Source: Tsuneonella troitsensis (lineage in GTDB: Bacteria; Pseudomonadota; Alphaproteobacteria; Sphingomonadales; Sphingomonadaceae). Taken from it: DNA of 64,000 nt. The notes beneath the pieces are model-generated. The model saw nothing but the letters and a program-made list of their open reading frames with translations. It searched no databases and was not told the DNA's origin. Made by a program: the position numbers and the translations under genes. Position 1 is the first letter of the stretch. Each line of letters opens with the position of its first letter. Shown piece by piece: positions 1 to 64,000 of the stretch. The stretch covers positions 248,001 to 312,000 of the forward strand of contig NZ_LMAU01000004.1 of the NCBI RefSeq assembly GCF_001441535.1. Direction: 5' to 3'.

Positions 1-10
1 CGCTTGAGGA

Positions 11-1081
11 TCAGGCGTCGTCGTCCGCGTCCGGACCCGTCATCATCTCCTCGGCGACTGCGTCGGTCCGGCCGCGGATCGCGGCTTCCAACTTGTCGCA
101 AACTTCGGGATTTTCCTTGAGGTACGTCTTGGCATTTTCGCGGCCCTGACCGATCCGGATGCTGTCGTAGCTGAACCAGCTGCCCGACTTCTCAACCAGT
201 CCGGCCTTTACGCCCAGGTCGAGGATCTCGCCGATCTTCGAAATGCCCTCGCCGTACATGATGTCGAATTCGACCTGCTTGAACGGAGGGGCGACCTTGT
301 TCTTCACCACTTTGACCCGCGTGGTGTTGCCGACGATGTCGTCACGGTCCTTGATCTGTCCGGTGCGGCGAATGTCGAGACGGACGCTGGCGTAGAACTT
401 GAGCGCGTTGCCGCCCGTCGTGGTCTCCGGATTGCCGTACATCACGCCGATCTTCATGCGCAGCTGGTTGATGAAGATCACCATGCACTTCGACCGGTTG
501 ATGGAGCCGGTCAGCTTGCGCAGCGACTGGCTCATCAGGCGGGCCTGAAGCCCGACGTGACTATCGCCCATCTCACCTTCGATTTCTGCGCGCGGAACGA
601 GCGCGGCAACCGAATCGACCACCAGCACGTCGATCGCGTTCGAACGCACCAGCGTGTCGACGATCTCGAGCGCCTGCTCACCGGTGTCGGGCTGCGAGAC
701 GATCAACTCGTCGATGTTAACACCCAGCTTCTTCGCGTAGCCCGGATCGAGCGCATGCTCGGCATCGACGAAGGCGACCGTGCCGCCCATCTTCTGGGCT
801 TCGGCGAGAACGTGAAGCGCCAGAGTAGTCTTGCCCGAGCTTTCGGGGCCGTACACCTCGATCACGCGGCCCTTGGGCAGGCCACCCACGCCGAGCGCGA
901 TGTCGAGCCCGAGGCTGCCGGTCGAGATCGTCTCGACCTGCATCGTTTCCTTCTGGCCGAGCTTCATCGCCGAGCCCTTGCCGAACGCGCGGTCGATCTG
1001 TGCTAGCGCGGCGTCGAGCGCCTTCTGACGATCCGTATCCAAGTTCTTGCCTTCCACCAGCTTTAGATTCGAAGCCGCCAT
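11..1081 (-). CDS. recA: Recombinase A
   Basis: RecA binds single-stranded DNA, catalyses homologous strand exchange with ATP hydrolysis, and triggers LexA self-cleavage in the SOS response. The 356-residue protein has the Walker A motif GPESSGKTT (residues 78-86), the catalytic-Glu region around FVDAEHALD, and the hallmark run [17 protein letters not shown]. Length is normal for the family. The ATG at 1081 is chosen because the product then begins [11 protein letters not shown] as in relatives; an in-frame extension to 1120 would run through the promoter. An alphaproteobacterial LexA box lies about 80 bases upstream, so SOS induction is expected. Identity is certain. Confidence 0.98.
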
Positions 1082-1159
1082 GACACACCCTTTCGCGTTT
1101 TGACTAGGCCCGCAGGCCACCTGTCACCCGAAGGACGATGTATCTGGTTTGTTCCAAGA

Positions 1160-1174
1160 GAACAAGTGGGGAAC
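1160..1174 (-). promoter_or_regulatory. LexA (SOS) box of recA
   Basis: The plus strand reads GAACAAGTGGGGAAC, an exact GAAC-N7-GAAC direct repeat, which is the known alphaproteobacterial LexA operator. It sits about 80 bases upstream of the recA start, where a promoter would be. A further GTTC at 1151 partly mirrors it. Confidence 0.85.
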
Positions 1175-1204
1175 GTGAATATTTTCAACAACCCTGCGAA
1201 AGGC

Positions 1205-2797
1205 TTATTCGTTGACGATGGTCCAGCGCAGTTCCCGCGTTCCGTTTGCGGGCAGGGATGTTTCGTAGATGCGCGCGCCGTCCTTGATCCGCACGCCGCG
1301 CAGGCCGCCGATTTTGGCCGCCGCCCCCCCGAGCGTCAGGCGCAGCTTCGCGGGTGCAGGGTTGGCGTTCGTCACGACCAAGCGCATCGGCACCTTGTCA
1401 CCGGACTGGCGGCGTTCGAGATCGTCTTCCACCGAGCACGCAACTGTAACCTGAGAGCTGGCCCCAAGTGCGATATCGACGTCCTGGCCCGAAGCGTAGT
1501 CGCGCAGCCGCTCTTCTCCTACGAGCAACTCACCATCCGTCGTCGATTCGAAAACCGTTATCCCGCCGGTCGGTAGCGCGACCCCGAGGCCGCTGCGCGC
1601 ATCGTTGACCGTCGCGAGAACCAGCCGGGCTGGCTGCGGATCTTCCTCCAGCGCCCACGGCGTGCACGTTGTGGTATGCCAGAGCTTGCCCTTCACCTCG
1701 TCGCGCTCGAGGAATGCGATCTGCTTCTGGCTCTGCGCCGCAACGGTCACCCGTTCGGGAACGCGGTATAGCTTGAGATCGGCCAGGTCCTCTTCGGTGG
1801 TGACCATAGCCGCTCGCGAGACACGCGATCCGGTCAACACGATTGCCTCGGACCGGTCCGAATAGGCGACCGGCGCAGCCATGGGCGGAGGCGGCGGAGG
1901 AGGCGGCACAGGACGCGGTCCCATGTAAGGATCGGGCGATCCGCGTGCGGTACTACCGATCGGAAAGCACGTTATCCGCAGCGACTTGCCATTCGGCGGA
2001 TCCGAGAGCGCCCGATAGTCGCTCGTCACTCGAAGGCGTCCGGCAACCGCCATAAGTTCCGCGTCGGCGAAGCTCTGGTTATTGTCGTTGACCAGCGTCA
2101 GCCAGCTTGTCAGTCGCATCCGAACGTCGTCTGCCGAGCCACCCTCGGCGAGGGTCGCGACATAGTGCGCCTGCCAGTCGAAGCCCCACGACAGATAGGT
2201 CAGCGTGACGGTGTAGGTCCCACCAACCGGAGCCGCGGTGTCGATGGAATAGACCGGCTGTGCCGACAGCCCTGCCGGTATGCGATCGAAGGTCAGCCGC
2301 TCGGGCACTCCGGCGCAGCGCACCGCCTGGAAACCCTCAGCGGTCTGGAGCACCAGTCCGCCATCGGCCCGGCTGCGAACGATCGCCGCTTCGCTGGCTT
2401 CGCGTCCGGTCGCCGGATCGGTGCGGGTAATCGTCACCCGGTTGCCCAGCATGCCGTCGACCAGCGCGCCCGGACTCAGCAGGTCGGCATTTCGGTTCTT
2501 CTCGATCGTCCCGCCCGGCAAGCCGGTGACGATCGCCGTGACCGCGACCATGCCTTCGGATACGCCCTCGAACCGGATCGTCGATTCTCCGGGTGGCAGG
2601 GTCACGGTGCGCGTTTCGCTGATCATCGCAAAGCCGCGCGGCCAGTCGCGGTCCATCGTTTCGTCGGGACCGCGGTTGGGGTCGCGATAGACGGTCACGG
2701 CGATCTTTTGAGGGGCCGATGCCTCGACCGCTTCGCGCGCGGCAAGCGGGTGCTCAGCCGCGCTTGCGATCAGCAACAGCAGGAGAGCTCGGCGCAC
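1205..2797 (-). CDS. Secreted DUF4139 domain protein (second of a tandem pair)
   Basis: This is a 530-residue exported protein of the DUF4139 family, whose biochemical role is not established. It has a signal peptide (RALLLLLIASAAEHPLAA), the family core (DRIPAGLSAQP, then the LSWGFDWQAHYVA segment), a run of eight prolines in the middle, and a C-terminal segment close to that of its neighbour (NGTRELRWTIV against NGKREVRVTYE). The GTG at 2797 is chosen: it is 11 bases after the neighbour's stop, has an AGAGGG-like ribosome site, and starts directly on the signal peptide. It is probably co-transcribed with the upstream paralogue and arose by duplication. Confidence 0.85.
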   Translation of the reverse strand: MRRALLLLLIASAAEHPLAAREAVEASAPQKIAVTVYRDPNRGPDETMDRDWPRGFAMISETRTVTLPPGESTIRFEGVSEGMVAVTAIVTGLPGGTIEKNRNADLLSPGALVDGMLGNRVTITRTDPATGREASEAAIVRSRADGGLVLQTAEGFQAVRCAGVPERLTFDRIPAGLSAQPVYSIDTAAPVGGTYTVTLTYLSWGFDWQAHYVATLAEGGSADDVRMRLTSWLTLVNDNNQSFADAELMAVAGRLRVTSDYRALSDPPNGKSLRITCFPIGSTARGSPDPYMGPRPVPPPPPPPPMAAPVAYSDRSEAIVLTGSRVSRAAMVTTEEDLADLKLYRVPERVTVAAQSQKQIAFLERDEVKGKLWHTTTCTPWALEEDPQPARLVLATVNDARSGLGVALPTGGITVFESTTDGELLVGEERLRDYASGQDVDIALGASSQVTVACSVEDDLERRQSGDKVPMRLVVTNANPAPAKLRLTLGGAAAKIGGLRGVRIKDGARIYETSLPANGTRELRWTIVNE

Positions 2798-2808
2798 CTG
2801 CGCGCCCT

Positions 2809-4326
2809 CTAGTACCGCGTCTCGTAGGTGACGCGCACCTCGCGCTTGCCGTTGGCGGGCACGGTGACGAGGTACTTGCGGCGATCGGCGTTGATCTGTT
2901 CGCCCGGCACGTCCTCGCTGGTGACGCGCAAGTCGCGGCTCCACCAACCGCGGTCGAGTCCTGCCTGGGTCAGCTCAACCTGGACTGGAGTAGGCTTGGC
3001 ATTGGTGAAGGTATAGCGCATCGTCGTGCGCCAGTATTCGACCGGCTGTTCGGACGTGATTTCGCGTACGATCTCGCCGTCCTCGATCACCCGGTAGCGG
3101 CTCGAGGCTTCCCATTCGTTCGCCGTGATCTTTTCGCGGGAAACGACTTCGGCTTGCGTGAACACGTCGAACGCTTCGCCCGTGGTCAACGTCAGCGCGC
3201 TGCCCATCGGGGTATGACCGATCTGGCTCTCGCCCACGAACTGCGGCGTGCCTTGGCGGTCGCGCTGATAGAAGCGGACCGTGCCCGCGGGCAGAGCATC
3301 GCCAAGACCCTGCTCACGCGAAGTCGAAAAGCCGATCGCGCTCGAGACATTGACCGGCTGCTCGTCGCTCGCCAGCCAACCGACGCTGCGAGCATAGACG
3401 CGTTTCGCCGGAACCGCCTGCACGTCAAGGAAGCTCACCTGCTTGGTCTGGGCGTTCGCGATCGTCGTGCCACCCGGCAGCGGGTAGAGGTAGTAGTCGC
3501 CCAGCCGCTCGCGGTCGGCGGTCTCTGTTCCAGGCACGAATGAGCCGGGCCTGGGCGGGGCCGGCATCGAGCGGCGGATGTTGCGATTTCCGCCGCCGCT
3601 GGCCTGCGGACTTCCCGCCACAAGAACGGTATCGGCGTTGTGGAACGTCGTCCCGGTCTGGTTGGTGAGCGTGATCCACCCCTGCATGTCGGTGGTGCCC
3701 TTCGCCTCGTCGTAGAGCGCGACGTAATCGGCCGACCAGCCAAGCCCGCCCGACAGGTAGCGGATCGAGGCCGGACGCGTGCCGCCACGATCGCTCTCGA
3801 CCGTCACCGACAGTGTCGGCCGTGCCCTAAGGTTCGGCGGGACCCGGTCGAAGATCACGCGAACCGGAAGGCCATCGTCGCGCAGAACTTCGATGCGGTC
3901 GCCGATACGGATAACAACGCCGCCGGCGGTGGAGAGCACCGTCGCGCGCTCGCGCAGTTCGGCACCGGTGGCCGGATTGGTGCGGATCAGCGTCACCGTC
4001 TGGCCGATCGCCTTTTCCATCAGCTTAGTGGGCGTGAGGATGTCGAAGTCGAAGTTCTGCTCGATGATACCCGCGCCGTCCGCACTAAAGCTCAAGGTTT
4101 CGGGCCGGATCTGCGCGGAGACGTCGGGAAATTCGATGCGGCTGCGACCGTTGGCGATCTCGAGCTGGCGGACGTCCTGCACGAGCGCGAGCCCGTTGTT
4201 GTAGATCGTCACATCGAGGTCGCCCTGCGCGGTCGGCTCGGCCACGGCGGTCTGCGCCAGCGAGGGACATGCGGTGGCGGCGGCAATGGCGACGATCGCC
4301 ACGAGGCCAAGGTGCTTCGATCGCAT
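2809..4326 (-). CDS. Secreted DUF4139 domain protein (first of a tandem pair)
   Basis: This is a 505-residue exported protein with an N-terminal signal peptide ending near ACPSLAQ. DUF4139 signatures follow: DVTIYNNGLALVQD near the start, the FDRVPPNLRARP motif, and LSGGLGWSADYVALYD, which matches LSWGFDWQAHYVA in the next gene. The function is unknown; the fold is expected to be mostly beta and to act in the periplasm or at the surface. The ATG at 4326 follows a GAGGGG ribosome site by 8 bases, better than a TTG two codons upstream. A 30-bp dyad lies just upstream. Confidence 0.85.
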   Translation of the reverse strand: MRSKHLGLVAIVAIAAATACPSLAQTAVAEPTAQGDLDVTIYNNGLALVQDVRQLEIANGRSRIEFPDVSAQIRPETLSFSADGAGIIEQNFDFDILTPTKLMEKAIGQTVTLIRTNPATGAELRERATVLSTAGGVVIRIGDRIEVLRDDGLPVRVIFDRVPPNLRARPTLSVTVESDRGGTRPASIRYLSGGLGWSADYVALYDEAKGTTDMQGWITLTNQTGTTFHNADTVLVAGSPQASGGGNRNIRRSMPAPPRPGSFVPGTETADRERLGDYYLYPLPGGTTIANAQTKQVSFLDVQAVPAKRVYARSVGWLASDEQPVNVSSAIGFSTSREQGLGDALPAGTVRFYQRDRQGTPQFVGESQIGHTPMGSALTLTTGEAFDVFTQAEVVSREKITANEWEASSRYRVIEDGEIVREITSEQPVEYWRTTMRYTFTNAKPTPVQVELTQAGLDRGWWSRDLRVTSEDVPGEQINADRRKYLVTVPANGKREVRVTYETRY

Positions 4327-4354
4327 CGGCAATTCCCCTCAATCCCTCGCCCGG

Positions 4355-4384
4355 CGGACGATCAATGTAACATTGTATCGTCCG
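4355..4384. repeat. 30-bp near-perfect palindrome
   Basis: The outer arms CGGACGAT / ATCGTCCG enclose inner arms CAATG / CATTG around TAA, with one unpaired T. The element lies between the cckA stop (4408) and the DUF4139 start (4326), all on the minus strand. No T-run follows it on either strand, so it is not a typical intrinsic terminator. It could be a repressor operator for the DUF4139 pair or an RNA hairpin in their leader. Confidence 0.6.
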
Positions 4385-4407
4385 ACTTGCGCCAAGCTGA
4401 ACGAGAA

Positions 4408-6867
4408 TCAGGTGCCGCGCGTTGCCCCCAGGACCGACGCGACCTTGTCGGAAATCTGCTGCACGCTGAAGGGTTTGGCAATGAAATGCATATCGGCGAT
4501 GTCGATATCGTTGCGAAGCTGCTCTTCGGCATAGCCCGACATGAACAGGATCGGGAGGGTCGGCCGGGCCTTGCGAATCGCCCGCGCCATTGCCGGGCCG
4601 TCCATTCCCGGCATGACCACGTCGGATACCACTACGTCGAATTCACCGCCGTTTGCGACTGCGACGAGACCTTCCTCGCCATCCGCGCAGGCGGTGACCG
4701 TATAGCCGGAGCGGACCAGCGCTCGCTCTGCGACAGCGCGCACCATGTCCTCGTCCTCGACCAGGAGGACACGCCCGCCGCCCGACCACGTGGCTGCGGG
4801 CTTGGCTTCGGCCTTTGGCTTGCGCGCCGGCATTTCGCCTTGATGCACCGGGAGGTAAACGCTGAAGCGCGCGCCCGCTCTGGCGTTGGCGGTCGCAGGA
4901 ACGTTGTCGGCGAAGATGAACCCGCCCGATTGCTTCACGATGCCGTAGACCGTCGAAAGGCCAAGGCCGGTGCCGCCCATCGTCATACTCTGCGGCCCGC
5001 TGCGGCCCTGCTGCTTGGTGGTGAAGAACGGTTCGAAAATCTTGCCGAGGTGCTCCGGCGGAATGCCGCCGCCCGAATCCTGCACGACCAACGCGGTGTA
5101 GTCGCCTTCGGGAATGATCTCGCTGCCCATCTTGCGCACGTCCCGCGCGGTGACGCGGCGCGTCGCTAGCGAGAGCTTGCCAGAGCCGTCCCCGCGCGAC
5201 TGGATCGCGTCGCGCGCGTTGACCGCGAGATTGACGATGACCTGCTCGAGCTGCTGCGGATCGGCACGCACCGGGCCGAGCTCCCGGTCATGATAGACCT
5301 TCAGTTCGATCTTCTCGCCCAGCAGTCGCTTGAGGAGTAGGCTGACCTCGCTGACGACGTCGGGCAGTTGCAGAACCTCCGGCCGCAGCGTCTGCTGGCG
5401 GCTGAAGGCGAGGAGTTGCCGGGTCAACGCGGCCGCGCGGTTCGAATTGGCGCGAATCTGCTGGATGTCGTCGTAATCGCTGTCGCCTGGCGTGTGGCGC
5501 AACAGCATGAGGTCGCAGGTGCCGATCACGGCCGTCAGCACGTTGTTGAAATCGTGCGCGACGCCGCCGGCAAGTTGCCCAACGGCCTGCATCTTTGTCG
5601 CCTGAGCGACCTGCCGCTTGAGGCGCGTTTCCTCGGTCGAATCGACGAGGCTGAGCAGTACTGCCGCCTCTCCCAGCCCGCGTACGCCCGCGACTCCCAG
5701 CGAGACCGGGTCATCGGGCGCGCCGAGCAGCCGTACCGCCATGTCGGTCGAATTGGCCGGCCCCTTGCCGAACCGGCGGACCGCGTCGACCACGGTGGCC
5801 TTGTCTTCGCGCACGACTATATCGGACGGGAACTGCGGCAGCGGCTTGTCCTCGATCCCCGCAGCGCGGCGGAACGGGGTGTTCGCGAACAGGAACCGGC
5901 CGTCCCTGTCGGTCATCGCAAGGCCGAGCGGCAACGCGCCGAGCAGTGCCTCGAGTTGCGGGGTGGCGGCACTTCCCGTCGATTCGCCTGCGCCGCCGAG
6001 GCCGACCCCGGCGTCGATCAGCAGCATCAGGCTGGGGCCTGCGTCCGCATCGGGCGCACGCTCCGCCTCCGGTTCGCCAAGTGGCACATGCACCAACGAC
6101 TGAGGGCTGCCGCGCCGCCCTTCGCGGGCGAAGAAGATGCGGTCGCGCTCGTCCGCACGCAGCAGGCTCGCGAAATCCTGACCCGCAAGCGTAGCCGCCG
6201 AATCCCCTGCCGCGCGCACCGCGAAACCGGGTGCTGCGGCGCGAACGAGGCCATCGTGTGCGACCAGCGCCGCTTCGATTCCGCTGCGTGACAGGAGAGG
6301 ACCAAGCGGGCCGGTCAAAGCGCGCCCCAGATCCGCGATGAAGTCCTCCTGCGCGTGCCCTTCGAAGCGCCAGACGAGATAGTCCTCGCCGCGCCCAGCC
6401 CGCTGCGCACAAGCCGACCAGCGCCGCGAGCCATCGGCGCGGTTGATCGAGCCGGCATCGCCCGTTCCGTCGCGCCAGGCTTCGCGCGCGGCGCGCGCCA
6501 GGGCCTCCAGCGCCGAGCGGTCGAGCGGCAGGTTTGGCGGCGCGTTGCTCGCCCCGAACCAGTCGACGTAAGTCGCATTGGCACAGACCAGCCTGTTGGC
6601 TCGGTCGACGATAGCGACTGCTTCTCCCGGACGCTCGATCGCCGCGACGGTCACCGACCAGTCGGGAGATGCGAGTTCATCGCGTAGACCTGTGGGCTGG
6701 GTACGGGCAAACACTGCACCGGCCGCGATCAGGATGCCGACTCCGCCAAGGAACGATGCTGCGGCGACCAGCTCTCCGCTCGTGGCCCAGACCAGCGCAC
6801 CGCTCGCCAGAACGGCGGCGGCGATGGCGTAGTAAAGCGGCATCGGATGCTCGGTGGCGGTCCTCAT
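4408..6867 (-). CDS. cckA: Hybrid histidine kinase CckA
   Basis: CckA is the membrane kinase/phosphatase at the head of the CckA-ChpT-CtrA phosphorelay that controls cell cycle and division in alphaproteobacteria. The 819-residue protein has two N-terminal membrane segments (about 10-27 and 33-52), a PAS region (about 305-415), a HisKA domain with phospho-accepting His438 in VAHDFNNV, an HATPase domain with [12 protein letters not shown], and a C-terminal receiver with Asp749 in [10 protein letters not shown]. Order and length match CckA. Its start overlaps the stop of the upstream DUF2062 gene as ATGA, so the two are translationally coupled. The family name rests on domain order and the conserved HDFNNVLTA motif. 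Confidence 0.93.
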
Positions 6868-7463
6868 TCGATCCCCGCCGCGGGAAACTTCGCCTGATCG
6901 CTCTCACGCTCACGCCGGACGCGCCGCTCTGTCAGGCGCCGTTTGCGCTTGGCGGCCACGATGAAGCGCCAAGTAAAGCTGGTGGCGACATAGCTGATGG
7001 CCGCCGCGACGACTGCGACGACGACAAGTCCGAACGCGGTGACGACCGTCGCGCCGGTCAGCCACTGCAGCATGTCGCCGAACTCGGAGTGCTCCATCGC
7101 CTTGTTCACCGGGGCGACGACGGTCATCGCATCGACCCGCAGCATCCATGACCCGACGTTGTACGACAAAATCCAGATCAGCGGCGTGGTGACGGGGTTG
7201 GTGACGAACGTCGTCAGCGCGGCAACCGGCACATTGGCGCGAACGGGAAGGCAGAGCAGCGCCGAAAACAGCATCTGCGCAAAGGGCACGATGATGCCCA
7301 CCATCATACCAAGGGCAACCCCGCGCGGCACCGAGCGGCGCGTAAAGCGCCAGAGATCAGAACGTAGCACGCGGTTCGCGAAAGGCCGAATCCATCGGCT
7401 GCGCTCCATCTGCTCGCGAGTCGGCAGATTGCGCTGAATCCAGGCGGAAGTCTTGGCGAACAT
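6864..7463 (-). CDS. DUF2062 integral membrane protein
   Basis: This 199-residue membrane protein of the DUF2062 family has unknown function. The conserved family block is visible: PRGVALGMMVGIIVPF, then a hydrophobic stretch, then TNPVTTPLIW. At least three hydrophobic segments are seen, and the C-terminus is basic (AAKRKRRLTERRVRRE). The ATG at 7463 is used; a TTG eight codons upstream is less likely. The gene lies 39 bases after smpB and overlaps cckA by four bases, so it probably belongs to an smpB-DUF2062-cckA transcript. Confidence 0.85.
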   Translation of the reverse strand: MFAKTSAWIQRNLPTREQMERSRWIRPFANRVLRSDLWRFTRRSVPRGVALGMMVGIIVPFAQMLFSALLCLPVRANVPVAALTTFVTNPVTTPLIWILSYNVGSWMLRVDAMTVVAPVNKAMEHSEFGDMLQWLTGATVVTAFGLVVVAVVAAAISYVATSFTWRFIVAAKRKRRLTERRVRRERESDQAKFPAAGIE

Positions 7464-7502
7464 GGTGTCGGGTTCTGTCTTAGGCAAAGCGAGCGGCGGC
7501 GG

Positions 7503-7985
7503 CTAGCCGCGGTCGCGCAGGAGGCGCGCCTTGTCGCGCTTCCAGTCGCGGTCCTTCATCGTCGCGCGCTTGTCCTGCGCCTGCTTGCCCTTGGCCAGCG
7601 CCAGTTCGACCTTCGCCCGGCCCCGTCCGTTGAAATAGATCGACAAGGGAACGAGCGTCATGCCCTTCCGCTCCACCGCGCCGGTCATCTTGGCGATCTC
7701 GCGCTCGTTGAGCAGGAGCTTGCGCGGGCGCTTGGACTCGTGGTTGTTGCGGTTGCCGTGACTGAACTCGGGAACGTTCGCGTTCACCAGCCAGACTTCG
7801 CCACCGCGCACCTCGGCATAGCTTTCCGCGATGGTCGCTTCGCCCGCCCGCAGCGCCTTCACCTCCGTACCGGTGAGCATCAGGCCGGCCTCGAACTTGT
7901 CCTCGATGAAATAGTCGAACCGCGCGCGCCGATTTTCGGCGACGGTCTTCTGCTTGTCGAAGGTTTCGGGTTTGGGACGCGCCAT
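7503..7985 (-). CDS. smpB: SsrA-binding protein SmpB
   Basis: SmpB binds tmRNA and delivers it to stalled ribosomes for trans-translation. The 160-residue protein has the family core [44 protein letters not shown], and the basic tail [17 protein letters not shown] needed in the decoding centre. Length is normal. tmRNA itself was not found in the window. Neighbours are the DUF2062 gene downstream and the DUF885 gene upstream. Confidence 0.97.
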
Positions 7986-8030
7986 GGGAGGTGGCCATGT
8001 AGGCGCGCTACGCGCGAAGCGAAAGGCCGC

Positions 8031-9332
8031 TCAACGCACCTTCAGGTCGCTTGGCAGCGTCGGCTCGCTGAGAAGCTGTTCCATCCGCCGCCAGCGCGTG
8101 GCCGGATCGCTGCCCGTACCCTCCACGTCGGCGCGGACCATATCGAGCCCCAGCCCGTAATTGATGATGTAGCTGCGATAGGACTTGATGAAGCGCAGCG
8201 ACTGCGTGGCTCGTTGGGGAGACGCCAGCGTGTAGCGCTGGAGCAGTTCGGCCGCCTCCGGTTCGCCGATCTCGCCCGCCAGAAACCGGGCGGCAATGGC
8301 ATACTGGGCGGCGCGCAACTGCGGGGTGAGCTTGCCGAGTTCGACATAGCGATCGAGTCCGTCGGCAGAGATTCCGGCTATCGGCGCGAGTACGTCGCGG
8401 TTGAAGGCGAGTGCCTCGTCGCCGGGAAATGCCAGCTCGATCCCGTAGTTCGCCGACCCTTCGGCGATGAACGATTGCGGCGAGTAGAGCGGATAGACCG
8501 AATACTCGGTCCAGCCGCGACGGCCGGCGAGCTCGCGCTCCAGCAGGGCGTTGTGCACGTGGTGCCCGGGATAGCCCTCGTGACAACCGAGGTCGATCGC
8601 CCGGTCGAGGCGGACGGGCAGGTCGGTGTTGATCTCGATCTTCGAGCGGGCGTCGCCTTGGTAATAATTGTATCCGCCCCACGGCTTGTCGGTAACGAGC
8701 GCCAGTTCGAACCGCTCGCCCTCGGGAAGCGCGATATGCGCTGCCGTGCGGCGTCGGCACTCGGCGATCGCGGCGTCCATGACCGGTTTCAATCGGTCCG
8801 CCGGGATATCGAAACGCGACTGAAACGTGTCGAGCCGCTGCCAGAGCGGCCCTTCGCCGGGCACCAGGCTGTCGATACGCGCCACTACCGCATCGAGCGT
8901 CGCAAGCTCGACCAGTTCGGGCTTCACGCCGAACAGGCCTTGCGCCTCGTCCACGAACGGAAGGTTTTCGCCCTGCATCATCCGCAGCCGCGTGCGTGCA
9001 GCGGCGAGCTGGGCGGCAAGGAAGCGCGCTCGCCGCTCGTCCATGCTGGTTTCCGCAGCGCCGTCCTCGATAAAGGGGGCGGTGCGGCTTTCGAGGGCCG
9101 CGACACGCTGCGCCAGTTGCGGAAGCGTTTGCGTGGGCGCCTCTGTCTTGGCACGCTCCATGACTGCGGAATCGCCGTAATAGGCGTCGATGTAGCCGGC
9201 TTCCTTTTCGCCGATCGTCAATTGAAGGAGGACATAGTCTCCGGCGATCGCATCGAGGCTGTCCTGCCCCGAAGGCAGCGTGGCGCAGGCGCCCAAAGTC
9301 ATGGCGAGAACTCCGATAGATAGCGTGCGCAT
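8031..9332 (-). CDS. DUF885 family lipoprotein, probable metallopeptidase
   Basis: This is a 433-residue predicted lipoprotein: the signal peptide ends in the lipobox LGAC (Cys16), so the protein is probably anchored in the envelope. The DUF885 family is related to metal-dependent carboxypeptidases. The expected zinc-site motif HEGYPGHH is at residues 251-258, followed by a downstream Glu-rich region (FIAEGSANYG). The ATG at 9332 overlaps the dapA stop by one base (TGATG), so the pair is translationally coupled. The substrate is not known. Confidence 0.85.
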   Translation of the reverse strand: MRTLSIGVLAMTLGACATLPSGQDSLDAIAGDYVLLQLTIGEKEAGYIDAYYGDSAVMERAKTEAPTQTLPQLAQRVAALESRTAPFIEDGAAETSMDERRARFLAAQLAAARTRLRMMQGENLPFVDEAQGLFGVKPELVELATLDAVVARIDSLVPGEGPLWQRLDTFQSRFDIPADRLKPVMDAAIAECRRRTAAHIALPEGERFELALVTDKPWGGYNYYQGDARSKIEINTDLPVRLDRAIDLGCHEGYPGHHVHNALLERELAGRRGWTEYSVYPLYSPQSFIAEGSANYGIELAFPGDEALAFNRDVLAPIAGISADGLDRYVELGKLTPQLRAAQYAIAARFLAGEIGEPEAAELLQRYTLASPQRATQSLRFIKSYRSYIINYGLGLDMVRADVEGTGSDPATRWRRMEQLLSEPTLPSDLKVR

Positions 9333-10213
9333 CACAGCAACCCCGCGTGGATCAATGCGTCGTCGACCGCCTTTTTCGCCTCGTCGCTGCATTCGACCAA
9401 CGGTAGGCGAACTGCCGGGCTGATTTCGGGGAAAAGGCGGCTGAGCGCGTACTTCACCGGCGCCGGGCTCGCATCCTCGAACATCGCATAGTGCAGCGGG
9501 TAGAGCCGGTCGTTCAGTTCGCGCGCGCGGGCCAAGTCGTTTGCGGCACAGGCGGCCTGAAACTCCGCGCACAGTGCCGGGGCGACGTTGGCGGTGACCG
9601 AAATGCACCCCACCGCGCCGGCTGCGTTGGCAGGCAGGGCCAGCTCGTCGTCGCCGGACAGCTGGCAGAAATCCTTGCCGATGCCCATCCGGTGGTCGGT
9701 GACCCGCGACAGGTCGCCGCTCGCATCCTTGATCGCGACGATCTGCTTCGGATACTTCTTGGCCAGTTCGCAGACCGTTTCGGGCAAGATGTCGGTAACT
9801 GTCCGGCCCGGCACGTTGTATAGCACGATCGGCAGGTTGCAGTGTTCTGCCAAATAGCTGAAGTGCGCGATCAGTCCTTTCTGCTTGGGCCGGTTGTAAT
9901 AGGGCGCGACGCACAGCGCGGCGGCGGCGCCAGCCTTCTTCGAGAAATTCATGTGCAACAACGCGTTCATCGTGTCGTTGCTGCCGCATCCGGCGATAAC
10001 CGGGACTCGGCCGGCGGCCTGTTCGATGCAGACCTCGATCACCCGGTGATGCTCGGCATTGGACAGCGTCGATGCCTCACCCGTGGTGCCGCAAGGGACC
10101 AGTGCCTTCGAACCCTGCTCGATCTGCCAGTCGACGAGGCGGCGAAACGCACGCTCGTCGAACGACCCATCGCGAAAAGGAGTCACAAGAGCGGGAATCG
10201 AGCCCGAGAACAT
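9332..10213 (-). CDS. dapA: 4-hydroxy-tetrahydrodipicolinate synthase
   Basis: DapA condenses pyruvate with aspartate semialdehyde, the first step of the diaminopimelate/lysine branch that feeds peptidoglycan. The 293-residue protein is a complete TIM barrel with CGTTGE (Thr43/Thr44), the LYNVPGR motif (Tyr132) and the Schiff-base lysine Lys162 in AIKDASG. The ATG at 10213 gives the normal start MFSGSIPALVTPF; an in-frame extension to 10363 covers the divergent promoter region and is rejected. It is divergent from the lytic transglycosylase and coupled to the DUF885 gene downstream. Confidence 0.97.
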   Translation of the reverse strand: MFSGSIPALVTPFRDGSFDERAFRRLVDWQIEQGSKALVPCGTTGEASTLSNAEHHRVIEVCIEQAAGRVPVIAGCGSNDTMNALLHMNFSKKAGAAAALCVAPYYNRPKQKGLIAHFSYLAEHCNLPIVLYNVPGRTVTDILPETVCELAKKYPKQIVAIKDASGDLSRVTDHRMGIGKDFCQLSGDDELALPANAAGAVGCISVTANVAPALCAEFQAACAANDLARARELNDRLYPLHYAMFEDASPAPVKYALSRLFPEISPAVRLPLVECSDEAKKAVDDALIHAGLL

Positions 10214-10314
10214 TGCCGCATCGCCTTTGTTTGCCCCATAGTGCGCGCCAAGGGGGTGGCCTTGCGCGCCCGGGGTCCATGCATTCATCGCGTGATAAGG
10301 AGCCGGTAGGCAGA

Positions 10315-12291
10315 ATGTCCAGCATGCTCGGTAAATCGTTGAAGATCGCAGGTTTCGTTTCACTCTCGGCTCTGGCTGTCACATCCGCACCGCTTGTCGC
10401 GCAATCCCGTAGCGACACGGGCCGGGCGATGATGGTCGCCTCGCAGCCCACGCAAGCTGCCGCAGCGGTCTCGCGCTGGCAGCAGCTCACCACTAACGAT
10501 CGGCTCGGTTTCACCGACTATGCGGGCTTCGCGCTCGCCTATCCGACCTATCCGCGGATGGAGCTTATCCGCACGTATGCCGAGCGTAGCCTCGACCGCG
10601 ACGCTCCCAGCCCCGAGCAGATCGCAGCGTTTTTCGATCGCTTCCCGCCGCAGACCAATCCCGCGCGGGCTCGATACGCCCTGGCGCTGTCCACTCTCAA
10701 CCGGCCAGAGGCGCGCGATGTCGCGCGCGCCGCATGGCAGGGCGGCAAGATGAGTTCGCCTTCCGAAGCCTATCTGACCGGCATGTTCGGCACCGCATTC
10801 ACGCCCAACGATCACGAAGAGCGGATCAGGGCGCTGATCTGGCAGGGCGAAGGCGAGGCTGCTGCGCGGCAGATGGACAAGATCCCGCTCGACCGCCGGG
10901 AACGCTACATGGCGAGCCTGGCCCTACTGCAGGGCAACCTGCCGCAGATGATCGGCCTGTCGGTGCCGGCCGACCTGATGAGCGATCCCGGCTACGTCTA
11001 TCGCCTGGCCCGCCATTACCGCCGCACCGGGGAAGGCTATCGCGGCCAGCAACTGCTCGCGACCCGGGGCGCTTTCGCTCGTCCGCCGCACGATGCGGAG
11101 GAGATGGTGACGGAAATGCTCGTCCAGGCGCGCGGCGCCGGGGCAAGCGTTGCGGCTTCGATCGCGGGCAAGGTCGACGACCTGTTCGCACCGGGCACAG
11201 ACATTTCGGGCCTCAGCTACAAATTGCGCGACGACTATACCTCGTTGATGTGGCTCGGCGGCACCAAGGCGCTGTGGGACATGGGCGACGGCAACCAAGC
11301 CGCTCCGCTGTTCTACCGCTATGGCAACGCCGCGCGCACGCCGCAGACCCGGTCGAAAGGCTTCTACTGGGCCGGAAACGCCTCGGCGCGAGCGGGCAAC
11401 GCAACCGAAGCGAACCGCTATTTCGAGATGGCTGCTCAATACCCGGAGTATTTCTACGGCCAGCTCGCTCTGGAACGGCTCGGCCGACCGCTACCGCAAT
11501 TCAAGCAAGTGTCGCTTGCGTCGGTAAATCCGCAGCAGGCGGCCGCGTTCAACGCCAGTCCGCTGGCGGCAGCGATCCGCACCATCGCCCGCACGGGTAT
11601 CGACTGGCGGACCGAGCGGTATTTTTTCGTAGCCCTCGCGGAGAACGCGAAGGATGCGACCGAGCTGCAGCTTGCTGCCAACCTGGCGCGTGAGCTGGGG
11701 CTCGAGGAACTGGCCGTCGTCGTCGGTCGCGTCGCGCCGGAAAAGGGCATCGAGGGGTTCACCCGGGTCGGGTTCCCGGTGATCCCGACGCCTCCGGGCA
11801 CCGATTTCACGATCATTCACGCCATTGCCCGACAGGAGAGCGAGTTCGACATCAATCGCATCAGCCATGCCGGCGCGCGTGGTGTGATGCAGCTCATGCC
11901 GGGAACCGCGCAGGAGCAGGCAGGCAAGATGGGCATGAGCTACATGAGCGCCAGCCTGATGACCGACCCGCAGTACAACATTCGCCTGGGGGACGGCTAT
12001 TTCGCGCGGATGATGGACTATTACGGCGGCAGCTATCCGCTCGCGGTGGCGGCATACAACGCTGGGCCCGGCAACGTGAACAAGTGGCTGCGCGCCAACG
12101 GCGATCCGCGCACGGGAGGTATCGACTGGCTGCGGTGGGTCGAGCAGATTCCGATCTTCGAGACGAAGAATTACGTCCATCGCGTGCTCGAGAATGCGGT
12201 CGTCTATGAAGCCTTGAATCCCGAGAGGATACGGGGCGGCGGACGTCCACGCGGGGTCAGCCAGTTCCTCGGCAAACGCACACCGGGTTGA
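10315..12291 (+). CDS. Soluble lytic murein transglycosylase (Slt-like)
   Basis: The enzyme cleaves peptidoglycan glycan strands, forming 1,6-anhydro-muramic ends in the periplasm. The 658-residue protein has a signal peptide (cleavage near APLVAQ), a long alpha-helical superhelix region, and a C-terminal SLT domain. The catalytic Glu508 lies in ARQESEFD, followed by GARGVMQLMPGTA and the AAYNAGPGNV motif. The ATG at 10315 follows an AAGGAG ribosome site at about 13 bases. Length and layout match Slt70-type enzymes of alphaproteobacteria. It is followed 34 bases later by greB. Confidence 0.93.
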   Translation: MSSMLGKSLKIAGFVSLSALAVTSAPLVAQSRSDTGRAMMVASQPTQAAAAVSRWQQLTTNDRLGFTDYAGFALAYPTYPRMELIRTYAERSLDRDAPSPEQIAAFFDRFPPQTNPARARYALALSTLNRPEARDVARAAWQGGKMSSPSEAYLTGMFGTAFTPNDHEERIRALIWQGEGEAAARQMDKIPLDRRERYMASLALLQGNLPQMIGLSVPADLMSDPGYVYRLARHYRRTGEGYRGQQLLATRGAFARPPHDAEEMVTEMLVQARGAGASVAASIAGKVDDLFAPGTDISGLSYKLRDDYTSLMWLGGTKALWDMGDGNQAAPLFYRYGNAARTPQTRSKGFYWAGNASARAGNATEANRYFEMAAQYPEYFYGQLALERLGRPLPQFKQVSLASVNPQQAAAFNASPLAAAIRTIARTGIDWRTERYFFVALAENAKDATELQLAANLARELGLEELAVVVGRVAPEKGIEGFTRVGFPVIPTPPGTDFTIIHAIARQESEFDINRISHAGARGVMQLMPGTAQEQAGKMGMSYMSASLMTDPQYNIRLGDGYFARMMDYYGGSYPLAVAAYNAGPGNVNKWLRANGDPRTGGIDWLRWVEQIPIFETKNYVHRVLENAVVYEALNPERIRGGGRPRGVSQFLGKRTPG

Positions 12292-12324
12292 GCGGCGGGC
12301 CCCGTTCCCGCTAGAGGCGGCGTC

Positions 12325-12801
12325 ATGACGCCGTCCAACCCAATCACGTCTGCAGGACTTGCCGCGCTCAAGGCGCGATACGACCACCTGCTCGGCACCG
12401 AGAGGCCGGCGATCGTCGAGATCGTCAGCTGGGCGGCCGGCAATGGCGACCGGAGCGAAAACGGCGATTACCTTTATGGCCGCAAGCGCATGCGCGAAAT
12501 CGACCGGGAGCTGGCGCACCTCGCCCGCAGGATGAAGGCCGCTCGCGTGATCCTGCCCGCCGACCAGCCCGACAAGTCGCGGGCGTTCTTCGGCGCAACC
12601 GTCACGCTGCTGGACGAAGACGACGCGCAGATGGTCGTCACCTTGGTCGGTGACGACGAACAGGATGTCGGCGCAGGCCGCATCGGATGGTCGTCGCCGG
12701 TCGCCAAGGCGCTCAAGGGAGCGTCGGTCGGCGACCTGCGGACGGTGCGCCTGCCCAGCGGCGTTAAAGAGTGGGAAGTGGCAGGTATCGCCTATGAATA
12801 G
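12325..12801 (+). CDS. greB: Transcription elongation factor GreB
   Basis: GreB enters the RNA polymerase secondary channel and stimulates cleavage of backtracked transcripts. The 158-residue protein begins with a coiled-coil domain containing NGDRSENGDYLYGRKRMRE; the acidic D/E tip residues and the YGRKRMRE segment favour GreB over GreA. A C-terminal FKBP-like domain (GATVTLLDEDD, then WSSPVAKALKGASVGD) follows. The stop overlaps the start of the next gene by eight bases, suggesting co-expression. Confidence 0.93.
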   Translation: MTPSNPITSAGLAALKARYDHLLGTERPAIVEIVSWAAGNGDRSENGDYLYGRKRMREIDRELAHLARRMKAARVILPADQPDKSRAFFGATVTLLDEDDAQMVVTLVGDDEQDVGAGRIGWSSPVAKALKGASVGDLRTVRLPSGVKEWEVAGIAYE

Positions 12802-13288
12802 GTATCTCGCCGTGGGCCTCGCCCTCCTCGCGACCGCCGCACCGATCTGCGCGAAGGACAATCTCGGCGTATTCGACGCCTGGGCCGCGTTCCGCGATCC
12901 CGCGCCCGGCCGCTGCTATGCAATCGCCAAGGCCGAGCGGCGGAGCGGGACCAGTGATTACGTCGCCTACGCAAGTGTCGGCACCTGGCCGAAGCGCGCG
13001 GTCCGGAATCAGCTGCACGTTCGCCTGTCGCGCAAGATTGCCCCGACCGCCGCGATCTCGCTCTCGGTGGGCGGCCAGCGGTTCCGCCTGAGTGGCGGTG
13101 GCGGCGATGCCTGGGCGGCGGACAAGGCGATGGATGCTGCAATCATGGCGGCTATGCGGTCGGCGAGCTCGATGTCGGTATCGTCGGTCGATGCGCGCGG
13201 TCGGCGATTTACGGACCGCTATCGCCTTGCCGGAGCCGCCACCGCCCTGGACGCAGCTTCGCTGGGGTGTGCGCGTATCCGCCGCTGA
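12794..13288 (+). CDS. Conserved secreted protein of unknown function (IalB-like)
   Basis: The 164-residue product has a clear signal peptide (LAVGLALLATAAPICA) and a mature part starting KDNLGVFDAWAAFRDP. The pattern of a DAW/FRDP motif, RCYAIAKAE and paired cysteines recalls the invasion-associated locus B (IalB) group of periplasmic proteins, but that similarity is judged by eye only. The ATG at 12794 overlaps the greB stop. A terminator lies just after the stop between this gene and the convergent outer-membrane protein gene. Confidence 0.75.
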   Translation: MNRYLAVGLALLATAAPICAKDNLGVFDAWAAFRDPAPGRCYAIAKAERRSGTSDYVAYASVGTWPKRAVRNQLHVRLSRKIAPTAAISLSVGGQRFRLSGGGGDAWAADKAMDAAIMAAMRSASSMSVSSVDARGRRFTDRYRLAGAATALDAASLGCARIRR

Positions 13289-13292
13289 CGCG

Positions 13293-13320
13293 AAAAGGGC
13301 GGAGCCGAAGCCCCGCCCTT
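13293..13320 (-). terminator. Intrinsic terminator between convergent genes
   Basis: Read on the minus strand, the stem AAGGGCGGGGC closes on a TTCG tetraloop and its partner arm (with one G-T pair), then runs into TTTTC. It sits 24 bases after the stop of the outer-membrane protein gene. The perfect outer eight pairs could also help end the greB-side transcript. Confidence 0.85.
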
Positions 13321-13343
13321 CCCTTGCCTGTCGGCAATACCGC

Positions 13344-14012
13344 TTAGAAGCGGACGCCGGCAGTCGCCATCACCTGGTGACGGTCGGTGTCGAGGTTGAA
13401 CCGGCTGGTGTCCGGCGTCGAACCTTCGAAGTCGACTTCACCCTTGCTGTAGTTCGAGTAGCGATACTCGGCGCCGATGTAGGCATTGCGGCCCACCGAC
13501 TTCTCGATGCCCGCGCCTGCGCGCCAGCCATCGGTGTCGAGCTTCTGGCTCAGGTCGACGGTGCCGTCGCTACCCGTGACGGTGAAGCGCTGGTTGGTGT
13601 AACCACCCTTGGCATAGACCATCGTGGTCGGGCTGGTGACGAAACCGACGCGGCCGCCGACGTAGATCTCGCGGTCGGCCTGAACGTTGCCGAGGTTGAA
13701 CACGGTCGGACGCTCGTTGTCGAAGTCACGGCCCGCGGTGCTGCCCGAGTAGCTGGCCTCGGCGCCGAGGCGCAGGTTCTCACTGGCTGCGACGTCGTAA
13801 CCGACGACCGCGCCATAGCCGACACCGTCGATCGACTGCTTGAGATCGCGGGTATCGTCGACGTCCTCGGTGCTGCCCGAGCGGATGTGGTCGTAGCCGA
13901 CTTCGGCACCGACGCGCAGGCCGCTGAACGGTGCTTCTGCCGTCTGGGCAAACGCGGGAGTCGCGAGTGCGGCCAGCGAACCGGCCAGAAGCGTTGCGAT
14001 CTTGGTATTCAT
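13344..14012 (-). CDS. Outer-membrane beta-barrel protein
   Basis: The 222-residue product has a signal peptide (ending near ATPAFAQ) and then alternating amphipathic strands such as LRVGAEVGYDHI, GAVVGYDVAA, REIYVGGRVGF and TMVYAKGGYTN. It ends with MATAGVRF, the terminal aromatic expected for outer-membrane insertion by the BAM machinery. About eight strands are expected, in the OmpA/porin-like opacity group. The ATG at 14012 is preceded by a GGAG site. The gene is monocistronic, ends in a UUCG terminator, and is probably abundantly expressed. Confidence 0.85.
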   Translation of the reverse strand: MNTKIATLLAGSLAALATPAFAQTAEAPFSGLRVGAEVGYDHIRSGSTEDVDDTRDLKQSIDGVGYGAVVGYDVAASENLRLGAEASYSGSTAGRDFDNERPTVFNLGNVQADREIYVGGRVGFVTSPTTMVYAKGGYTNQRFTVTGSDGTVDLSQKLDTDGWRAGAGIEKSVGRNAYIGAEYRYSNYSKGEVDFEGSTPDTSRFNLDTDRHQVMATAGVRF

Positions 14013-14308
14013 TTCAGTACTCCGTTTATCAACTCATGACCGGCGTTTCGCCAGTGCCATGGACCCGCTCAACGGGGCTGGAAGGGGCCGGTTTCATGAA
14101 CCTCACACAACGATATTTCTGTGGCTTTTCCGTCACATCAGCGTCGACGAAGCGCTCATTTTGAACGACGAGGGTCGGGAACTAGCCGAGAAAAGCTGTG
14201 TTCGCGCGTTGCGCGCAAGCGTAAGATTGTATCGCGTCACCGCTCGAATCTCTCGTGCGGTCGATGGTCTTTGCCAGTTGCGACGGCTCACCCTATATGC
14301 GCCACGCC

Positions 14309-15544
14309 ATGGCCGATACCGCCCTCATGCCGATCCCCGGCGCCGTCGATCCCGTTCCCGTCGCTCGGGAAGTAACCCCGCGCGCGGACGGCAAGATCGA
14401 CGTGCTCGGCCTGTCGCGGGCGCGGATCACAGAACTCTTCGCCGAAGCCGGACTCGACGCCAAGGCAGCCAAGCTGCGCGCGAAGCAGGTATTCCACTGG
14501 CTCTACCACCGCGGCGTGACCGAGTTCGAGGCCATGACCGACATCGCCAAGACGATGCGCCCGTGGCTCGCGGAACGGTTCGTGGTCGGACGGCCCGAGG
14601 TGATCGAGGCGCAGCATTCGACCGACGGTACCCGCAAATGGCTGCTCCGCACGGCTGACGGTCACGATTTCGAGATGGTGTTCATTCCGGATGCGGACCG
14701 GGGAACGCTGTGCGTTTCGAGCCAAGTCGGCTGCACGCTCAATTGCCGGTTCTGCCACACCGGCACGATGAAGCTGGTGCGCAACCTGACCCCGGGTGAA
14801 ATCGTGGGACAGGTCATGCTGGCCCGCGATGCGCTGGGCGAGTGGCCGAGGGGCTCGATGGCCGGTCTCGACGCCGACGAGGATGCCGGCCACTACTCGT
14901 CCGATGGTCGCCTGCTGACCAACATCGTCATGATGGGCATGGGCGAGCCGCTCTACAATTTCGACAACGTCCGCGATGCGCTCAAGCTGGTGATGGACGG
15001 CGAAGGGCTTGCCCTCAGCAAACGGCGCATAACCCTGTCGACCAGCGGCGTGGTACCGATGATGGATCGCTGCGGCGAGGAAATCGGCGTTAACCTGGCG
15101 GTCTCGCTCCACGCGGTGACCAAAGACGTGCGCGACGAGATCGTGCCGCTCAACAAGAAGTACGGGATCGAAGAACTGCTCAGCGCGTGTGCGGCCTATC
15201 CCGGTGCCTCGAACGCGCGGCGGATCACGTTCGAGTACGTAATGCTGAAGGACAAGAACGACAGCGACGATGACGCGCGCGAACTCGTCCGCCTGCTCAA
15301 GCAATACCGCCTGCCCGCCAAGGTGAACCTGATACCGTTCAACCCTTGGCCCGGCGCAACCTACGAATGCTCGACGCCCGAGCGGGTGAAGCGCTTTTCC
15401 GAGATCGTGTTCGAGCATGGCATCAGCGCGCCCGTTCGCACGCCGCGCGGGCGCGACATCGATGCCGCTTGTGGCCAGCTGAAGACCGCGGCGGAAAAGA
15501 AGAGCCGCGCCGAGCGCGATCGCGAGGCCGCGGCAGCGGGCTGA
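14309..15544 (+). CDS. rlmN: 23S rRNA (adenine-2503-C2)-methyltransferase RlmN
   Basis: RlmN is a radical-SAM enzyme that methylates A2503 of 23S rRNA and A37 of some tRNAs. The 411-residue protein has the radical-SAM cluster motif Cys142-x3-Cys146-x2-Cys149 in [12 protein letters not shown], the [13 protein letters not shown] segment, and the [11 protein letters not shown] and NPWPG motifs of the family. The ATG at 14309 ([11 protein letters not shown]) is chosen; other in-frame ATGs at 14297 and 14255 give non-conserved extensions and none has a clear ribosome site. The roughly 300 bases upstream hold no other recognised gene. Confidence 0.95.
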
Positions 15545-15648
15545 TTTCCCCATCGCTTGAGCGCGCTGAAATCATCTCGTTCATCGCAGGTTCGACGCGG
15601 TTCGCGGACGAATGTGCGGTAGATTCAATTGCCCAGAAGGATACGACG

Positions 15649-16002
15649 ATGAGAAAGATCATCCTCGCTGTCGCCGCCGGCGGCATGATGGTAACCGCAG
15701 CCCCCGCCCTTGCCGATCCGCCGCCGTGGGCGCCGGCACACGGCAAGCGCGCCAAGCAGGGCTACCAGCCGCGCTACTACAATTCGCCGCAGGGCGTACG
15801 GTACTGGCAGGGCGACGACGGACGCTATTACTGCCGCCGCTCCAACGGCACGACCGGCCTCATCATCGGTGCAGCCGCCGGTGCATTGGCCGGACGCGCG
15901 ATCGACACCCGCGGCGAGCGGGCTACCGGCACCATCCTTGGTGCTGCGGCAGGCGCCCTGCTCGGACGACAAATCGACCGCGGTGAGGTGCGCTGCCGCT
16001 GA
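15649..16002 (+). CDS. Secreted glycine-zipper protein (first paralogue)
   Basis: The 117-residue product has a signal peptide (ending ALAD), a linker with GVRYWQGDDGRYYCRRSNGT, and a glycine-zipper region GLIIGAAAGALAGRAID with a second zipper GTILGAAAGALLGRQID. This layout resembles the Rick_17kDa_Anti / 17-kDa surface-antigen glycine-zipper family, thought to sit in the envelope; the exact role is unknown. An AGAAGGAT ribosome site precedes the ATG. The downstream gene at 16228 encodes a close paralogue, and each is followed by its own terminator. Confidence 0.8.
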   Translation: MRKIILAVAAGGMMVTAAPALADPPPWAPAHGKRAKQGYQPRYYNSPQGVRYWQGDDGRYYCRRSNGTTGLIIGAAAGALAGRAIDTRGERATGTILGAAAGALLGRQIDRGEVRCR

Positions 16003-16029
16003 TCCGCTGACGAATTGCGATTGAACGAG

Positions 16030-16070
16030 GCGCGCCACCCCTAACCCGGGGTCGGCGCGCTTCTTTGTTT
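16030..16070 (+). terminator. Intrinsic terminator after the first glycine-zipper gene
   Basis: The arms GCGCGCCACCCC and GGGGTCGGCGCGC pair with one bulge, and TTCTTTGTTT follows. It lies about 30 bases after the stop. Confidence 0.85.
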
Positions 16071-16227
16071 TCGCGTGCGATCGCCCCGATCACTCGGCCC
16101 ATCGCCCAAAGTGCGCATTTCGTCGTGGAAATCGCAACACAACAAGCCGTTCATCTGGCGTTGTGGACCCAGAGGCCAGCCAGAGAGTCGTAACAGCAGA
16201 CCCGCCTTTGAGGGAAAGGAAAGACCC

Positions 16228-16548
16228 ATGAAGAAGATCATTCTTATCGCTGCGGCCGCAGGCCTCGCCGTTCCCGCGGTACCCGCGATGGCGCACGATA
16301 CCGGTTACCGCCATTCGCACCGCGTCGATAACGGCGTGAACTACTGGCGCGGCGACGATGGTCGCTACTATTGCAAGCGCTCGAACGGTACGGTCGGCTT
16401 GCTGGTCGGCGGCGCTGCTGGTGCACTTATCGGCCGCGCGATCGATACCCGCGGCGAGCGGGCAACCGGCACAATCATCGGCGCTGCCGCAGGTGCTCTC
16501 CTGGGCCGTGAAGTCCAGCAGAACCGCAGCAAGGCCCGCTGCCGCTAA
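16228..16548 (+). CDS. Secreted glycine-zipper protein (second paralogue)
   Basis: The 106-residue product has a signal peptide (ending AMAHD) and the same plan as its neighbour: NYWRGDDGRYYCKRSNGT, then VGGAAGALIGRAID, GERATGTIIGAAAGALLGRE and a basic Arg-Cys-Arg end. The two proteins are nearly superimposable from the YW(Q/R)GDDGRYYC motif onward, so they come from a local duplication. A strong ribosome site (GAGGGAAAGGA) precedes the ATG. It is probably an envelope protein of the 17-kDa antigen type; the function is unknown. Confidence 0.8.
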   Translation: MKKIILIAAAAGLAVPAVPAMAHDTGYRHSHRVDNGVNYWRGDDGRYYCKRSNGTVGLLVGGAAGALIGRAIDTRGERATGTIIGAAAGALLGREVQQNRSKARCR

Positions 16549-16573
16549 ATCGGCCAACCACTGCCTCCAATCG

Positions 16574-16612
16574 AAGGCGCGTCGTCCGTAAATGCGGTCG
16601 GCGCGCCTTTCG
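16574..16612 (+). terminator. Intrinsic terminator after the second glycine-zipper gene
   Basis: The arms AAGGCGCG and CGCGCCTT pair and are followed by TCGCTTTG. It is a weaker T-tract than the previous terminator but is well placed, 25 bases after the stop. Confidence 0.65.
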
Positions 16613-16641
16613 CTTTGTGAAGCCGGCCGCTGTGTGCTTTC

Positions 16642-17421
16642 ATGCCGGCCATGGAGAAAAACTCCCGCCCTGCCGTGCTCGTGACAGGCGGCGCCAAACG
16701 GATCGGTGCCGCGATATCGCGCGCGTTCGGCACCGCAGGCTGGCACGTCGTCATCCACTACGGCCGGTCTGCCGACGCGGCGGAGGCGCTCGCCGCCGAA
16801 TTGCCGAGCGCGATCGCCATCCACTGCAATCTGTCCGACGCCGACGCAGCGAAGGACATGGTCGATCGGCTCGCGGCGCACCTGACCGACTGGCGCGTGC
16901 TGGTGAACAACGCCTCGATCTTCGTCCCCGACGACGACGGCGACATCGACATGGAAACGTTCCGGCGCACATTGCGGATCAATGCGGGGAGTCCCGCACG
17001 CATGGCCCGGGCATTCCTGACGAGCGCGCGATCCGCCGGCGGCAAGCGCGTCATCAACCTGACCGATCAGAAGATCGCCAATCCCAATCCGGATTTCTTC
17101 ACCTACACGATGAGCAAGCACGCGCTGGCGGCAACCGTCCCGATGCTTGCGATGGGCGCCGCCGCGCCGGGCGACAGGGTCTATGCGCTTGCCCCCGGAG
17201 CGATCCTGCCGAGCCACGACCAGACTCCCGACGAGATCGAAGTCAGTCACAAGCTGAACCTCTTGCGCCGCCGCACGGAAGCATCGGAGATCGCCGACGC
17301 CTGTCTGTGGCTGGCCGAAGGCTGGCTGGCCAACGGCGAGACGCTGTTCGTCGATAGCGGCCAGCATCTCCTGTCCCAGCAACGCGACGTGATCTACCTT
17401 GGGAGGGAACTCGCCGGATGA
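16642..17421 (+). CDS. SDR-family oxidoreductase (FolM/pteridine-reductase-like)
   Basis: This is a 259-residue short-chain dehydrogenase with the NADP-binding motif TGGAKRIG near the N-terminus, NNAS, and the catalytic YTMSK. The arginine-containing TGGAKRIG and overall size suggest the dihydromonapterin/pteridine-reductase branch (FolM, PTR1), but the substrate is not proven. A second ATG at 16651 (MEKNSRPAV) is equally plausible. The stop overlaps the next gene as ATGA, linking it to the cytochrome b and molybdopterin enzyme. Given a Mo-pterin partner downstream, a role in pterin metabolism is attractive but is inference. Confidence 0.8.
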   Translation: MPAMEKNSRPAVLVTGGAKRIGAAISRAFGTAGWHVVIHYGRSADAAEALAAELPSAIAIHCNLSDADAAKDMVDRLAAHLTDWRVLVNNASIFVPDDDGDIDMETFRRTLRINAGSPARMARAFLTSARSAGGKRVINLTDQKIANPNPDFFTYTMSKHALAATVPMLAMGAAAPGDRVYALAPGAILPSHDQTPDEIEVSHKLNLLRRRTEASEIADACLWLAEGWLANGETLFVDSGQHLLSQQRDVIYLGRELAG

Positions 17422-18086
17422 AGCGCCACGCGCTCAGCACCCGTCTGTGGCACTGGATCAACCTCGTCTGCGTGGTGATCCTGTTCATGTCGGGGCTTAA
17501 CATTTCGAATGCCCACCCGCGTCTCTACTGGGGTGACTGGGGCTTTGCGCCAGAGGACGCGTGGCTGATCGTCCCGCGTTTCCCCGACTGGATGACCATT
17601 CCGGGCCGCTACAGCCTGGCGGGCGCGCGCGAATGGCACGTGCTCATGGCATGGCCCTTCGCGCTCGGCCTTCTGCTCGTGTGGATTGCCATGCTGGCGA
17701 ATCGCCACTTCAGCCGCGATCTCACCACGTCACGCGCCGAGTGGCGCTGGTCGGCCATCCGAAGCGACATCGCCAAGCATTTGCGGCTCGATTTCCATCA
17801 CTCGGGATCGAAGTTCAATTTCCTCCAGAAGCTGGCCTACGGCCTCGTCTTCGGCGTTCTGCTGCCGGGTCTGATCGCGACCGGAATGGGCATCAGCCCG
17901 GGAATGGAACCGCTGCTGTCGCCGATGATCGAACTGGTGGGCGGGCGGCAGTCGGTCCGATCGCTGCATTTCATCTTCGCCTGGCTGCTGTTCGGATTTT
18001 TCGTCGTCCACGTACTTCTCGTCCTGCTGTCGAACCCGTTTCGTCAGCTGCGCGACATGATCACTGGAGGGCGTGATGGAGCGTAG
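17418..18086 (+). CDS. Cytochrome b561-type membrane subunit
   Basis: This is a 222-residue protein with four hydrophobic segments. Histidines in RLWHW, REWHVLMAW, SLHFIFAW and VVHVLL are placed to bind two b-type haems, as in the cytochrome b561 / Ni-Fe-hydrogenase cytochrome b family. It overlaps the SDR stop by four bases and the next gene by eleven, so the three are translationally coupled. It probably passes electrons between the quinone pool and the periplasmic molybdoenzyme encoded next. The arrangement is analogous to MsrQ-MsrP, but the sequence class is different. Confidence 0.87.
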   Translation: MKRHALSTRLWHWINLVCVVILFMSGLNISNAHPRLYWGDWGFAPEDAWLIVPRFPDWMTIPGRYSLAGAREWHVLMAWPFALGLLLVWIAMLANRHFSRDLTTSRAEWRWSAIRSDIAKHLRLDFHHSGSKFNFLQKLAYGLVFGVLLPGLIATGMGISPGMEPLLSPMIELVGGRQSVRSLHFIFAWLLFGFFVVHVLLVLLSNPFRQLRDMITGGRDGA

Positions 18087-18810
18087 GGGCTTCATGGTGG
18101 GTGCGGCGGCGCTGTTTCTCGGCGGATGCTCGAAGGTCGCCGACACTCCGGCCGCGCAATCGCTGTTTCGGGCTTCGGAGCGATGGAACCGGGCCGCTCA
18201 CCGGTTTCTGGGCGGGGGCGGCCTGGTCAAGGAATACGACCGCAGCGAGATTTCGCCCTTCTTTCGCGGCAATGGTTCGCAGACGGTCGATACCCCCGCA
18301 TATGCCGCGTCGCGCGCTGCGGGTTTTGCCGACTGGCGGCTGACCGTGACCGGTCTGGTCGCCAACCCGCTGTCGCTGAGTCTCGATAACCTCAAGCGCC
18401 TGCCGCAGCGCAGCCAGATCACCCGGCACGACTGCGTCGAGGGCTGGAGCGCGATCGGCGAGTGGACCGGTCCGCAACTGTCGACGATTCTCGACGGCGC
18501 GCAGCTTCTTCCGGACGCACAATTCATCGTCTTCCGGTGCGCCGACACGCTCAACGGATCGCGCTATTACGAGAGCATCGACCTCGACGATGCGTATCAT
18601 CCGCAGACCATCGTCGCCCACGCGCTGAATGGCGAGCCGCTGCCCGAGCGGAACGGCGCCCCGCTACGGCTGCGGGTCGAGCGGCAACTGGGATACAAGC
18701 ACGCCAAGTACCTTACCGGGATCGAGGCCGTCGCCAGCCTCGAGGGTATCGAAGGCGGCAACGGCGGCTATTGGGAAGACCGCGGCTACCATTGGTACGC
18801 CGGCATCTGA
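18076..18810 (+). CDS. Molybdopterin-dependent oxidoreductase (sulfite-oxidase fold), Tat lipoprotein
   Basis: The 244-residue product begins with a twin-arginine motif (ERRGFM) followed by a hydrophobic stretch and a lipobox (LGGC), so it is probably exported folded by Tat and lipid-anchored. The sulfite-oxidase-type molybdopterin domain is seen in TRHDCVEGWSAIGEWTG, where the Cys is the expected Mo ligand, and in LRVERQLGYKHAKYL. The ATG at 18076 follows a GGAGG site by five bases. Coupled to the cytochrome b gene; the substrate is unknown (sulfite, methionine sulfoxide or another oxyanion are options). Confidence 0.87.
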   Translation: MERRGFMVGAAALFLGGCSKVADTPAAQSLFRASERWNRAAHRFLGGGGLVKEYDRSEISPFFRGNGSQTVDTPAYAASRAAGFADWRLTVTGLVANPLSLSLDNLKRLPQRSQITRHDCVEGWSAIGEWTGPQLSTILDGAQLLPDAQFIVFRCADTLNGSRYYESIDLDDAYHPQTIVAHALNGEPLPERNGAPLRLRVERQLGYKHAKYLTGIEAVASLEGIEGGNGGYWEDRGYHWYAGI

Positions 18811-18829
18811 CAGGGGGACGCGAACGACA

Positions 18830-20113
18830 ATGTGGCTGCTCGACCAGTTTCTGAAGCGCGGTATCCGCAATGGACGGCTGACGGTGACCGACCATGATGG
18901 GAAGGCGTACGAATACGGTTCGGGCCCGGCCGATCCCATTCGTATTCGTCTGACCGACAAGCGCGCCGCCGCGCACATCGCCCGGTATCCCCAGCTCGGC
19001 GCGGGCGAGGCGTTCATGTGGGGCTGGCTTGTCGTCGAGGCGCCGCACGATATCCGCGACCTGCTGCTGTTCGTGACGGCCAACACCAGCAGTCAGGGCG
19101 ACCGGGCGATCCAGGCGCAAGGGCCGCTACGGCGTGCCCGCGACCGCCTTCTCGCGATGGCCGACAGCGTCAACCCGCGCGGCAAGGCGGCGAAGAACGC
19201 CGAGCATACCTACAACCTGACGCGCCGGCTGTACGAGCTTTTCCTCGATGAAGACCGGCAATACACGATGGCCTATTACCGGGGCGATCCCGAGCAAACG
19301 AGCCTGGAGCAGGCGCAGCTCGACAAGAAGGCGCACCTGGCGGCCAAGATGTACCTGAAGCCCGGGATGAAAGTCCTCGATATCGGCTGCGGCTGGGGCG
19401 GATTCGCGCTCTATCTCAACCGGCATTATGGCTGCGAGGTTCTCGGCGTCGCGCTGGCCGAGGACCAGATCGCCTTCTGCCGCGAACGGGCCGAGGCGGC
19501 CGGTGTCGCGGACAAGGTGCGCTTCGAGTTGATGGACTATCGTGACGTTACGGGCGAATTCGACCGGATCAGCTCGGTCGGCCTGCTCGAACACGTGGGC
19601 ACACCCCACTATCCGCAGTTCTACCGGCACACGGCTCGCCTGCTGAAGCCCGACGGCGTGATGATCAGCCATTGTTGCGGCCGTGCGGGACCGCCGGGAC
19701 GCACCGATGCCTGGACGCGCAAATACATCTTCCCGGGGGGCTACATCCCCGCGCTGAGCGAACTCGTGATCGAAAGCGAAAAGGCCGGCTGGCAGATCAT
19801 GGACGTGGAAGGAATGCGCTTCCACTACAGCCACACGCTCGAGGAATGGTACAACCGAACCGTTCTCCACCGGGACGAGATCGTCGACCTGTACGACGAG
19901 CAGTTCTATCGCATGTGGCTGTTCTACCTAGCGGGAGCGGAGCAGGCGTTCCGGAACGGCAGCCTCGTCAACTGGCAGATGATCTACGTGAAGGACCGCA
20001 CCGCGATCCCGATGACCCGCGAGTTCATCGAGACCGAGAGCGCGCGCCTGCGGGCCGGCGACGTGGCGCCCGAATGGCATCTCTCCCCCGCCGAGCGCGT
20101 GGCGGCCGAGTAG
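18830..20113 (+). CDS. cfa: Cyclopropane-fatty-acyl-phospholipid synthase
   Basis: The enzyme transfers a methylene group from SAM to unsaturated acyl chains of membrane phospholipids. The 427-residue protein has an N-terminal domain (about 1-130) and a methyltransferase domain with the SAM motif VLDIGCGWGGFALY, then SVGLLEHVG, and the C-terminal YIFPGGYIPALSE region typical of the Cfa family. It lies 19 bases after the molybdoenzyme, in the same transcript. The gene symbol is given for the family; several Cfa paralogues can exist in sphingomonads. Confidence 0.92.
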   Translation: MWLLDQFLKRGIRNGRLTVTDHDGKAYEYGSGPADPIRIRLTDKRAAAHIARYPQLGAGEAFMWGWLVVEAPHDIRDLLLFVTANTSSQGDRAIQAQGPLRRARDRLLAMADSVNPRGKAAKNAEHTYNLTRRLYELFLDEDRQYTMAYYRGDPEQTSLEQAQLDKKAHLAAKMYLKPGMKVLDIGCGWGGFALYLNRHYGCEVLGVALAEDQIAFCRERAEAAGVADKVRFELMDYRDVTGEFDRISSVGLLEHVGTPHYPQFYRHTARLLKPDGVMISHCCGRAGPPGRTDAWTRKYIFPGGYIPALSELVIESEKAGWQIMDVEGMRFHYSHTLEEWYNRTVLHRDEIVDLYDEQFYRMWLFYLAGAEQAFRNGSLVNWQMIYVKDRTAIPMTREFIETESARLRAGDVAPEWHLSPAERVAAE

Positions 20114-20208
20114 GCCCCACGATGCCCACAGCGCCATAGCGATGAGGCATACCCGACGCGCGGCTTGTGGGTTGAGTGCCGACACCATCCTTTGCGAAAC
20201 TCCGGCGC

Positions 20209-21051
20209 ATGGTCGCCTCTTTTCCTGGTGCTTACATTGCTGCGGACCTTGCCGATCGTTTTCGGGCGGATGGTTACGCGATAGTCCGGGGATTGTTCGG
20301 ACCGGACGACATCGCCGAAATGTCCGCCGCGATCGACGAAGTCCACGCCGAAGGATTGGCGCTGGGTGCGAGCTTTCGGTACGGCAATCTCAACTACCGA
20401 CTGGATGGCGGCGAGTTGCGGATGGTCCAGTGGCCGTCGTACCACAACGTCGTGCTCGACCGCTTTCGAACCGACTACCGGGTGGCGGCGATACTCGCCG
20501 ATCTCATCGGGACCGAGATCAAGCAGATCATCAACCAGGTTCACTGGAAGAAGCCGGGCGGAAAGGGCGACTTCGCCTTTCACCAGGATTCGCGCTTTCG
20601 CCGGCCGGACAGCGCCTATCGCAATCTGGCAACGAGCTACGTCCAGACCGGCATCGCGATCGACCGCCACGACCGGTCGAGCGGAGCGATGCGCGTGCTT
20701 CCAGGCAGTCATCTTGGCGGCCCGATCGACCTGCCGACCAGCGGCGAGGTGATGAGCAGCGTGGTCGAAACCGACACCCTCGCGGCGGCCGGCCTCGATC
20801 CGGGCGGCCTCGTCGACCTCGAACTGGAACCGGGCGACCTCGCGATGTGGAGTTCCTACCTGGTCCACGGATCGGGTTCGAACATGGCGGACCATTACCG
20901 GCGCTTCTACATCAACGGATACGTGCGGGCCGAGGACTGCGACCGGGGCGAATGGGCGTTTCGTCGCGGCCAGCCGCAACCGCTGGGCCCCCGCCCCAAC
21001 CTCGTGCATTTCGAGGAACTTTACGAGCGTCCGGGACCGCACTTCACTTGA
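20209..21051 (+). CDS. Phytanoyl-CoA dioxygenase (PhyH) family protein
   Basis: This is a 280-residue non-haem Fe(II)/2-oxoglutarate oxygenase. The iron ligands are visible as His125-x-Asp127 in FAFHQDSRF and a distal His in YLVHGSGSN, with GAMRVLPGSHLGG typical of the family. The start at ATG 20209 (MVASFPGAYI) is uncertain; a GTG at 20176 would add 11 residues, and neither has a clear ribosome site. The substrate is unknown. A dehalogenase gene follows 26 bases later. Confidence 0.87.
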   Translation: MVASFPGAYIAADLADRFRADGYAIVRGLFGPDDIAEMSAAIDEVHAEGLALGASFRYGNLNYRLDGGELRMVQWPSYHNVVLDRFRTDYRVAAILADLIGTEIKQIINQVHWKKPGGKGDFAFHQDSRFRRPDSAYRNLATSYVQTGIAIDRHDRSSGAMRVLPGSHLGGPIDLPTSGEVMSSVVETDTLAAAGLDPGGLVDLELEPGDLAMWSSYLVHGSGSNMADHYRRFYINGYVRAEDCDRGEWAFRRGQPQPLGPRPNLVHFEELYERPGPHFT

Positions 21052-21077
21052 GGTCAGCGAAGGTATAGCCTTCCGCG

Positions 21078-21983
21078 ATGAGCGCCGTTTACCGAACGCC
21101 CGACGACCGGTTTACGGGCCTGCCGGATTTTCCGTTCGAACCGCACTACCGCGAGTTGGCCAGCGGTCTGCGCGTCCATTACATCGACGAGGGTCCACGC
21201 GATGGTCGGCCGGTCCTGATGATGCACGGCGAACCGAGCTGGTGCTTTCTCTATCGCAAGATGATCCCGCCAGTCGCTGCAGCGGGCTTTCGCGTCCTGG
21301 CGCCGGACCTGATCGGCTTCGGCAAGTCGGACAAGCCGACCTCCAAAGGCGACTACACATACGCCCGTCACGTTGCATGGATGCAGGAGTGGTTCGAGGC
21401 GCTGGACCTTCGCGACGTGATCCTCGCCTGCCAGGACTGGGGTTCGCTCGTCGGTCTGCGGCTCGTCGCCGCCATTCCCGACCGGTTCGCCGGCGTGGTG
21501 CTGTCGAACGGAGGGCTTCCCGAAGGTCAGGATCCTCCTGCCGCGTTCGCCGCATGGCGCCGCTTTTCCAGATGGAGCCCGGTGTTCCCGATCGGGGGTA
21601 TCCTTCAGCGAGCGACGAAGCGGGACCTGTCGCCTGCAGAGGTTGCCGCCTACGACGCGCCCTTCCCGACCCGCGCCAGCAAGGCAGGCGCGCGCATCTT
21701 CCCGTCGCTCGTTCCGCTCGGCCCGAATGAGGCCGTCCCGGACCAGAAGCGTGCCTGGGCGGTGCTCGAGACTTTCGACAAACCCTTCACGTGCGCCTTC
21801 TCGAACGGCGATCCGATCACGCGCGGCGGCGATGCGGCATTCCGCGAGCGAGTGCCCGGCGCCGCCAAGGGCAGCCACCGGACCCTGAAGGGCGGTCACT
21901 TCATCCAGGAGGACGATCCCGACGGCTTCGTCGCCGCAATCCTCGACACCGCCCGAGCCGCGGAACAATCTCAATCGGGGTAG
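21078..21983 (+). CDS. Haloalkane dehalogenase (alpha/beta hydrolase)
   Basis: The enzyme hydrolyses carbon-halogen bonds through a covalent aspartyl intermediate. The 301-residue protein has the oxyanion/halide motif HGEPSW (residues 50-55), the nucleophile Asp120 followed by Trp121 in ACQDWGS, and a C-terminal His in GGHFIQED. The CQDWG form is typical of haloalkane dehalogenases rather than epoxide hydrolases. Its natural substrate cannot be told from sequence. The 3' end overlaps the convergent DUF1801 gene by 13 bases. Confidence 0.88.
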
Positions 21984-22408
21984 CGTTCGTTCATCACGTC
22001 CCAGCTCAGCTTGACGAGCCCTTCGAGTGCGTCGAGATCCACGTCGGACAGCTTGTTGATGTAAAGGCACGACTTGCCGGTCTTGTGCTTGCCGAGCCGG
22101 GCGAACAGCGCGTCGGCTTCAGGCTGCCGGTCGCAGTAATTGCCCATCAGGTAGATCGTCATCGCCGACTTGCGCGGTGAGAAGCCACCACGCATCGAGT
22201 CTCCCTCGTGCCCGCTTTCGTAGCGGTAATGATAGCTGCCATATCCGATCATCGACGGACCCCACATCTTCGGGTCGAGCCCTGTCACTCGGCGATGGAG
22301 CTTGTCGATTACCTCGGCCTCCTCGCGCCTCCGTTGGTCCGGCACCGCGGCGATGAAGTCCTCGACCGCGACCTCGGTCGCCTTGGTCTTCGCCTCGTAC
22401 TTGCCCAT
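21971..22408 (-). CDS. DUF1801 domain protein
   Basis: The 145-residue cytoplasmic protein has the DUF1801 pattern: a helical N-terminus ([17 protein letters not shown]), then [15 protein letters not shown], then [31 protein letters not shown]. The function is unknown. Two adjacent ATGs (22411 and 22408) follow a GGGAGG site; the second has the better spacing. It is divergent from argG, with 68 bases between the starts. Confidence 0.85.
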
Positions 22409-22476
22409 CATCGCCTCCCTTGCCGCCTGCGCGAGCATGCCATAGGGCGCGCGCCAGACCAATCCGGAGCTTTCCG

Positions 22477-23691
22477 ATGTCCGATATCAAGAAGGTCGTG
22501 CTCGCCTATTCCGGCGGGCTCGACACCAGCGTGATCCTCAAGTGGCTGCAGGTGACCTACAATTGCGAGGTCATCACCTTCACCGCCGATCTCGGCCAGG
22601 GCGAAGAACTGGAGCCGGCGCGCGCCAAGGCCAAGCTGATGGGCGTGCCGGACGATCACATCTATATCGACGACCTGCGCGAGGAGTTCGTGCGCGACTT
22701 CGTGTTCCCGATGATGCGCGCCAACGCCCGTTACGAGGGCGACTATCTGCTCGGCACCAGCATCGCCCGGCCGCTGATCTCCAAGCGACTGATCGAGATC
22801 GCCCGCGAGACCGGCGCCGATGCGATCGCGCACGGCGCTACCGGCAAGGGCAACGATCAGGTCCGCTTCGAACTGTCGGCCTATGCCCTTGCCCCCGATA
22901 TCAAGGTCATCGCCCCGTGGCGCGAATGGGACCTGACCAGCCGCACCGCGCTGATCGCCTGGGCCGAACAGCACCAGATCCCCGTGCCCAAGGACAAACG
23001 CGGCGAGAGCCCGTTCTCGACCGACGCCAACCTTCTGCACACCTCGTCCGAAGGCAAGGTGCTGGAAGATCCGTGGGAGGAAGTGCCCGACTACGTCTAT
23101 TCGCGCACCGACAATCCCGAGGATGCGCCGGATGCGCCCGAATACATCACCATCGACTTCGAAAAGGGCGACGGCGTTGCGCTGAATGGCGAGGCGATGA
23201 GCCCCGCGACCCTGCTCGCCGCGCTCAACGACCTTGGCCGCAAGCACGGCATCGGCCGGCTCGACCTGGTCGAGAACCGCTTCGTCGGCATGAAGAGCCG
23301 CGGGATGTACGAGACTCCGGGCGGCGAGATCTACGCCCGGGCGCATCGCGGGATCGAACAGATCACGCTCGATCGCGGCGCGGCGCACCTCAAGGACGAG
23401 CTGATGCCCAAGTATGCCGAGTTCATCTACAACGGCTTCTGGTTCGCGCCGGAGCGCGAGATGCTGCAAGCGGCGATCGACCTGAGCCAGGAGAAGGTGT
23501 CGGGCACCGTGCGGCTCAAGCTCTACAAGGGAATGGCACAGGTCGTCGGGAGGAAGTCGCCCAACTCGCTCTATTCGGAGCGCCACGTCACGTTCGAGGA
23601 CGATGCCGGGGCCTACGACCAGACCGACGCGCAGGGTTTCATCAAGCTCAACGCATTGCGGCTAAGGTTGCTCGCGCAGCGCGATCGGTGA
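22477..23691 (+). CDS. argG: Argininosuccinate synthase
   Basis: ArgG joins citrulline and aspartate with ATP, the penultimate step of arginine synthesis. The 404-residue protein has the P-loop AYSGGLDTS near the N-terminus, [13 protein letters not shown], the [16 protein letters not shown] segment, and the C-terminal [14 protein letters not shown]. Length is normal. It stands alone; a long non-coding region follows. Confidence 0.97.
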
Positions 23692-23929
23692 AATATTCGG
23701 TCGTTTGACGGAATCGCGACGAACGGTTGAGTTATCCACTCGTGTCCACAGGCAAAACGCCCGGCGGTGGAAAAATGACCCCTCCCGATGCTTGCGCGAC
23801 TCGGTTCGGAGGCGCAGCTTCAGGTCATCGGAAGGGAACGGAAGCCACTGAACCGACAAGCCTAACGGCCTGAAAGTTCGAAGTTTTTCCCTACCAACCG
23901 AGATGGCGGCAACTGTCCGCGCGGTCTTC

Positions 23930-24300
23930 GAGATCGCTTTGCGAAAGGCTTCGGCCGGATGCAAGGGGATCGCTTGAGAGGAACGCCGGCGAAACCACCA
24001 TCGGCCGGTCTACCCGGTCTTTCGCCGAGGAGGCGTCGCGAAGGCTTCGGCCGGAACGATGCAACCGTTCGAAGCGGGAGCCAGGGAAATCGGTCTCGGA
24101 ACCGCCAGGCGGCACAGGAAAGGATCTTCGGATCCGGACCGACCACCTGAAGGAACCGGATGCCGGTGCGAGCGCCGGTGACAGAGCCCGACGGAACCGG
24201 TTTCGACCGGGAAAGAAAGGCAACGACACTGGGTGCCAAGTATCCCTCGGGATCCACGCGCTGGTGAGAGTGGGGTCGACCTTCGGGTCGGCCCCATTTG
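23930..24300 (+). ncRNA. Candidate structured non-coding RNA upstream of rlpA
   Basis: No credible ORF covers this 868-base gap, but the plus strand carries a series of hairpins and ends in a strong terminator. Visible stems include GGC-TTCG-GCC at about 23948 and again at about 24043 (within an imperfect direct repeat GGCTTCGGCCGGA), CCGCCAGGCGG at about 24102, GGATC-TTCG-GATCC at about 24122, GCCGG-N7-CCGGT at about 24163, CCGG-N5-CCGG at about 24197, and the terminator at 24272. Purine-rich single-stranded linkers (GGAACCG three times, GAAAGAAAGG) separate them. It does not match RNase P, tmRNA, 6S or SRP RNA by eye. The 5' end is not defined. Confidence 0.5.
24272..24299 (+). terminator. 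Strong intrinsic terminator of the candidate ncRNA
   Basis: GGGGTCGACC and GGTCGGCCCC pair around a TTCG tetraloop (one mismatch), followed by ATTTGCATTT. Since no coding gene precedes it for 580 bases, it implies a non-coding transcript or a very long argG 3' region. Confidence 0.8.
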
Positions 24301-24372
24301 CATTTCGGTCCCGAAATTTCGCCGCACCGCGCGGTCGCTGAAGCAGACCGAACTCTCCATTCCCCGACATCC

Positions 24373-24465
24373 TTAACCGCGCCGCGACTCGGAAGCCGGG
24401 CACGTGCCGTGGCTCGTAGGGTGTAGGAAAGCGGATCGGCGAGTCGTCAGCGGAATCATGGTTAA
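24373..24465. promoter_or_regulatory. Possible CtrA half-sites upstream of rlpA
   Basis: TTAACC at 24373-24378 and ATGGTTAA (reverse of TTAACCAT, a known CtrA half-site) at 24458-24465 lie 95-185 bases upstream of rlpA. They are not spaced as a full TTAA-N7-TTAA box. rlpA acts at the division septum, which would suit cell-cycle control, but the evidence is weak. Confidence 0.25.
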
Positions 24466-24559
24466 GGTTCCGAGTCCCCACGATGAACGGTGGCGCGGTC
24501 GGGGTGGAGCGAGCGCAAGGGGGTGCCGGAGTCCGATTCCGGGGTCTAAACCGCCCGCC

Positions 24560-25096
24560 ATGGACGGGAACACGCGTTTCGATGCCGCGAAGGCGCTGCG
24601 CACGCTGGCGATCGCCGCCGCGCTGGTGCTGCCCGCGTCGGCGAGTGCGCCCGCGCTGGCCGACGACAAGACGGCCGTTTTCGCCGCCAACTTCGCCGAC
24701 ATCGCCGTGCCGCAGGCCCACACCCCGGCAGCCGGCGCGGTGGACATCAGCACGATCGACCCCGCCGACGAGCTGGCCGAAACGGCAGAGCCCGGCCTGG
24801 GCGATCCGATCGGCAGCGGCGTGGCCAGCTACTACGCCGACAAGTTCAACGGTCGCCGCACCGCGAGCGGCGAGACCTTCCACAACGGCGGCTACACCGC
24901 CGCGCACCGCAGCCTGCCCTTCGGCAGCAAGGTCCGCGTGACCAATCCCGCCAACGGCAAGTCGGTCGTGGTCCGCATCAACGATCGCGGACCGTTCCAC
25001 GGCGGCCGGGTGATCGACCTGACGAAGTCCGCCGCATCGACGCTCGGCATCGTCCAGCGCGGCCACGGCCGCGTCGAACTCGCGCTCGTCAACTAA
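24560..25096 (+). CDS. rlpA: RlpA-like septal ring lytic transglycosylase
   Basis: RlpA proteins cleave peptide-free glycan strands at the division septum. The 178-residue protein has a signal peptide (ending APALAD) and a double-psi beta-barrel domain from about residue 87. The domain carries GVASYYADKFNGRRTASGE, then HRSLPFGSKVRVTN and INDRGPFHGGRVIDLT, which include the conserved Glu105, His116 and Asp142. There is no lipobox and no SPOR domain, so it is a short secreted form. The ATG at 24560 begins directly on the signal peptide. The region 24300-24559 holds only the leader. Confidence 0.9.
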   Translation: MDGNTRFDAAKALRTLAIAAALVLPASASAPALADDKTAVFAANFADIAVPQAHTPAAGAVDISTIDPADELAETAEPGLGDPIGSGVASYYADKFNGRRTASGETFHNGGYTAAHRSLPFGSKVRVTNPANGKSVVVRINDRGPFHGGRVIDLTKSAASTLGIVQRGHGRVELALVN

Positions 25097-25126
25097 GCCT
25101 TAGAACCCCGGCGCCAGCGCGGGACG

Positions 25127-25234
25127 TCAGTCCTGCTCGCTCGCCCGATCGCGGCGTATCAGCCATTCGCTGATCAGCATGGCCAGCATGAGTGTGCCGA
25201 CGACGGCAACGATGACGATGATGGTCTGGGACAT
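25127..25234 (-). CDS. Small single-span membrane protein
   Basis: This 35-residue ORF starts with ATG at 25234 after a GGGAG site. The product is almost all one hydrophobic helix (IIVIVAVVGTLMLAMLISEW) followed by a charged cytoplasmic end (RRDRASEQD). Its function is unknown. It is too short for certainty, but the ribosome site and the clean membrane-helix composition support it. Confidence 0.5.
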   Translation of the reverse strand: MSQTIIVIVAVVGTLMLAMLISEWLIRRDRASEQD

Positions 25235-25327
25235 TTGCGACTCCCGGGGAATACACGGCGGGAGCACATACGAGGCGTCTCTCTGTCGCGGCGAGGCCAT
25301 AAGGTCGGGCGCCGCGATGCGCACCCC

Positions 25328-26395
25328 CTACACGATTCCGCCATGAACGCCACCTGACGCTCCGCCCGCCACCGGCGCGCCGACGAGCCACCACTCGTCC
25401 TCTCCCGCCTCGAACGCGGCGAGCTGCGCGTCCTCTACCGCCTCGACGTTGTCGGGATCGATCTCTTCCGGCGTCGGCACACCGACCGGGCGCGCAGCCC
25501 ACATCGCATCGAACCGCTCGTCCGCCATATAACCGCATTCGTCCGGGTCGAGCTCCTCCCGGGGATCGTTGCAGCGCCCGCCGCAGCGATCGCACGGCGT
25601 TTCCCACCGAGCCAGCCGCTCCTCCTCGGCGCGCTTCGCCGCCCGCGCCGCCGCCGCCTTGGCAGAGGGCATGTCACACATGTCACACTGTCCAGGGGAG
25701 AAAGTAGGAGCCCCAGGAATGGGATCCGCAAGAGCCCGCTCGTCCTGAGCCTGTCGAAGGACGCGTTCACTACGGTCCGGCTCGTCCGGGATCAGCGGCA
25801 GCGCGGTGCCGCAATCGTCGCAGACCGGCGCGGGATCGTCGGTCCCGGCCTCGTAGCGCTCCAGCGCGCCTGCCAGGTCGTCGGCATAGGCGCGGGTGCG
25901 CGCGTCCTCGGTCAGTTTGTCGAGCCGCGCGAGGTGCGCGAGCAGCAGGCGGCTGTCGAAGCGGACGCGGCGGCCGACCTCCTCGCCGCGGAACCACACG
26001 ACCTCCTCCACCCCGTCGAGCGCGCGGCAGGCGAGCACATCCTCGCCCAGCGCGCGGGCGGAGAGCAGCGCCGCATCCCACGCGCGGGCAAAGGCGCGGT
26101 TGGCGCGCCGCTCGCGATAGACGGTGCGATAGCTGATCCCGATGGCGGCCGAGGCCCGCCGCACCTGCCCGCAATCAGCGAGCGCATGGAGGAACTCGAC
26201 CTGCCGCGCGCGGGTGAACTGCGTTTCCGGCCAAGAGCCTGCGCCGGACTCCGACGCGGAGGCGGCGGCGTCGGGCAACGCGTCGATGTGCTGCGCGAGC
26301 GTGGGTTTGGGGGTCGGGGCTGGCGTGGGAGTGGGTGCCGGCGTGGCGGCAGGCGCGGGAGCGCGAAAGACCTGGTGGGCAGGGATGTAGCTCAT
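25328..26395 (-). CDS. HTH protein resembling phage terminase small subunits
   Basis: The 355-residue product has a proline-threonine-rich N-terminus (residues 13-32), then a helix-turn-helix region with FTRARQVEFLHALADCGQVRRASAAIGISYRTVYRER, given here by its ends only: FTRARQ to TVYRER. This is followed by a helical part and, in the C-terminal half, three CxxC or CxxCG pairs (CDDCG, CDMCD, CDRCG) that could bind zinc. Related HTH proteins are common in sphingomonads and look like terminase small subunits, hinting at prophage origin; the function is not known. An in-frame palindromic repeat encodes VLRQAQDER in the middle. Confidence 0.65.
   Translation of the reverse strand: MSYIPAHQVFRAPAPAATPAPTPTPAPTPKPTLAQHIDALPDAAASASESGAGSWPETQFTRARQVEFLHALADCGQVRRASAAIGISYRTVYRERRANRAFARAWDAALLSARALGEDVLACRALDGVEEVVWFRGEEVGRRVRFDSRLLLAHLARLDKLTEDARTRAYADDLAGALERYEAGTDDPAPVCDDCGTALPLIPDEPDRSERVLRQAQDERALADPIPGAPTFSPGQCDMCDMPSAKAAAARAAKRAEEERLARWETPCDRCGGRCNDPREELDPDECGYMADERFDAMWAARPVGVPTPEEIDPDNVEAVEDAQLAAFEAGEDEWWLVGAPVAGGASGGVHGGIV
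25739..25768. repeat. REP-like palindromic repeat inside a coding gene
   Basis: The stem CGTCCT / AGGACG encloses GAGCCTGTCGA. This CCTGAGCCTGTCGAAGG sequence is a widespread interspersed repeat in sphingomonad and caulobacter genomes (from general knowledge). Here it lies in frame in the HTH gene and is translated on the minus strand as VLRQAQDER. Confidence 0.7.
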
Positions 26396-26561
26396 GGGGG
26401 CAGTCCGTTTGAGGGGAGATGGACCGCGTTATGTATGCGGGATGGGGGGCTGTAGGAAAATGGAACTTGACCCACCCACAAATTTGTCAATCAAAGTCGT
26501 CAGCAACTGCACAATTCTCGTACCAGGTCGTCGAGGTTTTGCAGATCAACAGGTTCAAGCG

Positions 26562-26590
26562 TTGACAATGTCCGATGACTAAATGCTAAA
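26562..26590 (+). promoter_or_regulatory. Promoter of the retron
   Basis: TTGACA at 26562-26567 is a perfect -35 box. With a 17-base spacer the -10 is GCTAAA (26585-26590). The predicted start is about 26597, exactly at the first base of the a1 repeat of the msr-msd RNA, which supports both calls. Confidence 0.65.
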
Positions 26591-26597
26591 GGAGCAC

Positions 26598-26723
26598 GCG
26601 TTGCCAGATTGGTTGCTGTGTGCGTTGTTACTGCGCATGATTCTGGAACTAAACACGTGCTCGCATCCAACGTTATGATGAGCGATCACCCGACGGTGAG
26701 ATGGTAGGAACATCTGGCAACGC
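26598..26723 (+). ncRNA. Retron msr-msd RNA
   Basis: A perfect 12-bp inverted repeat, GCGTTGCCAGAT (26598-26609) and ATCTGGCAACGC (26712-26723), encloses 102 bases and matches the a1/a2 arrangement of retrons. G26611, two bases after a1, is a candidate branching guanosine. Internal hairpins are seen at 26620-26638 (GTGCG/CGCAT, msr side), at 26659-26683 (GCTC-gc-ATC with GAT-GAGC, msd side) and at 26686-26699 (TCACC-CGAC-GGTGA). The element ends 14 bases before the reverse transcriptase start. At 126 bases it is shorter than many known retron RNAs. The msr/msd boundary is inferred, not seen. Confidence 0.8.
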
Positions 26724-26737
26724 AACCTCCCACACTT

Positions 26738-28342
26738 TTGCGAGTTAATTCGAAGCAAGACCTCGCTTGTGCAATCGGCATTCCTCTAGAACTGCTTGAA
26801 AGGCGGGCATTTGGGATTCCTCAACACATCTTATACTCTCGGCACGAGTATCCGAAGCGCGACGGAAGCACCCGCCTAATATATAGCCCCCACTGGCCAC
26901 TTCGGCATATTCAGTCGCGCCTTGCAAATCTTCTTGACGAAATATACGAACCATCAAGTCGAGTGAGTGGCTTTGTAAAAGGACGGGGGATTCGCTATAA
27001 TGCATCTCTACATGTCGGCAAACGCCTTCTTCTTAATTTCGATCTTTCTGATTTTTTCCCTACCATTCATTTTGGCCGAATACGCGGGCGACTTAGGGCT
27101 CGTCCCTATCAACTCAATGCCGTTATCGCGACAACCATCGCTCGGCTCTGTACGCTAGACGGAAATTTGCCGATAGGAGCGCCCAGTTCGCCGGTCTTAG
27201 CAAATATCATTTGCTCACATCTTGATGGATTACTAACCCGTTTGGCGCGAGAGCATGGTTGCTTTTACTCACGCTATGCTGACGACATCACGTTCTCCAC
27301 AAATCGACGCTCATTTCCCAACAGCCTCGCGACGGTTGATCACGAAAATGGATTAGCTGCAGTTGGCGCACTTATAAGTGCCGCCGTCACAGAGGCAGGA
27401 TTTATAGTAAATCCGCGAAAGACACGCATTCTTGATAAGAGCTCAAGACAAGAAGTTAGCGGAGTTGTAATAAATCAATTTCTGAATGTACCTCGCTCAT
27501 TTATGAGAGAGATACGCGGCGCATTGAATGCGTGGGAAAAGCACGGTCATATTGCATCAGAACAGTATTTTAAGGAAAAATACAACTGGCGATCGTCGCA
27601 GAGTTTTGAAAATCATTTGAGAGGCAGAATTCAGCACGTAATTCATATTCGCGGTTCTGATGATTTGGTGGTGTGGCGACTTGTTAATCGTTTTAACAAT
27701 CTTCCTGATCGGGCCCACTCAAGCATCTCATATGATAGACCTAAAGATGAACGAGATCGGTTATCGCTTGCGGTTTGCAGAGTTGAAAGCGGAAACGATG
27801 AACTGATGGAGTACAATCAGGGATCAGGAATCAAATTACCAAATGGTAATGTGTTGACGAATTTTCATAATATCGAAATTTGCGGCACGGTCGCACCGAT
27901 TATTGAGATTTATCTAACTGACAATGCTCCGGTTCCCGTGCCGATGCGAGTATTAAAGCATGATTTCGCTAAAGACGTTGCAATATTGGAACCAATTGAC
28001 CCTGAATGGAAAATGCCGATTGCTGCCGCAAGTGCGGAATTGAGCTTCTCCGAATGCAAAGTTGGCGACGACGTCAAGGTTGGAGGGTTCCCAAGCTATC
28101 AGCTAGGAGACAGTTGTCAGATAGCTACTGGCGAAGTCCGAGCATTTTCTAAGATTGAAGGTATCACATACTTTCGAGTTTCAGTACCGATCGTAAAAGG
28201 TAATAGCGGAGGACCAGTCTTCAACATTGACGGACAGGTGGTCGGTATAGCTAGTCGCGGAATTGACACGCATGAGATAACAAATGCGGCGTTCAACGGC
28301 TGCCTAGAGCTTTTTCGCTTCGAAAAATTCTTACAGTCGTAA
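26738..28342 (+). CDS. Retron reverse transcriptase fused to a trypsin-like serine protease
   Basis: The 534-residue protein has two parts. Residues 1 to about 320 are a retron reverse transcriptase with the NAxxH motif (NASLH, 88-92), motif A in NFDLSDFF (100-107), motif B GAPSSPVLAN, the catalytic YADD (180-183), NPRKTRIL and VSGVV (240-244). Residues about 340-534 form a trypsin-like protease with His377 in LTNFHN, Asp413 in AKDVAIL and Ser490 in GNSGGP, a complete triad. The start is taken as TTG at 26738, because an in-frame stop lies at 26705 and no ATG occurs before residue 256. The msr-msd RNA lies directly upstream. By analogy with other retrons it probably senses phage and releases a toxic activity, here proteolysis; that is inference. 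Confidence 0.92.
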   Translation: MRVNSKQDLACAIGIPLELLERRAFGIPQHILYSRHEYPKRDGSTRLIYSPHWPLRHIQSRLANLLDEIYEPSSRVSGFVKGRGIRYNASLHVGKRLLLNFDLSDFFPTIHFGRIRGRLRARPYQLNAVIATTIARLCTLDGNLPIGAPSSPVLANIICSHLDGLLTRLAREHGCFYSRYADDITFSTNRRSFPNSLATVDHENGLAAVGALISAAVTEAGFIVNPRKTRILDKSSRQEVSGVVINQFLNVPRSFMREIRGALNAWEKHGHIASEQYFKEKYNWRSSQSFENHLRGRIQHVIHIRGSDDLVVWRLVNRFNNLPDRAHSSISYDRPKDERDRLSLAVCRVESGNDELMEYNQGSGIKLPNGNVLTNFHNIEICGTVAPIIEIYLTDNAPVPVPMRVLKHDFAKDVAILEPIDPEWKMPIAAASAELSFSECKVGDDVKVGGFPSYQLGDSCQIATGEVRAFSKIEGITYFRVSVPIVKGNSGGPVFNIDGQVVGIASRGIDTHEITNAAFNGCLELFRFEKFLQS

Positions 28343-28525
28343 AGAATTGAGTTTTCCAACATTATTCATATCATGCGTATAGCGTGATGCGGAATGACCA
28401 CTGTTGTCACAGCTTTGACGGTTGTTAGCCCTTGTCTCACTAGCATCTTCTAGCGATTACCCTTCTTAGACCACCTAATGCGCAGATCGCTTTGGCGCTG
28501 CGAGGTTCCGGAAGATCGCCTGCCC

Positions 28526-31453
28526 TTACTCCGCCGCCACGCTCTGCCGCTCAAGCAACGGCGCAAGGTACTGCCCCGTGAAACTCCGCGGCTCGGCCGC
28601 CACCGCCTCCGGCGTCCCCTGCGCCACAACCTCACCCCCGCGCACCCCGCCCTCCGGCCCCAGGTCCAGCACCCAGTCGGCGGTCTTGATCACGTCGAGG
28701 TTGTGTTCGATCACCACGACCGAATTGCCCTGGTCCACCAGCCGCTGGAGCACTTCGAGGAGTTTGCGGACGTCCTCGAAATGCAGGCCGGTCGTCGGCT
28801 CATCCAGGATGTACAGCGTCTGCCCGGTGCTGCGGCGGCTGAGTTCCTTGGCCAGCTTCACCCGCTGCGCCTCGCCGCCCGATAGCGTCGTCGCCTGCTG
28901 GCCGACCTTGACGTAGCCCAGCCCCACCTCGTTCAGCATGTGCATCTTGTCGCGGATCGGGGGGACGGCCTTGAAGAAGCCCTCCGCGTCCTCGATCGTC
29001 ATGTCGAGCACGTCGGCGATGCTGAGGCCCTTGAACTTCACCTCCAGCGTTTCGCGGTTGTATCGCTTGCCGTGGCATTCCTCGCACGTGACGTAGACGT
29101 CGGGCAGGAAGTGCATCTCGATCTTGATCAGGCCGTCGCCCTGGCACGCCTCGCACCGGCCGCCCTTCACGTTGAAGCTGAACCGCCCCGCCTTGTACCC
29201 GCGCGCCTGGCTTTCGGGGAGGCCGGCGAACCAGTCGCGGATCTGGGTGAAGGCGCCGGTGTAGGTCGCCGGGTTGGAGCGCGGGGTGCGGCCGATCGGC
29301 GACTGGTCGATCTCGATCACCTTGTCGCAGTGTTCGAGGCCGGTGACCTTGTCGTGCGCGCCGGCGATCATCCGCGCGCCGTTCAGCGTGCGGGCGGCGG
29401 CGGCATAGAGCGTGTCGATCGTGAAGCTCGACTTGCCCGATCCCGATACGCCCGTGATGCAGCAGAACGTGCCCAAAGGAATGGAGGCCGTGACGTTCTG
29501 CAGGTTGTTCGCGCGCGCGCCGTGGACGGTGATCTTGTGCCCGTTGCCCTTGCGGCGCTTGGCCGGGATCTCGATCCGGCGGCGACCGGTGAGGTAATCG
29601 GCGGTGAGGCTGTTCTTCGCCCTGAGCACCTGTTTCAGCGTGCCCTGCGCCACGATCTCACCCCCGTGGACGCCCGCGCCCGGCCCCAGGTCGACCACGT
29701 GGTCGGCGGTGCGGATCGCGTCCTCGTCGTGCTCCACCACGATGACCGTGTTGCCGAGGTCGCGCAGGCGCTTCAGCGTTTCGAGCAGCCGGTCGTTGTC
29801 GCGCTGGTGGAGGCCGATCGATGGCTCGTCGAGTACGTAGAGCACGCCCGACAGCCCGCTGCCGATCTGGCTGGCGAGGCGGATGCGCTGGCTCTCGCCG
29901 CCCGACAGCGTGCCGCTGGTGCGGTCGAGGTTGAGGTAGTCGAGCCCGACGTTGTCGAGGAAGCCCAGCCGCTCGTTGATCTCCTTGAGGATCGCGCGGG
30001 CGATCTGGTTCTGCGTGTCGGTGAGCTGGTCCGGCAGGGCGAGGAACCAGTCCTTCGCCGCGACGACGCTCATCTGGGTGGGGGTGGCGATGTCGGTGGC
30101 ATTGGCACCCTGCCCGACCTTCACCGCCAGCGCCTTTTCGTTGAGGCGCTTGCCGTGACACGTCTCGCACGCCTGCGCGGTCTGGTACTTGCCCAGCTCC
30201 TCGCGCATCCACGCGCTTTCGGTCTGCAGCATCCGGCGGTTGAGGTTGCCGATCACCCCCTCGAACGCCTTCTTGACGGTGTATTCCTTGCGCCCGTCCT
30301 TGAAGGTGAGCGGGACCGCCCTGCCCTTCGTGCCGAACAGGATGGTGTCGCGGTGTTCGGGCGCGAGGTCCTCCCACGGGGTGGTGAGGTCGAAGCCGTA
30401 TTCCTTGGCGAGCGAGTTCAGCACCTGCATGTAATAGGGCGACGGCGGGTTGGATTTGGCCCACGGCACCACTGCGCCCTGCTTCAGCGTCAGCGCCTCG
30501 TTCGGCACGACGAGCTGCGGGTCGAACAGCAGTTTCTCGCCGAGGCCGTCGCACGCCGGGCACGCGCCCTGCGGGGCGTTGAACGAGAACAGCCGCGGCT
30601 CGACCTCCTCGATCGTGAAGCCGCTGACGGGGCAGGCGAATTTCTCGGAGAAGACGATGCGGTTGGCGGGCAGGCCGGCGCCCTTCATCGCGCCGCCCGC
30701 AGCATCCTCGCTTTCCCGGCCCGGCACCGCGCCGTCGGCGAGGTCGAGATAGACCAGCCCCTCGGCCAGCTTCAGCGCCTGCTCGAAGCTGTCGGCAAGC
30801 CGCGTCTGGATCCCGTCGCGCACCGCGATGCGGTCGACCACAACCTCGATGTCGTGCTTGTACTTCTTGTCGAGCGCGGGGGCTTCGCCGATCTCGTACA
30901 TTTCGCCGTCGATGCGCACGCGGGTGAAGCCCGCCTTCTGCCATTCGGCCAGTTCCTTGCGGTACTCGCCCTTGCGCCCGCGCACCACGGGAGCGAGCAG
31001 GTAGGCGCGTGTCCCTTCGGGCAGCGCCATGACGCGGTCGACCATGTTGGACACCGTCTGCGCCTCGATCCGCAGTCCAGTGGCGGGCGAATAGGGCACC
31101 CCCACCCGCGCCCAAAGCAGGCGCATGTAGTCGTAGATCTCGGTAACCGTCGCCACGGTCGAGCGCGGGTTGCGGCTGGTGGTCTTCTGCTCGATCGAGA
31201 TCGCGGGGCTGAGCCCGTCGATATGCTCGACATCGGGCTTCTGCATCATCTCGAGGAACTGCCGCGCATAGGCGCTGAGGCTCTCGACATAGCGCCGCTG
31301 CCCCTCGGCGTAGATCGTGTCGAACGCCAGGCTCGACTTGCCGCTGCCCGAAAGCCCGGTGATCACGATCAGGCTGTCGCGGGGAAGATCGATATCGATC
31401 CCCTTGAGATTGTGCTCGCGCGCGCCGCGGACGCTAATGTGGGTAAGGGACAT
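28526..31453 (-). CDS. uvrA: UvrABC system protein A
   Basis: UvrA is the damage-recognition ATPase of nucleotide excision repair and loads UvrB. The 975-residue protein has two ABC ATPase modules. The first has [13 protein letters not shown] and [12 protein letters not shown]; the second has [10 protein letters not shown] and [12 protein letters not shown]. Zinc-finger cysteines are seen at CPACDGLG and at CEACQGDG with [10 protein letters not shown]. Length is normal. A LexA box lies 12 bases upstream of the start, so it belongs to the SOS regulon with recA. Confidence 0.98.
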
Positions 31454-31464
31454 AGGTCAGCCGT

Positions 31465-31479
31465 GTTCCGCAAATGTTC
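31465..31479 (-). promoter_or_regulatory. LexA (SOS) box of uvrA
   Basis: The plus strand reads GTTCCGCAAATGTTC, an exact GTTC-N7-GTTC repeat (GAAC-N7-GAAC on the uvrA strand). It ends 12 bases before the uvrA start codon, so repression would block the promoter or very early transcription. Confidence 0.85.
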
Positions 31480-31578
31480 GCGCCGGTCAAGGCGGCAGGG
31501 GGAGTCTTGCCCGGAGGAAACGGGCGGCCTTGCGATGTGGGTTCCGGCGGGCGGTTTGCAACCGGCGAAGGTGCGCTC

Positions 31579-32325
31579 TCAGACGGCGATTTCGAACAAA
31601 CGACCGACGAGTGCGGTCACCGCCATCGCAAGCCCGCCGAACACCACCACGCGCACGACCGCGCGCCCCGCCGGCGCTCCGCCCAGCCGTGCGCTCGCCA
31701 CCCCCAGCAGACCGAGCGCAGCCAACGTCACGCCGACCATCCAGTAGATGACTTGCGCGCCGGGCAGCAGCAGCGCGACGAGCAGCGGCGGCAATCCGCC
31801 CACCACGAACGCGGCGGCAGAGGCACCCGCTGCCTGAAGGGGCCGCGCGGCGACCGCGGCCGAAATGCCCATCTCGTCGCGCGCATGGGCATCGAGCGGA
31901 TCGTGCGCCATCAACCCGGTGGCGACCTTCGCGGCAAGGTCGGGGTCGAGCCCCCGCTGTTCGTAGATCGCCGCGAATTCAGCGTGCTCTTCCTCGGGCG
32001 TATCGACCAGCGCGGCACTTTCGCGGGCCAGGTCCGCGCGTTCGCTGTCGGCCTGGCTTGATACCGAGACGTATTCTCCCGCGGCCATCGACATCGCGCC
32101 TGCGGCGATGCCCGCGAAGCCCGTCAGCACGAGCTGCCCCGCCGATACCGATGCGGCGGCAACGCCCACCATCAGGCTGGCGGTCGAAACCAGCCCGTCG
32201 TTCGCTCCCAGCACCGCCGCGCGCAGCCAGCCGGTGCGGGTGACGAAATGGCGCTCGGCGTGCGCGCTCGGCTGTTGCGAGAGATCGGGTGCAGGCACGG
32301 TTGCCCTCCGTTGCGCGACCGACAT
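31579..32325 (-). CDS. VIT1/CCC1 family membrane protein
   Basis: The 248-residue product belongs to the VIT family of iron/manganese transporters. It shows WLRAAVLGANDGLVSTASLMVGV near the N-terminus (given in part: GANDGLVSTASL), then GAMSMAAGEYVSVSSQ, a cytosolic acidic loop (EEEHAEF), and three hydrophobic C-terminal segments. Five membrane spans are expected. The ATG at 32325 is preferred to one at 32355; neither has a strong ribosome site. Substrate specificity is not certain. Confidence 0.88.
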   Translation of the reverse strand: MSVAQRRATVPAPDLSQQPSAHAERHFVTRTGWLRAAVLGANDGLVSTASLMVGVAAASVSAGQLVLTGFAGIAAGAMSMAAGEYVSVSSQADSERADLARESAALVDTPEEEHAEFAAIYEQRGLDPDLAAKVATGLMAHDPLDAHARDEMGISAAVAARPLQAAGASAAAFVVGGLPPLLVALLLPGAQVIYWMVGVTLAALGLLGVASARLGGAPAGRAVVRVVVFGGLAMAVTALVGRLFEIAV

Positions 32326-32498
32326 CGGGATAACCACGGGCGAGGCAGACGGCAATGCGCCATCTATCGGGTCGTTCGTCGAGGTCGGACTCCGTTTGAT
32401 CGACCGGCGCTTCCCCGTTGCACGGAGAAACTATCATACCTAACCGATTGTTTGCGCGGCGATACCAGCCGCCTATTTTCGTCGCAGGGGACCCACCG

Positions 32499-34565
32499 AT
32501 GATCACGTTCCGTTTCGCCGCATCCGCGCGGCTTCTTGCCGCTGCGTCCGCGCTCGCTTTCGTCACGAGCGCACCGCTTGCCGCACAGGACAGCGCGGTC
32601 GTCACCGACGAGGACGGGCAGCAGATCGTCGTCAACGGAAGGCCCGCGATCGGATCGTTCGGGGTGGACCTTTCGGCGCGCGACCTGACCGCCGATCCGG
32701 GCGACGACTTCGAACGTTACGCCAGCGGCTCATGGATCGACGCGACCCAGATCCCCGGCGACCGGGCCAGCGTGGGCAGCTTCTACAACCTGAACGAGGA
32801 CGTGCAGGCCAACGTCCGCGAACTGATCGAGTCCGGGTCGGGCACGAAATTCGGCGCGCTCTATGCCAGCTACATGGATGAAGCCGCGGTCGAGCGCGCG
32901 GGCATCGCTCCGCTGATGCGCGACATCGCAAAGGTCCGCGCGATCGGCGACAAGACCGAATTCGCCCGTTTCATGGGCGATACCACCGACAGCTTCGGGG
33001 CCAGCCTGTTCGGCACGTTCGTCTATGCCGATACGGCCAATCCGACGATGAACGCGCTGTTCGTCGGCACGGGCGGGTTGGGGCTGCCGCAGAAGGATTA
33101 CTATTTCAAACCGGACTATGCGAAGCAGCGCACGGCCTATCAGGCCTATCTGGAACGGACCCTGCGCACGCTCGGTCACAGCGATGCCGCAGCCAAGGCC
33201 AGCGACGTCATGGCGTTCGAGACTTACCTTGCATCGCTGAGCTGGGACGCGGCCGACCTGCGCGATATCGGCAAGGTCAACAACCCGATGTCGTCCGCCG
33301 AGCTTGCATCCTATGCGCCCGGCATCGACTGGTCCGCTTTGTTCGCCGGCGCCGAAATCCCGCCGCAGGAGCGGATGATCGTGACCGACAACACGGCGGT
33401 GAAGGCGTTCGCCGAGCTTTATTCGGCCACCGACCTCGACACGCTGAAACTGTGGCAGGAAGTCAACGTCGCGGCGCAGGCGACGCCGTACCTCAACAAG
33501 GCGATGGTCGATAGCCGGTTCGCCTTCACCAGCTCGCTGTCGGGCGTGTCGGAGCAGCGCCCCCGGTGGAAGCGCGCGGTCGACATGGTAAACACCTCGC
33601 TGGGTGAGCTGGTTGGACAGGCCTATGTGGGCGAATACTTCCCGGAAATCGCGAAGCAACGGATGGACGATCTCGTCAGGAACCTGAAGCTGGCGATGGC
33701 CGACCGCATTCGCGGCAACGAGTGGATGAGCGCGCCGACCAAGACCGCCGCGCTCGAGAAGCTCGACAAGATGGACGTGATGATCGGCCACCCGGACGAA
33801 TTCCGGAATTACGATCCGCTGACCATCACGCGCACCAGCCTCTACGACAACGCCGTCGCATCGACCGAATTCAACGCCGACTACGCGATGGCCGACCTCG
33901 GCAAGCCGGTCGATCGCAAGAAGTGGGTGATGAACCCGCAGACGGTGAACGCCTACAACGGTGGGCTTGAGAACAAGATGGTGTTCCCCGCCGGAATCCT
34001 GCAGCCGCCGTTCTTCGACGCCTTTGCCGACCCGGCGGTCAACTATGGCGCGATCGGCGTGGTCATCGGCCACGAGATCAGCCACGGCTTCGACGACCAG
34101 GGCCGCAAGATCGACGCGAACGGCGCGGTGCGCGACTGGTGGACACCCGAGGATGCCGCCCGGTTCGAGGCCGAGGCCAAGAAGTTCGGCGAGCAGTATG
34201 CGAAGTTCGAAGTCGTCCCGGGCAGCTTCATCAACCCCGACCTGACGATGGGCGAGAACATCGCCGACCTGGCGGGCGTGATGGTGGCCCACGATGCCTA
34301 CAAGAAATCGCTCGGCGGCAAGGAAGCGCCGGTGATCGACGGGCTGACCGGCGACCAGCGGTTCTTCCTCGCCTATGCACAGGTGTGGAAGGCGAAGGCG
34401 CGCGAAGATGCTCTGCGCAGCCAGGTGACGACCGATCCGCACAGCCCCGCGCGCTATCGCACCATCGCGCCGCTACGGAACGTGGACGCGTGGTACCAGG
34501 CTTTCGGCGTGACCGCCGACGACACGATGTACATCGCGCCAGAGGATCGCGTGCGGATCTGGTGA
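32499..34565 (+). CDS. M13 family zinc metallopeptidase
   Basis: This is a 688-residue secreted neprilysin-like endopeptidase. It has a signal peptide (ending APLAAQ), an N-terminal M13 domain (DDFERYASGSWID), the zinc motif HEISH (His525, Glu526, His529), the third ligand Glu586 in GENIADLAG, and the C-terminal substrate region SPARYRTIAPLRN. Size and order match the family. It probably degrades peptides in the periplasm or outside the cell. An AGGGGAC site precedes the ATG. Confidence 0.95.
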   Translation: MITFRFAASARLLAAASALAFVTSAPLAAQDSAVVTDEDGQQIVVNGRPAIGSFGVDLSARDLTADPGDDFERYASGSWIDATQIPGDRASVGSFYNLNEDVQANVRELIESGSGTKFGALYASYMDEAAVERAGIAPLMRDIAKVRAIGDKTEFARFMGDTTDSFGASLFGTFVYADTANPTMNALFVGTGGLGLPQKDYYFKPDYAKQRTAYQAYLERTLRTLGHSDAAAKASDVMAFETYLASLSWDAADLRDIGKVNNPMSSAELASYAPGIDWSALFAGAEIPPQERMIVTDNTAVKAFAELYSATDLDTLKLWQEVNVAAQATPYLNKAMVDSRFAFTSSLSGVSEQRPRWKRAVDMVNTSLGELVGQAYVGEYFPEIAKQRMDDLVRNLKLAMADRIRGNEWMSAPTKTAALEKLDKMDVMIGHPDEFRNYDPLTITRTSLYDNAVASTEFNADYAMADLGKPVDRKKWVMNPQTVNAYNGGLENKMVFPAGILQPPFFDAFADPAVNYGAIGVVIGHEISHGFDDQGRKIDANGAVRDWWTPEDAARFEAEAKKFGEQYAKFEVVPGSFINPDLTMGENIADLAGVMVAHDAYKKSLGGKEAPVIDGLTGDQRFFLAYAQVWKAKAREDALRSQVTTDPHSPARYRTIAPLRNVDAWYQAFGVTADDTMYIAPEDRVRIW

Positions 34566-34602
34566 CCCTTGCGGATGGCGGTGCATTGGCTACCCCTTGG
34601 CC

Positions 34603-35148
34603 ATGCACCGCCTGTTCGTTGCCCTGCGCCCCCCGCCCGATGTTCGCGCCGCATTGCTCGCGGCCGAAGGCGAAGTGGAACGGGCGCGCTGGCAGGACGA
34701 GGACCAGCTCCACCTGACGCTCCGCTTCGTCGGAGATGTCGATCGGCATCAGGCCGACGACCTCGCCGATGCGCTCGGCTCCGTATCGGCGCCGGCTTTC
34801 GACCTGACGGTGCGCGGTGTGGGCCATTTCGAGCGTAAGGGACGCCCGACCGCCTTGTGGGCCGCGCTGGCGCCATGTGCCGGGCTCGACCTGCTCGCAG
34901 GCCGGATCGAGCGCGCCTGCCGCGCAGCCGGCCTCGCACCGGAAACACGGAAGTTCGTGCCGCACGTGACGCTCGCGCGGCTTTCGGGCGGTGCGACGGG
35001 CGCGGGCGAGTGGTTGTCCCGGCACGGAGACCTGGCGGCGCCCATATGGCCGGTGGTCGCATTCCGGCTTTACGAAAGCAGGATGGGCAGCGGCGGGTCG
35101 GTCTATACCTACCTTGCCGAGTGGCCGCTCGATCGGTTCGCGGACTAG
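34603..35148 (+). CDS. thpR: RNA 2',3'-cyclic phosphodiesterase
   Basis: The 181-residue protein is a 2H phosphoesterase (LigT/ThpR). The two catalytic HxT motifs are HLTLRF and HVTLAR, about 90 residues apart, as expected. It opens 2',3'-cyclic phosphates on RNA and may ligate tRNA halves in vitro. The ATG at 34603 is chosen over a TTG two codons upstream. It overlaps the convergent btuD gene by four bases. Confidence 0.92.
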   Translation: MHRLFVALRPPPDVRAALLAAEGEVERARWQDEDQLHLTLRFVGDVDRHQADDLADALGSVSAPAFDLTVRGVGHFERKGRPTALWAALAPCAGLDLLAGRIERACRAAGLAPETRKFVPHVTLARLSGGATGAGEWLSRHGDLAAPIWPVVAFRLYESRMGSGGSVYTYLAEWPLDRFAD

Positions 35149-35870
35149 CCGGCCAGCAGCGCCCGCGCGCCGGGCTCGCCAAGCCAGCGGGCCTTGACGC
35201 CCCAGATCGTCTCGATCGTCGCCACGTCCAGCGCATCGGCGGGCGGTCCGTCGGCGACGAGCCTGCCGGAATCGAGCACCAGCACCCGGTCGGCGTGGTT
35301 CATCGCCAGCGCCAGGTCGTGCAGCACCAGCACCACCCCCGCCCCGCCCGCCGCCGCATCGCGCAAGTGGCGCAGCAGGCTGTGCCGGTGGCCCAGGTCG
35401 AGCGCGGCGAGCGGCTCGTCGGCGAGGATCCAGCGCGGCGTGCCCGCCAGCACCCGCGCGAGGAGCGCCCGCGCCCGTTCTCCGCCCGACAGCCGCGAAA
35501 CGGGCCGGTCGGCGAGATGGTCGAGGTCGAGCGCGGTGAGCGCCGCGGCCACCTGCGCCTCGCCCCGGTCACGGTGCGGCAGGCGGCCGAGCGCGACGAG
35601 GCTGCGGACCGCAACGTCCCACGCGACCTCGCCGTCCTGCGGCAGGTAGCCGATCGCCTGCGCGCGGGTGCGGGGGTGCATGGTCGCTATCGCCTCGCCG
35701 CGGAGGGTGACTGCACCAGCATCGGGGCGCAGGATTCCCGCGAGGCATTGCAGCAGGCTGGACTTGCCCGCGCCGTTCGGCCCGCAGATCGCGGTAATGC
35801 GGCCGGGCTCGAGCGCGGCGGAGACTCCGGCCAGCCGCCCTGCCAGCGCAGCGTTGTCGATCGCGAGCAT
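35145..35870 (-). CDS. btuD: Vitamin B12 ABC transporter ATPase
   Basis: The 241-residue ATPase has Walker A GPNGAGKSS, the Q-loop in YLPQDGEVAWD, the signature LSGGERARALLARVLAG and Walker B ILADEPLAALD. It is of the FecE/BtuD/HmuV type. The start overlaps the permease stop by one base (TGATG). Cobalamin is inferred as substrate because the operon carries a cobalamin riboswitch; iron-siderophore specificity would otherwise be possible. Confidence 0.88.
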   Translation of the reverse strand: MLAIDNAALAGRLAGVSAALEPGRITAICGPNGAGKSSLLQCLAGILRPDAGAVTLRGEAIATMHPRTRAQAIGYLPQDGEVAWDVAVRSLVALGRLPHRDRGEAQVAAALTALDLDHLADRPVSRLSGGERARALLARVLAGTPRWILADEPLAALDLGHRHSLLRHLRDAAAGGAGVVLVLHDLALAMNHADRVLVLDSGRLVADGPPADALDVATIETIWGVKARWLGEPGARALLAG

Positions 35871-36823
35871 CACAGCAGACCCCTCCGCATCCGCAAGAGC
35901 AGCAGCAGGAAGAACGGCGCGCCCACGAGGCTCAGCGCGATGCCCAGGCGCAGCTCGGTGACTAGCGGCAGCACGCGGCACAGGCTGTCCGCGACCAGCA
36001 CCAGCAGTGCTCCCGCCAGCGCGCTCGGCAACAGGAGTTGAGAGGGGCGGCGATCGGTGAACGGGCGCACGAGATGGGGCACGATCAGTCCGACGAAACC
36101 GACGATACCGGCCACCGCGACCCCGCTCCCCACCGTCAGCCCGACGCCCGCGATGAGCCAGAACTGCAGCCGCCGCGGCTCCATCCCCAGGCTGCGCGCC
36201 GCGGCATCGCCCAGCACCAGCGCATCGAGCCCGCGCGCGGCCATCGCGAGACAGCCGATTCCGGCGAGCGTCAGCGGCGCGGCGAGCAGGACGTCGTTCC
36301 ACGACCGGTCGGTCAAGGCGCCCATCAGCCAGGTGACGATCTCGCTCATCGCGAAGGCGTTGGGCGCCAGGCTGATCGCGAGGCTCGTCAGTGCGCCGGC
36401 CAGGCTGGCGATCATCATGCCCGCGAGCGTGAACAGCGCGATCCCGCCCGTCCGACCCGCGATCGCCGCGAGCAGCGCCATCGCCCCGCCCGCTCCCAGC
36501 AGCGCGAACAACGGCAGCAGGACCGGCGCGGCGGCATAGCCGAACGACAGGCTGGCGACCGCGCCCAGCGCCGCGCCCGGTGCGATGCCGAACAGGCCCG
36601 GGTCGGCGAGAGGATTGCGCAGGTATCCCTGCATCGCCGCCCCGCTTGCGCCCAGTCCGGCGCCGATCACCAGCGCGAGTATCGCCCTCGGTAGCCGCAG
36701 CTCGGCCAGGATCACCGCCACGTTGGGTGTGGCCTCCGGATCGAGCCAGACGCGCCCGGCGAGCAGCGACAGCGGCACCGCGACCAGCAGCAGGACGATC
36801 AGGACGACGACAGGGCGGTTCAC
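35870..36823 (-). CDS. btuC: Vitamin B12 ABC transporter permease
   Basis: The 317-residue FecCD/BtuC permease has about ten hydrophobic segments and the family motifs LPRAILALVIGAGLGASGAAMQG (in part: GASGAAMQGYLRNPLADP), LGMEPRRL and GFVGLIVPHLVR. A GTG start at 36823 is used, one base after the btuF stop. It is the inner-membrane channel that works with BtuF and BtuD. Confidence 0.88.
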   Translation of the reverse strand: MNRPVVVLIVLLLVAVPLSLLAGRVWLDPEATPNVAVILAELRLPRAILALVIGAGLGASGAAMQGYLRNPLADPGLFGIAPGAALGAVASLSFGYAAAPVLLPLFALLGAGGAMALLAAIAGRTGGIALFTLAGMMIASLAGALTSLAISLAPNAFAMSEIVTWLMGALTDRSWNDVLLAAPLTLAGIGCLAMAARGLDALVLGDAAARSLGMEPRRLQFWLIAGVGLTVGSGVAVAGIVGFVGLIVPHLVRPFTDRRPSQLLLPSALAGALLVLVADSLCRVLPLVTELRLGIALSLVGAPFFLLLLLRMRRGLL

Positions 36824-36824
36824 G

Positions 36825-37661
36825 TCACACCCCTCCCGCTTGTGGGAGGCGAGATATCTCGCGCCGCACCTCGGTCAGGCGTTCCATCACCCGCACTATC
36901 GTGGGCCCGCCGCAGTAGAGCAGCGACGGATCGAACGGCTCGGTTCGCATCGCGGAGAGAGCGTCCAGCGCAGGGTGCTTCTGTCCGCGCTCCTGGCCTG
37001 CGACCAGCAACACCTGTGGCGGATCGGCGAGGAGCCTTTCCAGCGACAGGTAATCCGCCTGCCCCATCCCGCGCGCGGCGCTGTGATTGGCGAACCCGGC
37101 GCGGTCCATCAGGTCGCTGACGAGCGCGCCCTCGCCCGGAACGATGCCGTCCGGCTGCCAGAGAATGGCGGCAACCGGCGGACCATCGGGTCGCGCTGCC
37201 GCGACCGCGGCCTCGATCCGCCGAACCAAAGCCTCGCCCCGCTCCGGATGACCGGCAATTGCGGCCAGTCGGCGCACCTGGTCCGTGCTGTCTTCGACCG
37301 TGGCGGCGATGCCGACCGTCTCGACCCGCAGGCCCAGCCGACCCAGCGCGGAGCGGGTGGCGGGGGCCATGAAGCTGGAGCCGACCACAACGTCCGGATC
37401 GAGCGCGAGCACCTCCTCCACCGTCCCGCCGGTCGCGCGGAAGCGGCGGGCGTCGCCCAGCGGCATCGAAGTGGCGGCGGGATCGTGGCTGTAGTGGCTG
37501 ATCGCCAGCACTTGAGCCGGGTCGGCCACTTCGGCGAGAATGGCATCGGTGCAGGGGTTGAGGCTGACGACGGTCGGCAGACCGTCGCCGCCGCCCGTCC
37601 GCTCCGGCGGAGGCGCGGCGCATCCGGCAAGAAGCAGACAGGCGGCAAGCGTTGCCCTCAC
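36825..37661 (-). CDS. btuF: Cobalamin-binding lipoprotein
   Basis: The 278-residue product has a lipobox (LLAGC) and a periplasmic-binding-protein fold of the TroA/BtuF type: VVSLNPCTDAIL at the start of the first lobe, LALDPDVVVGSS, then a helical backbone and the second lobe. A GTG start at 37661 overlaps the btuB stop (GTGA). It hands cobalamin from BtuB to BtuCD. The lipid anchor is less usual than the soluble enterobacterial BtuF but common in other phyla. Confidence 0.85.
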   Translation of the reverse strand: MRATLAACLLLAGCAAPPPERTGGGDGLPTVVSLNPCTDAILAEVADPAQVLAISHYSHDPAATSMPLGDARRFRATGGTVEEVLALDPDVVVGSSFMAPATRSALGRLGLRVETVGIAATVEDSTDQVRRLAAIAGHPERGEALVRRIEAAVAAARPDGPPVAAILWQPDGIVPGEGALVSDLMDRAGFANHSAARGMGQADYLSLERLLADPPQVLLVAGQERGQKHPALDALSAMRTEPFDPSLLYCGGPTIVRVMERLTEVRREISRLPQAGGV

Positions 37662-39508
37662 AGCTTGAGCCGCGCCCCGACGAATGCGGTGCGGCCGCGC
37701 GTGCCGTAACCGGCGACCTCGACATAGTCGGTGTCGAACAGGTTCTCGACGCGGCCGTAAAGCTCCAGCCGCTCGCCCAGCGGCACGCTGGCGCGCAAGT
37801 CGAACAGGGCATGGCCGTCGATCGGCACGCCGTTGGCGGCATCGTCGAAGCTGTCGCCCACCAGCCGCACGTCACCGCCGATGGTCGCGTCCGCCAGCGG
37901 CGTGCGCCAGTCGGCCGATCCGGTCAGCGCATGGCGCGGACGGCGGGCGAGATCGGTCCCTGCGGTCCGGTCGGTCGCCCTGGTGAAGCTGTACGCGACC
38001 TGCGTGCGCAGCGCGGGCGCGGGCGACAGGCCCAACTCGACTTCGAAACCCTCGGCCCGCGCGCGGCCTACGTTGTCGTAAGTCCCAAACGGCCGACCGG
38101 TGCAGATGCCGCCGGAGATGCCGAAGCAAGAGACGAAATCGATGAGGTTGGTCGCATCGCGCCGGAACAACGTGACCGCCGCGTGGGTCGCATCGCTGCG
38201 GGTCCGCCACGCAAGGCCCAAGTCGAAGCTGCGGCTCCGCTCGGGCTGCAGGGCCGGGTTGCCGAAGTCGGACAATAGCTGGAACAGGCTGGGCGCCTTG
38301 AACCCCTCTCCATACGATGCGCGCAGACGGAAGCCGTTGCCCAGCCCATAGCTCGCATCGGCACCCAGGCTGGTCTCCCCGCCGAACCGGGCGTGGCGAT
38401 CGTGCCGCACGCCGGCGTGCGCCGAAATGCCACCGAATTCTATTCCGGCCTGCGCATAGGCGCCCCAGATGTTCGTCTTCTGCGGCGCGTCGAACGCGGT
38501 TTCGAACCGGGTCCATTCGCGCTCACCGCCGAAGTGAACCACGACCGGCCCGATCGGTCGCCACTCCCCGCGCAGATCGGCCCGGCGCGACGATCCGTCG
38601 GTGGCGTAGGTCGGCGCGCTGCCGCCAGTGGCGGGATCGAAACTCTCGCGCTCGGTATCGGCGAACGAATAGGTCGCGCGCAGATACAGCAGAGGACTGT
38701 CGTAGATCGCCCCGGTCGCACCGGTGTACTGCCGCGTGTCCTGTCTCTCGGCGGTGTCGGCAAACGCGAACAGCGGCGGCGGAAACCCGTCGATGTCGAG
38801 TTCGCCCTTGGCATAGCGGCCCGACGCGAACAGCTCGACCCGGTCGGACAGATAGGCGCGCACCTGCCCATTGGCGGACCACTGCTCGAAACCGTCGGGT
38901 TCGGTGCCCGTCGCGGCTGCAGAGAAGCCGTCCGATCGCTGCCAGCCGCCCGACCCGCCGATGAAGAAACGGTCCGATCCCGCGCCGCCGCTGGCGGTCA
39001 GGTACGTGCTGTCGTCGCCGCCGTATTCGGCGCTGGCGTTGAGGCCGCGCGTGGCACGCGTGGTCACCAGCAGGACGCCGCCGATCGCATCGGATCCCCA
39101 GATCGTGGAGTTTGAGCCACGCACAAGATCGAGCTTCTCGACCTCGCCCGCAGCCAGGTTGCCGAAATCGAAGCCGCCGCCCGGCGCCGCCGTATCGGCC
39201 ACGCGCACACCGTCGACCAGGACCAGCAGTTGCTCAGCCGCCGCGCCGCGCACGCGAACGCCGGTGAACGAGCCCGGAGGGCCGTTGCGGGTAATCGTCA
39301 CGCCCGGCGCGCGGCGCAGCACGCGGGCGATGTCGGCGCCCTGCACCTCGTCGATCTCGTCCTCGCCGATGACGGTCACCGACTGGCCGGTGTCGGTCAC
39401 GTTGCCGCGCGCGCCGGTGGCGGTGACGGTGATGCCGGTGTCGTCGTCCTGTGCCGCGAGCGGAGACGCGAGGCAGGCCGAACCCAGAAGAAACAGAAAT
39501 TTACGCAT
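37658..39508 (-). CDS. btuB: TonB-dependent vitamin B12 receptor
   Basis: This 616-residue outer-membrane receptor has a signal peptide (ending SPLAAQ), a TonB-box-like segment (DTGITVTATG), a plug domain (IGEDEIDEVQGADIARVLRRAPG, in part ADIARVLRRAPGV; then VLVDGVRV and GSDAIGGVL), and a 22-strand barrel ending GARLKL. Plug and barrel are complete. The cobalamin riboswitch in its leader supports B12 as ligand. The ATG at 39508 begins on the signal peptide. Confidence 0.92.
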   Translation of the reverse strand: MRKFLFLLGSACLASPLAAQDDDTGITVTATGARGNVTDTGQSVTVIGEDEIDEVQGADIARVLRRAPGVTITRNGPPGSFTGVRVRGAAAEQLLVLVDGVRVADTAAPGGGFDFGNLAAGEVEKLDLVRGSNSTIWGSDAIGGVLLVTTRATRGLNASAEYGGDDSTYLTASGGAGSDRFFIGGSGGWQRSDGFSAAATGTEPDGFEQWSANGQVRAYLSDRVELFASGRYAKGELDIDGFPPPLFAFADTAERQDTRQYTGATGAIYDSPLLYLRATYSFADTERESFDPATGGSAPTYATDGSSRRADLRGEWRPIGPVVVHFGGEREWTRFETAFDAPQKTNIWGAYAQAGIEFGGISAHAGVRHDRHARFGGETSLGADASYGLGNGFRLRASYGEGFKAPSLFQLLSDFGNPALQPERSRSFDLGLAWRTRSDATHAAVTLFRRDATNLIDFVSCFGISGGICTGRPFGTYDNVGRARAEGFEVELGLSPAPALRTQVAYSFTRATDRTAGTDLARRPRHALTGSADWRTPLADATIGGDVRLVGDSFDDAANGVPIDGHALFDLRASVPLGERLELYGRVENLFDTDYVEVAGYGTRGRTAFVGARLKL

Positions 39509-39611
39509 GAATACTCCCACGATGAACGAACACGCCGTTCATGGCGGGAGGAACCCCGGACACGGGGAGCCCTCGCTGCATTCCGGTACACCCCGCCCGG
39601 CTGCGGAACGA

Positions 39612-39800
39612 CCGTCACAGGCAGGTCTCCTGGCTCCCGGATCGACGCTTTCCCGCCGCCTTCCCATCCCCGGCATGGCCGGGGACAGTGGCATGTGGCG
39701 GGATCGCTCCCCGGTCACAGTTGCGGGGGCAGCGCGGGTATCTCACCCGCTTCCCTCTTCGGCTCCCTTGCGGGAACAACCCATGACGTGGCCGCCGCGA
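39612..39800 (-). promoter_or_regulatory. Cobalamin riboswitch
   Basis: On the minus strand the conserved core GGGAAGCGGGTGAGATACCC is followed by the B12 box GCTGCCCCCGCAACTGTGA. Further down comes the 3' element GCCAGGAGACCTGCC, about 105 bases before btuB. These are the diagnostic blocks of the AdoCbl riboswitch. High B12 is expected to shut off btuBFCD. Boundaries are approximate. Confidence 0.95.
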
Positions 39801-39960
39801 TAGGCCGATCCGCGCCGATTGCCAAGGTAACCTGTTCGAAAGCAGTCCGCTTAACCGCCCATTGCGGCCTGTTCCGACAAGGGACACCGGTGGCAATGCG
39901 GCTTCAGGTAACCAGCCGCTGCGCCTACGACGACGCTCTTTCATTCCCGCAAGGATCGCC

Positions 39961-41100
39961 TTGAACCCGACAGCAACTCCCGCACGCCAAATGCCGCGCC
40001 GGCTGCACAGGCGCGGCTGGCGCTCGGCGTTCGCCGGCGGGCCGCATCGCGGGCGGCGGATTCTGGCGCTGGCCGCTGCGATCGCGGTCCCGGCGATGGC
40101 CGCACCGGGCGACTGGCACGGGTTCGCCTTGCTGGAGCCGACGGATACCGTCAGCGCGCCGATGCCGTTCGAAACTCCCGGCGAAAGCTTTCCCGGCTCG
40201 GCGTTCTTCTATCTCGAAGACGTGCCGGTCCTGAAGGATGTGGGCGACACCGGCGTGCCTCCGCCGATCGACACCGGCGCACAGTCCGATGCCGGGCCGA
40301 TTAGGCAAGCGCAGGCAGGGTCTGCTGCCCGCGCGTTCCTCGCGTCGGGCAGCGGTATCGACAAGGCGCGCGCGCTGCAGTGCATGACGCTGGCGCTCTA
40401 TTACGAAGCCGCCAACGAGCCGACCGAGGGCCAGCGCGCGGTCGCGCAGGTGATCCTGAATCGCGTGGCCCACCCCAGCTATCCCAACAGCGTGTGCGGG
40501 GTCGTATTCCAGGGCAGCGAGCGCAGGACCGGGTGCCAGTTCAGCTTCACCTGCGACGGCAGCCTTGCCCGCAAGCCCGCCCGTGCCACCTGGGACCGGG
40601 CGCGCGGGGTCGCCGCCGCCGCTCTCGCGGGGTACGTGTACGAGCCGATCGGTTTCGCCACGCATTACCATGCGACCTACGTCCTGCCTTACTGGGCGTC
40701 GAGCCTGACGAACCTGGGCACCATCGGGCTCCACACGTTCTACAAGTGGCGCGGAGCGGCGGGTCGCTCGGATGCGTTCGCCGCGCGCTATGCCGGGCGC
40801 GAGCCGGTCGCGGCGCCCCACCCGCGCAGCTATAGCGATCCTGCGGGTTCGGCACCCGACCCGGTGGTGCTGGCGCAGGCCTACGAAGCAGCGCGGATGA
40901 AGGCGGCATCGACCGCGGCAGCCTTTGCACCACCGCCGCCGCCGGTCTATTCGGCGCCGGTGGCCGCACGCGGCGGCGAACGGCTTTACGCCGCGGGCAA
41001 TCTGCCGCAATCGAGCGGGGTCAAGGCCGAATACGCCAATTCCGGGCGCTGGATCGCGAGTCCCGCAATCGCCAAGACGGCAGACGTAAATACGCAATAA
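39961..41100 (+). CDS. SleB/CwlJ-type cell-wall hydrolase
   Basis: The 379-residue product has a basic N-terminus and membrane segment (ILALAAAIAVPAMA), a linker, and a hydrolase domain from about residue 135. The domain has ALYYEAANEPTEGQRAVAQVILNR (in part: YYEAANEPTEGQ, with the expected catalytic Glu), HPSYPNSVCGVVFQG and the FSFTCDG motif. A Pro/Ala-rich tail follows. The TTG at 39961 has an AAGGA site five bases upstream; an ATG at 39991 has none, so the start is uncertain. The enzyme probably cuts peptidoglycan in the envelope. It is divergent from the B12 operon. Confidence 0.88.
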   Translation: MNPTATPARQMPRRLHRRGWRSAFAGGPHRGRRILALAAAIAVPAMAAPGDWHGFALLEPTDTVSAPMPFETPGESFPGSAFFYLEDVPVLKDVGDTGVPPPIDTGAQSDAGPIRQAQAGSAARAFLASGSGIDKARALQCMTLALYYEAANEPTEGQRAVAQVILNRVAHPSYPNSVCGVVFQGSERRTGCQFSFTCDGSLARKPARATWDRARGVAAAALAGYVYEPIGFATHYHATYVLPYWASSLTNLGTIGLHTFYKWRGAAGRSDAFAARYAGREPVAAPHPRSYSDPAGSAPDPVVLAQAYEAARMKAASTAAAFAPPPPPVYSAPVAARGGERLYAAGNLPQSSGVKAEYANSGRWIASPAIAKTADVNTQ

Positions 41101-41125
41101 CCTTGCAGGTTACTGCCCGCGTAAC
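41098..41125. repeat. Overlapping inverted repeats after the cell-wall hydrolase
   Basis: TAACCT-TGC-AGGTTA, which includes the stop codon, overlaps GTTAC-TGCCCGC-GTAAC. TAACCTTG is also directly repeated. The two hairpins cannot form at once. No T-run follows. Confidence 0.45.
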
Positions 41126-41203
41126 CTTGTCGGCCAACCCCGGCTTAGGTGGTTGGCGCTATCAACCTCATTCCCGGATCGCAGCAGGAACGACAATCCT
41201 CCC

Positions 41204-41542
41204 ATGAGCTTACGCTTCGCCCCCGCCCGCACGCCCGCCCGCTCGCCCATCGCCCGGGCGTTGGCCCGCCGAACGGTGGCCCCGGCCGCGAACGACAATG
41301 CGGACCCGGGCATCGGCGATGACCCGATACTCGTGGCGGCGCTGCGACATTTCGCGATGCACGGCCTCGGGGCCGCAACTATCGCTGCGCGCAATGCAGG
41401 CGAGGCGGGCGATCTCGGCAACACGGTCGATCGCGATCACTGGCAGGCCGTGTCCAGCGCGCTCGGCAATCGGTCACCCTTGTGCGCGCACCGACGGCTG
41501 CGGAATTTTTCCAAGGTAAGCAGCACGTTAACCGAACGGTGA
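41204..41542 (+). CDS. Small hypothetical protein
   Basis: The 112-residue ORF begins ATG at 41204. Residues 40-75 (DPILVAALRHFAMHGLGAATIAARNAGEAG, in part LRHFAMHGLGAA) look like a small family seen in sphingomonads (by recollection, not by search). After about residue 88 the sequence becomes basic and does not look like a conserved continuation, so a frameshift near the 3' end is possible. It ends 27 bases before the GGDEF-EAL gene. The function is unknown. Confidence 0.5.
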   Translation: MSLRFAPARTPARSPIARALARRTVAPAANDNADPGIGDDPILVAALRHFAMHGLGAATIAARNAGEAGDLGNTVDRDHWQAVSSALGNRSPLCAHRRLRNFSKVSSTLTER

Positions 41543-41569
41543 GGGTCCGGCGCTACTAGGCTGTCCGGT

Positions 41570-43525
41570 ATGTTCGGGGTCGTCGCTCTCAACCGGTTCA
41601 ACCGGCGCAAAAAGGTGTCGGGCAAACTGAGTCCGGAGGTGCATCGCAAGCTGCTCCAGACGCTTTACGCACAGCCGGTCAGCCTCGTGTTCGCCATCCT
41701 CATGATCACCGTCACATCGGTCGCGGCGGCGATCGCGAGCGGCTCCTCCGCCCTGATGGGTGGGTGCATCGTGCTGGGCTTGATCGGCCTCGCGCGCATC
41801 GTGGCCATCGTCACCATGTCGCGCGTCGCCGAAACCAAGAGCGTTCGAACGCTCGAGATTTTCTACACCGTGGGGGCGTTCGGTCACTCCGCCGGATTGG
41901 GCATATTCGCCGCATCGACGTTCTACCTCGACCTCGATACCACGGTTCAGGGGATCATGCTGGCGAGCGGGATCGGCCATGCCATCGCGGTTGGCGCCCG
42001 CGACGCCGGGCGACCCGCACTGGCGCTTAGCCAACCCGCGCTGGTCGGCATCCCGATCTTCGCGGCGCTGCTGGAAACCGGCTCGCCCACGTACATCGCA
42101 TTCGCGATCTCGATGATCCTGGCCGGTCCGGCGATGGGCGCGATCATCCATACGCTGTACCGTTCGCTGCACGATTCCATCGAGTCCGCCGAAACGAGCG
42201 CCCAGTTGGCGGGGCGCATGCAGGTGCTCGCCCGGACCGACGTGGTCACCGGGCTCGCCAACCGGGCCGGTCTCAACCATGCCCTGAGCCAGACCGTGTC
42301 GGAACTACCGGACGGCACCAGCCTGGCGTTGTTCTGGCTCGATCTCGACCGGTTCAAGGAAGTCAACGACGTGCTGGGTCATACCGTGGGCGACCGTGTG
42401 CTGGCCGAAGTCGCCAAGCGCCTCTCCGCCGAAGCGCCTTGCGGTGCAACCGTAGCCCGCTTCGGGGGAGACGAGTTTATCGTCATTTGTCCGGTGGAGA
42501 GTCGTCGGGCGTGCGAGCGGCTGGCCGGGCGCCTGCTCGACAACGTCACGCGGCCGCTGCGGATCGACGCAGAGCGGCTCGAGGTGCCGGCGTCCATGGG
42601 CATCGCTATAATGCCCGAGGACGGCCAGGATGCCGATTCCCTGATGCAGTGCGCCGACCTTGCCCTTTATCACGCAAAGGTCGGCGGCAAGAACCACAGC
42701 CGGTTCTACGACCATTCGATGAGCCGCAACCTGCTCCGCCGCAAGGAGATCGAGGCGGAGCTGCGCGCCGCGCTGCAGCGCGAGGAACTGTCGATCTTTT
42801 TCCAGCCGATCGTCGATCTCGAGAGCGGAAGGATCCGTGCGTTCGAGGCGTTGGTGCGCTGGTTCCACCCCGAAAAGGGCGAGCTGAAGCCCGACGAATT
42901 CATTCCAGTCGCCGAGGAAACCGGCGTAATCGTCACGCTCGGCAACTGGATAACCGCACAGGCGGCGCGCACTGCTGTCCACTGGCCCGACGACGTCAAC
43001 CTGGCGGTCAACCTGTCGCCGTTGCAGATCAAGGCGCCCGGCGCCGCGCTCGGCATCCTGTCCGCCTTGCGCGAGGCGGGGCTCGATCCCTCACGGCTGG
43101 AGCTGGAGGTGACCGAGAGCCTGTTCCTCGAGGACGAGGCGACCACCGGCAACTTCATCCGCGAGCTTTCTGCCGCCGGGGTCAATTTCGCGCTCGACGA
43201 TTTCGGGACCGGTTACTCCTCGCTCGGCTACATCGATCGCTTTCCTTTCCGCAAGATCAAGGTGGACCGCAGTTTCGTGTCGGGGCCGAGCGTGGGCCGC
43301 AAGAGCGATGCGATCATCCGCGCGGTCGCCGAACTCGGCGCTCAGCTCGACATGGAGATCGTCGCCGAAGGGCTCGAAACGCCGGAGCAAGTGGCGGCGG
43401 TGCGCGCTGCCGGATGCACACTGGGCCAGGGATATCACTTCAGCCGCGCGGTGCCCGACTACCTGGCCGCCATGCTGCTCGCCCAGGAGCGCCACGGCGG
43501 GGAGCTGTTGCGAGCAACCGGCTAA
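41570..43525 (+). CDS. GGDEF-EAL cyclic-di-GMP turnover protein
   Basis: The 651-residue membrane protein has about five hydrophobic segments in the first 200 residues. A GGDEF domain with an intact active site (GGDEF, 299-303) follows, and then an EAL domain with EAL (426-428), NLSPLQ, ESLFLEDE and DDFGTGYSSLGY. Both domains keep key residues, so it could both make and break c-di-GMP. No separate sensor domain is seen; the membrane part may sense a signal. Confidence 0.94.
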   Translation: MFGVVALNRFNRRKKVSGKLSPEVHRKLLQTLYAQPVSLVFAILMITVTSVAAAIASGSSALMGGCIVLGLIGLARIVAIVTMSRVAETKSVRTLEIFYTVGAFGHSAGLGIFAASTFYLDLDTTVQGIMLASGIGHAIAVGARDAGRPALALSQPALVGIPIFAALLETGSPTYIAFAISMILAGPAMGAIIHTLYRSLHDSIESAETSAQLAGRMQVLARTDVVTGLANRAGLNHALSQTVSELPDGTSLALFWLDLDRFKEVNDVLGHTVGDRVLAEVAKRLSAEAPCGATVARFGGDEFIVICPVESRRACERLAGRLLDNVTRPLRIDAERLEVPASMGIAIMPEDGQDADSLMQCADLALYHAKVGGKNHSRFYDHSMSRNLLRRKEIEAELRAALQREELSIFFQPIVDLESGRIRAFEALVRWFHPEKGELKPDEFIPVAEETGVIVTLGNWITAQAARTAVHWPDDVNLAVNLSPLQIKAPGAALGILSALREAGLDPSRLELEVTESLFLEDEATTGNFIRELSAAGVNFALDDFGTGYSSLGYIDRFPFRKIKVDRSFVSGPSVGRKSDAIIRAVAELGAQLDMEIVAEGLETPEQVAAVRAAGCTLGQGYHFSRAVPDYLAAMLLAQERHGGELLRATG

Positions 43526-43610
43526 GCAGCCGCGACGCACAGGCTTGCCCGCCCGTAAACCCAATCGCTTCGCCTGTCCTTAACCGTCCATCCCGCACCC
43601 TGTGCGTGCA

Positions 43611-43769
43611 ATGGTCTGGAAACTCATCTTCCTCACGGGCGTATTCGTGGTTGGCCTGGTAGCGTTCGGATATCGCCCGGACGACTTCCGCCGCGCCGCC
43701 CAATCGGTGTCGCAAGCGAGCGCCGATTCATTTTCTCCTCGCGAGCGGGGTGGCGACTGGGGTTCCTGA
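43611..43769 (+). CDS. Small membrane-anchored hypothetical protein
   Basis: The 52-residue ORF begins MVWKLIFLTG, continues as one hydrophobic helix (IFLTGVFVVGLVAFGY), then a polar tail rich in Ser and Arg ending DWGS. No strong ribosome site is seen. It fills the gap between the GGDEF-EAL gene and mdh. It is supported only by composition and position. Confidence 0.45.
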   Translation: MVWKLIFLTGVFVVGLVAFGYRPDDFRRAAQSVSQASADSFSPRERGGDWGS

Positions 43770-43855
43770 AGCGCTTCTTGCTACTGCGAACCACTTGCAA
43801 AGATAGTTCTTTCGCCCCGCCTTTCGCGGTTGCATTCGCATCCCCGCGCGCCTAG

Positions 43856-44911
<1,056 letters not shown>

Positions 44912-44912
44912 G

Positions 44913-45398
44913 ATGGCCCTCTTTCTTGCAGCCGCAGTTGGGACAAGCTCGGTCACGGCTTCGGAGCATGCCAACGGTGATCGAGTTTCCGAGACTGCGA
45001 AAGCAGGGCTTATGTGCATGGTGAGCGCCAACGAATCTGGCGCCGACCAATCCCCCTTCAGCGACGAGTCAGTTTGGGAGCTGGTTGGAAAGGGTAGCTA
45101 TTCTCATCGCAAACTACCGCTGACCATCAAATTCAAGGCCGACAGAGACGGCATCAGCCGTAGCTGCGTCGTTCTATCCATCTTAGAATCTGCTAGCGAC
45201 GCCAAATTACTCCGCGCAGAGCTTGAAGCAGCTCTTAAATCAAAGCCCGAGAAATTCTCCGCACAATCGGGCATGGGGTGGTTCGTAAATACGAAGGAAG
45301 GCCAGCGAGGCCTAGTCCTTCGAACTTACAAAAAAGATGGCCAAACGAATGCGGAACTGATGGGTGCGATTTTTCACACGATCCGTCGCAATAATTGA
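44913..45398 (+). CDS. Hypothetical secreted protein inserted in the TCA cluster
   Basis: The 161-residue ORF starts one base after the mdh stop. The N-terminus (MALFLAAAVGTSSVTA) looks like a signal peptide; the rest (for example WELVGKGSYSHRKLPLT, MGWFVNTKEGQRG) matches no family known to me. Its base composition is visibly more AT-rich than the genes on both sides, as is the 74-base gap that follows, which suggests recent acquisition. The function is unknown. Confidence 0.6.
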   Translation: MALFLAAAVGTSSVTASEHANGDRVSETAKAGLMCMVSANESGADQSPFSDESVWELVGKGSYSHRKLPLTIKFKADRDGISRSCVVLSILESASDAKLLRAELEAALKSKPEKFSAQSGMGWFVNTKEGQRGLVLRTYKKDGQTNAELMGAIFHTIRRNN

Positions 45399-45472
45399 AT
45401 AGATCAGCGAGAGTTGAAGACTAATATTCGCCAAACTTCAGCTTTTCTCAAGTTCTTGATTAGGAATTTTAA

Positions 45473-46363
45473 ATGTCGATTCTTGTAGACAAGAACACCA
45501 AGGTCATCACCCAGGGGATGACCGGTGAAACCGGCACCTTCCACACGGAGCAGGCGCTAGCGTACGGCACGCAGATGGTCGGCGGCGTGACGCCCGGCAA
45601 GGGCGGCACCACGCACATCGGCCTGCCGGTGTACGACACCGTCGCCGAGGCCAAGGCCGCCACCGGCGCCACCGCGAGCTGCATCTATGTACCGCCGCCG
45701 TTCGCCGCGGATTCGATCCTCGAAGCGATCGATGCCGAGGTCGAGCTGATCGTCTGCATCACGGAGGGCATTCCGGTGCTCGACATGGTGCGCGTCAAGC
45801 GCGCGCTGACCGGTTCGAAGAGCCGTCTGATCGGCCCGAACTGCCCCGGCGTCCTGACCCCCGGCGAATGCAAGATCGGCATCATGCCCGGCTCCATTTT
45901 CAGCAAGGGCACCGTCGGCGTCGTCAGCCGCTCGGGCACGCTGACCTATGAAGCCGTCCACCAGACCACCATGGTGGGCCTGGGACAGACCACCGCGGTC
46001 GGCATCGGCGGCGATCCGGTCAACGGCACCAACTTCATCGACGTGCTCGAACTGTTCCTCAAGGACGACGCTACCAAGTCGATCATCATGATCGGCGAGA
46101 TCGGCGGCAGCGCCGAGGAAGAGGCCGCCGAGTTCATCGCCCACCAGGCGAAGAAGGGCGTTCGCAAGCCAATGGTCGGCTTCATCGCCGGACGCACCGC
46201 CCCGCCCGGACGGCGGATGGGCCACGCGGGCGCCATCGTCTCGGGCGGACAGGGCGGCGCCGAGGACAAGATCGCGGCCATGGAGGCAGCGGGCATCCGC
46301 GTGTCGCCGTCGCCGTCCGAACTGGGCACCACGCTCGACGCACTGCTGAAGGAACTCGCCTGA
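45473..46363 (+). CDS. sucD: Succinyl-CoA synthetase alpha subunit
   Basis: SucD binds CoA and carries the phospho-histidine of the enzyme that turns succinyl-CoA into succinate with nucleotide phosphorylation. The 296-residue protein has [29 protein letters not shown] and the active-site His in [13 protein letters not shown]. Length is normal. The beta subunit gene sucC is not adjacent. An AGGA site precedes the ATG. Confidence 0.97.
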
Positions 46364-46371
46364 CCTGACTT

Positions 46372-46400
46372 GCGGCGCGTCTCCTCCCCGGGAGCGCCGC
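46372..46400 (+). other. Hairpin between sucD and sucA
   Basis: GCGGCG pairs with CGCCGC and CTCC with GGAG, forming a stable stem just after the sucD stop. No T-run follows, so it is more likely an mRNA-stability or processing element than a full terminator. Confidence 0.4.
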
Positions 46401-46439
46401 GCAGGTTCGGGCGTTCCCCTTTCATGGGTAGGCCAGACG

Positions 46440-49283
46440 ATGGGTAACGAAGCACACGATTTCCTTCCCGACGACCCGCAACCGGGTCCGTCGTGGGCCC
46501 ATGCCCGCTGGCCGCTGGTCGGCGGGGAGAGCGAGGACGAGCTTACCCAGGCGCTCGACCCCACCGCGATGCAGCTCGCGGTCAAGGCGGCGGCGGCAAA
46601 GGCCGGCAAGCCGGTCGACGACAAGTCGGTCGAACAGGCGGCGGCGGATTCGATCCGCGCGATGATGCTGGTGCGCACCTACCGAGTGCGTGGTCATCTG
46701 GCCGCCGATCTCGACCCGCTCGGCCTGACCCAGCGCGAACTGCCCGCCGACATGACTCCCGAGTATCACGGCTTCACCGCCGATGCGCTCGACCGTCAGG
46801 TATATCTAGGCGGCACGCTGGGCCTCGAATGGGCGAGCGTCGGGGAATTGGTGCGGATCCTGCGCGAGAATTACTGCGGCCACGTCGGCTTCGAATACAT
46901 GCACATTTCCGACGTGGAGGAGCGCCGCTTCATCCAGGATCGGATCGAGGGGCCGGACAAGGTCATCACCTTCACCCCCGAGGGCAAGCGCGCGATCCTG
47001 AACGCGGTCATTCGCGGCGAGCAGTACGAGAAGTACCTCGGCAAGAAGTACGTCGGCACCAAGCGCTTCGGCCTCGACGGCGGCGAGGCGATGATCCCGG
47101 CGCTCGAAAGCGTCATCAAGTACGGCGGCGCGCTCGGCGTGCGCGAGATCATCTACGGCATGGCCCACCGGGGCCGGCTCAACGTGCTCGCGAACGTGAT
47201 GGCCAAGCCCTATCGCGTGATCTTCCACGAATTCTCCGGCGGCAGCGCGAACCCCGACGACGTCGGCGGTTCGGGCGACGTGAAGTACCACCTCGGCACC
47301 TCGACCGACCGCGAGTTCGACGGGATCAAGGTGCACATGAGCCTGGTGCCCAATCCATCGCACCTCGAGGCGGTCAACCCGGTCGTATTGGGCAAGGCCC
47401 GCGCGCAGCAGGCGATCCGCGACGACCTGAAGAAGCACGAGCAAGTGCTGCCCGTACTGATCCACGGCGATGCGGCCTTCGCGGGCCAGGGCATCGTGTG
47501 GGAGTGTCTCGGCTTTTCCGGCGTGCGCGGGTACAACACCGGCGGCTGCCTGCACTTCGTGATCAACAACCAGATCGGCTTCACCACGAGCCCGCAGTTC
47601 GCGCGCTCCTCGCCATATCCCTCGGACGTCGCCAAGGGCGTCCAGGCGCCGATCCTGCACGTCAACGGCGACAATCCTGAAGCGGTCACCTTCGCGTGCA
47701 AACTGGCGATCGAATACCGCCAGCGCTTCGGCCGCGACATCGTGATCGACATGTGGTGCTATCGCCGCTTCGGCCACAACGAGGGCGACGAGCCGAGCTT
47801 TACCCAGCCGCTGATGTATGCCGCAATCAAGCAGCACCCCAAGGTCAGCTCGCTCTATGCCGAACGCCTCCAGGGCGAAGGCGTGATCAAGCCCGGCGAT
47901 GCCGACGCGATGTGCGACGAGTTCAACGCCCACCTGGACACCGAGTTCGAGGGCGCGAAGAGCTACAAGCCCAACATCGCCGACTGGTTCGGCGGACGCT
48001 GGGCGGGCCTGAACAAGCCGGCCGATCCGGAAGAAGCGCGCCGCAACGTCGACACGGCCATCTCGAAGAAGCTGCTCGACAGCCTCGGCCGCACGCTGAC
48101 GACCGTGCCGGACGACCTGACGGTCCACAAGACGCTCGAACGCGTGCTCGAAGCCAAGCGGACGATGTTCGCGAACGGCGAAGGCTTCGACTGGGCGACT
48201 GCCGAGGCCCTCGCCTTCGGCAGCCTCGTCACCGAAGGGCACGGCGTACGCCTGTCGGGGCAGGATTCGGGTCGCGGCACCTTCAGCCAGCGTCACGCGG
48301 TCTGGGTCGATCAGACGACCGAGCGCAAGTACATCCCGCTCACCCAGCTGCCGCACGGCAAGTTCGAGGTCTACGACAGCCCGCTGTCCGAATACGGCGT
48401 GCTCGGCTTCGAATACGGGTTCGCGATGGCCGATCCCAAGTCGCTTGTACTGTGGGAAGCCCAGTTCGGCGACTTCGCCAACGGCGCGCAGATCATCATC
48501 GACCAGTTCATCGCCGCGGGCGAAGCCAAATGGTTGCGCGCCAACGGCCTGGTGATGCTGCTGCCGCACGGGTACGAGGGCCAGGGGCCGGAGCACTCCT
48601 CCGCCCGGCTCGAGCGGTTCCTGCAGCTCTGCGCGAACGACAACCTGCAGGTGTGCAACATCACCGTTCCGGCAAACTACTTCCACGTCCTGCGGCGGCA
48701 GATGCTGCGTCCGTTCCGCAAGCCGATGGTCATCATGACGCCCAAGAGCCTGCTGCGGCACCCGATGGCGAAGAGCGGCGTCGAGGAATTCACCGGCGAC
48801 AGCCACTTCCGCCGGATCGTTTCGGACAATGCCGAGATCGCCGATGCCAAGGTCCGTCGGCTCGTGCTGTGCAGCGGCAAGGTGGCCTACGACCTGATGA
48901 CGCGGCGCGACGAGGAAAAGCTGGACGACGTGTCCGTCGTGCGGATCGAGCAGCTCTATCCGTTCCCGGGAGAGCCGCTCGCGGTCCGCTTGGGCCGCAT
49001 GACGAACCTGCAGGAAATCGTCTGGTGTCAGGAAGAGCCGCGCAACAACGGCGCATGGTTCTTCGTCGATCGCCTGATCGAGCAGGCCGCCGAGACCGCG
49101 GGCAAGTCCGGGATGCGGCCGATATACGCCGGACGCGAAGCGGCCGCATCGCCCGCCACCGGCTTCGCCAAGCGTCACGAGGAGCAGCAGCGCGCGCTCG
49201 TCGGGCTGGCGCTCGGCATAGACGATGGCGGCGACGTGCTGCGCAGCAATGCCGGTCGCCCGGCCAAGAAGAAACCCGCCTGA
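46440..49283 (+). CDS. sucA: 2-oxoglutarate dehydrogenase E1 component
   Basis: SucA is the thiamine-diphosphate decarboxylase of the 2-oxoglutarate dehydrogenase complex. The 947-residue protein has the N-terminal SWAHARWPLV segment, GMAHRGRLNVLANV, IHGDAAFAGQGIV, the ThDP/Mg region and GHNEGDEPSFTQP, and the C-terminal transketolase domain with HGYEGQGPEHSSARLERFLQ (in part GYEGQGPEHSSAR). Length and order are normal for this family. It is followed 11 bases later by odhB. Confidence 0.97.
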   Translation: MGNEAHDFLPDDPQPGPSWAHARWPLVGGESEDELTQALDPTAMQLAVKAAAAKAGKPVDDKSVEQAAADSIRAMMLVRTYRVRGHLAADLDPLGLTQRELPADMTPEYHGFTADALDRQVYLGGTLGLEWASVGELVRILRENYCGHVGFEYMHISDVEERRFIQDRIEGPDKVITFTPEGKRAILNAVIRGEQYEKYLGKKYVGTKRFGLDGGEAMIPALESVIKYGGALGVREIIYGMAHRGRLNVLANVMAKPYRVIFHEFSGGSANPDDVGGSGDVKYHLGTSTDREFDGIKVHMSLVPNPSHLEAVNPVVLGKARAQQAIRDDLKKHEQVLPVLIHGDAAFAGQGIVWECLGFSGVRGYNTGGCLHFVINNQIGFTTSPQFARSSPYPSDVAKGVQAPILHVNGDNPEAVTFACKLAIEYRQRFGRDIVIDMWCYRRFGHNEGDEPSFTQPLMYAAIKQHPKVSSLYAERLQGEGVIKPGDADAMCDEFNAHLDTEFEGAKSYKPNIADWFGGRWAGLNKPADPEEARRNVDTAISKKLLDSLGRTLTTVPDDLTVHKTLERVLEAKRTMFANGEGFDWATAEALAFGSLVTEGHGVRLSGQDSGRGTFSQRHAVWVDQTTERKYIPLTQLPHGKFEVYDSPLSEYGVLGFEYGFAMADPKSLVLWEAQFGDFANGAQIIIDQFIAAGEAKWLRANGLVMLLPHGYEGQGPEHSSARLERFLQLCANDNLQVCNITVPANYFHVLRRQMLRPFRKPMVIMTPKSLLRHPMAKSGVEEFTGDSHFRRIVSDNAEIADAKVRRLVLCSGKVAYDLMTRRDEEKLDDVSVVRIEQLYPFPGEPLAVRLGRMTNLQEIVWCQEEPRNNGAWFFVDRLIEQAAETAGKSGMRPIYAGREAAASPATGFAKRHEEQQRALVGLALGIDDGGDVLRSNAGRPAKKKPA

Positions 49284-49294
49284 GGAAGCGATAG

Positions 49295-50548
49295 ATGTCC
49301 AAGGAAGTCAAAGTCCCCACGCTGGGTGAATCGGTCACCGAAGCGACCATCGGCGAATGGCTGAAGAAGCCCGGTGACCCGGTCGCGGTCGACGAGCCGA
49401 TCGCCAGCCTCGAAACCGACAAGGTCGCGGTCGAAGTGCCCAGCCCGGTCGCCGGCGTGATGGGCACGCAGCGGGTCGCGGTGGGCGACACGGTCGAGGT
49501 CGGCGCGGTCATCGCGACGATCGAGGACGATGTCGCCGCGGGCGAATCCACCAGCGTCGAACCGCGCGAAGCTGCCGCACCCAAGGAAACGCCGGTCCCC
49601 GCCGCTGCGCCTGCACCTGCCGCACCGAAGGCCGCAGAAGCGGGCGACGCCCAGACACTCAGCCCCGCGGTCCGCCGCGCGGTTCTTGAGCACGGCGTCG
49701 ATCCCTCCAGCATCAAGGGCAGCGGCAAGGACGGCCGGCTGACCAAGGAAGACGTGCTCGCCGCGGCGCAAGCGAAAAGTGCCGAACCCGCCCCGGCGCC
49801 GGCTCCTGGCGCCACCCCTGCACCATCCCCTGCACCCTCGACCGGCGAACGCCGCGAGGAGCGGGTCAAGATGACCCGGATGCGCCAGACGATCGCCAAG
49901 CGGCTCAAGAGCGCGCAGGATACCGCCGCTCTGCTCACGACCTTCAACGACGTCGACATGAGCGCGGTGATCGCCGCGCGCGAGGCCTACAAGGACACGT
50001 TCGCCAAGAAGCACGACATCAAGCTGGGTTTCATGTCCTTCTTCGCGAAGGCCGCCTGCCTCGCGCTCAAGGACATTCCCGCGGTCAACGCACAGATCGA
50101 CGGCGACGAGATCGTCTATCACGATTACGTCGACATTTCGGTGGCGGTCAGCGCGCCGAACGGTCTCGTCGTACCGGTGGTGCGCGATGCGCACGCCAAG
50201 TCCTTCGCGCAGATCGAAAAGGACATCGCCGACTTCGGCAAGCGCGCCAAGGATGGCACGCTGACGATGGCCGATATGGCGGGCGGCACCTTCACGATCT
50301 CCAACGGCGGCGTGTTCGGCGGGCTCATGTCCACGCCGATCATCAATCCGCCGCAGAGCGCCGTGCTGGGCCTGCACCGCATCGAGGACCGTCCCGTTGT
50401 CCGCGACGGCGAGATCGTCATCCGTCCGATGATGTACATCGCGCTGTCCTACGACCACCGCTTGATCGACGGGCGCGAGGCGGTCACCGCATTGAAGACG
50501 ATCAAGGAAGCGATCGAGGATCCGATGCGGATGCTGATCGACCTGTGA
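49295..50548 (+). CDS. odhB: Dihydrolipoyllysine succinyltransferase (E2 of 2-oxoglutarate dehydrogenase)
   Basis: The 417-residue E2 protein has one lipoyl domain with the modified Lys43 in ETDKVAV, an Ala/Pro-rich linker, an E1/E3-binding domain ([15 protein letters not shown]), a second linker and the catalytic core ending with [12 protein letters not shown], whose His and Asp are catalytic. One lipoyl domain and position after sucA indicate the 2-oxoglutarate enzyme. Confidence 0.96.
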
Positions 50549-50562
50549 TGCGGAGCGGGCAG

Positions 50563-50904
50563 ATGAAAATCGCGATCGGGCGGCTTTTCCTCGTCGGCGC
50601 AGGCGCTTTAGCGCTGGTAGGCTGCGATGCAGCAACCCAGATCGCGGGCGAAGCCGTCGAAGGCGAAGCGCGCAATGCGATCGACGCGCAGTGCCGCCAG
50701 GTGGCCGAAGGCGCGGGCATCGTCGCGGCGCGGGTCGCCGAAGTGTGTGCCTGCAGCGCCGAAACCCTGCTGGCCACGCGCGACTTCTCGGTGGCGGACA
50801 TCAGCCGCGCCCGGGTCGAGGAAATCGTCAACGGCTGCGCCCGCAGCATCGGCGCCGCGACCGTCGACAACCAGATTTTGCCCACGGAGGAAGCCGGTGG
50901 CTGA
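50563..50904 (+). CDS. Small lipoprotein between odhB and lpd
   Basis: The 113-residue product has a lipobox (ALVGC) after the hydrophobic segment FLVGAGALA. A short mature part follows with an odd CAC motif (EVCACSAETLL) and cysteines near residues 50 and 95. An ATG at 50548 overlapping the odhB stop is possible; the ATG at 50563 has a GGAG site seven bases upstream. It overlaps the lpd start by eight bases. No known family was recognised. Confidence 0.7.
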   Translation: MKIAIGRLFLVGAGALALVGCDAATQIAGEAVEGEARNAIDAQCRQVAEGAGIVAARVAEVCACSAETLLATRDFSVADISRARVEEIVNGCARSIGAATVDNQILPTEEAGG

Positions 50905-52300
50905 CCAGACCTATGACTACGACGTCCTGATCATCGGCTCCGGCCCGGGCGGCTACGTCGCCGCGATTCGCGCCGCGCAGCTCGGCCTCAAGACCGCCTG
51001 CGTCGAAAGCCGCGAGACGCTGGGCGGCACCTGCCTCAACGTCGGGTGCATCCCGTCGAAGGCCATGCTCCACGCAAGCGAGTTCTTCGACGCGGCCGCG
51101 AACGGCACCATGGCCAAGATGGGCGTCGTGGTGGAGCCCAAGCTCGACCTCGACACGATGCACGCGCAGCGGATCGACGCGGTCAAGCAGCTTACCGGCG
51201 GGATCGCGTTCCTGTTCAAGAAGAACAAGGTCGACTGGAAAAAGGGCCGCGGGACCTTCGTCGATGCGCACACGGTCGATGTCGGCGGCGAAAAGATCAC
51301 CGCGAAGAACGTCATCATCGCGACCGGCTCGTCGGTCACGCCGCTTCCCGGCGTCGAAGTCGACAACGACAAGCAGGTCGTGGTCGACAGCACCGGCGCG
51401 CTCGAACTGCGCAAGGTGCCGAAAAAGATGGTCGTCATCGGCGGCGGCGTGATCGGGCTGGAACTCGGCTCGGTCTGGCGGCGCCTGGGAGCCGAGGTCA
51501 CGGTGGTCGAATTCCTCGACCAGCTATTGCCCGGCATGGACATGGACATCCGCAAGGAAGCCGCGAAAATCTTCAAGAAGCAGGGCATGACGCTGATGCT
51601 CGGCACGAAGGTGACCGGCTGCACCGTGAAGGGCGACAAGGCGACGTTGTCGATCGAGCCCGCTGCCGGCGGCGATGCGACGGCGCTGGAAGCCGATTGC
51701 GTGCTCGTGTCGATCGGGCGGCGACCCAACACCGAAGGCCTTGGCCTCGACAAGATCGGGCTGGAAACCAACAAGCGCGGCCAGATCGAGACAGACCACG
51801 ATTTCCGCACCAAGGTCGACGGTGTCTGGGCGATCGGCGATGTTATCCCGGGCCCGATGCTGGCCCACAAGGCAGAGGACGAAGGCATCGCCTGCGCGGA
51901 GAACGTCGCCGGACAGACCGGCATCGTAAACCACGCGGTGATCCCTGGAGTGGTCTATACCTGGCCCGAATTCGCCGGCGTCGGTTTGACCGAGGACGAA
52001 GCCAAGGAAAAAGGCCCGGTCAGGGTCGGCAAGTTCCCCATGCTGGCCAACAGCCGCGCGAAGACCAACCACGAACCGGACGGCTTCGTGAAAGTCATTG
52101 CCGATGCCGAGACCGATCGCGTTCTTGGCGTCTGGTGCATCGCCAGCGTGGCCGGCACGATGATCGCGCAGGCAGCCCAGGCGATGGAGTTCGGTGCGAC
52201 CAGCGAGGATATCGCATATACCTGCCACGCCCACCCGACGCATTCGGAAGCGATCAAGGAAGCGGCGATGGCGGTGACGGGCAAGCCCATCCACATCTGA
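50897..52300 (+). CDS. lpdA: Dihydrolipoyl dehydrogenase (E3)
   Basis: The 467-residue flavoenzyme reoxidises dihydrolipoyl groups for the 2-oxoacid dehydrogenase complexes. It has the FAD motif IGSGPGGYVAA, redox cysteines Cys46 and Cys51 in GGTCLNVGCIPSK, the NAD motif VIGGGVIGLELG, and the C-terminal HAHPTHSE with the catalytic His-Glu pair. The GTG at 50897 is chosen because ACGGAGG lies six bases upstream. It overlaps the lipoprotein gene by eight bases. Confidence 0.97.
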   Translation: MADQTYDYDVLIIGSGPGGYVAAIRAAQLGLKTACVESRETLGGTCLNVGCIPSKAMLHASEFFDAAANGTMAKMGVVVEPKLDLDTMHAQRIDAVKQLTGGIAFLFKKNKVDWKKGRGTFVDAHTVDVGGEKITAKNVIIATGSSVTPLPGVEVDNDKQVVVDSTGALELRKVPKKMVVIGGGVIGLELGSVWRRLGAEVTVVEFLDQLLPGMDMDIRKEAAKIFKKQGMTLMLGTKVTGCTVKGDKATLSIEPAAGGDATALEADCVLVSIGRRPNTEGLGLDKIGLETNKRGQIETDHDFRTKVDGVWAIGDVIPGPMLAHKAEDEGIACAENVAGQTGIVNHAVIPGVVYTWPEFAGVGLTEDEAKEKGPVRVGKFPMLANSRAKTNHEPDGFVKVIADAETDRVLGVWCIASVAGTMIAQAAQAMEFGATSEDIAYTCHAHPTHSEAIKEAAMAVTGKPIHI

Positions 52301-52368
52301 TTGGCGATCTTGCGCTTTCCTCGCCGCGTGTCTCCCGGCACATAGCTCGGATCGCGGGGGGAAAGTGG

Positions 52369-53847
52369 ATGCGGGGCACGGTGCACAAACTGGCGTTGGT
52401 GGCTGCTGCCCTGCTGGCGATAGCAGGTTGCCGTCAGCAAGCGCCATTCGCCCCGCCGCCTCGTGCGAACGACAAGATCGAGGTTCCGGTCCAGAATTCG
52501 GTCATCGCCGTTCCGGTGACGGCCGATCTCACCGCGCTGACCCGGCAACTCGAACGTGAGGTGCCCCGGACGCTGGCGCGCATCAATCGCAAGGGAGAGA
52601 CGTGCGTCGCCCCGAAGCGGTTGAAGGTGGCCTTCGTCAAGCTGAAGACCCCGCGCCTCAAGTGCGACATCGTCGGAACGGTCACCCGGGGTCCGATGCG
52701 CTTCGACGGGCGCGGGCAGGATTTCGTTATCACCCTGCCCGTTCGGGCTACGGTGGAGGCGCGCGATATCGGCGGGATCCTCAAGCGCGAAACCGCAACC
52801 GCGGCGGCCAATGTCCGCATCGTCGCGCGGCTTTCGCTCAATCGCGACTGGAGCCCGACCGGGAAGGTCGACATCCGCTATACCTGGTCGGACGAACCGC
52901 ATGTCGATTTCCTCGGCCAGCGGATCGAATTCACCGAGGCCGCCGACAAGGAATTGCGCGGCGCGATAAGTTCGTTCGAACGCTCGCTGCCGCGCGAACT
53001 CGCCAAGCTCGGCCTGCGCAGGGAGATCGAGCAGCTCTGGAGCAAGGCGTTCACATCGCTCGAACTCAATCGCGCAAACCCGCCCGTGTGGATGCGCATC
53101 ACGCCCAAGGAACTGCAGTATGGGGGCTACAGCCTGAGCGGACGCACCGCGACGTTCCGGCTGGGGCTGAAGGCGCAGACCGAGACGTTCGTCGGAGACC
53201 GCCCGCCCAATCCGCCGACCACGCCTTTGCCGCAGCTATCGCCCCTCGACGCAGCGCCGGGCAAGCTGCTGTTCTATATCCCGGTGATCGCCGACTACGC
53301 CCAGTTGGAGCCGGTCGTGCAGCGCGCGCTGGTGCGCCGGTCGGAGCGACCGTTCGAGGTGCCAGGCCTTGGCCCGATCAGGGCCGAGTTCGGCGCGGTG
53401 GATGTCTATGGAACCGAAGGCGGTCGGGTAGCGGTCGGCGTCACGTTCAGGGCCACGCAACTGGAGGGTTCTCTGGGCGAGGCGCAGGGACAGGTGTGGC
53501 TGACCGGCATACCGGTCAATGCCGAGAATTCGCGCAAGATCGCCTTCGACGGCGTGCAGATCACCGGTGATACCGACCGTCCGGGGGCCGACCTGCTGCT
53601 CAGCATGGCCAACTCGCCTGGATTCGCGCAGACGATCGGCGCCGCGCTGGCCCAGAACTTCGAGCGGGATTACGACGAACTGATGATCAAGATCACCCGC
53701 GCGATCGCCAGCAAGCGTGAAGGCGACCTGATGATCCGTGCGACGATCGACGATGTCCGCACCGGTCGGTTGAAGGCTGCCGGACAGGGCCTTTACCTGC
53801 CCGTCGAGGGAACCGGGAATGCCGCGATCACGCTGTCCCCGCGCTAG
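52369..53847 (+). CDS. DUF4403 family lipoprotein
   Basis: The 492-residue product has a signal peptide with lipobox (LLAIAGC) and a long beta-rich body with the DUF4403 patterns VPVTADLTALTRQLEREVP (in part TADLTALTRQLE) and VFVGDRP-like TETFVGDRPP. The C-terminal part resembles lipid-binding tubular folds by general pattern only. The function is unknown; it is probably envelope-located. The ATG at 52369 is preferred; a GTG one codon upstream is possible. Confidence 0.8.
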   Translation: MRGTVHKLALVAAALLAIAGCRQQAPFAPPPRANDKIEVPVQNSVIAVPVTADLTALTRQLEREVPRTLARINRKGETCVAPKRLKVAFVKLKTPRLKCDIVGTVTRGPMRFDGRGQDFVITLPVRATVEARDIGGILKRETATAAANVRIVARLSLNRDWSPTGKVDIRYTWSDEPHVDFLGQRIEFTEAADKELRGAISSFERSLPRELAKLGLRREIEQLWSKAFTSLELNRANPPVWMRITPKELQYGGYSLSGRTATFRLGLKAQTETFVGDRPPNPPTTPLPQLSPLDAAPGKLLFYIPVIADYAQLEPVVQRALVRRSERPFEVPGLGPIRAEFGAVDVYGTEGGRVAVGVTFRATQLEGSLGEAQGQVWLTGIPVNAENSRKIAFDGVQITGDTDRPGADLLLSMANSPGFAQTIGAALAQNFERDYDELMIKITRAIASKREGDLMIRATIDDVRTGRLKAAGQGLYLPVEGTGNAAITLSPR

Positions 53848-53886
53848 ATCCCCCCGATCAGAACGCCTTATTCAGGAGCCTTGTCG

Positions 53887-55218
53887 ATGACGATACCTCG
53901 CCTGACCGACGAACTCGGCGCAAACGCGCTCGCTGCCCGAATCGCAGCAGGCGAGCTGTCGCCGATCGAGGCTGTCGATGCCGCGATCGCGCGGATCGAG
54001 GCGCTCGACGGCCCCCTGAATGCGGTGGTGGTGCGCGATTTTGATCGGGCGCGTGACGCCGCGAAGGCGCTCGACGGAGTGTCGCCGACCGGGCGGCTGC
54101 TGTTCGGCGTGCCGATGACGGTCAAGGAAAGCTTCGACGTCGCGGGCCTTCCCACCACGTTCGGGCACCTGCAGTTCAAAGACCACCGACCGAACCGCGA
54201 TGCGCGCGTCGTCACGCTCCTGAAGGCAGCCGGTGCGGTGATCCTGGGCAAGACGAACGTCCCTCCGGATCTTGCCGACCTGCAGAGCAACAACCCGGTC
54301 TATGGCCGGACCAACAACCCACACGACCTCTCGCGCGTGTCGGGGGGCTCGTCGGGCGGTTCGGCGGTCGCCGTGGCGAGCGGGATGGTCCCCGCCGAAT
54401 ACGGCAGCGATATCGGCAGCTCGATCCGCAACCCCGCCCACTTCAACGGGATCTACGGCCACAAGACCACGTTCGGCCTGGTCAGCCGGCGCGGACACAC
54501 CCATCCGATGGCTGGCGGCCGCGACGTTCACGACGGCCCGCTGTCGGTGGTCGGGCCGCTCGCGAGGAGCGCGGACGATCTCGCCACCCTGCTCGAAGTC
54601 ACCGCCGACAAGCCGATCCGTCGGACCGGAAAGTCGATCGGACAGATGCGGTTCCTCGCCGTGCTCGATCACCCCTCAAGTGAGGTGGACGCTTCGGTAC
54701 GCGGCCCGATGGAGGCGGCGCTGGTCGAGATCGAAAAAGCCGGCGCGCGGGTCGACCGCACGAGCGACCTGTTGCCCGATCTCGCCGCGCAGCACGCCGA
54801 TTACTTGCGACTGCTCAACGTCGCGATGGCGCGAGGACACGCGGGACCGGGAGGCCACGCGATGCCGCTGGCGGACTATTACCTGCTGCTCGATAGCCAG
54901 GCGCGCAATCGCTACGCCTGGGCCGATCTGTTCGCGGCCTACGATTTCGTCCTTGCGCCGCCCTTGCCCTTCGTCGCCTACACCCACGACGATACGCCGC
55001 TGCGCGACCGGCGCATCGCGATCAACGGCAAGGACAGCGCCTTCGGCGACGCGCTGGCCTGGGCCGGTCTCGCCACATTTCCCAACCTGCCGTCCACGGT
55101 CGTCCCTGTCGGAGAGAGCGGCGGATTGCCGTGCGGCATGCAGGTCATGGGCGCGGAATGGGCGGACCTCGACTGCATCGCCGCCGCGGGCGCGATCGGC
55201 GCGCTGATGGATCGCTGA
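53887..55218 (+). CDS. Amidase (amidase-signature family)
   Basis: The 443-residue protein has the Ser-Ser-Lys triad of the amidase-signature family: Lys80 in TVKESFD, Ser155 in SGGSSGGSA and nucleophile Ser179 in GSDIGSSIR. The family hydrolyses amides of many kinds, and the substrate cannot be told here. It is not GatA, as no gatC/gatB neighbours exist. The ATG at 53887 follows AGGAG by eight bases. Two membrane-related genes follow closely. Confidence 0.9.
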   Translation: MTIPRLTDELGANALAARIAAGELSPIEAVDAAIARIEALDGPLNAVVVRDFDRARDAAKALDGVSPTGRLLFGVPMTVKESFDVAGLPTTFGHLQFKDHRPNRDARVVTLLKAAGAVILGKTNVPPDLADLQSNNPVYGRTNNPHDLSRVSGGSSGGSAVAVASGMVPAEYGSDIGSSIRNPAHFNGIYGHKTTFGLVSRRGHTHPMAGGRDVHDGPLSVVGPLARSADDLATLLEVTADKPIRRTGKSIGQMRFLAVLDHPSSEVDASVRGPMEAALVEIEKAGARVDRTSDLLPDLAAQHADYLRLLNVAMARGHAGPGGHAMPLADYYLLLDSQARNRYAWADLFAAYDFVLAPPLPFVAYTHDDTPLRDRRIAINGKDSAFGDALAWAGLATFPNLPSTVVPVGESGGLPCGMQVMGAEWADLDCIAAAGAIGALMDR

Positions 55219-55239
55219 GCCTTGGCAAACGGCAAGTGG

Positions 55240-55923
55240 ATGCAGCGCTTTGCCCGCTGGCACATCTGGCTGGGCTGGCTGATCGCGATCCCGCTGGTCC
55301 TGTGGACGGCGAGCGGCCTGATCATGGTGGCCAAGCCGATCGAGGAAGTGCGCGGAACCACGCTACGCCTCGAGCCGGACGAGCGCGAACCCCTTCGCGG
55401 CAATCCGCGCCCGATCGCTTTTCGGCTCGATGGCTCTCCTCGAGTGGTCGAGCTGCGCAGCTTCGTTCAGCGGGGCCGCGCGATCACGCTCGCCACTGCA
55501 CCGGACGGCACGATAACCCGCTACGATGCCGAGACGGGCGCGTCCCTCCCGCCGCTCGACGAGGCTGAGGCCCGCGCGGTCGTTGCCGCCTCGATCAGGG
55601 GCGGTGACCGCATCGCAGAGATGCGCGCATTCGACGGGGACGATACGCCATTCGATTACCGGCGTCTCGAAGCGGTGTGGCAAGCGACGCTTGCCGACGG
55701 GACCCGCGTCTACGTCAACCGCGCCACCGGCGAGGTCGACGCGGTGCGCACCCGCTGGTGGCGGTTCTACGACCTAATGTGGGGGCTGCACATCATGGAC
55801 CTCGAAACCCGCGAGCAGCCGCACAATCCATTCACGATCACGTTCGGCATCCTAGCGTTGGCGGGAGCGGTGCTGGGCAGTATCCTACTGTTCCGTCGCC
55901 GCAAAAGGCGGGTCCGGGCGTGA
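55240..55923 (+). CDS. PepSY domain membrane protein
   Basis: The 227-residue product has an N-terminal membrane helix (WHIWLGWLIAIPLVLWTASG, in part), two extracytoplasmic PepSY-like segments (about 50-180) and a C-terminal helix (FGILALAGAVLGSILLF) with an arginine-rich tail. His residues in RWHIW and WGLHIM are conserved in this type. The ATG at 55240 or a TTG at 55222 could start it. It overlaps the next gene by four bases. The role is unknown; relatives are linked to iron reduction. Confidence 0.75.
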   Translation: MQRFARWHIWLGWLIAIPLVLWTASGLIMVAKPIEEVRGTTLRLEPDEREPLRGNPRPIAFRLDGSPRVVELRSFVQRGRAITLATAPDGTITRYDAETGASLPPLDEAEARAVVAASIRGGDRIAEMRAFDGDDTPFDYRRLEAVWQATLADGTRVYVNRATGEVDAVRTRWWRFYDLMWGLHIMDLETREQPHNPFTITFGILALAGAVLGSILLFRRRKRRVRA

Positions 55924-56372
55924 CCGACGATGCGGGCATCGAACGGATCGCATGCGGCCTGATCGACCGCACCCTGCCCAAGCAGGAGTGGACCCACCGC
56001 GCGCATTTCGCCGCTGCGCTCTGGTTGCTCTCCCATCCCGACGTGCTGGTGAAAGCGGGCGGGATGGCGCCGGTCATCCGGCGGTACAACGAGGCGACGG
56101 GCGTTTGGAACACCGATAGCGGCGGCTATCACGAGACGATCACGCAGGCCTCGCTGCGAGGGGCGGCGGCGATGTTGGCTGCCAACCCCGGCGGGTGCTT
56201 AGCAGACGTCCTGGATAAGCTGATGTCCGGTCCCTTGGGCGACAAACGCTGGCCGCTCGCCTACTGGAGCGAAGCCCGGTTGATGAGCGTCGAGGCGCGC
56301 AGGTCGTGGCTGGAGCCCGATCTCTCGCCGCTACCTTGGCCGCCTCTCGCTCAGAATGGCGAAGAGGGCTAG
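55920..56372 (+). CDS. Conserved hypothetical protein
   Basis: The 150-residue, probably cytoplasmic protein starts with GTG at 55920, overlapping the PepSY stop (GTGA). It has the segment WTHRAHFAAALWLL, then IRRYNEATGVWNTDSGGYHETIT (in part YNEATGVWN and GGYHETIT), a pattern seen in an uncharacterised bacterial family. The conserved His residues suggest a metal or haem site, but nothing more can be said. Confidence 0.7.
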   Translation: MTDDAGIERIACGLIDRTLPKQEWTHRAHFAAALWLLSHPDVLVKAGGMAPVIRRYNEATGVWNTDSGGYHETITQASLRGAAAMLAANPGGCLADVLDKLMSGPLGDKRWPLAYWSEARLMSVEARRSWLEPDLSPLPWPPLAQNGEEG

Positions 56373-56382
56373 AAGCGCAGCG

Positions 56383-56997
56383 ATGAATCCGGCTGCCCTT
56401 CCCCCCGTTCTCGACCTTGCCGGAACGGCGGTCTTCGCGCTGACTGGCGCCCTGCTCGCCGCTCGGCTTCACCAGACGTTCGTGACGATGGCATTCTTCG
56501 CGCTGGTGACCGGGGTCGGTGGCGGATCGCTGCGCGACATGCTGCTCGGCGCGCCAGCGTTCTGGCTGCACGACCCGTGGGTCGCGCCGGTGATATTTGG
56601 CACGGCGCTGGTCGCCTGGTTCACGCCGCGACGCTGGTGGGAGAACGAACTGCTGGAATGGGCCGACGCCGCCGGCCTTGCGGCATTCGCGGTGCTGGGT
56701 ACGGCCAAGGCGCTCGCCTATGGCGTGGCTCCGGTGCCCGCGGCCGTGCTGGGCGTGGTGACCGGCTGCGCGGGCGGCGTGGCGCGCGACGTGATCGCGG
56801 GCGTTCCGTCCATCATCATGCGGCCGGAGATTTACGTCACCGCAGCCGCGCTCGCTGCGGTGGTCACGGTTGCAGGTTCGCTAGCGGAGCTGCCCTCGGC
56901 AATCACATGGACGCTGGCGTGGGCCGCCGGGTTCGGCACCCGCGGCGCGGCGATCCGCTGGAAGCTCGCGCTGCCCTCGTACCGCGAGGGACGCTAG
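56383..56997 (+). CDS. TRIC-type trimeric cation channel protein
   Basis: This 204-residue protein of the UPF0126/YicG family has seven hydrophobic segments in two repeats. Each repeat carries a glycine-rich motif: TGVGGGSLRDMLLG in the first and TGCAGGVARDVIAG in the second. Bacterial TRIC homologues are potassium or small-cation channels. The ATG at 56383 is used; an in-frame ATG at 56356 inside the previous gene is possible. The stop is three bases from the convergent gene's stop. Confidence 0.88.
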   Translation: MNPAALPPVLDLAGTAVFALTGALLAARLHQTFVTMAFFALVTGVGGGSLRDMLLGAPAFWLHDPWVAPVIFGTALVAWFTPRRWWENELLEWADAAGLAAFAVLGTAKALAYGVAPVPAAVLGVVTGCAGGVARDVIAGVPSIIMRPEIYVTAAALAAVVTVAGSLAELPSAITWTLAWAAGFGTRGAAIRWKLALPSYREGR

Positions 56998-57000
56998 CTC

Positions 57001-57741
57001 TCAGCCCGGAAAGTCGGGCGCCTCTGCGGTCTGGTAACGGCCGTCGTCGCCATCGTCATTCGAAGGCACTGGTTCGTCGCCAGGCAGCGGACCGCCCGGA
57101 TAGGCTGGAGTGCCCGTCCCATCTTGGGCAGCACGCGCTGCGGCGTATCGATCGTCGTCCCACTGGCGATCTTCGACCTGCGCCCCGCGAGCGCCGAAAT
57201 CGACACCCTCGATCCGTCCATCGGGACCGATCGAGCAGGTGAACGGTGCCCCGGTGAGAAGCTGGCCGGTGACGGCCCAGCCCTGTCCGGTGCGGCTCAC
57301 GCTATCGACCGTCTCGACCTGCGCATTGCGCTCAACTTCGCGCGCGCACATGTCAACTGCGCGGTCGATCCCGCGGCTGTCGTCCATGCGCGAATTGTAG
57401 GGGCGGCTGCGGTAATCGCGCTGATAGTCGTAGTCGCGATTGGGATAGGGATAACCGCGCGTGCGATAGGCGCGATCGCGGCTGGCCTTGCTTGCCGCGC
57501 TTGCGACCGCGGCGATCGTGCCGAGCACCAGGATGCCGCCGATCACGTCTCCCGCGTCGACCCGGTCGCGGCGATGCCAGCGGCGATAACCGTCGGCATT
57601 GACCGCATCGGCGTCGAAAACGCCCGGCGCCTCGACCGCGCGATGTCCGGCAAGCTGCGGCAACTCTGCCGCTGACAGTGGCGTCGCGGCCATCGACAGA
57701 CTGGCGGCCAATGCGGCGGCGGAAGCGAAGCGGAAGAGCAT
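57001..57741 (-). CDS. Secreted hypothetical protein with membrane segment
   Basis: The 246-residue product has a signal peptide (ending PLSAAEL), a hydrophobic segment (VIGGILVLGTIAAVASAASKASRDR, in part GGILVLGTIAAVASA), a Tyr/Arg/Asp-rich repeat-like part and a Cys pair (DMCAREVE and FTCSIGPDG). The same plan, hydrophobic segment then basic Tyr-rich stretch then C-A pair, appears in the next gene at 57864. The function is unknown. Confidence 0.7.
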   Translation of the reverse strand: MLFRFASAAALAASLSMAATPLSAAELPQLAGHRAVEAPGVFDADAVNADGYRRWHRRDRVDAGDVIGGILVLGTIAAVASAASKASRDRAYRTRGYPYPNRDYDYQRDYRSRPYNSRMDDSRGIDRAVDMCAREVERNAQVETVDSVSRTGQGWAVTGQLLTGAPFTCSIGPDGRIEGVDFGARGAQVEDRQWDDDRYAAARAAQDGTGTPAYPGGPLPGDEPVPSNDDGDDGRYQTAEAPDFPG

Positions 57742-57802
57742 GACCTGTGTTCCCTCAAGACAGATCGTGCGGCGAAAATGCCGCATCGTGCATATGCGAC
57801 TA

Positions 57803-57834
57803 GGCGGCCCAGGCTTGCAACAGCCTGAACCGCC
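57803..57834. other. Strong hairpin between two minus-strand genes
   Basis: GGCGG pairs with CCGCC and AGGCT with AGCCT around TGCAAC. A short T-run (CTTTG) follows only on the plus strand, where no gene precedes it. It could stabilise the 3' end of the minus-strand transcript from 57864. Confidence 0.45.
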
Positions 57835-57863
57835 CTTTGCCTATTGTCTACGCAGACCCGCGC

Positions 57864-58412
57864 TTAGCGGTAACCACGCAGGCCGCTGTAATCGAGGCCG
57901 ACGACCCGGTTACCCTGCACGTCGCAGGTGAAACGACCCTGGTCGTAGTTCCGGCCGCTGTAGCGGTAGTTGTAGTCCCGGCCCCAGCCGCCGCCACGCT
58001 CGTTCACGACAACCGTACCCTTGACGCGGTAGCCGTAGTTCTTGCGATCGACGTCGCGGATGTCGGTCACGCGGGCGCCGTAGGCACCGCGCTGGGCGGC
58101 ACGGACGCACTGCTCGACCGCCTGACGCGGGTTGCCATAGTTGTTGTAACCATAGCGGCTGTTGTAGTTGCCGTTGTAATACGGCTCGCCGTAGGTGCCG
58201 CGATAGTTGCGGTCCTTGCCGATCGAACTCGCCACGGCGGCGATGCCGCCAATCACGAGCGCGCCGGCGATGATTTCGCCCGCACTGATGCCGCCGTCAC
58301 GGTCGCGGTAGCGATCCTGCGCCATGGCGGGGGATGCCGAAGCCAGAGCCATCGCGCCAGCCGCGACGGTGGCAAGAGTGCCTTTGGCGAAGGCGTTGGA
58401 AATGGTCTTCAT
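57864..58412 (-). CDS. Secreted hypothetical protein, paralogue of the 57001 gene
   Basis: The 182-residue product has a signal peptide (ending SPAMAQD), the hydrophobic segment AGALVIGGIAAVASSIGKDR, a Tyr/Asn/Gly-rich linker (NGNYNSRYGYNNYGN), a Cys in VEQCVRAAQ, and FTCDVQGNRVVGLDY at the end. The last part matches FTCSIGPDGRIEGVDF of the neighbour, so the two are probably paralogues. It is probably an envelope protein. The function is unknown. Confidence 0.75.
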   Translation of the reverse strand: MKTISNAFAKGTLATVAAGAMALASASPAMAQDRYRDRDGGISAGEIIAGALVIGGIAAVASSIGKDRNYRGTYGEPYYNGNYNSRYGYNNYGNPRQAVEQCVRAAQRGAYGARVTDIRDVDRKNYGYRVKGTVVVNERGGGWGRDYNYRYSGRNYDQGRFTCDVQGNRVVGLDYSGLRGYR

Positions 58413-58559
58413 GGCTCACCTCAATTCAGTCTAAGGGAAGCGTTTTCCCTGCTTCGTGGCACCCTTCTGGCCGATTCGGCTTGAGAGAAGGCTGAATTGG
58501 CACGTTAGCTGGCGTTCAGGAAAAGTGCCGTTCCGCTGAATGATCGCCACTCAGTGCAA

Positions 58560-58590
58560 ACGAAAAGAGCCGGAAGTCTCCCCCCGGCCC
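58560..58590 (-). terminator. Terminator of the rpsM-rplQ operon
   Basis: On the minus strand GGCCGG pairs with CCGGC(T) across a short loop, followed by TCTTTTCGTTT. It lies about 30 bases after the rplQ stop. Confidence 0.8.
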
Positions 58591-58618
58591 TTCGCTTGTC
58601 TGGTATTGTAAGGCGCTA

Positions 58619-59044
58619 TCAGGCGTCTTCGAACTCGTCCTCGTCCTGGTTCATCACCGGACCCGAATCCTGGCCCTTGGCCGAAACGTCGCGGTCGACC
58701 AGTTCGATGATCGCGATCGGAGCAGCATCGCTCTCGCGGAAGCCCGCCTTGACGATGCGGGTGTAGCCGCCATCGCGTCCAGCGTAACGCTCGGCCAGGA
58801 CGTCGAACAGCTTCTTGAGCTGGGTGTCGTCGCCGAGGCGGCTCATCGCCAGGCGGCGATTGCTGAGCCCGCCGCGCTTGGCGAGGGTGATCAGCTTCTC
58901 GACGTAGGGACGCAGCTCCTTCGCCTTGGGCGTGGTGGTGAGGATCTGCTCGTGTTTGATGAGCGCGGCGGCGAGGTTGCGCAGCAGCGCGGCGCGGTGG
59001 CCGCTCTTGCGCTGCAGCTTGCGGCCCTTGATTCCGTGACGCAT
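58619..59044 (-). CDS. rplQ: 50S ribosomal protein L17
   Basis: L17 lies near the polypeptide exit tunnel of the large subunit. The 141-residue protein begins [17 protein letters not shown] and has [17 protein letters not shown] and GGYTRIVK. It has an extra acidic C-terminal tail (DEDEFEDA), common in alphaproteobacteria. Last gene of the operon; a terminator follows. Confidence 0.98.
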
Positions 59045-59124
59045 TTCTCAGTTCCTTCGTTCGTAGGGGGCCCGTGTCAGGTAGCCCGATGCAGGCGGCG
59101 TTAGCGGGCGCCGCCCAATCCCGT

Positions 59125-60177
59125 TCAGCCCAGAAGCTCTTGTTCGAGCTTCTTCGCCATTTCCTCGATGTTCTCCGGCGGCCAGCCGGGGATATCCATG
59201 CCGAGGCGCAGACCCATCGAGCTCAGGACTTCCTTGATCTCGTTGAGCGACTTGCGGCCGAAGTTCGGCGTGCGGAGCATCTCGGCCTCGGTCTTCTGGA
59301 CCAGGTCACCGATGTAAATGATGTTGTCGTTCTTGAGGCAGTTGGCCGAACGCACCGACAGTTCGAGCTCGTCGACCTTCTTGAGAAGGTAGCGGTTGAG
59401 CTGGTTGGCGTCGCTTTCCTCGGTCGGGGCAGCCATGCCGATCATCGGGCTCGAAGAAACCGGCACACCGTCCTCGAAGTGGACAAACAGCGCGAGCTGG
59501 TCCTGCAGGATGCGCGCGGCATAGGCCACGGCATCTTCGGGGGTCACGGTGCCGTCGGTCTCGACCGTAAGGCTCAGCTTGTCGAAATCGAGTTCCTGCC
59601 CGACGCGGGCGTTTTCGACCTTGTAGCTGACCTGGCGGACCGGCGAGTAGAGCGAGTCGACCGGGACCAGGCCGATCGGTGCATCCACCGGGCGGTTGCC
59701 GACGGCCGGGACATAGCCCTTGCCGGTGTCGGCGGTCAGTTCCATGTTGAGGTTCGCACCTTCGTCGAGGTGGCAGATCACGAGATCCTTGTTCATCACC
59801 TCGATGTCGCCCGACACGGCGATATCACCGGCGGTAACCTTGCCCGGTCCGGTGGCCGCAAGCTGAAGGCGCTTGGGCCCTTCGCCTTCCATCTTGAGAG
59901 CGATCTGCTTGACGTTGAGCACGATGTCCGTGACGTCTTCGCGCACGCCGGCGAGCGAAGAGAATTCGTGCAGCACGTTCTCGATCTTGATCGAGGTGAT
60001 CGCAGCGCCCTGAAGGCTGGACAGAAGGACCCGGCGCAATGCGTTGCCGAGGGTCAGGCCATATCCGCGCTCGAGCGGCTCGGCAACGAAAGTCGCCTTG
60101 CGGCCCTTCGCTGCGTCCTTGACCTCGAGGGTGTTGGGCTTCTTGAGTTCCTGCCAGTTCTTGGTGTTGACGGCCAT
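59125..60177 (-). CDS. rpoA: RNA polymerase alpha subunit
   Basis: RpoA dimerises to start core RNA polymerase assembly, and its C-terminal domain contacts UP elements and activators. The 350-residue protein has the N-terminal assembly domain ([21 protein letters not shown], in part [12 protein letters not shown]) and the C-terminal domain with [15 protein letters not shown] and [17 protein letters not shown] (in part). Length is normal for alphaproteobacteria. Confidence 0.98.
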
Positions 60178-60278
60178 GGATATCCCCTGGGGTTCAAATG
60201 GTCACGGGACCGGCGCCTGGTGGCGTCCGATCCTGCGGAAAAACGGCGGCGGGGAGCGACCCTGCCGCCGGGCAGGTG

Positions 60279-60668
60279 TCAGACGCGGCGGCGCTTGGAG
60301 GGCCGCACGCCATTGTGCGGGATCGGCGTCACGTCGCGGATCGAGGTGATCGTGAAGCCGACCGCCTGCAGTGCCCGCAGCGCGCTTTCGCGGCCGGAGC
60401 CGGGGCCCTTGACCTCGACTTCGAGCGTGCGGACGCCGTGTTCGGCGGCCTTCTTGCCGGCATCGTCGGCGGCGACCTGGGCGGCATAGGGAGTCGACTT
60501 GCGGCTGCCCTTGAAGCCCATCATGCCGGCCGACGACCACGAAATGGCGTTGCCTTGTGCGTCGGTGATGGTGATCATGGTGTTGTTGAAGCTGGCGTTC
60601 ACGTGCGCGACGCCGCTCGAGATATTCTTGCGTTCGCGGCGCTTAATGCGCTGGGGTTCGCGTGCCAT
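60279..60668 (-). CDS. rpsK: 30S ribosomal protein S11
   Basis: S11 sits in the platform of the small subunit near the E site. The 129-residue protein has [32 protein letters not shown] and the C-terminal [12 protein letters not shown]. Length and sequence are standard. It lies between rpsM and rpoA in the usual order. Confidence 0.98.
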
Positions 60669-60744
60669 GTGGGAATTCCTGTCCTAAATCCAAGAAAGCA
60701 GCTGCTCGATCGGGTCCGCTCGCGGAGAGCTTGCCGAAAGAGGC

Positions 60745-61113
60745 TTACTTCTTCTTGCCGGCGATCGGCTTGGCCTTGCCCTTGCGGGTGCGGGCGTTGG
60801 TGTGGGTGCGCTGGCCGCGGACCGGAAGGCCCTTGCGGTGACGCAGGCCGCGATAGCTGGCGAGGTCCATCAGACGCTTGATGTTCATCGCGGTTTCGCG
60901 GCGAAGGTCGCCCTCGACCTGATGCTCGGCATCGATCGTCTCGCGGATCTGCAGCACTTCGGCGTCGGACAGGTCCTGCACGCGGCGGCTGTGATCGAGG
61001 CCGAGCTTGTCGGCGATCTTCACGGCCGTCGTACGGCCGATCCCGTGGATGTAGGTCAGCGCGATGATAACGCGCTTGTTGGTGGGGAGATTTACCCCGG
61101 CAATACGAGCCAC
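60745..61113 (-). CDS. rpsM: 30S ribosomal protein S13
   Basis: S13 sits in the head of the small subunit and contacts the P-site tRNA. The 122-residue protein begins [14 protein letters not shown] after a GTG start and has [27 protein letters not shown] and the basic tail. The GTG at 61113 is chosen because a GGAG site lies about six bases upstream and the length is then normal; the in-frame extension to 61236 is rejected. Confidence 0.97.
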
Positions 61114-61418
61114 TTTATTCTCCATGCTCCACAGGGACGAAGGCGCCATCTTCGCGAAGGACGCCGGTCCCCATCTCATCGCTTGCATTCGACGCGGGCG
61201 GGTGCCCTTACGGCAAAAGGCCCGGATGGCGCGCACAATGGCTGTCGCCTGCCGGACCGAACCCGCTCTGTCGAATGTGCGCGCGCTTAAGGCGATTCGG
61301 CTGCGCCGTCAATGCCCGAGCGCGCGAAAACGAGCGCGAGAGCCCCGTAGGCCCCGCTTCCCGATCGATGGACTTGCGTTACACCCGTTTCAGCGCAGCG
61401 TCAAAGCCCGTGGCAACG
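61114..61418 (-). promoter_or_regulatory. Leader and probable promoter region of rpsM-rpsK-rpoA-rplQ
   Basis: This 305-base stretch has no gene. Two weak promoter candidates on the minus strand are TTGACG at 61404-61399 with a -10 near 61381, and TTGACG at 61312-61307 with TAAGCG 17 bases on (61289-61284). Either would leave a long leader of 165-265 bases before rpsM, which could hold autoregulatory structure, but none was identified. Confidence 0.3.
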
Positions 61419-62114
61419 TCAGTCGTCCGGCCTTTCGGTCGGCTTGTCCATCGCGTCGAGTGCGGCTCCGACATCTTCCTCCTTAAGCGGTTCGACCTTT
61501 GCGGGCGCTTTCGCTGCCGGCTTCGGGTCGGCCTTGGATGGAGTTGCGGTGGAAGGCTCCGCGACGCGGCCGAGCTTGTCGGCGAGACGTCCGAGTTGCA
61601 GGCTCATCACGCCGTCAACGGCCTTCGAGATCGTCGGCACTTCGTAGCGCATGTGGCCGCCGACGACGTATTCCATGACGATGCGTGTCCCGCCCGAAGC
61701 CTTGTCTGCCTGCATCGTTATCGTCAGCACGCCGTCCACCGGTTCCGACTGGAGCGGGCCGAGCCCGCCGCGCATCCGCAGCACTTTCATCGGCTCCGCC
61801 ATCACGACCGTCATGTGATGCGCGCTGCCAGCAAGACCGACCTCGCTCGCGCTGTCCTTTTCGGGAATCCGCTCGCAGAAGCAGCCGCCGCCCTGGGGCG
61901 ATAGCATCAGGTTCGCCGCCTTGCCCGACCAGGTGTGATCGTCGGCCCACCAGTCGCCGGGCGTAATGAGGGCGAGCCAGGCGGCCTTTGGTGCCGCTTT
62001 GACCGTAACGCTGTCGCGCGTCACGAAGTGGGTGGCAGAACTCTGCACCACCTCGGCACTAGCCGGTGCCGCAACAGCCAGCAGCGCCATCGCGCCTATT
62101 GCCGATTTCATCAT
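61419..62114 (-). CDS. Secreted SRPBCC-like protein
   Basis: The 231-residue product has a signal peptide (ending APASAE), then a START/SRPBCC-like body: VKAAPKAAWLALITPGDWW, LMLSPQGGGCFCERIP and GTRIVMEYVVGGH. The last 45 residues are Lys/Pro/Ala/Glu-rich and low in complexity. Two adjacent ATGs start it; the one at 62114 is best spaced to GGAGGG. Its place between adk and rpsM, inside the ribosomal block, is unusual. The ligand is not known. Confidence 0.78.
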   Translation of the reverse strand: MMKSAIGAMALLAVAAPASAEVVQSSATHFVTRDSVTVKAAPKAAWLALITPGDWWADDHTWSGKAANLMLSPQGGGCFCERIPEKDSASEVGLAGSAHHMTVVMAEPMKVLRMRGGLGPLQSEPVDGVLTITMQADKASGGTRIVMEYVVGGHMRYEVPTISKAVDGVMSLQLGRLADKLGRVAEPSTATPSKADPKPAAKAPAKVEPLKEEDVGAALDAMDKPTERPDD

Positions 62115-62166
62115 GTCATCCCTCCCCTGCGCCCCCTATTCCACGGCAGCGCAATGGGGAAAAGGG

Positions 62167-62814
62167 CTAAGCGGCGAGGATCGCCTCGATCGCGTCGGTC
62201 ACGGTACCGATGTCGGCCATGCCATCGACCCGGCGAACGATGCCGCGAGCCTCATACACCGGGAGGATCGGCGCGGTCTTGGCGCGGTATTCGCCCATGC
62301 GCGTGCGGACCGTATCTTCGTTGTCGTCGAGCCGGCGCTTGAATTCGCGCGATCCGCACTTGTCGCAGGTCGCTTCGACCGCAGGCTGCTTGAAGACGTC
62401 GTGATAGCCCTCGCCGCAATTGGCGCAGGTGAAGCGGCCCGTGATCCGTTCGACCAGCGCGTCCTCGTTCACCTCGAGTTCGATCACGTAATCGAGACTG
62501 CGGCCGTGCTGGGCGAGTAGCGCGTCGAGCGCGTGCGCCTGCGCTTCGGTGCGGGGATAACCGTCGAAGATCGCGCCGGCGTCTGCACCCATTGCGGTCA
62601 GCTCCGCATCGATCAGCTTGCTGACGATCTCGTCCGAGACGAGTTCGCCGCGCTCCATCACCGCCTTGGCTTCGAGACCCACAGGCGTGCCCGCCTTTAC
62701 TGCGGCGCGCAGCATGTCGCCGGTCGAAAGCTGACGCATGCCGCGATGCTCGACGAGGCGCTGCGCCTGGGTACCCTTGCCCGCCCCCGGCGGACCCAAC
62801 AAAATGATGTTCAC
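62167..62814 (-). CDS. adk: Adenylate kinase
   Basis: Adk interconverts ATP + AMP and 2 ADP. The 215-residue protein has the P-loop GPPGAGKGTQ, QLSTGDMLRAA, and DGYPRTEAQA. The LID domain is the long form with four cysteines (CANCGEG and CDKCGSR), expected to bind zinc. The GTG at 62814 is the start. It lies 28 bases after secY in the usual order. Confidence 0.97.
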   Translation of the reverse strand: MNIILLGPPGAGKGTQAQRLVEHRGMRQLSTGDMLRAAVKAGTPVGLEAKAVMERGELVSDEIVSKLIDAELTAMGADAGAIFDGYPRTEAQAHALDALLAQHGRSLDYVIELEVNEDALVERITGRFTCANCGEGYHDVFKQPAVEATCDKCGSREFKRRLDDNEDTVRTRMGEYRAKTAPILPVYEARGIVRRVDGMADIGTVTDAIEAILAA

Positions 62815-62842
62815 GGCAGAGTCCCCCCGGGGTCTGGTCAGG

Positions 62843-64000
62843 TTAGCGCAGGCGACCCTTGAGCTTCGCCTTCTTGATCAGGTCGCCATACTGGTGAGCC
62901 AGCAAATGCGACTGGATCTGGCTGATCGTGTCCACCGTCACGTTGACGACGATAAGGAGGCTGGTGCCACCCATGACCATCGCGACGCCGGTCTGGCTGA
63001 ACATGTATTCCGGGATCACGCAGACGAGCGTCAGGTAGATCGCGCCGATGACGGTAATGCGGGTCAGCACGTAATCGAGATAGTCCTGCGTCCGCTTGCC
63101 CGGCCGGATGCCGGGAATGAAGCCGCCGTTCTTCTTGAGATTCTCGGCGGTTTCCTCGGGGTTGAAGACGACCGCGGTATAGAAGAAGCAGAAGAAGATG
63201 ATGCCGATGGCGTAAAGCGCCAGGTAGAGCGGCTGCCCGTGCTGCAGGTAGAAGTTCATCGACGTGATGATCCCGCCTGCGGTGCTTTCGGTATCGATCG
63301 ACTGACCGGCGAACTGGCTGATCGTCAGCGGCAGCAGCAGCAGCGAGCTGGCAAAGATCGGCGGGATGACGCCCGCGGTGTTCAGCTTCAGCGGAAGGTG
63401 GCTGCGGTCGGCCTGCATCATGCCCTTCGCGCTCGCACGCTTGGGGTACTGGATCAGCAGGCGGCGCTGCGCGCGCTCCATGAAGCAGATGAACAGGATC
63501 AGGCCGACGATCATCAGGATCAGGCCGACGATCACGAAGCCGCTGATCGATCCCGACCGTGCGCCTTCGAACAGGTTCGCGCCGAAGCTGGGGAACTGGG
63601 CCACGATGCCCGCCATGATGATCAGCGATACACCGTTGCCGATGCCGCGGCTGGTGATCTGCTCACCCAGCCACAGCAGGAACATCGTTCCGCCCACGAG
63701 GCTGATGACGGCGGTAATGCGGAAGGTCAGGCCAGGTATCACCACGGCCTGCAGGCCGCTCGACGCGCCGTAGGCTTCGAGACCCGAAGCCAGGAACCAG
63801 CCCTGGATCGCGCACAGGAACACCGTGCCGTAGCGGGTGTACTGGTTGAGCTTCTGCCGCCCGGTGGCGCCTTCCTTCTTCAGCGCGGCAAGCGCCGGGT
63901 GAAGCGATGCGGCCAACTGGATCACGATCGAAGCTGTGATGTACGGCATGACGCCGAGCGCGATGAGGCTCATGCGTTCGAGGCTGCCGCCCGAAAAGGT
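62843..64000 (-). CDS. secY: Protein translocase subunit SecY (5' end outside the window)
   Basis: SecY is the channel of the Sec translocon in the inner membrane. The visible 385 residues include FSGGSLERMSLIALG (open at the window edge), GVMPYITASIVIQL, SRGIGNGVSLIIMAGI (in part), RPGKRTQDYLDYVLTR and the C-terminal QSHLLAHQYGDLIKKAKLKG (in part). About eight membrane segments are seen; the first two of ten lie beyond the window. The reading frame stays open to the last base. Confidence 0.97.
   Translation of the reverse strand, partial: TFSGGSLERMSLIALGVMPYITASIVIQLAASLHPALAALKKEGATGRQKLNQYTRYGTVFLCAIQGWFLASGLEAYGASSGLQAVVIPGLTFRITAVISLVGGTMFLLWLGEQITSRGIGNGVSLIIMAGIVAQFPSFGANLFEGARSGSISGFVIVGLILMIVGLILFICFMERAQRRLLIQYPKRASAKGMMQADRSHLPLKLNTAGVIPPIFASSLLLLPLTISQFAGQSIDTESTAGGIITSMNFYLQHGQPLYLALYAIGIIFFCFFYTAVVFNPEETAENLKKNGGFIPGIRPGKRTQDYLDYVLTRITVIGAIYLTLVCVIPEYMFSQTGVAMVMGGTSLLIVVNVTVDTISQIQSHLLAHQYGDLIKKAKLKGRLR

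Follow-up and report, generated by a model that had tools for sequence, protein, structure and literature searches.

Retron Eco2 is described as a trimer in which the msrRNA bridges the RT-Toprim proteins, and its authors propose that the msdDNA keeps the effector occluded until the phage nuclease DenB lifts this block (PMC12405507). The same paper lists a protease as one of the domains found in fusion with retron RTs (PMC12405507), in line with the initial annotation of the locus analysed here, which had noted RT-protease fusions in surveys of retrons. Outside retrons, the Hachiman, AVAST, Lamassu and DRT nuclease-protease pairs are described as systems in which a fused trypsin-like protease activates the nuclease and the nuclease gene lies immediately upstream of the protease gene (PMC12799240). 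RT-protease retrons are catalogued already, but among the papers listed we found no test of the protease effector class and none that deals with how a type XI retron acts (most subscription-journal retron papers lie outside the searched set); the text of PMC12548924, on new retrons, contains neither type XI nor a protease. New in the present analysis are a probable upstream RNA, a confident fold model, the lack of a conserved neighbour and an exchange slot beside uvrA.

The whole stretch of Tsuneonella troitsensis DNA that was analysed, 64 kb in length and hereafter called the window, contains the following gene and gene parts:

26738..28342, + strand: RT-protease fusion gene assigned to retron type XI, 534 aa, TTG start (open reading frame, Pfam, PADLOC)
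26741..27718, + strand: RT part, approximately residues 2-327, with NAxxH at 88-92, YADD at 180-183 and VSG at 240-242, and with the predicted fold of the retron Eco2 RT (Pfam, PADLOC, fold match)
27746..28339, + strand: predicted HtrA/Deg-type serine protease part, residues 337-534, with His377, Asp413 and Ser490 and without a PDZ domain (Pfam, alignment, model)

The fusion gene is a single intact frame of 534 codons with 0 internal stops. Its product matches RVT_1 at residues 39-243 (4e-22) and Trypsin_2 at residues 362-504 (1.4e-15) in Pfam, which confirms the observation of a retron RT fused to a serine protease. The motifs reported in the initial annotation, namely, NAxxH (here NASLH, residues 88-92), YADD, VSG, His377, Asp413 and Ser490 of GNSGGP, all stand in the translation at the positions given there; the numbering was checked by the invariant columns of a six-member alignment, and the naming of NAxxH and VSG as retron motifs follows that annotation. 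Two PADLOC models of RT-Protease_XI match the protein over nearly its full length, at residues 3-515 of 534 (1.3e-141) and 3-516 (1.2e-140), consistent with the view that effector and RT are one protein. Matches to the next-best models, RT-TIR_XII and RT-Toprim_I-C, are confined to the RT part; the listed I-C models reach residues 3-341 at most, with no Toprim there, the C-terminal part being the protease. On the strength of the near-full-length match, the fusion is classified by its sequence as a divergent member of retron type XI, a kind already catalogued. The earlier interpretation, in which the RT belonged to the retron clades and a position outside them would have spoken against it, is thereby partly supported: it was right in kind, as the RT falls among type I-C, XI and XII RTs in PADLOC and in two trees, the type number can now be supplied, and the protease is re-placed as HtrA-like.

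For comparison with relatives, genome contigs were scanned with the six-member alignment as query (80 loci taken of 480 confirmed), as were viral contigs with the same alignment (80 loci taken of 379). Among the 173 RT ORFs read from genome-scan, viral-scan, order-genome and plasmid loci, 63 carry a protease (profile E < 1e-5), and 62 of these, including the fusion protein of the window, are distinct and make up the type XI alignment. The best full-length relatives among the matches listed in the genome-contig profile scan are approximately 35% identical to the window's protein. The RT catalytic Asp pair and His377 are kept in 62 of the 62 aligned proteins, and Asp413 and Ser490 in 61 each, so that the full protease triad noted at the outset is present in all but one copy (L005, from genome G205), which ends after the protease His; this conservation suggests that both activities are under selection. 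The middle residue of the VSG motif is Thr in 61 of the 62 rows and Ser in the window's protein, a variant of VTG. Of the 296 genomes from the bacterium's own order, nine, counting that of the bacterium itself, reach 1e-80 against the type XI model; three of the nine loci have a protease part (the window, G221 and the shortened copy in G205), five have none, and one (L011) extends past the end of its contig.

Among 163 RT parts placed in one tree, the RT of the window forms a long branch amid mixed RT-protease and other retron RTs, outside the alphaproteobacterial type XI clade of which G221 and Sphingomonas corticis are members. It is again unplaced in a smaller tree of 52 rows, for which 27 rows were taken from the 62 of type XI and 25 from the remaining 101. 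RT-protease fusions form one clade in 0% of 200 bootstrap trees of the 52-row set, and the fusion state changes 12 times on the 163-RT tree, with at least four changes forced, and nine times on the 52-row tree. Although the two trees suggest multiple origin of the fusions, the AU test does not reject a single clade (p 0.14), and multiple origin is not claimed. For the protease part, the closest sequences are those of other type XI proteins (best 1.7e-18), and two host Trypsin_2 outgroup proteins are absent from its best 15 matches. As a separate observation, six Nostocales RTs near type XI (L072, L073, L079, L089, L091 and L100) have no fused effector and share a gene of 178-292 aa located 0-35 bases downstream, which carries an RNIASH motif in one sequence and presumably resembles a HEPN nuclease.

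The predicted model of the fusion protein, a monomer built with 53 aligned members, has a mean pLDDT of 93.3 and a pTM of 0.78. The nearest solved folds to its RT part are retron RTs, Eco2 being closest (residues 1-328 versus 9lm3_A: Z 33.0, rmsd 2.3, 321 aligned, 33% identity). Residues 337-534 of the model are most like HtrA/Deg proteases, with Deg2 (5ilb_A) at Z 25.4, rmsd 2.2 and 183 aligned residues, and DegS (3lh3_A) at Z 24.8, rmsd 2.9 and 184 aligned. No PDZ domain appears in the Pfam scan, the protein ending at residue 534 inside the protease fold, and at 41.6 bits it misses the NCBIfam degP_htrA_DO cut-off of 416.2 bits. The C-terminal part is thus modelled as an HtrA/Deg-type protease fold without PDZ, the domain that regulates true HtrA enzymes. 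The designation ‘trypsin-like’ in the initial annotation holds for the fold and the triad but not for the finer placement, given the HtrA/Deg nearest folds and given Pro484, which in the window's protein stands six residues ahead of the nucleophile, where trypsin has Asp. Asp is likewise absent from the eight commonest residues of this column, which together account for 52 of the 62 type XI rows. Trypsin specificity is therefore doubted: with Pro rather than Asp at what we take to be the S1-pocket position, tryptic cleavage by this protease would seem unlikely.

Upstream of the RT, the sequence contains a candidate for the RNA component:

26598..26723, + strand: probable msr-msd non-coding RNA gene (inverted repeat and fold; no covariance-model confirmation)
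26598..26609, + strand: arm a1 of a 12-bp inverted repeat (repeat search)
26712..26723, + strand: arm a2 of this repeat, separated from the RT start codon by 14 bases (repeat search)
26620..26638, + strand: hairpin after a1, judged by eye to be similar in geometry to the msr hairpin that covaries in relatives (fold)

The 12-bp inverted repeat is exact, and no repeat of equal length arose when the 335-base upstream region was shuffled 1000 times; at such spacing, 12-bp repeats occur at four other places in the window, corresponding to an expectation of approximately 0.02 per 335 bases. Across the family, repeats of at least 10 bp are found in 33 of the 62 type XI upstream regions, versus three of 62 shuffles and two of 58 downstream controls, and are missing from the other 29; those of at least 12 bp are found in 20 upstream regions versus none of the shuffled and none of the downstream control sequences. 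The fold of 26590-26732 is stabler than 198 of 200 shuffles (z -2.65). The hairpin following a1 was compared in 32 relatives (23 type XI and nine sister RTs without protease, drawn from loci with a repeat of at least 10 bp, six of 38 having been dropped): 84.4% of cells are paired, and the covariation score is 0.600 versus 0.253, reached in 0 of 500 shuffles, a significance that is optimistic because loci and columns were picked by eye after the sequences had been read. No clear Shine-Dalgarno sequence is visible at 26724-26740 before the TTG start, the second repeat arm ending 14 bases ahead; given this arrangement, translation of the RT may be coupled to folding of the RNA.

Two covariance models were built with the window left out. 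The first (R1), from 31 RNAs belonging to type XI RTs or their sister RTs, gave no match at 26598-26723, either with default filters or with filters off (24000-31000); the two matches that it gave with filters off (E 1.8 and 3.2) fall within the fusion gene and across the 3′ end of that gene. Among 34 held-out type XI loci, R1 recovers 17 at E ≤ 1 and eight at E < 0.05, all on the right strand and at the 5′ end of the RT, in a test that is less affected by selection, some of the loci (such as L076, L099, L108 and L065) having near relatives in the training set. The second model (R2), from 29 type I-C RNAs, scores 2.3 bits at 26598-26723 (E 7.3, rank 22 among the 38 matches within 7 kb), which is not significant; it finds the RNA of a retron from another flanked slot (L022) at 2.5e-18, a check of the search rather than an independent control, as the RNA of the same retron (as L010) is in the R2 training set. 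Rfam contains no family matching the retron locus, the lone match at E ≤ 1 being a snoRNA (E 0.09) far below the cut-off. Judged by position and repeat, the RNA of the window is probably an msr-msd RNA that is divergent in sequence. Elsewhere in the window, Rfam identifies a cobalamin riboswitch at 39603-39799 on the minus strand (126.5 bits), upstream of the gene at 37658-39520, which we take to be TonB-receptor-like.

The less expected result of the analysis concerns the place in which the retron resides:

26466..28525, no strand: low-G+C foreign insert filling an exchange slot, ends approximate (G+C, alignment of relatives)
25328..26395, - strand: left slot flank, HTH/terminase-small-subunit-like gene (conserved beside the slot)
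28526..31453, - strand: right slot flank, uvrA, 975 aa (conserved beside the slot)

Both flank names are our own presumptive assignments, and the left gene has no Pfam match at 0.01. G+C content is 0.46 over 26451-28450 versus 0.65 for the window. The block at 26393-26465, just before the insert, could be aligned in 12 of the 38 regions fetched; the insert itself ends approximately at the uvrA stop codon. In a region search of 40 genomes, the bacterium's own included, uvrA was matched in all, and there were 0 matches within the retron in the other genomes. Eighteen regions were fetched first, 13 with both flanks, and 20 by the left gene, 17 with both flanks and three ending at a contig edge; together with the window, this yields 31 flanked slots from genomes chosen by their flanks and not by defence content. 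All 31 hold 1.6-3.6 kb of varying cargo between the flank matches and fall into 26 cargo groups (blastp 1e-5), the only linked slots being those of three retrons, two NACHT proteins and the pairs G299/G387 and G175/G353. A PADLOC scan covered 40 ORFs from the 31 slots, not every ORF of each; 38 of the 40 have a G+C content of at most 0.54, and 14, from 12 slots, have a match at 1e-15 or better, with none at this level in the other 19 slots. RTs or RT pieces occur in seven of the 31. Besides the type XI gene of the window, which is counted in these figures, the identified cargo includes:

G271, G253: RT-Toprim I-C (PADLOC)
G274: UG17 RT with SLATT (PADLOC)
G297: Drt2 (PADLOC)
G298, L025 1886-2825: pieces only of Drt8 and PD-DExK, a decayed defence cassette (PADLOC)
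G068: UG13a RT (PADLOC)
G025: HEC-06 (PADLOC)
G288, G255, G294, G219: candidate families PDC-S39, PDC-M70A, PDC-M38A and PDC-S49, respectively (PADLOC)
G149, G177: NACHT proteins (Pfam)

A control scan of 37 other window proteins yielded three PADLOC families, one protein each, all of them mad models, so that 14 of 40 in the slots compares with at most three of 37 (p 0.006, Fisher). In some slots, the cargo appears to be metabolic or toxin-like and not defensive. For instance, L226:1298-2776 carries a Tle1-like phospholipase domain (1.7e-76) and L223:1175-2110 encodes a thymidylate-synthase-like protein (1.7e-26), neither with a PADLOC match at 1e-5. Three further ORFs (L211:4345-5271, L219:4051-4941 and L222:2762-4456) match neither PADLOC nor Pfam and are candidate new defence genes.

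Extra partial uvrA 3′ ends lie beside the true one in four slots (L023 3964-4200, L037 3597-3705, L032 3010-3070 and L217 3682-3778), the copy in L023 being 80% identical at the protein level and separated from uvrA by further ORFs; these copies look as if cassettes had arrived together with the uvrA end of the donor. In the G299/G387 pair, the cargo proteins are 93% identical, but the cargo DNA is less alike than that of uvrA (80% versus 89%), giving no sign of recent cassette transfer between genera. No integrase was seen by eye among the insert ORFs, and a prophage was rejected, the window otherwise consisting of core genes, presumably recA, uvrA, rpoA, secY, adk and suc and mdh genes. Among the literature matches listed, no paper was found that names uvrA as such an exchange site.

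We consider it fairly probable that the locus is a self-contained type XI retron, consisting of one gene and an upstream msr-msd RNA, that acts as an msDNA-gated, HtrA-like abortive-infection protease. The RT, as expected from its family, would copy part of the upstream RNA into msDNA and remain bound to it; by analogy with Eco2, the nearest solved relative, the RNA-DNA hybrid would keep the fusion proteins in an inactive assembly, in which the RT-msDNA scaffold may gate the C-terminal protease in place of a PDZ domain. Phage damage or change to the msDNA would then free the protease, which would cleave host or phage proteins and stop the infected cell before phage release. In its favour are the active sites kept across the family, the upstream repeat, the Eco2-like RT fold and the defence genes found in the slot of relatives; the two covariance models and the 29 type XI upstream regions lacking a repeat of at least 10 bp weigh against it. 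We infer the msDNA, the oligomer, the gating, the trigger, the substrate and the phage phenotype; the papers listed gave no experimental work with type XI retrons, so that the gating step is drawn from analogy.

Alternatively, the protease might be a processing enzyme that cleaves a pro-effector encoded elsewhere, or the fusion itself to yield free protease, comparable to the situation of the Hachiman and AVAST pro-nucleases. Activation of a nuclease by a protease in the Hachiman, AVAST, Lamassu and DRT pairs (PMC12799240) provides a precedent, and self-release would need no partner gene. However, in the pairs described there, the nuclease gene lies directly upstream of the protease gene (PMC12799240). 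In the window, the fusion gene is flanked by the HTH-like gene and uvrA, with no adjacent pro-nuclease gene, and clustering of 573 neighbouring ORFs, taken at the 62 type XI loci from up to 5 kb away or as far as the contig end, revealed no gene family in more than five loci at blastp 1e-6, a threshold that remote similarity could escape. The largest group, from five loci, lies 0.3 to 3.7 kb off, on either side and either strand, and two further groups comprise three loci each, too rare and scattered for a partner gene of type XI. This makes a dedicated pro-effector appear unlikely, judging from gene neighbourhoods, and disfavours the partner processing that the initial annotation had also considered; we regard the processing explanation as a whole as unlikely.

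Still less probable is a decayed or non-producing retron, with the fusion gene intact but an RNA that is no working msr-msd and no msDNA-dependent function. The failure of both covariance models to recognize the RNA, the TTG start and the long RT branch would fit such decay, but the ORF and both active sites are intact, the 12-bp repeat is perfect and the upstream fold is stabler than nearly all of its shuffles (198 of 200, as given above). A function in housekeeping or stress that has nothing to do with phage, such as that of an HtrA-like quality-control protease, would accord with the HtrA fold; it is very improbable for a protease that sits behind an RT, presumably with no room for a signal sequence, that is absent from most relatives (three protease-bearing loci, and one more cut by a contig end, among the nine matches in 296 order genomes) and that is part of a low-G+C insert in an exchange slot. 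Finally, DRT-type RTs fill the same slot in relatives, which raises the question of whether the RT is a DRT-kind defence RT rather than a retron, the upstream repeat being incidental. The NAxxH and VSG motifs, the best PADLOC matches to retron types XI, XII and I-C, the retron RTs as nearest solved folds and the repeat at the position typical of the family leave this explanation barely plausible.

Returning to the msDNA-gated protease, a wider version can be put forward tentatively, although we hold it to be rather doubtful as a whole. HtrA proteases are trimers whose activity is switched allosterically. Type XI retrons might, in general, be HtrA proteases gated by msDNA, with the RT-msDNA assembly serving in place of PDZ as sensor and allosteric switch; RNA bridging of the Eco2 kind would join three protease domains as an HtrA trimer, phage attack on the msDNA would elicit a proteolytic abortive response, and the uvrA slot would be a family-wide, RT-rich exchange site for compact immune cassettes. 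If this holds, the slot is a place to find new compact immune cassettes. With a cassette of approximately 2 kb and no partner gene apparent, whether a retron can act by proteolysis becomes a directly testable question, and the slot offers a way to collect more such systems, considering that 12 of 31 slots contain strong PADLOC matches and seven contain defence RTs; the low-G+C genes without a PADLOC match in several slots are candidates for new defence genes.

Compared to known systems, the locus shares with other type XI retrons an RT of the same clade, a C-terminal serine protease encoded in the same gene and an upstream inverted repeat (the last in 33 of 62 members), but differs from them in its identity of only approximately 35%, in an RNA missed by the covariance model of the members and in an RT on a long, unplaced branch. 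With retron Eco2/Ec67 (type I-C, RT-Toprim), it has in common the fusion of RT and effector, there together with msDNA, whereas the Eco2 effector is a Toprim RNase (PMC12405507) and that of the window a protease. In the HamMAB, AVAST and Lamassu systems, too, a defence protein is fused to a trypsin-like protease domain; there, this domain is N-terminal and activates a pro-nuclease encoded upstream (PMC12799240), in contrast to the C-terminal protease of the window with no partner gene apparent. HtrA/Deg proteases (DegS, DegP and Deg2) resemble the C-terminal part in predicted fold (Z ~24-25), in the His-Asp-Ser triad and in GNSGGP, from which the protease of the window is set apart by the lack of PDZ and by its fusion behind an RT.
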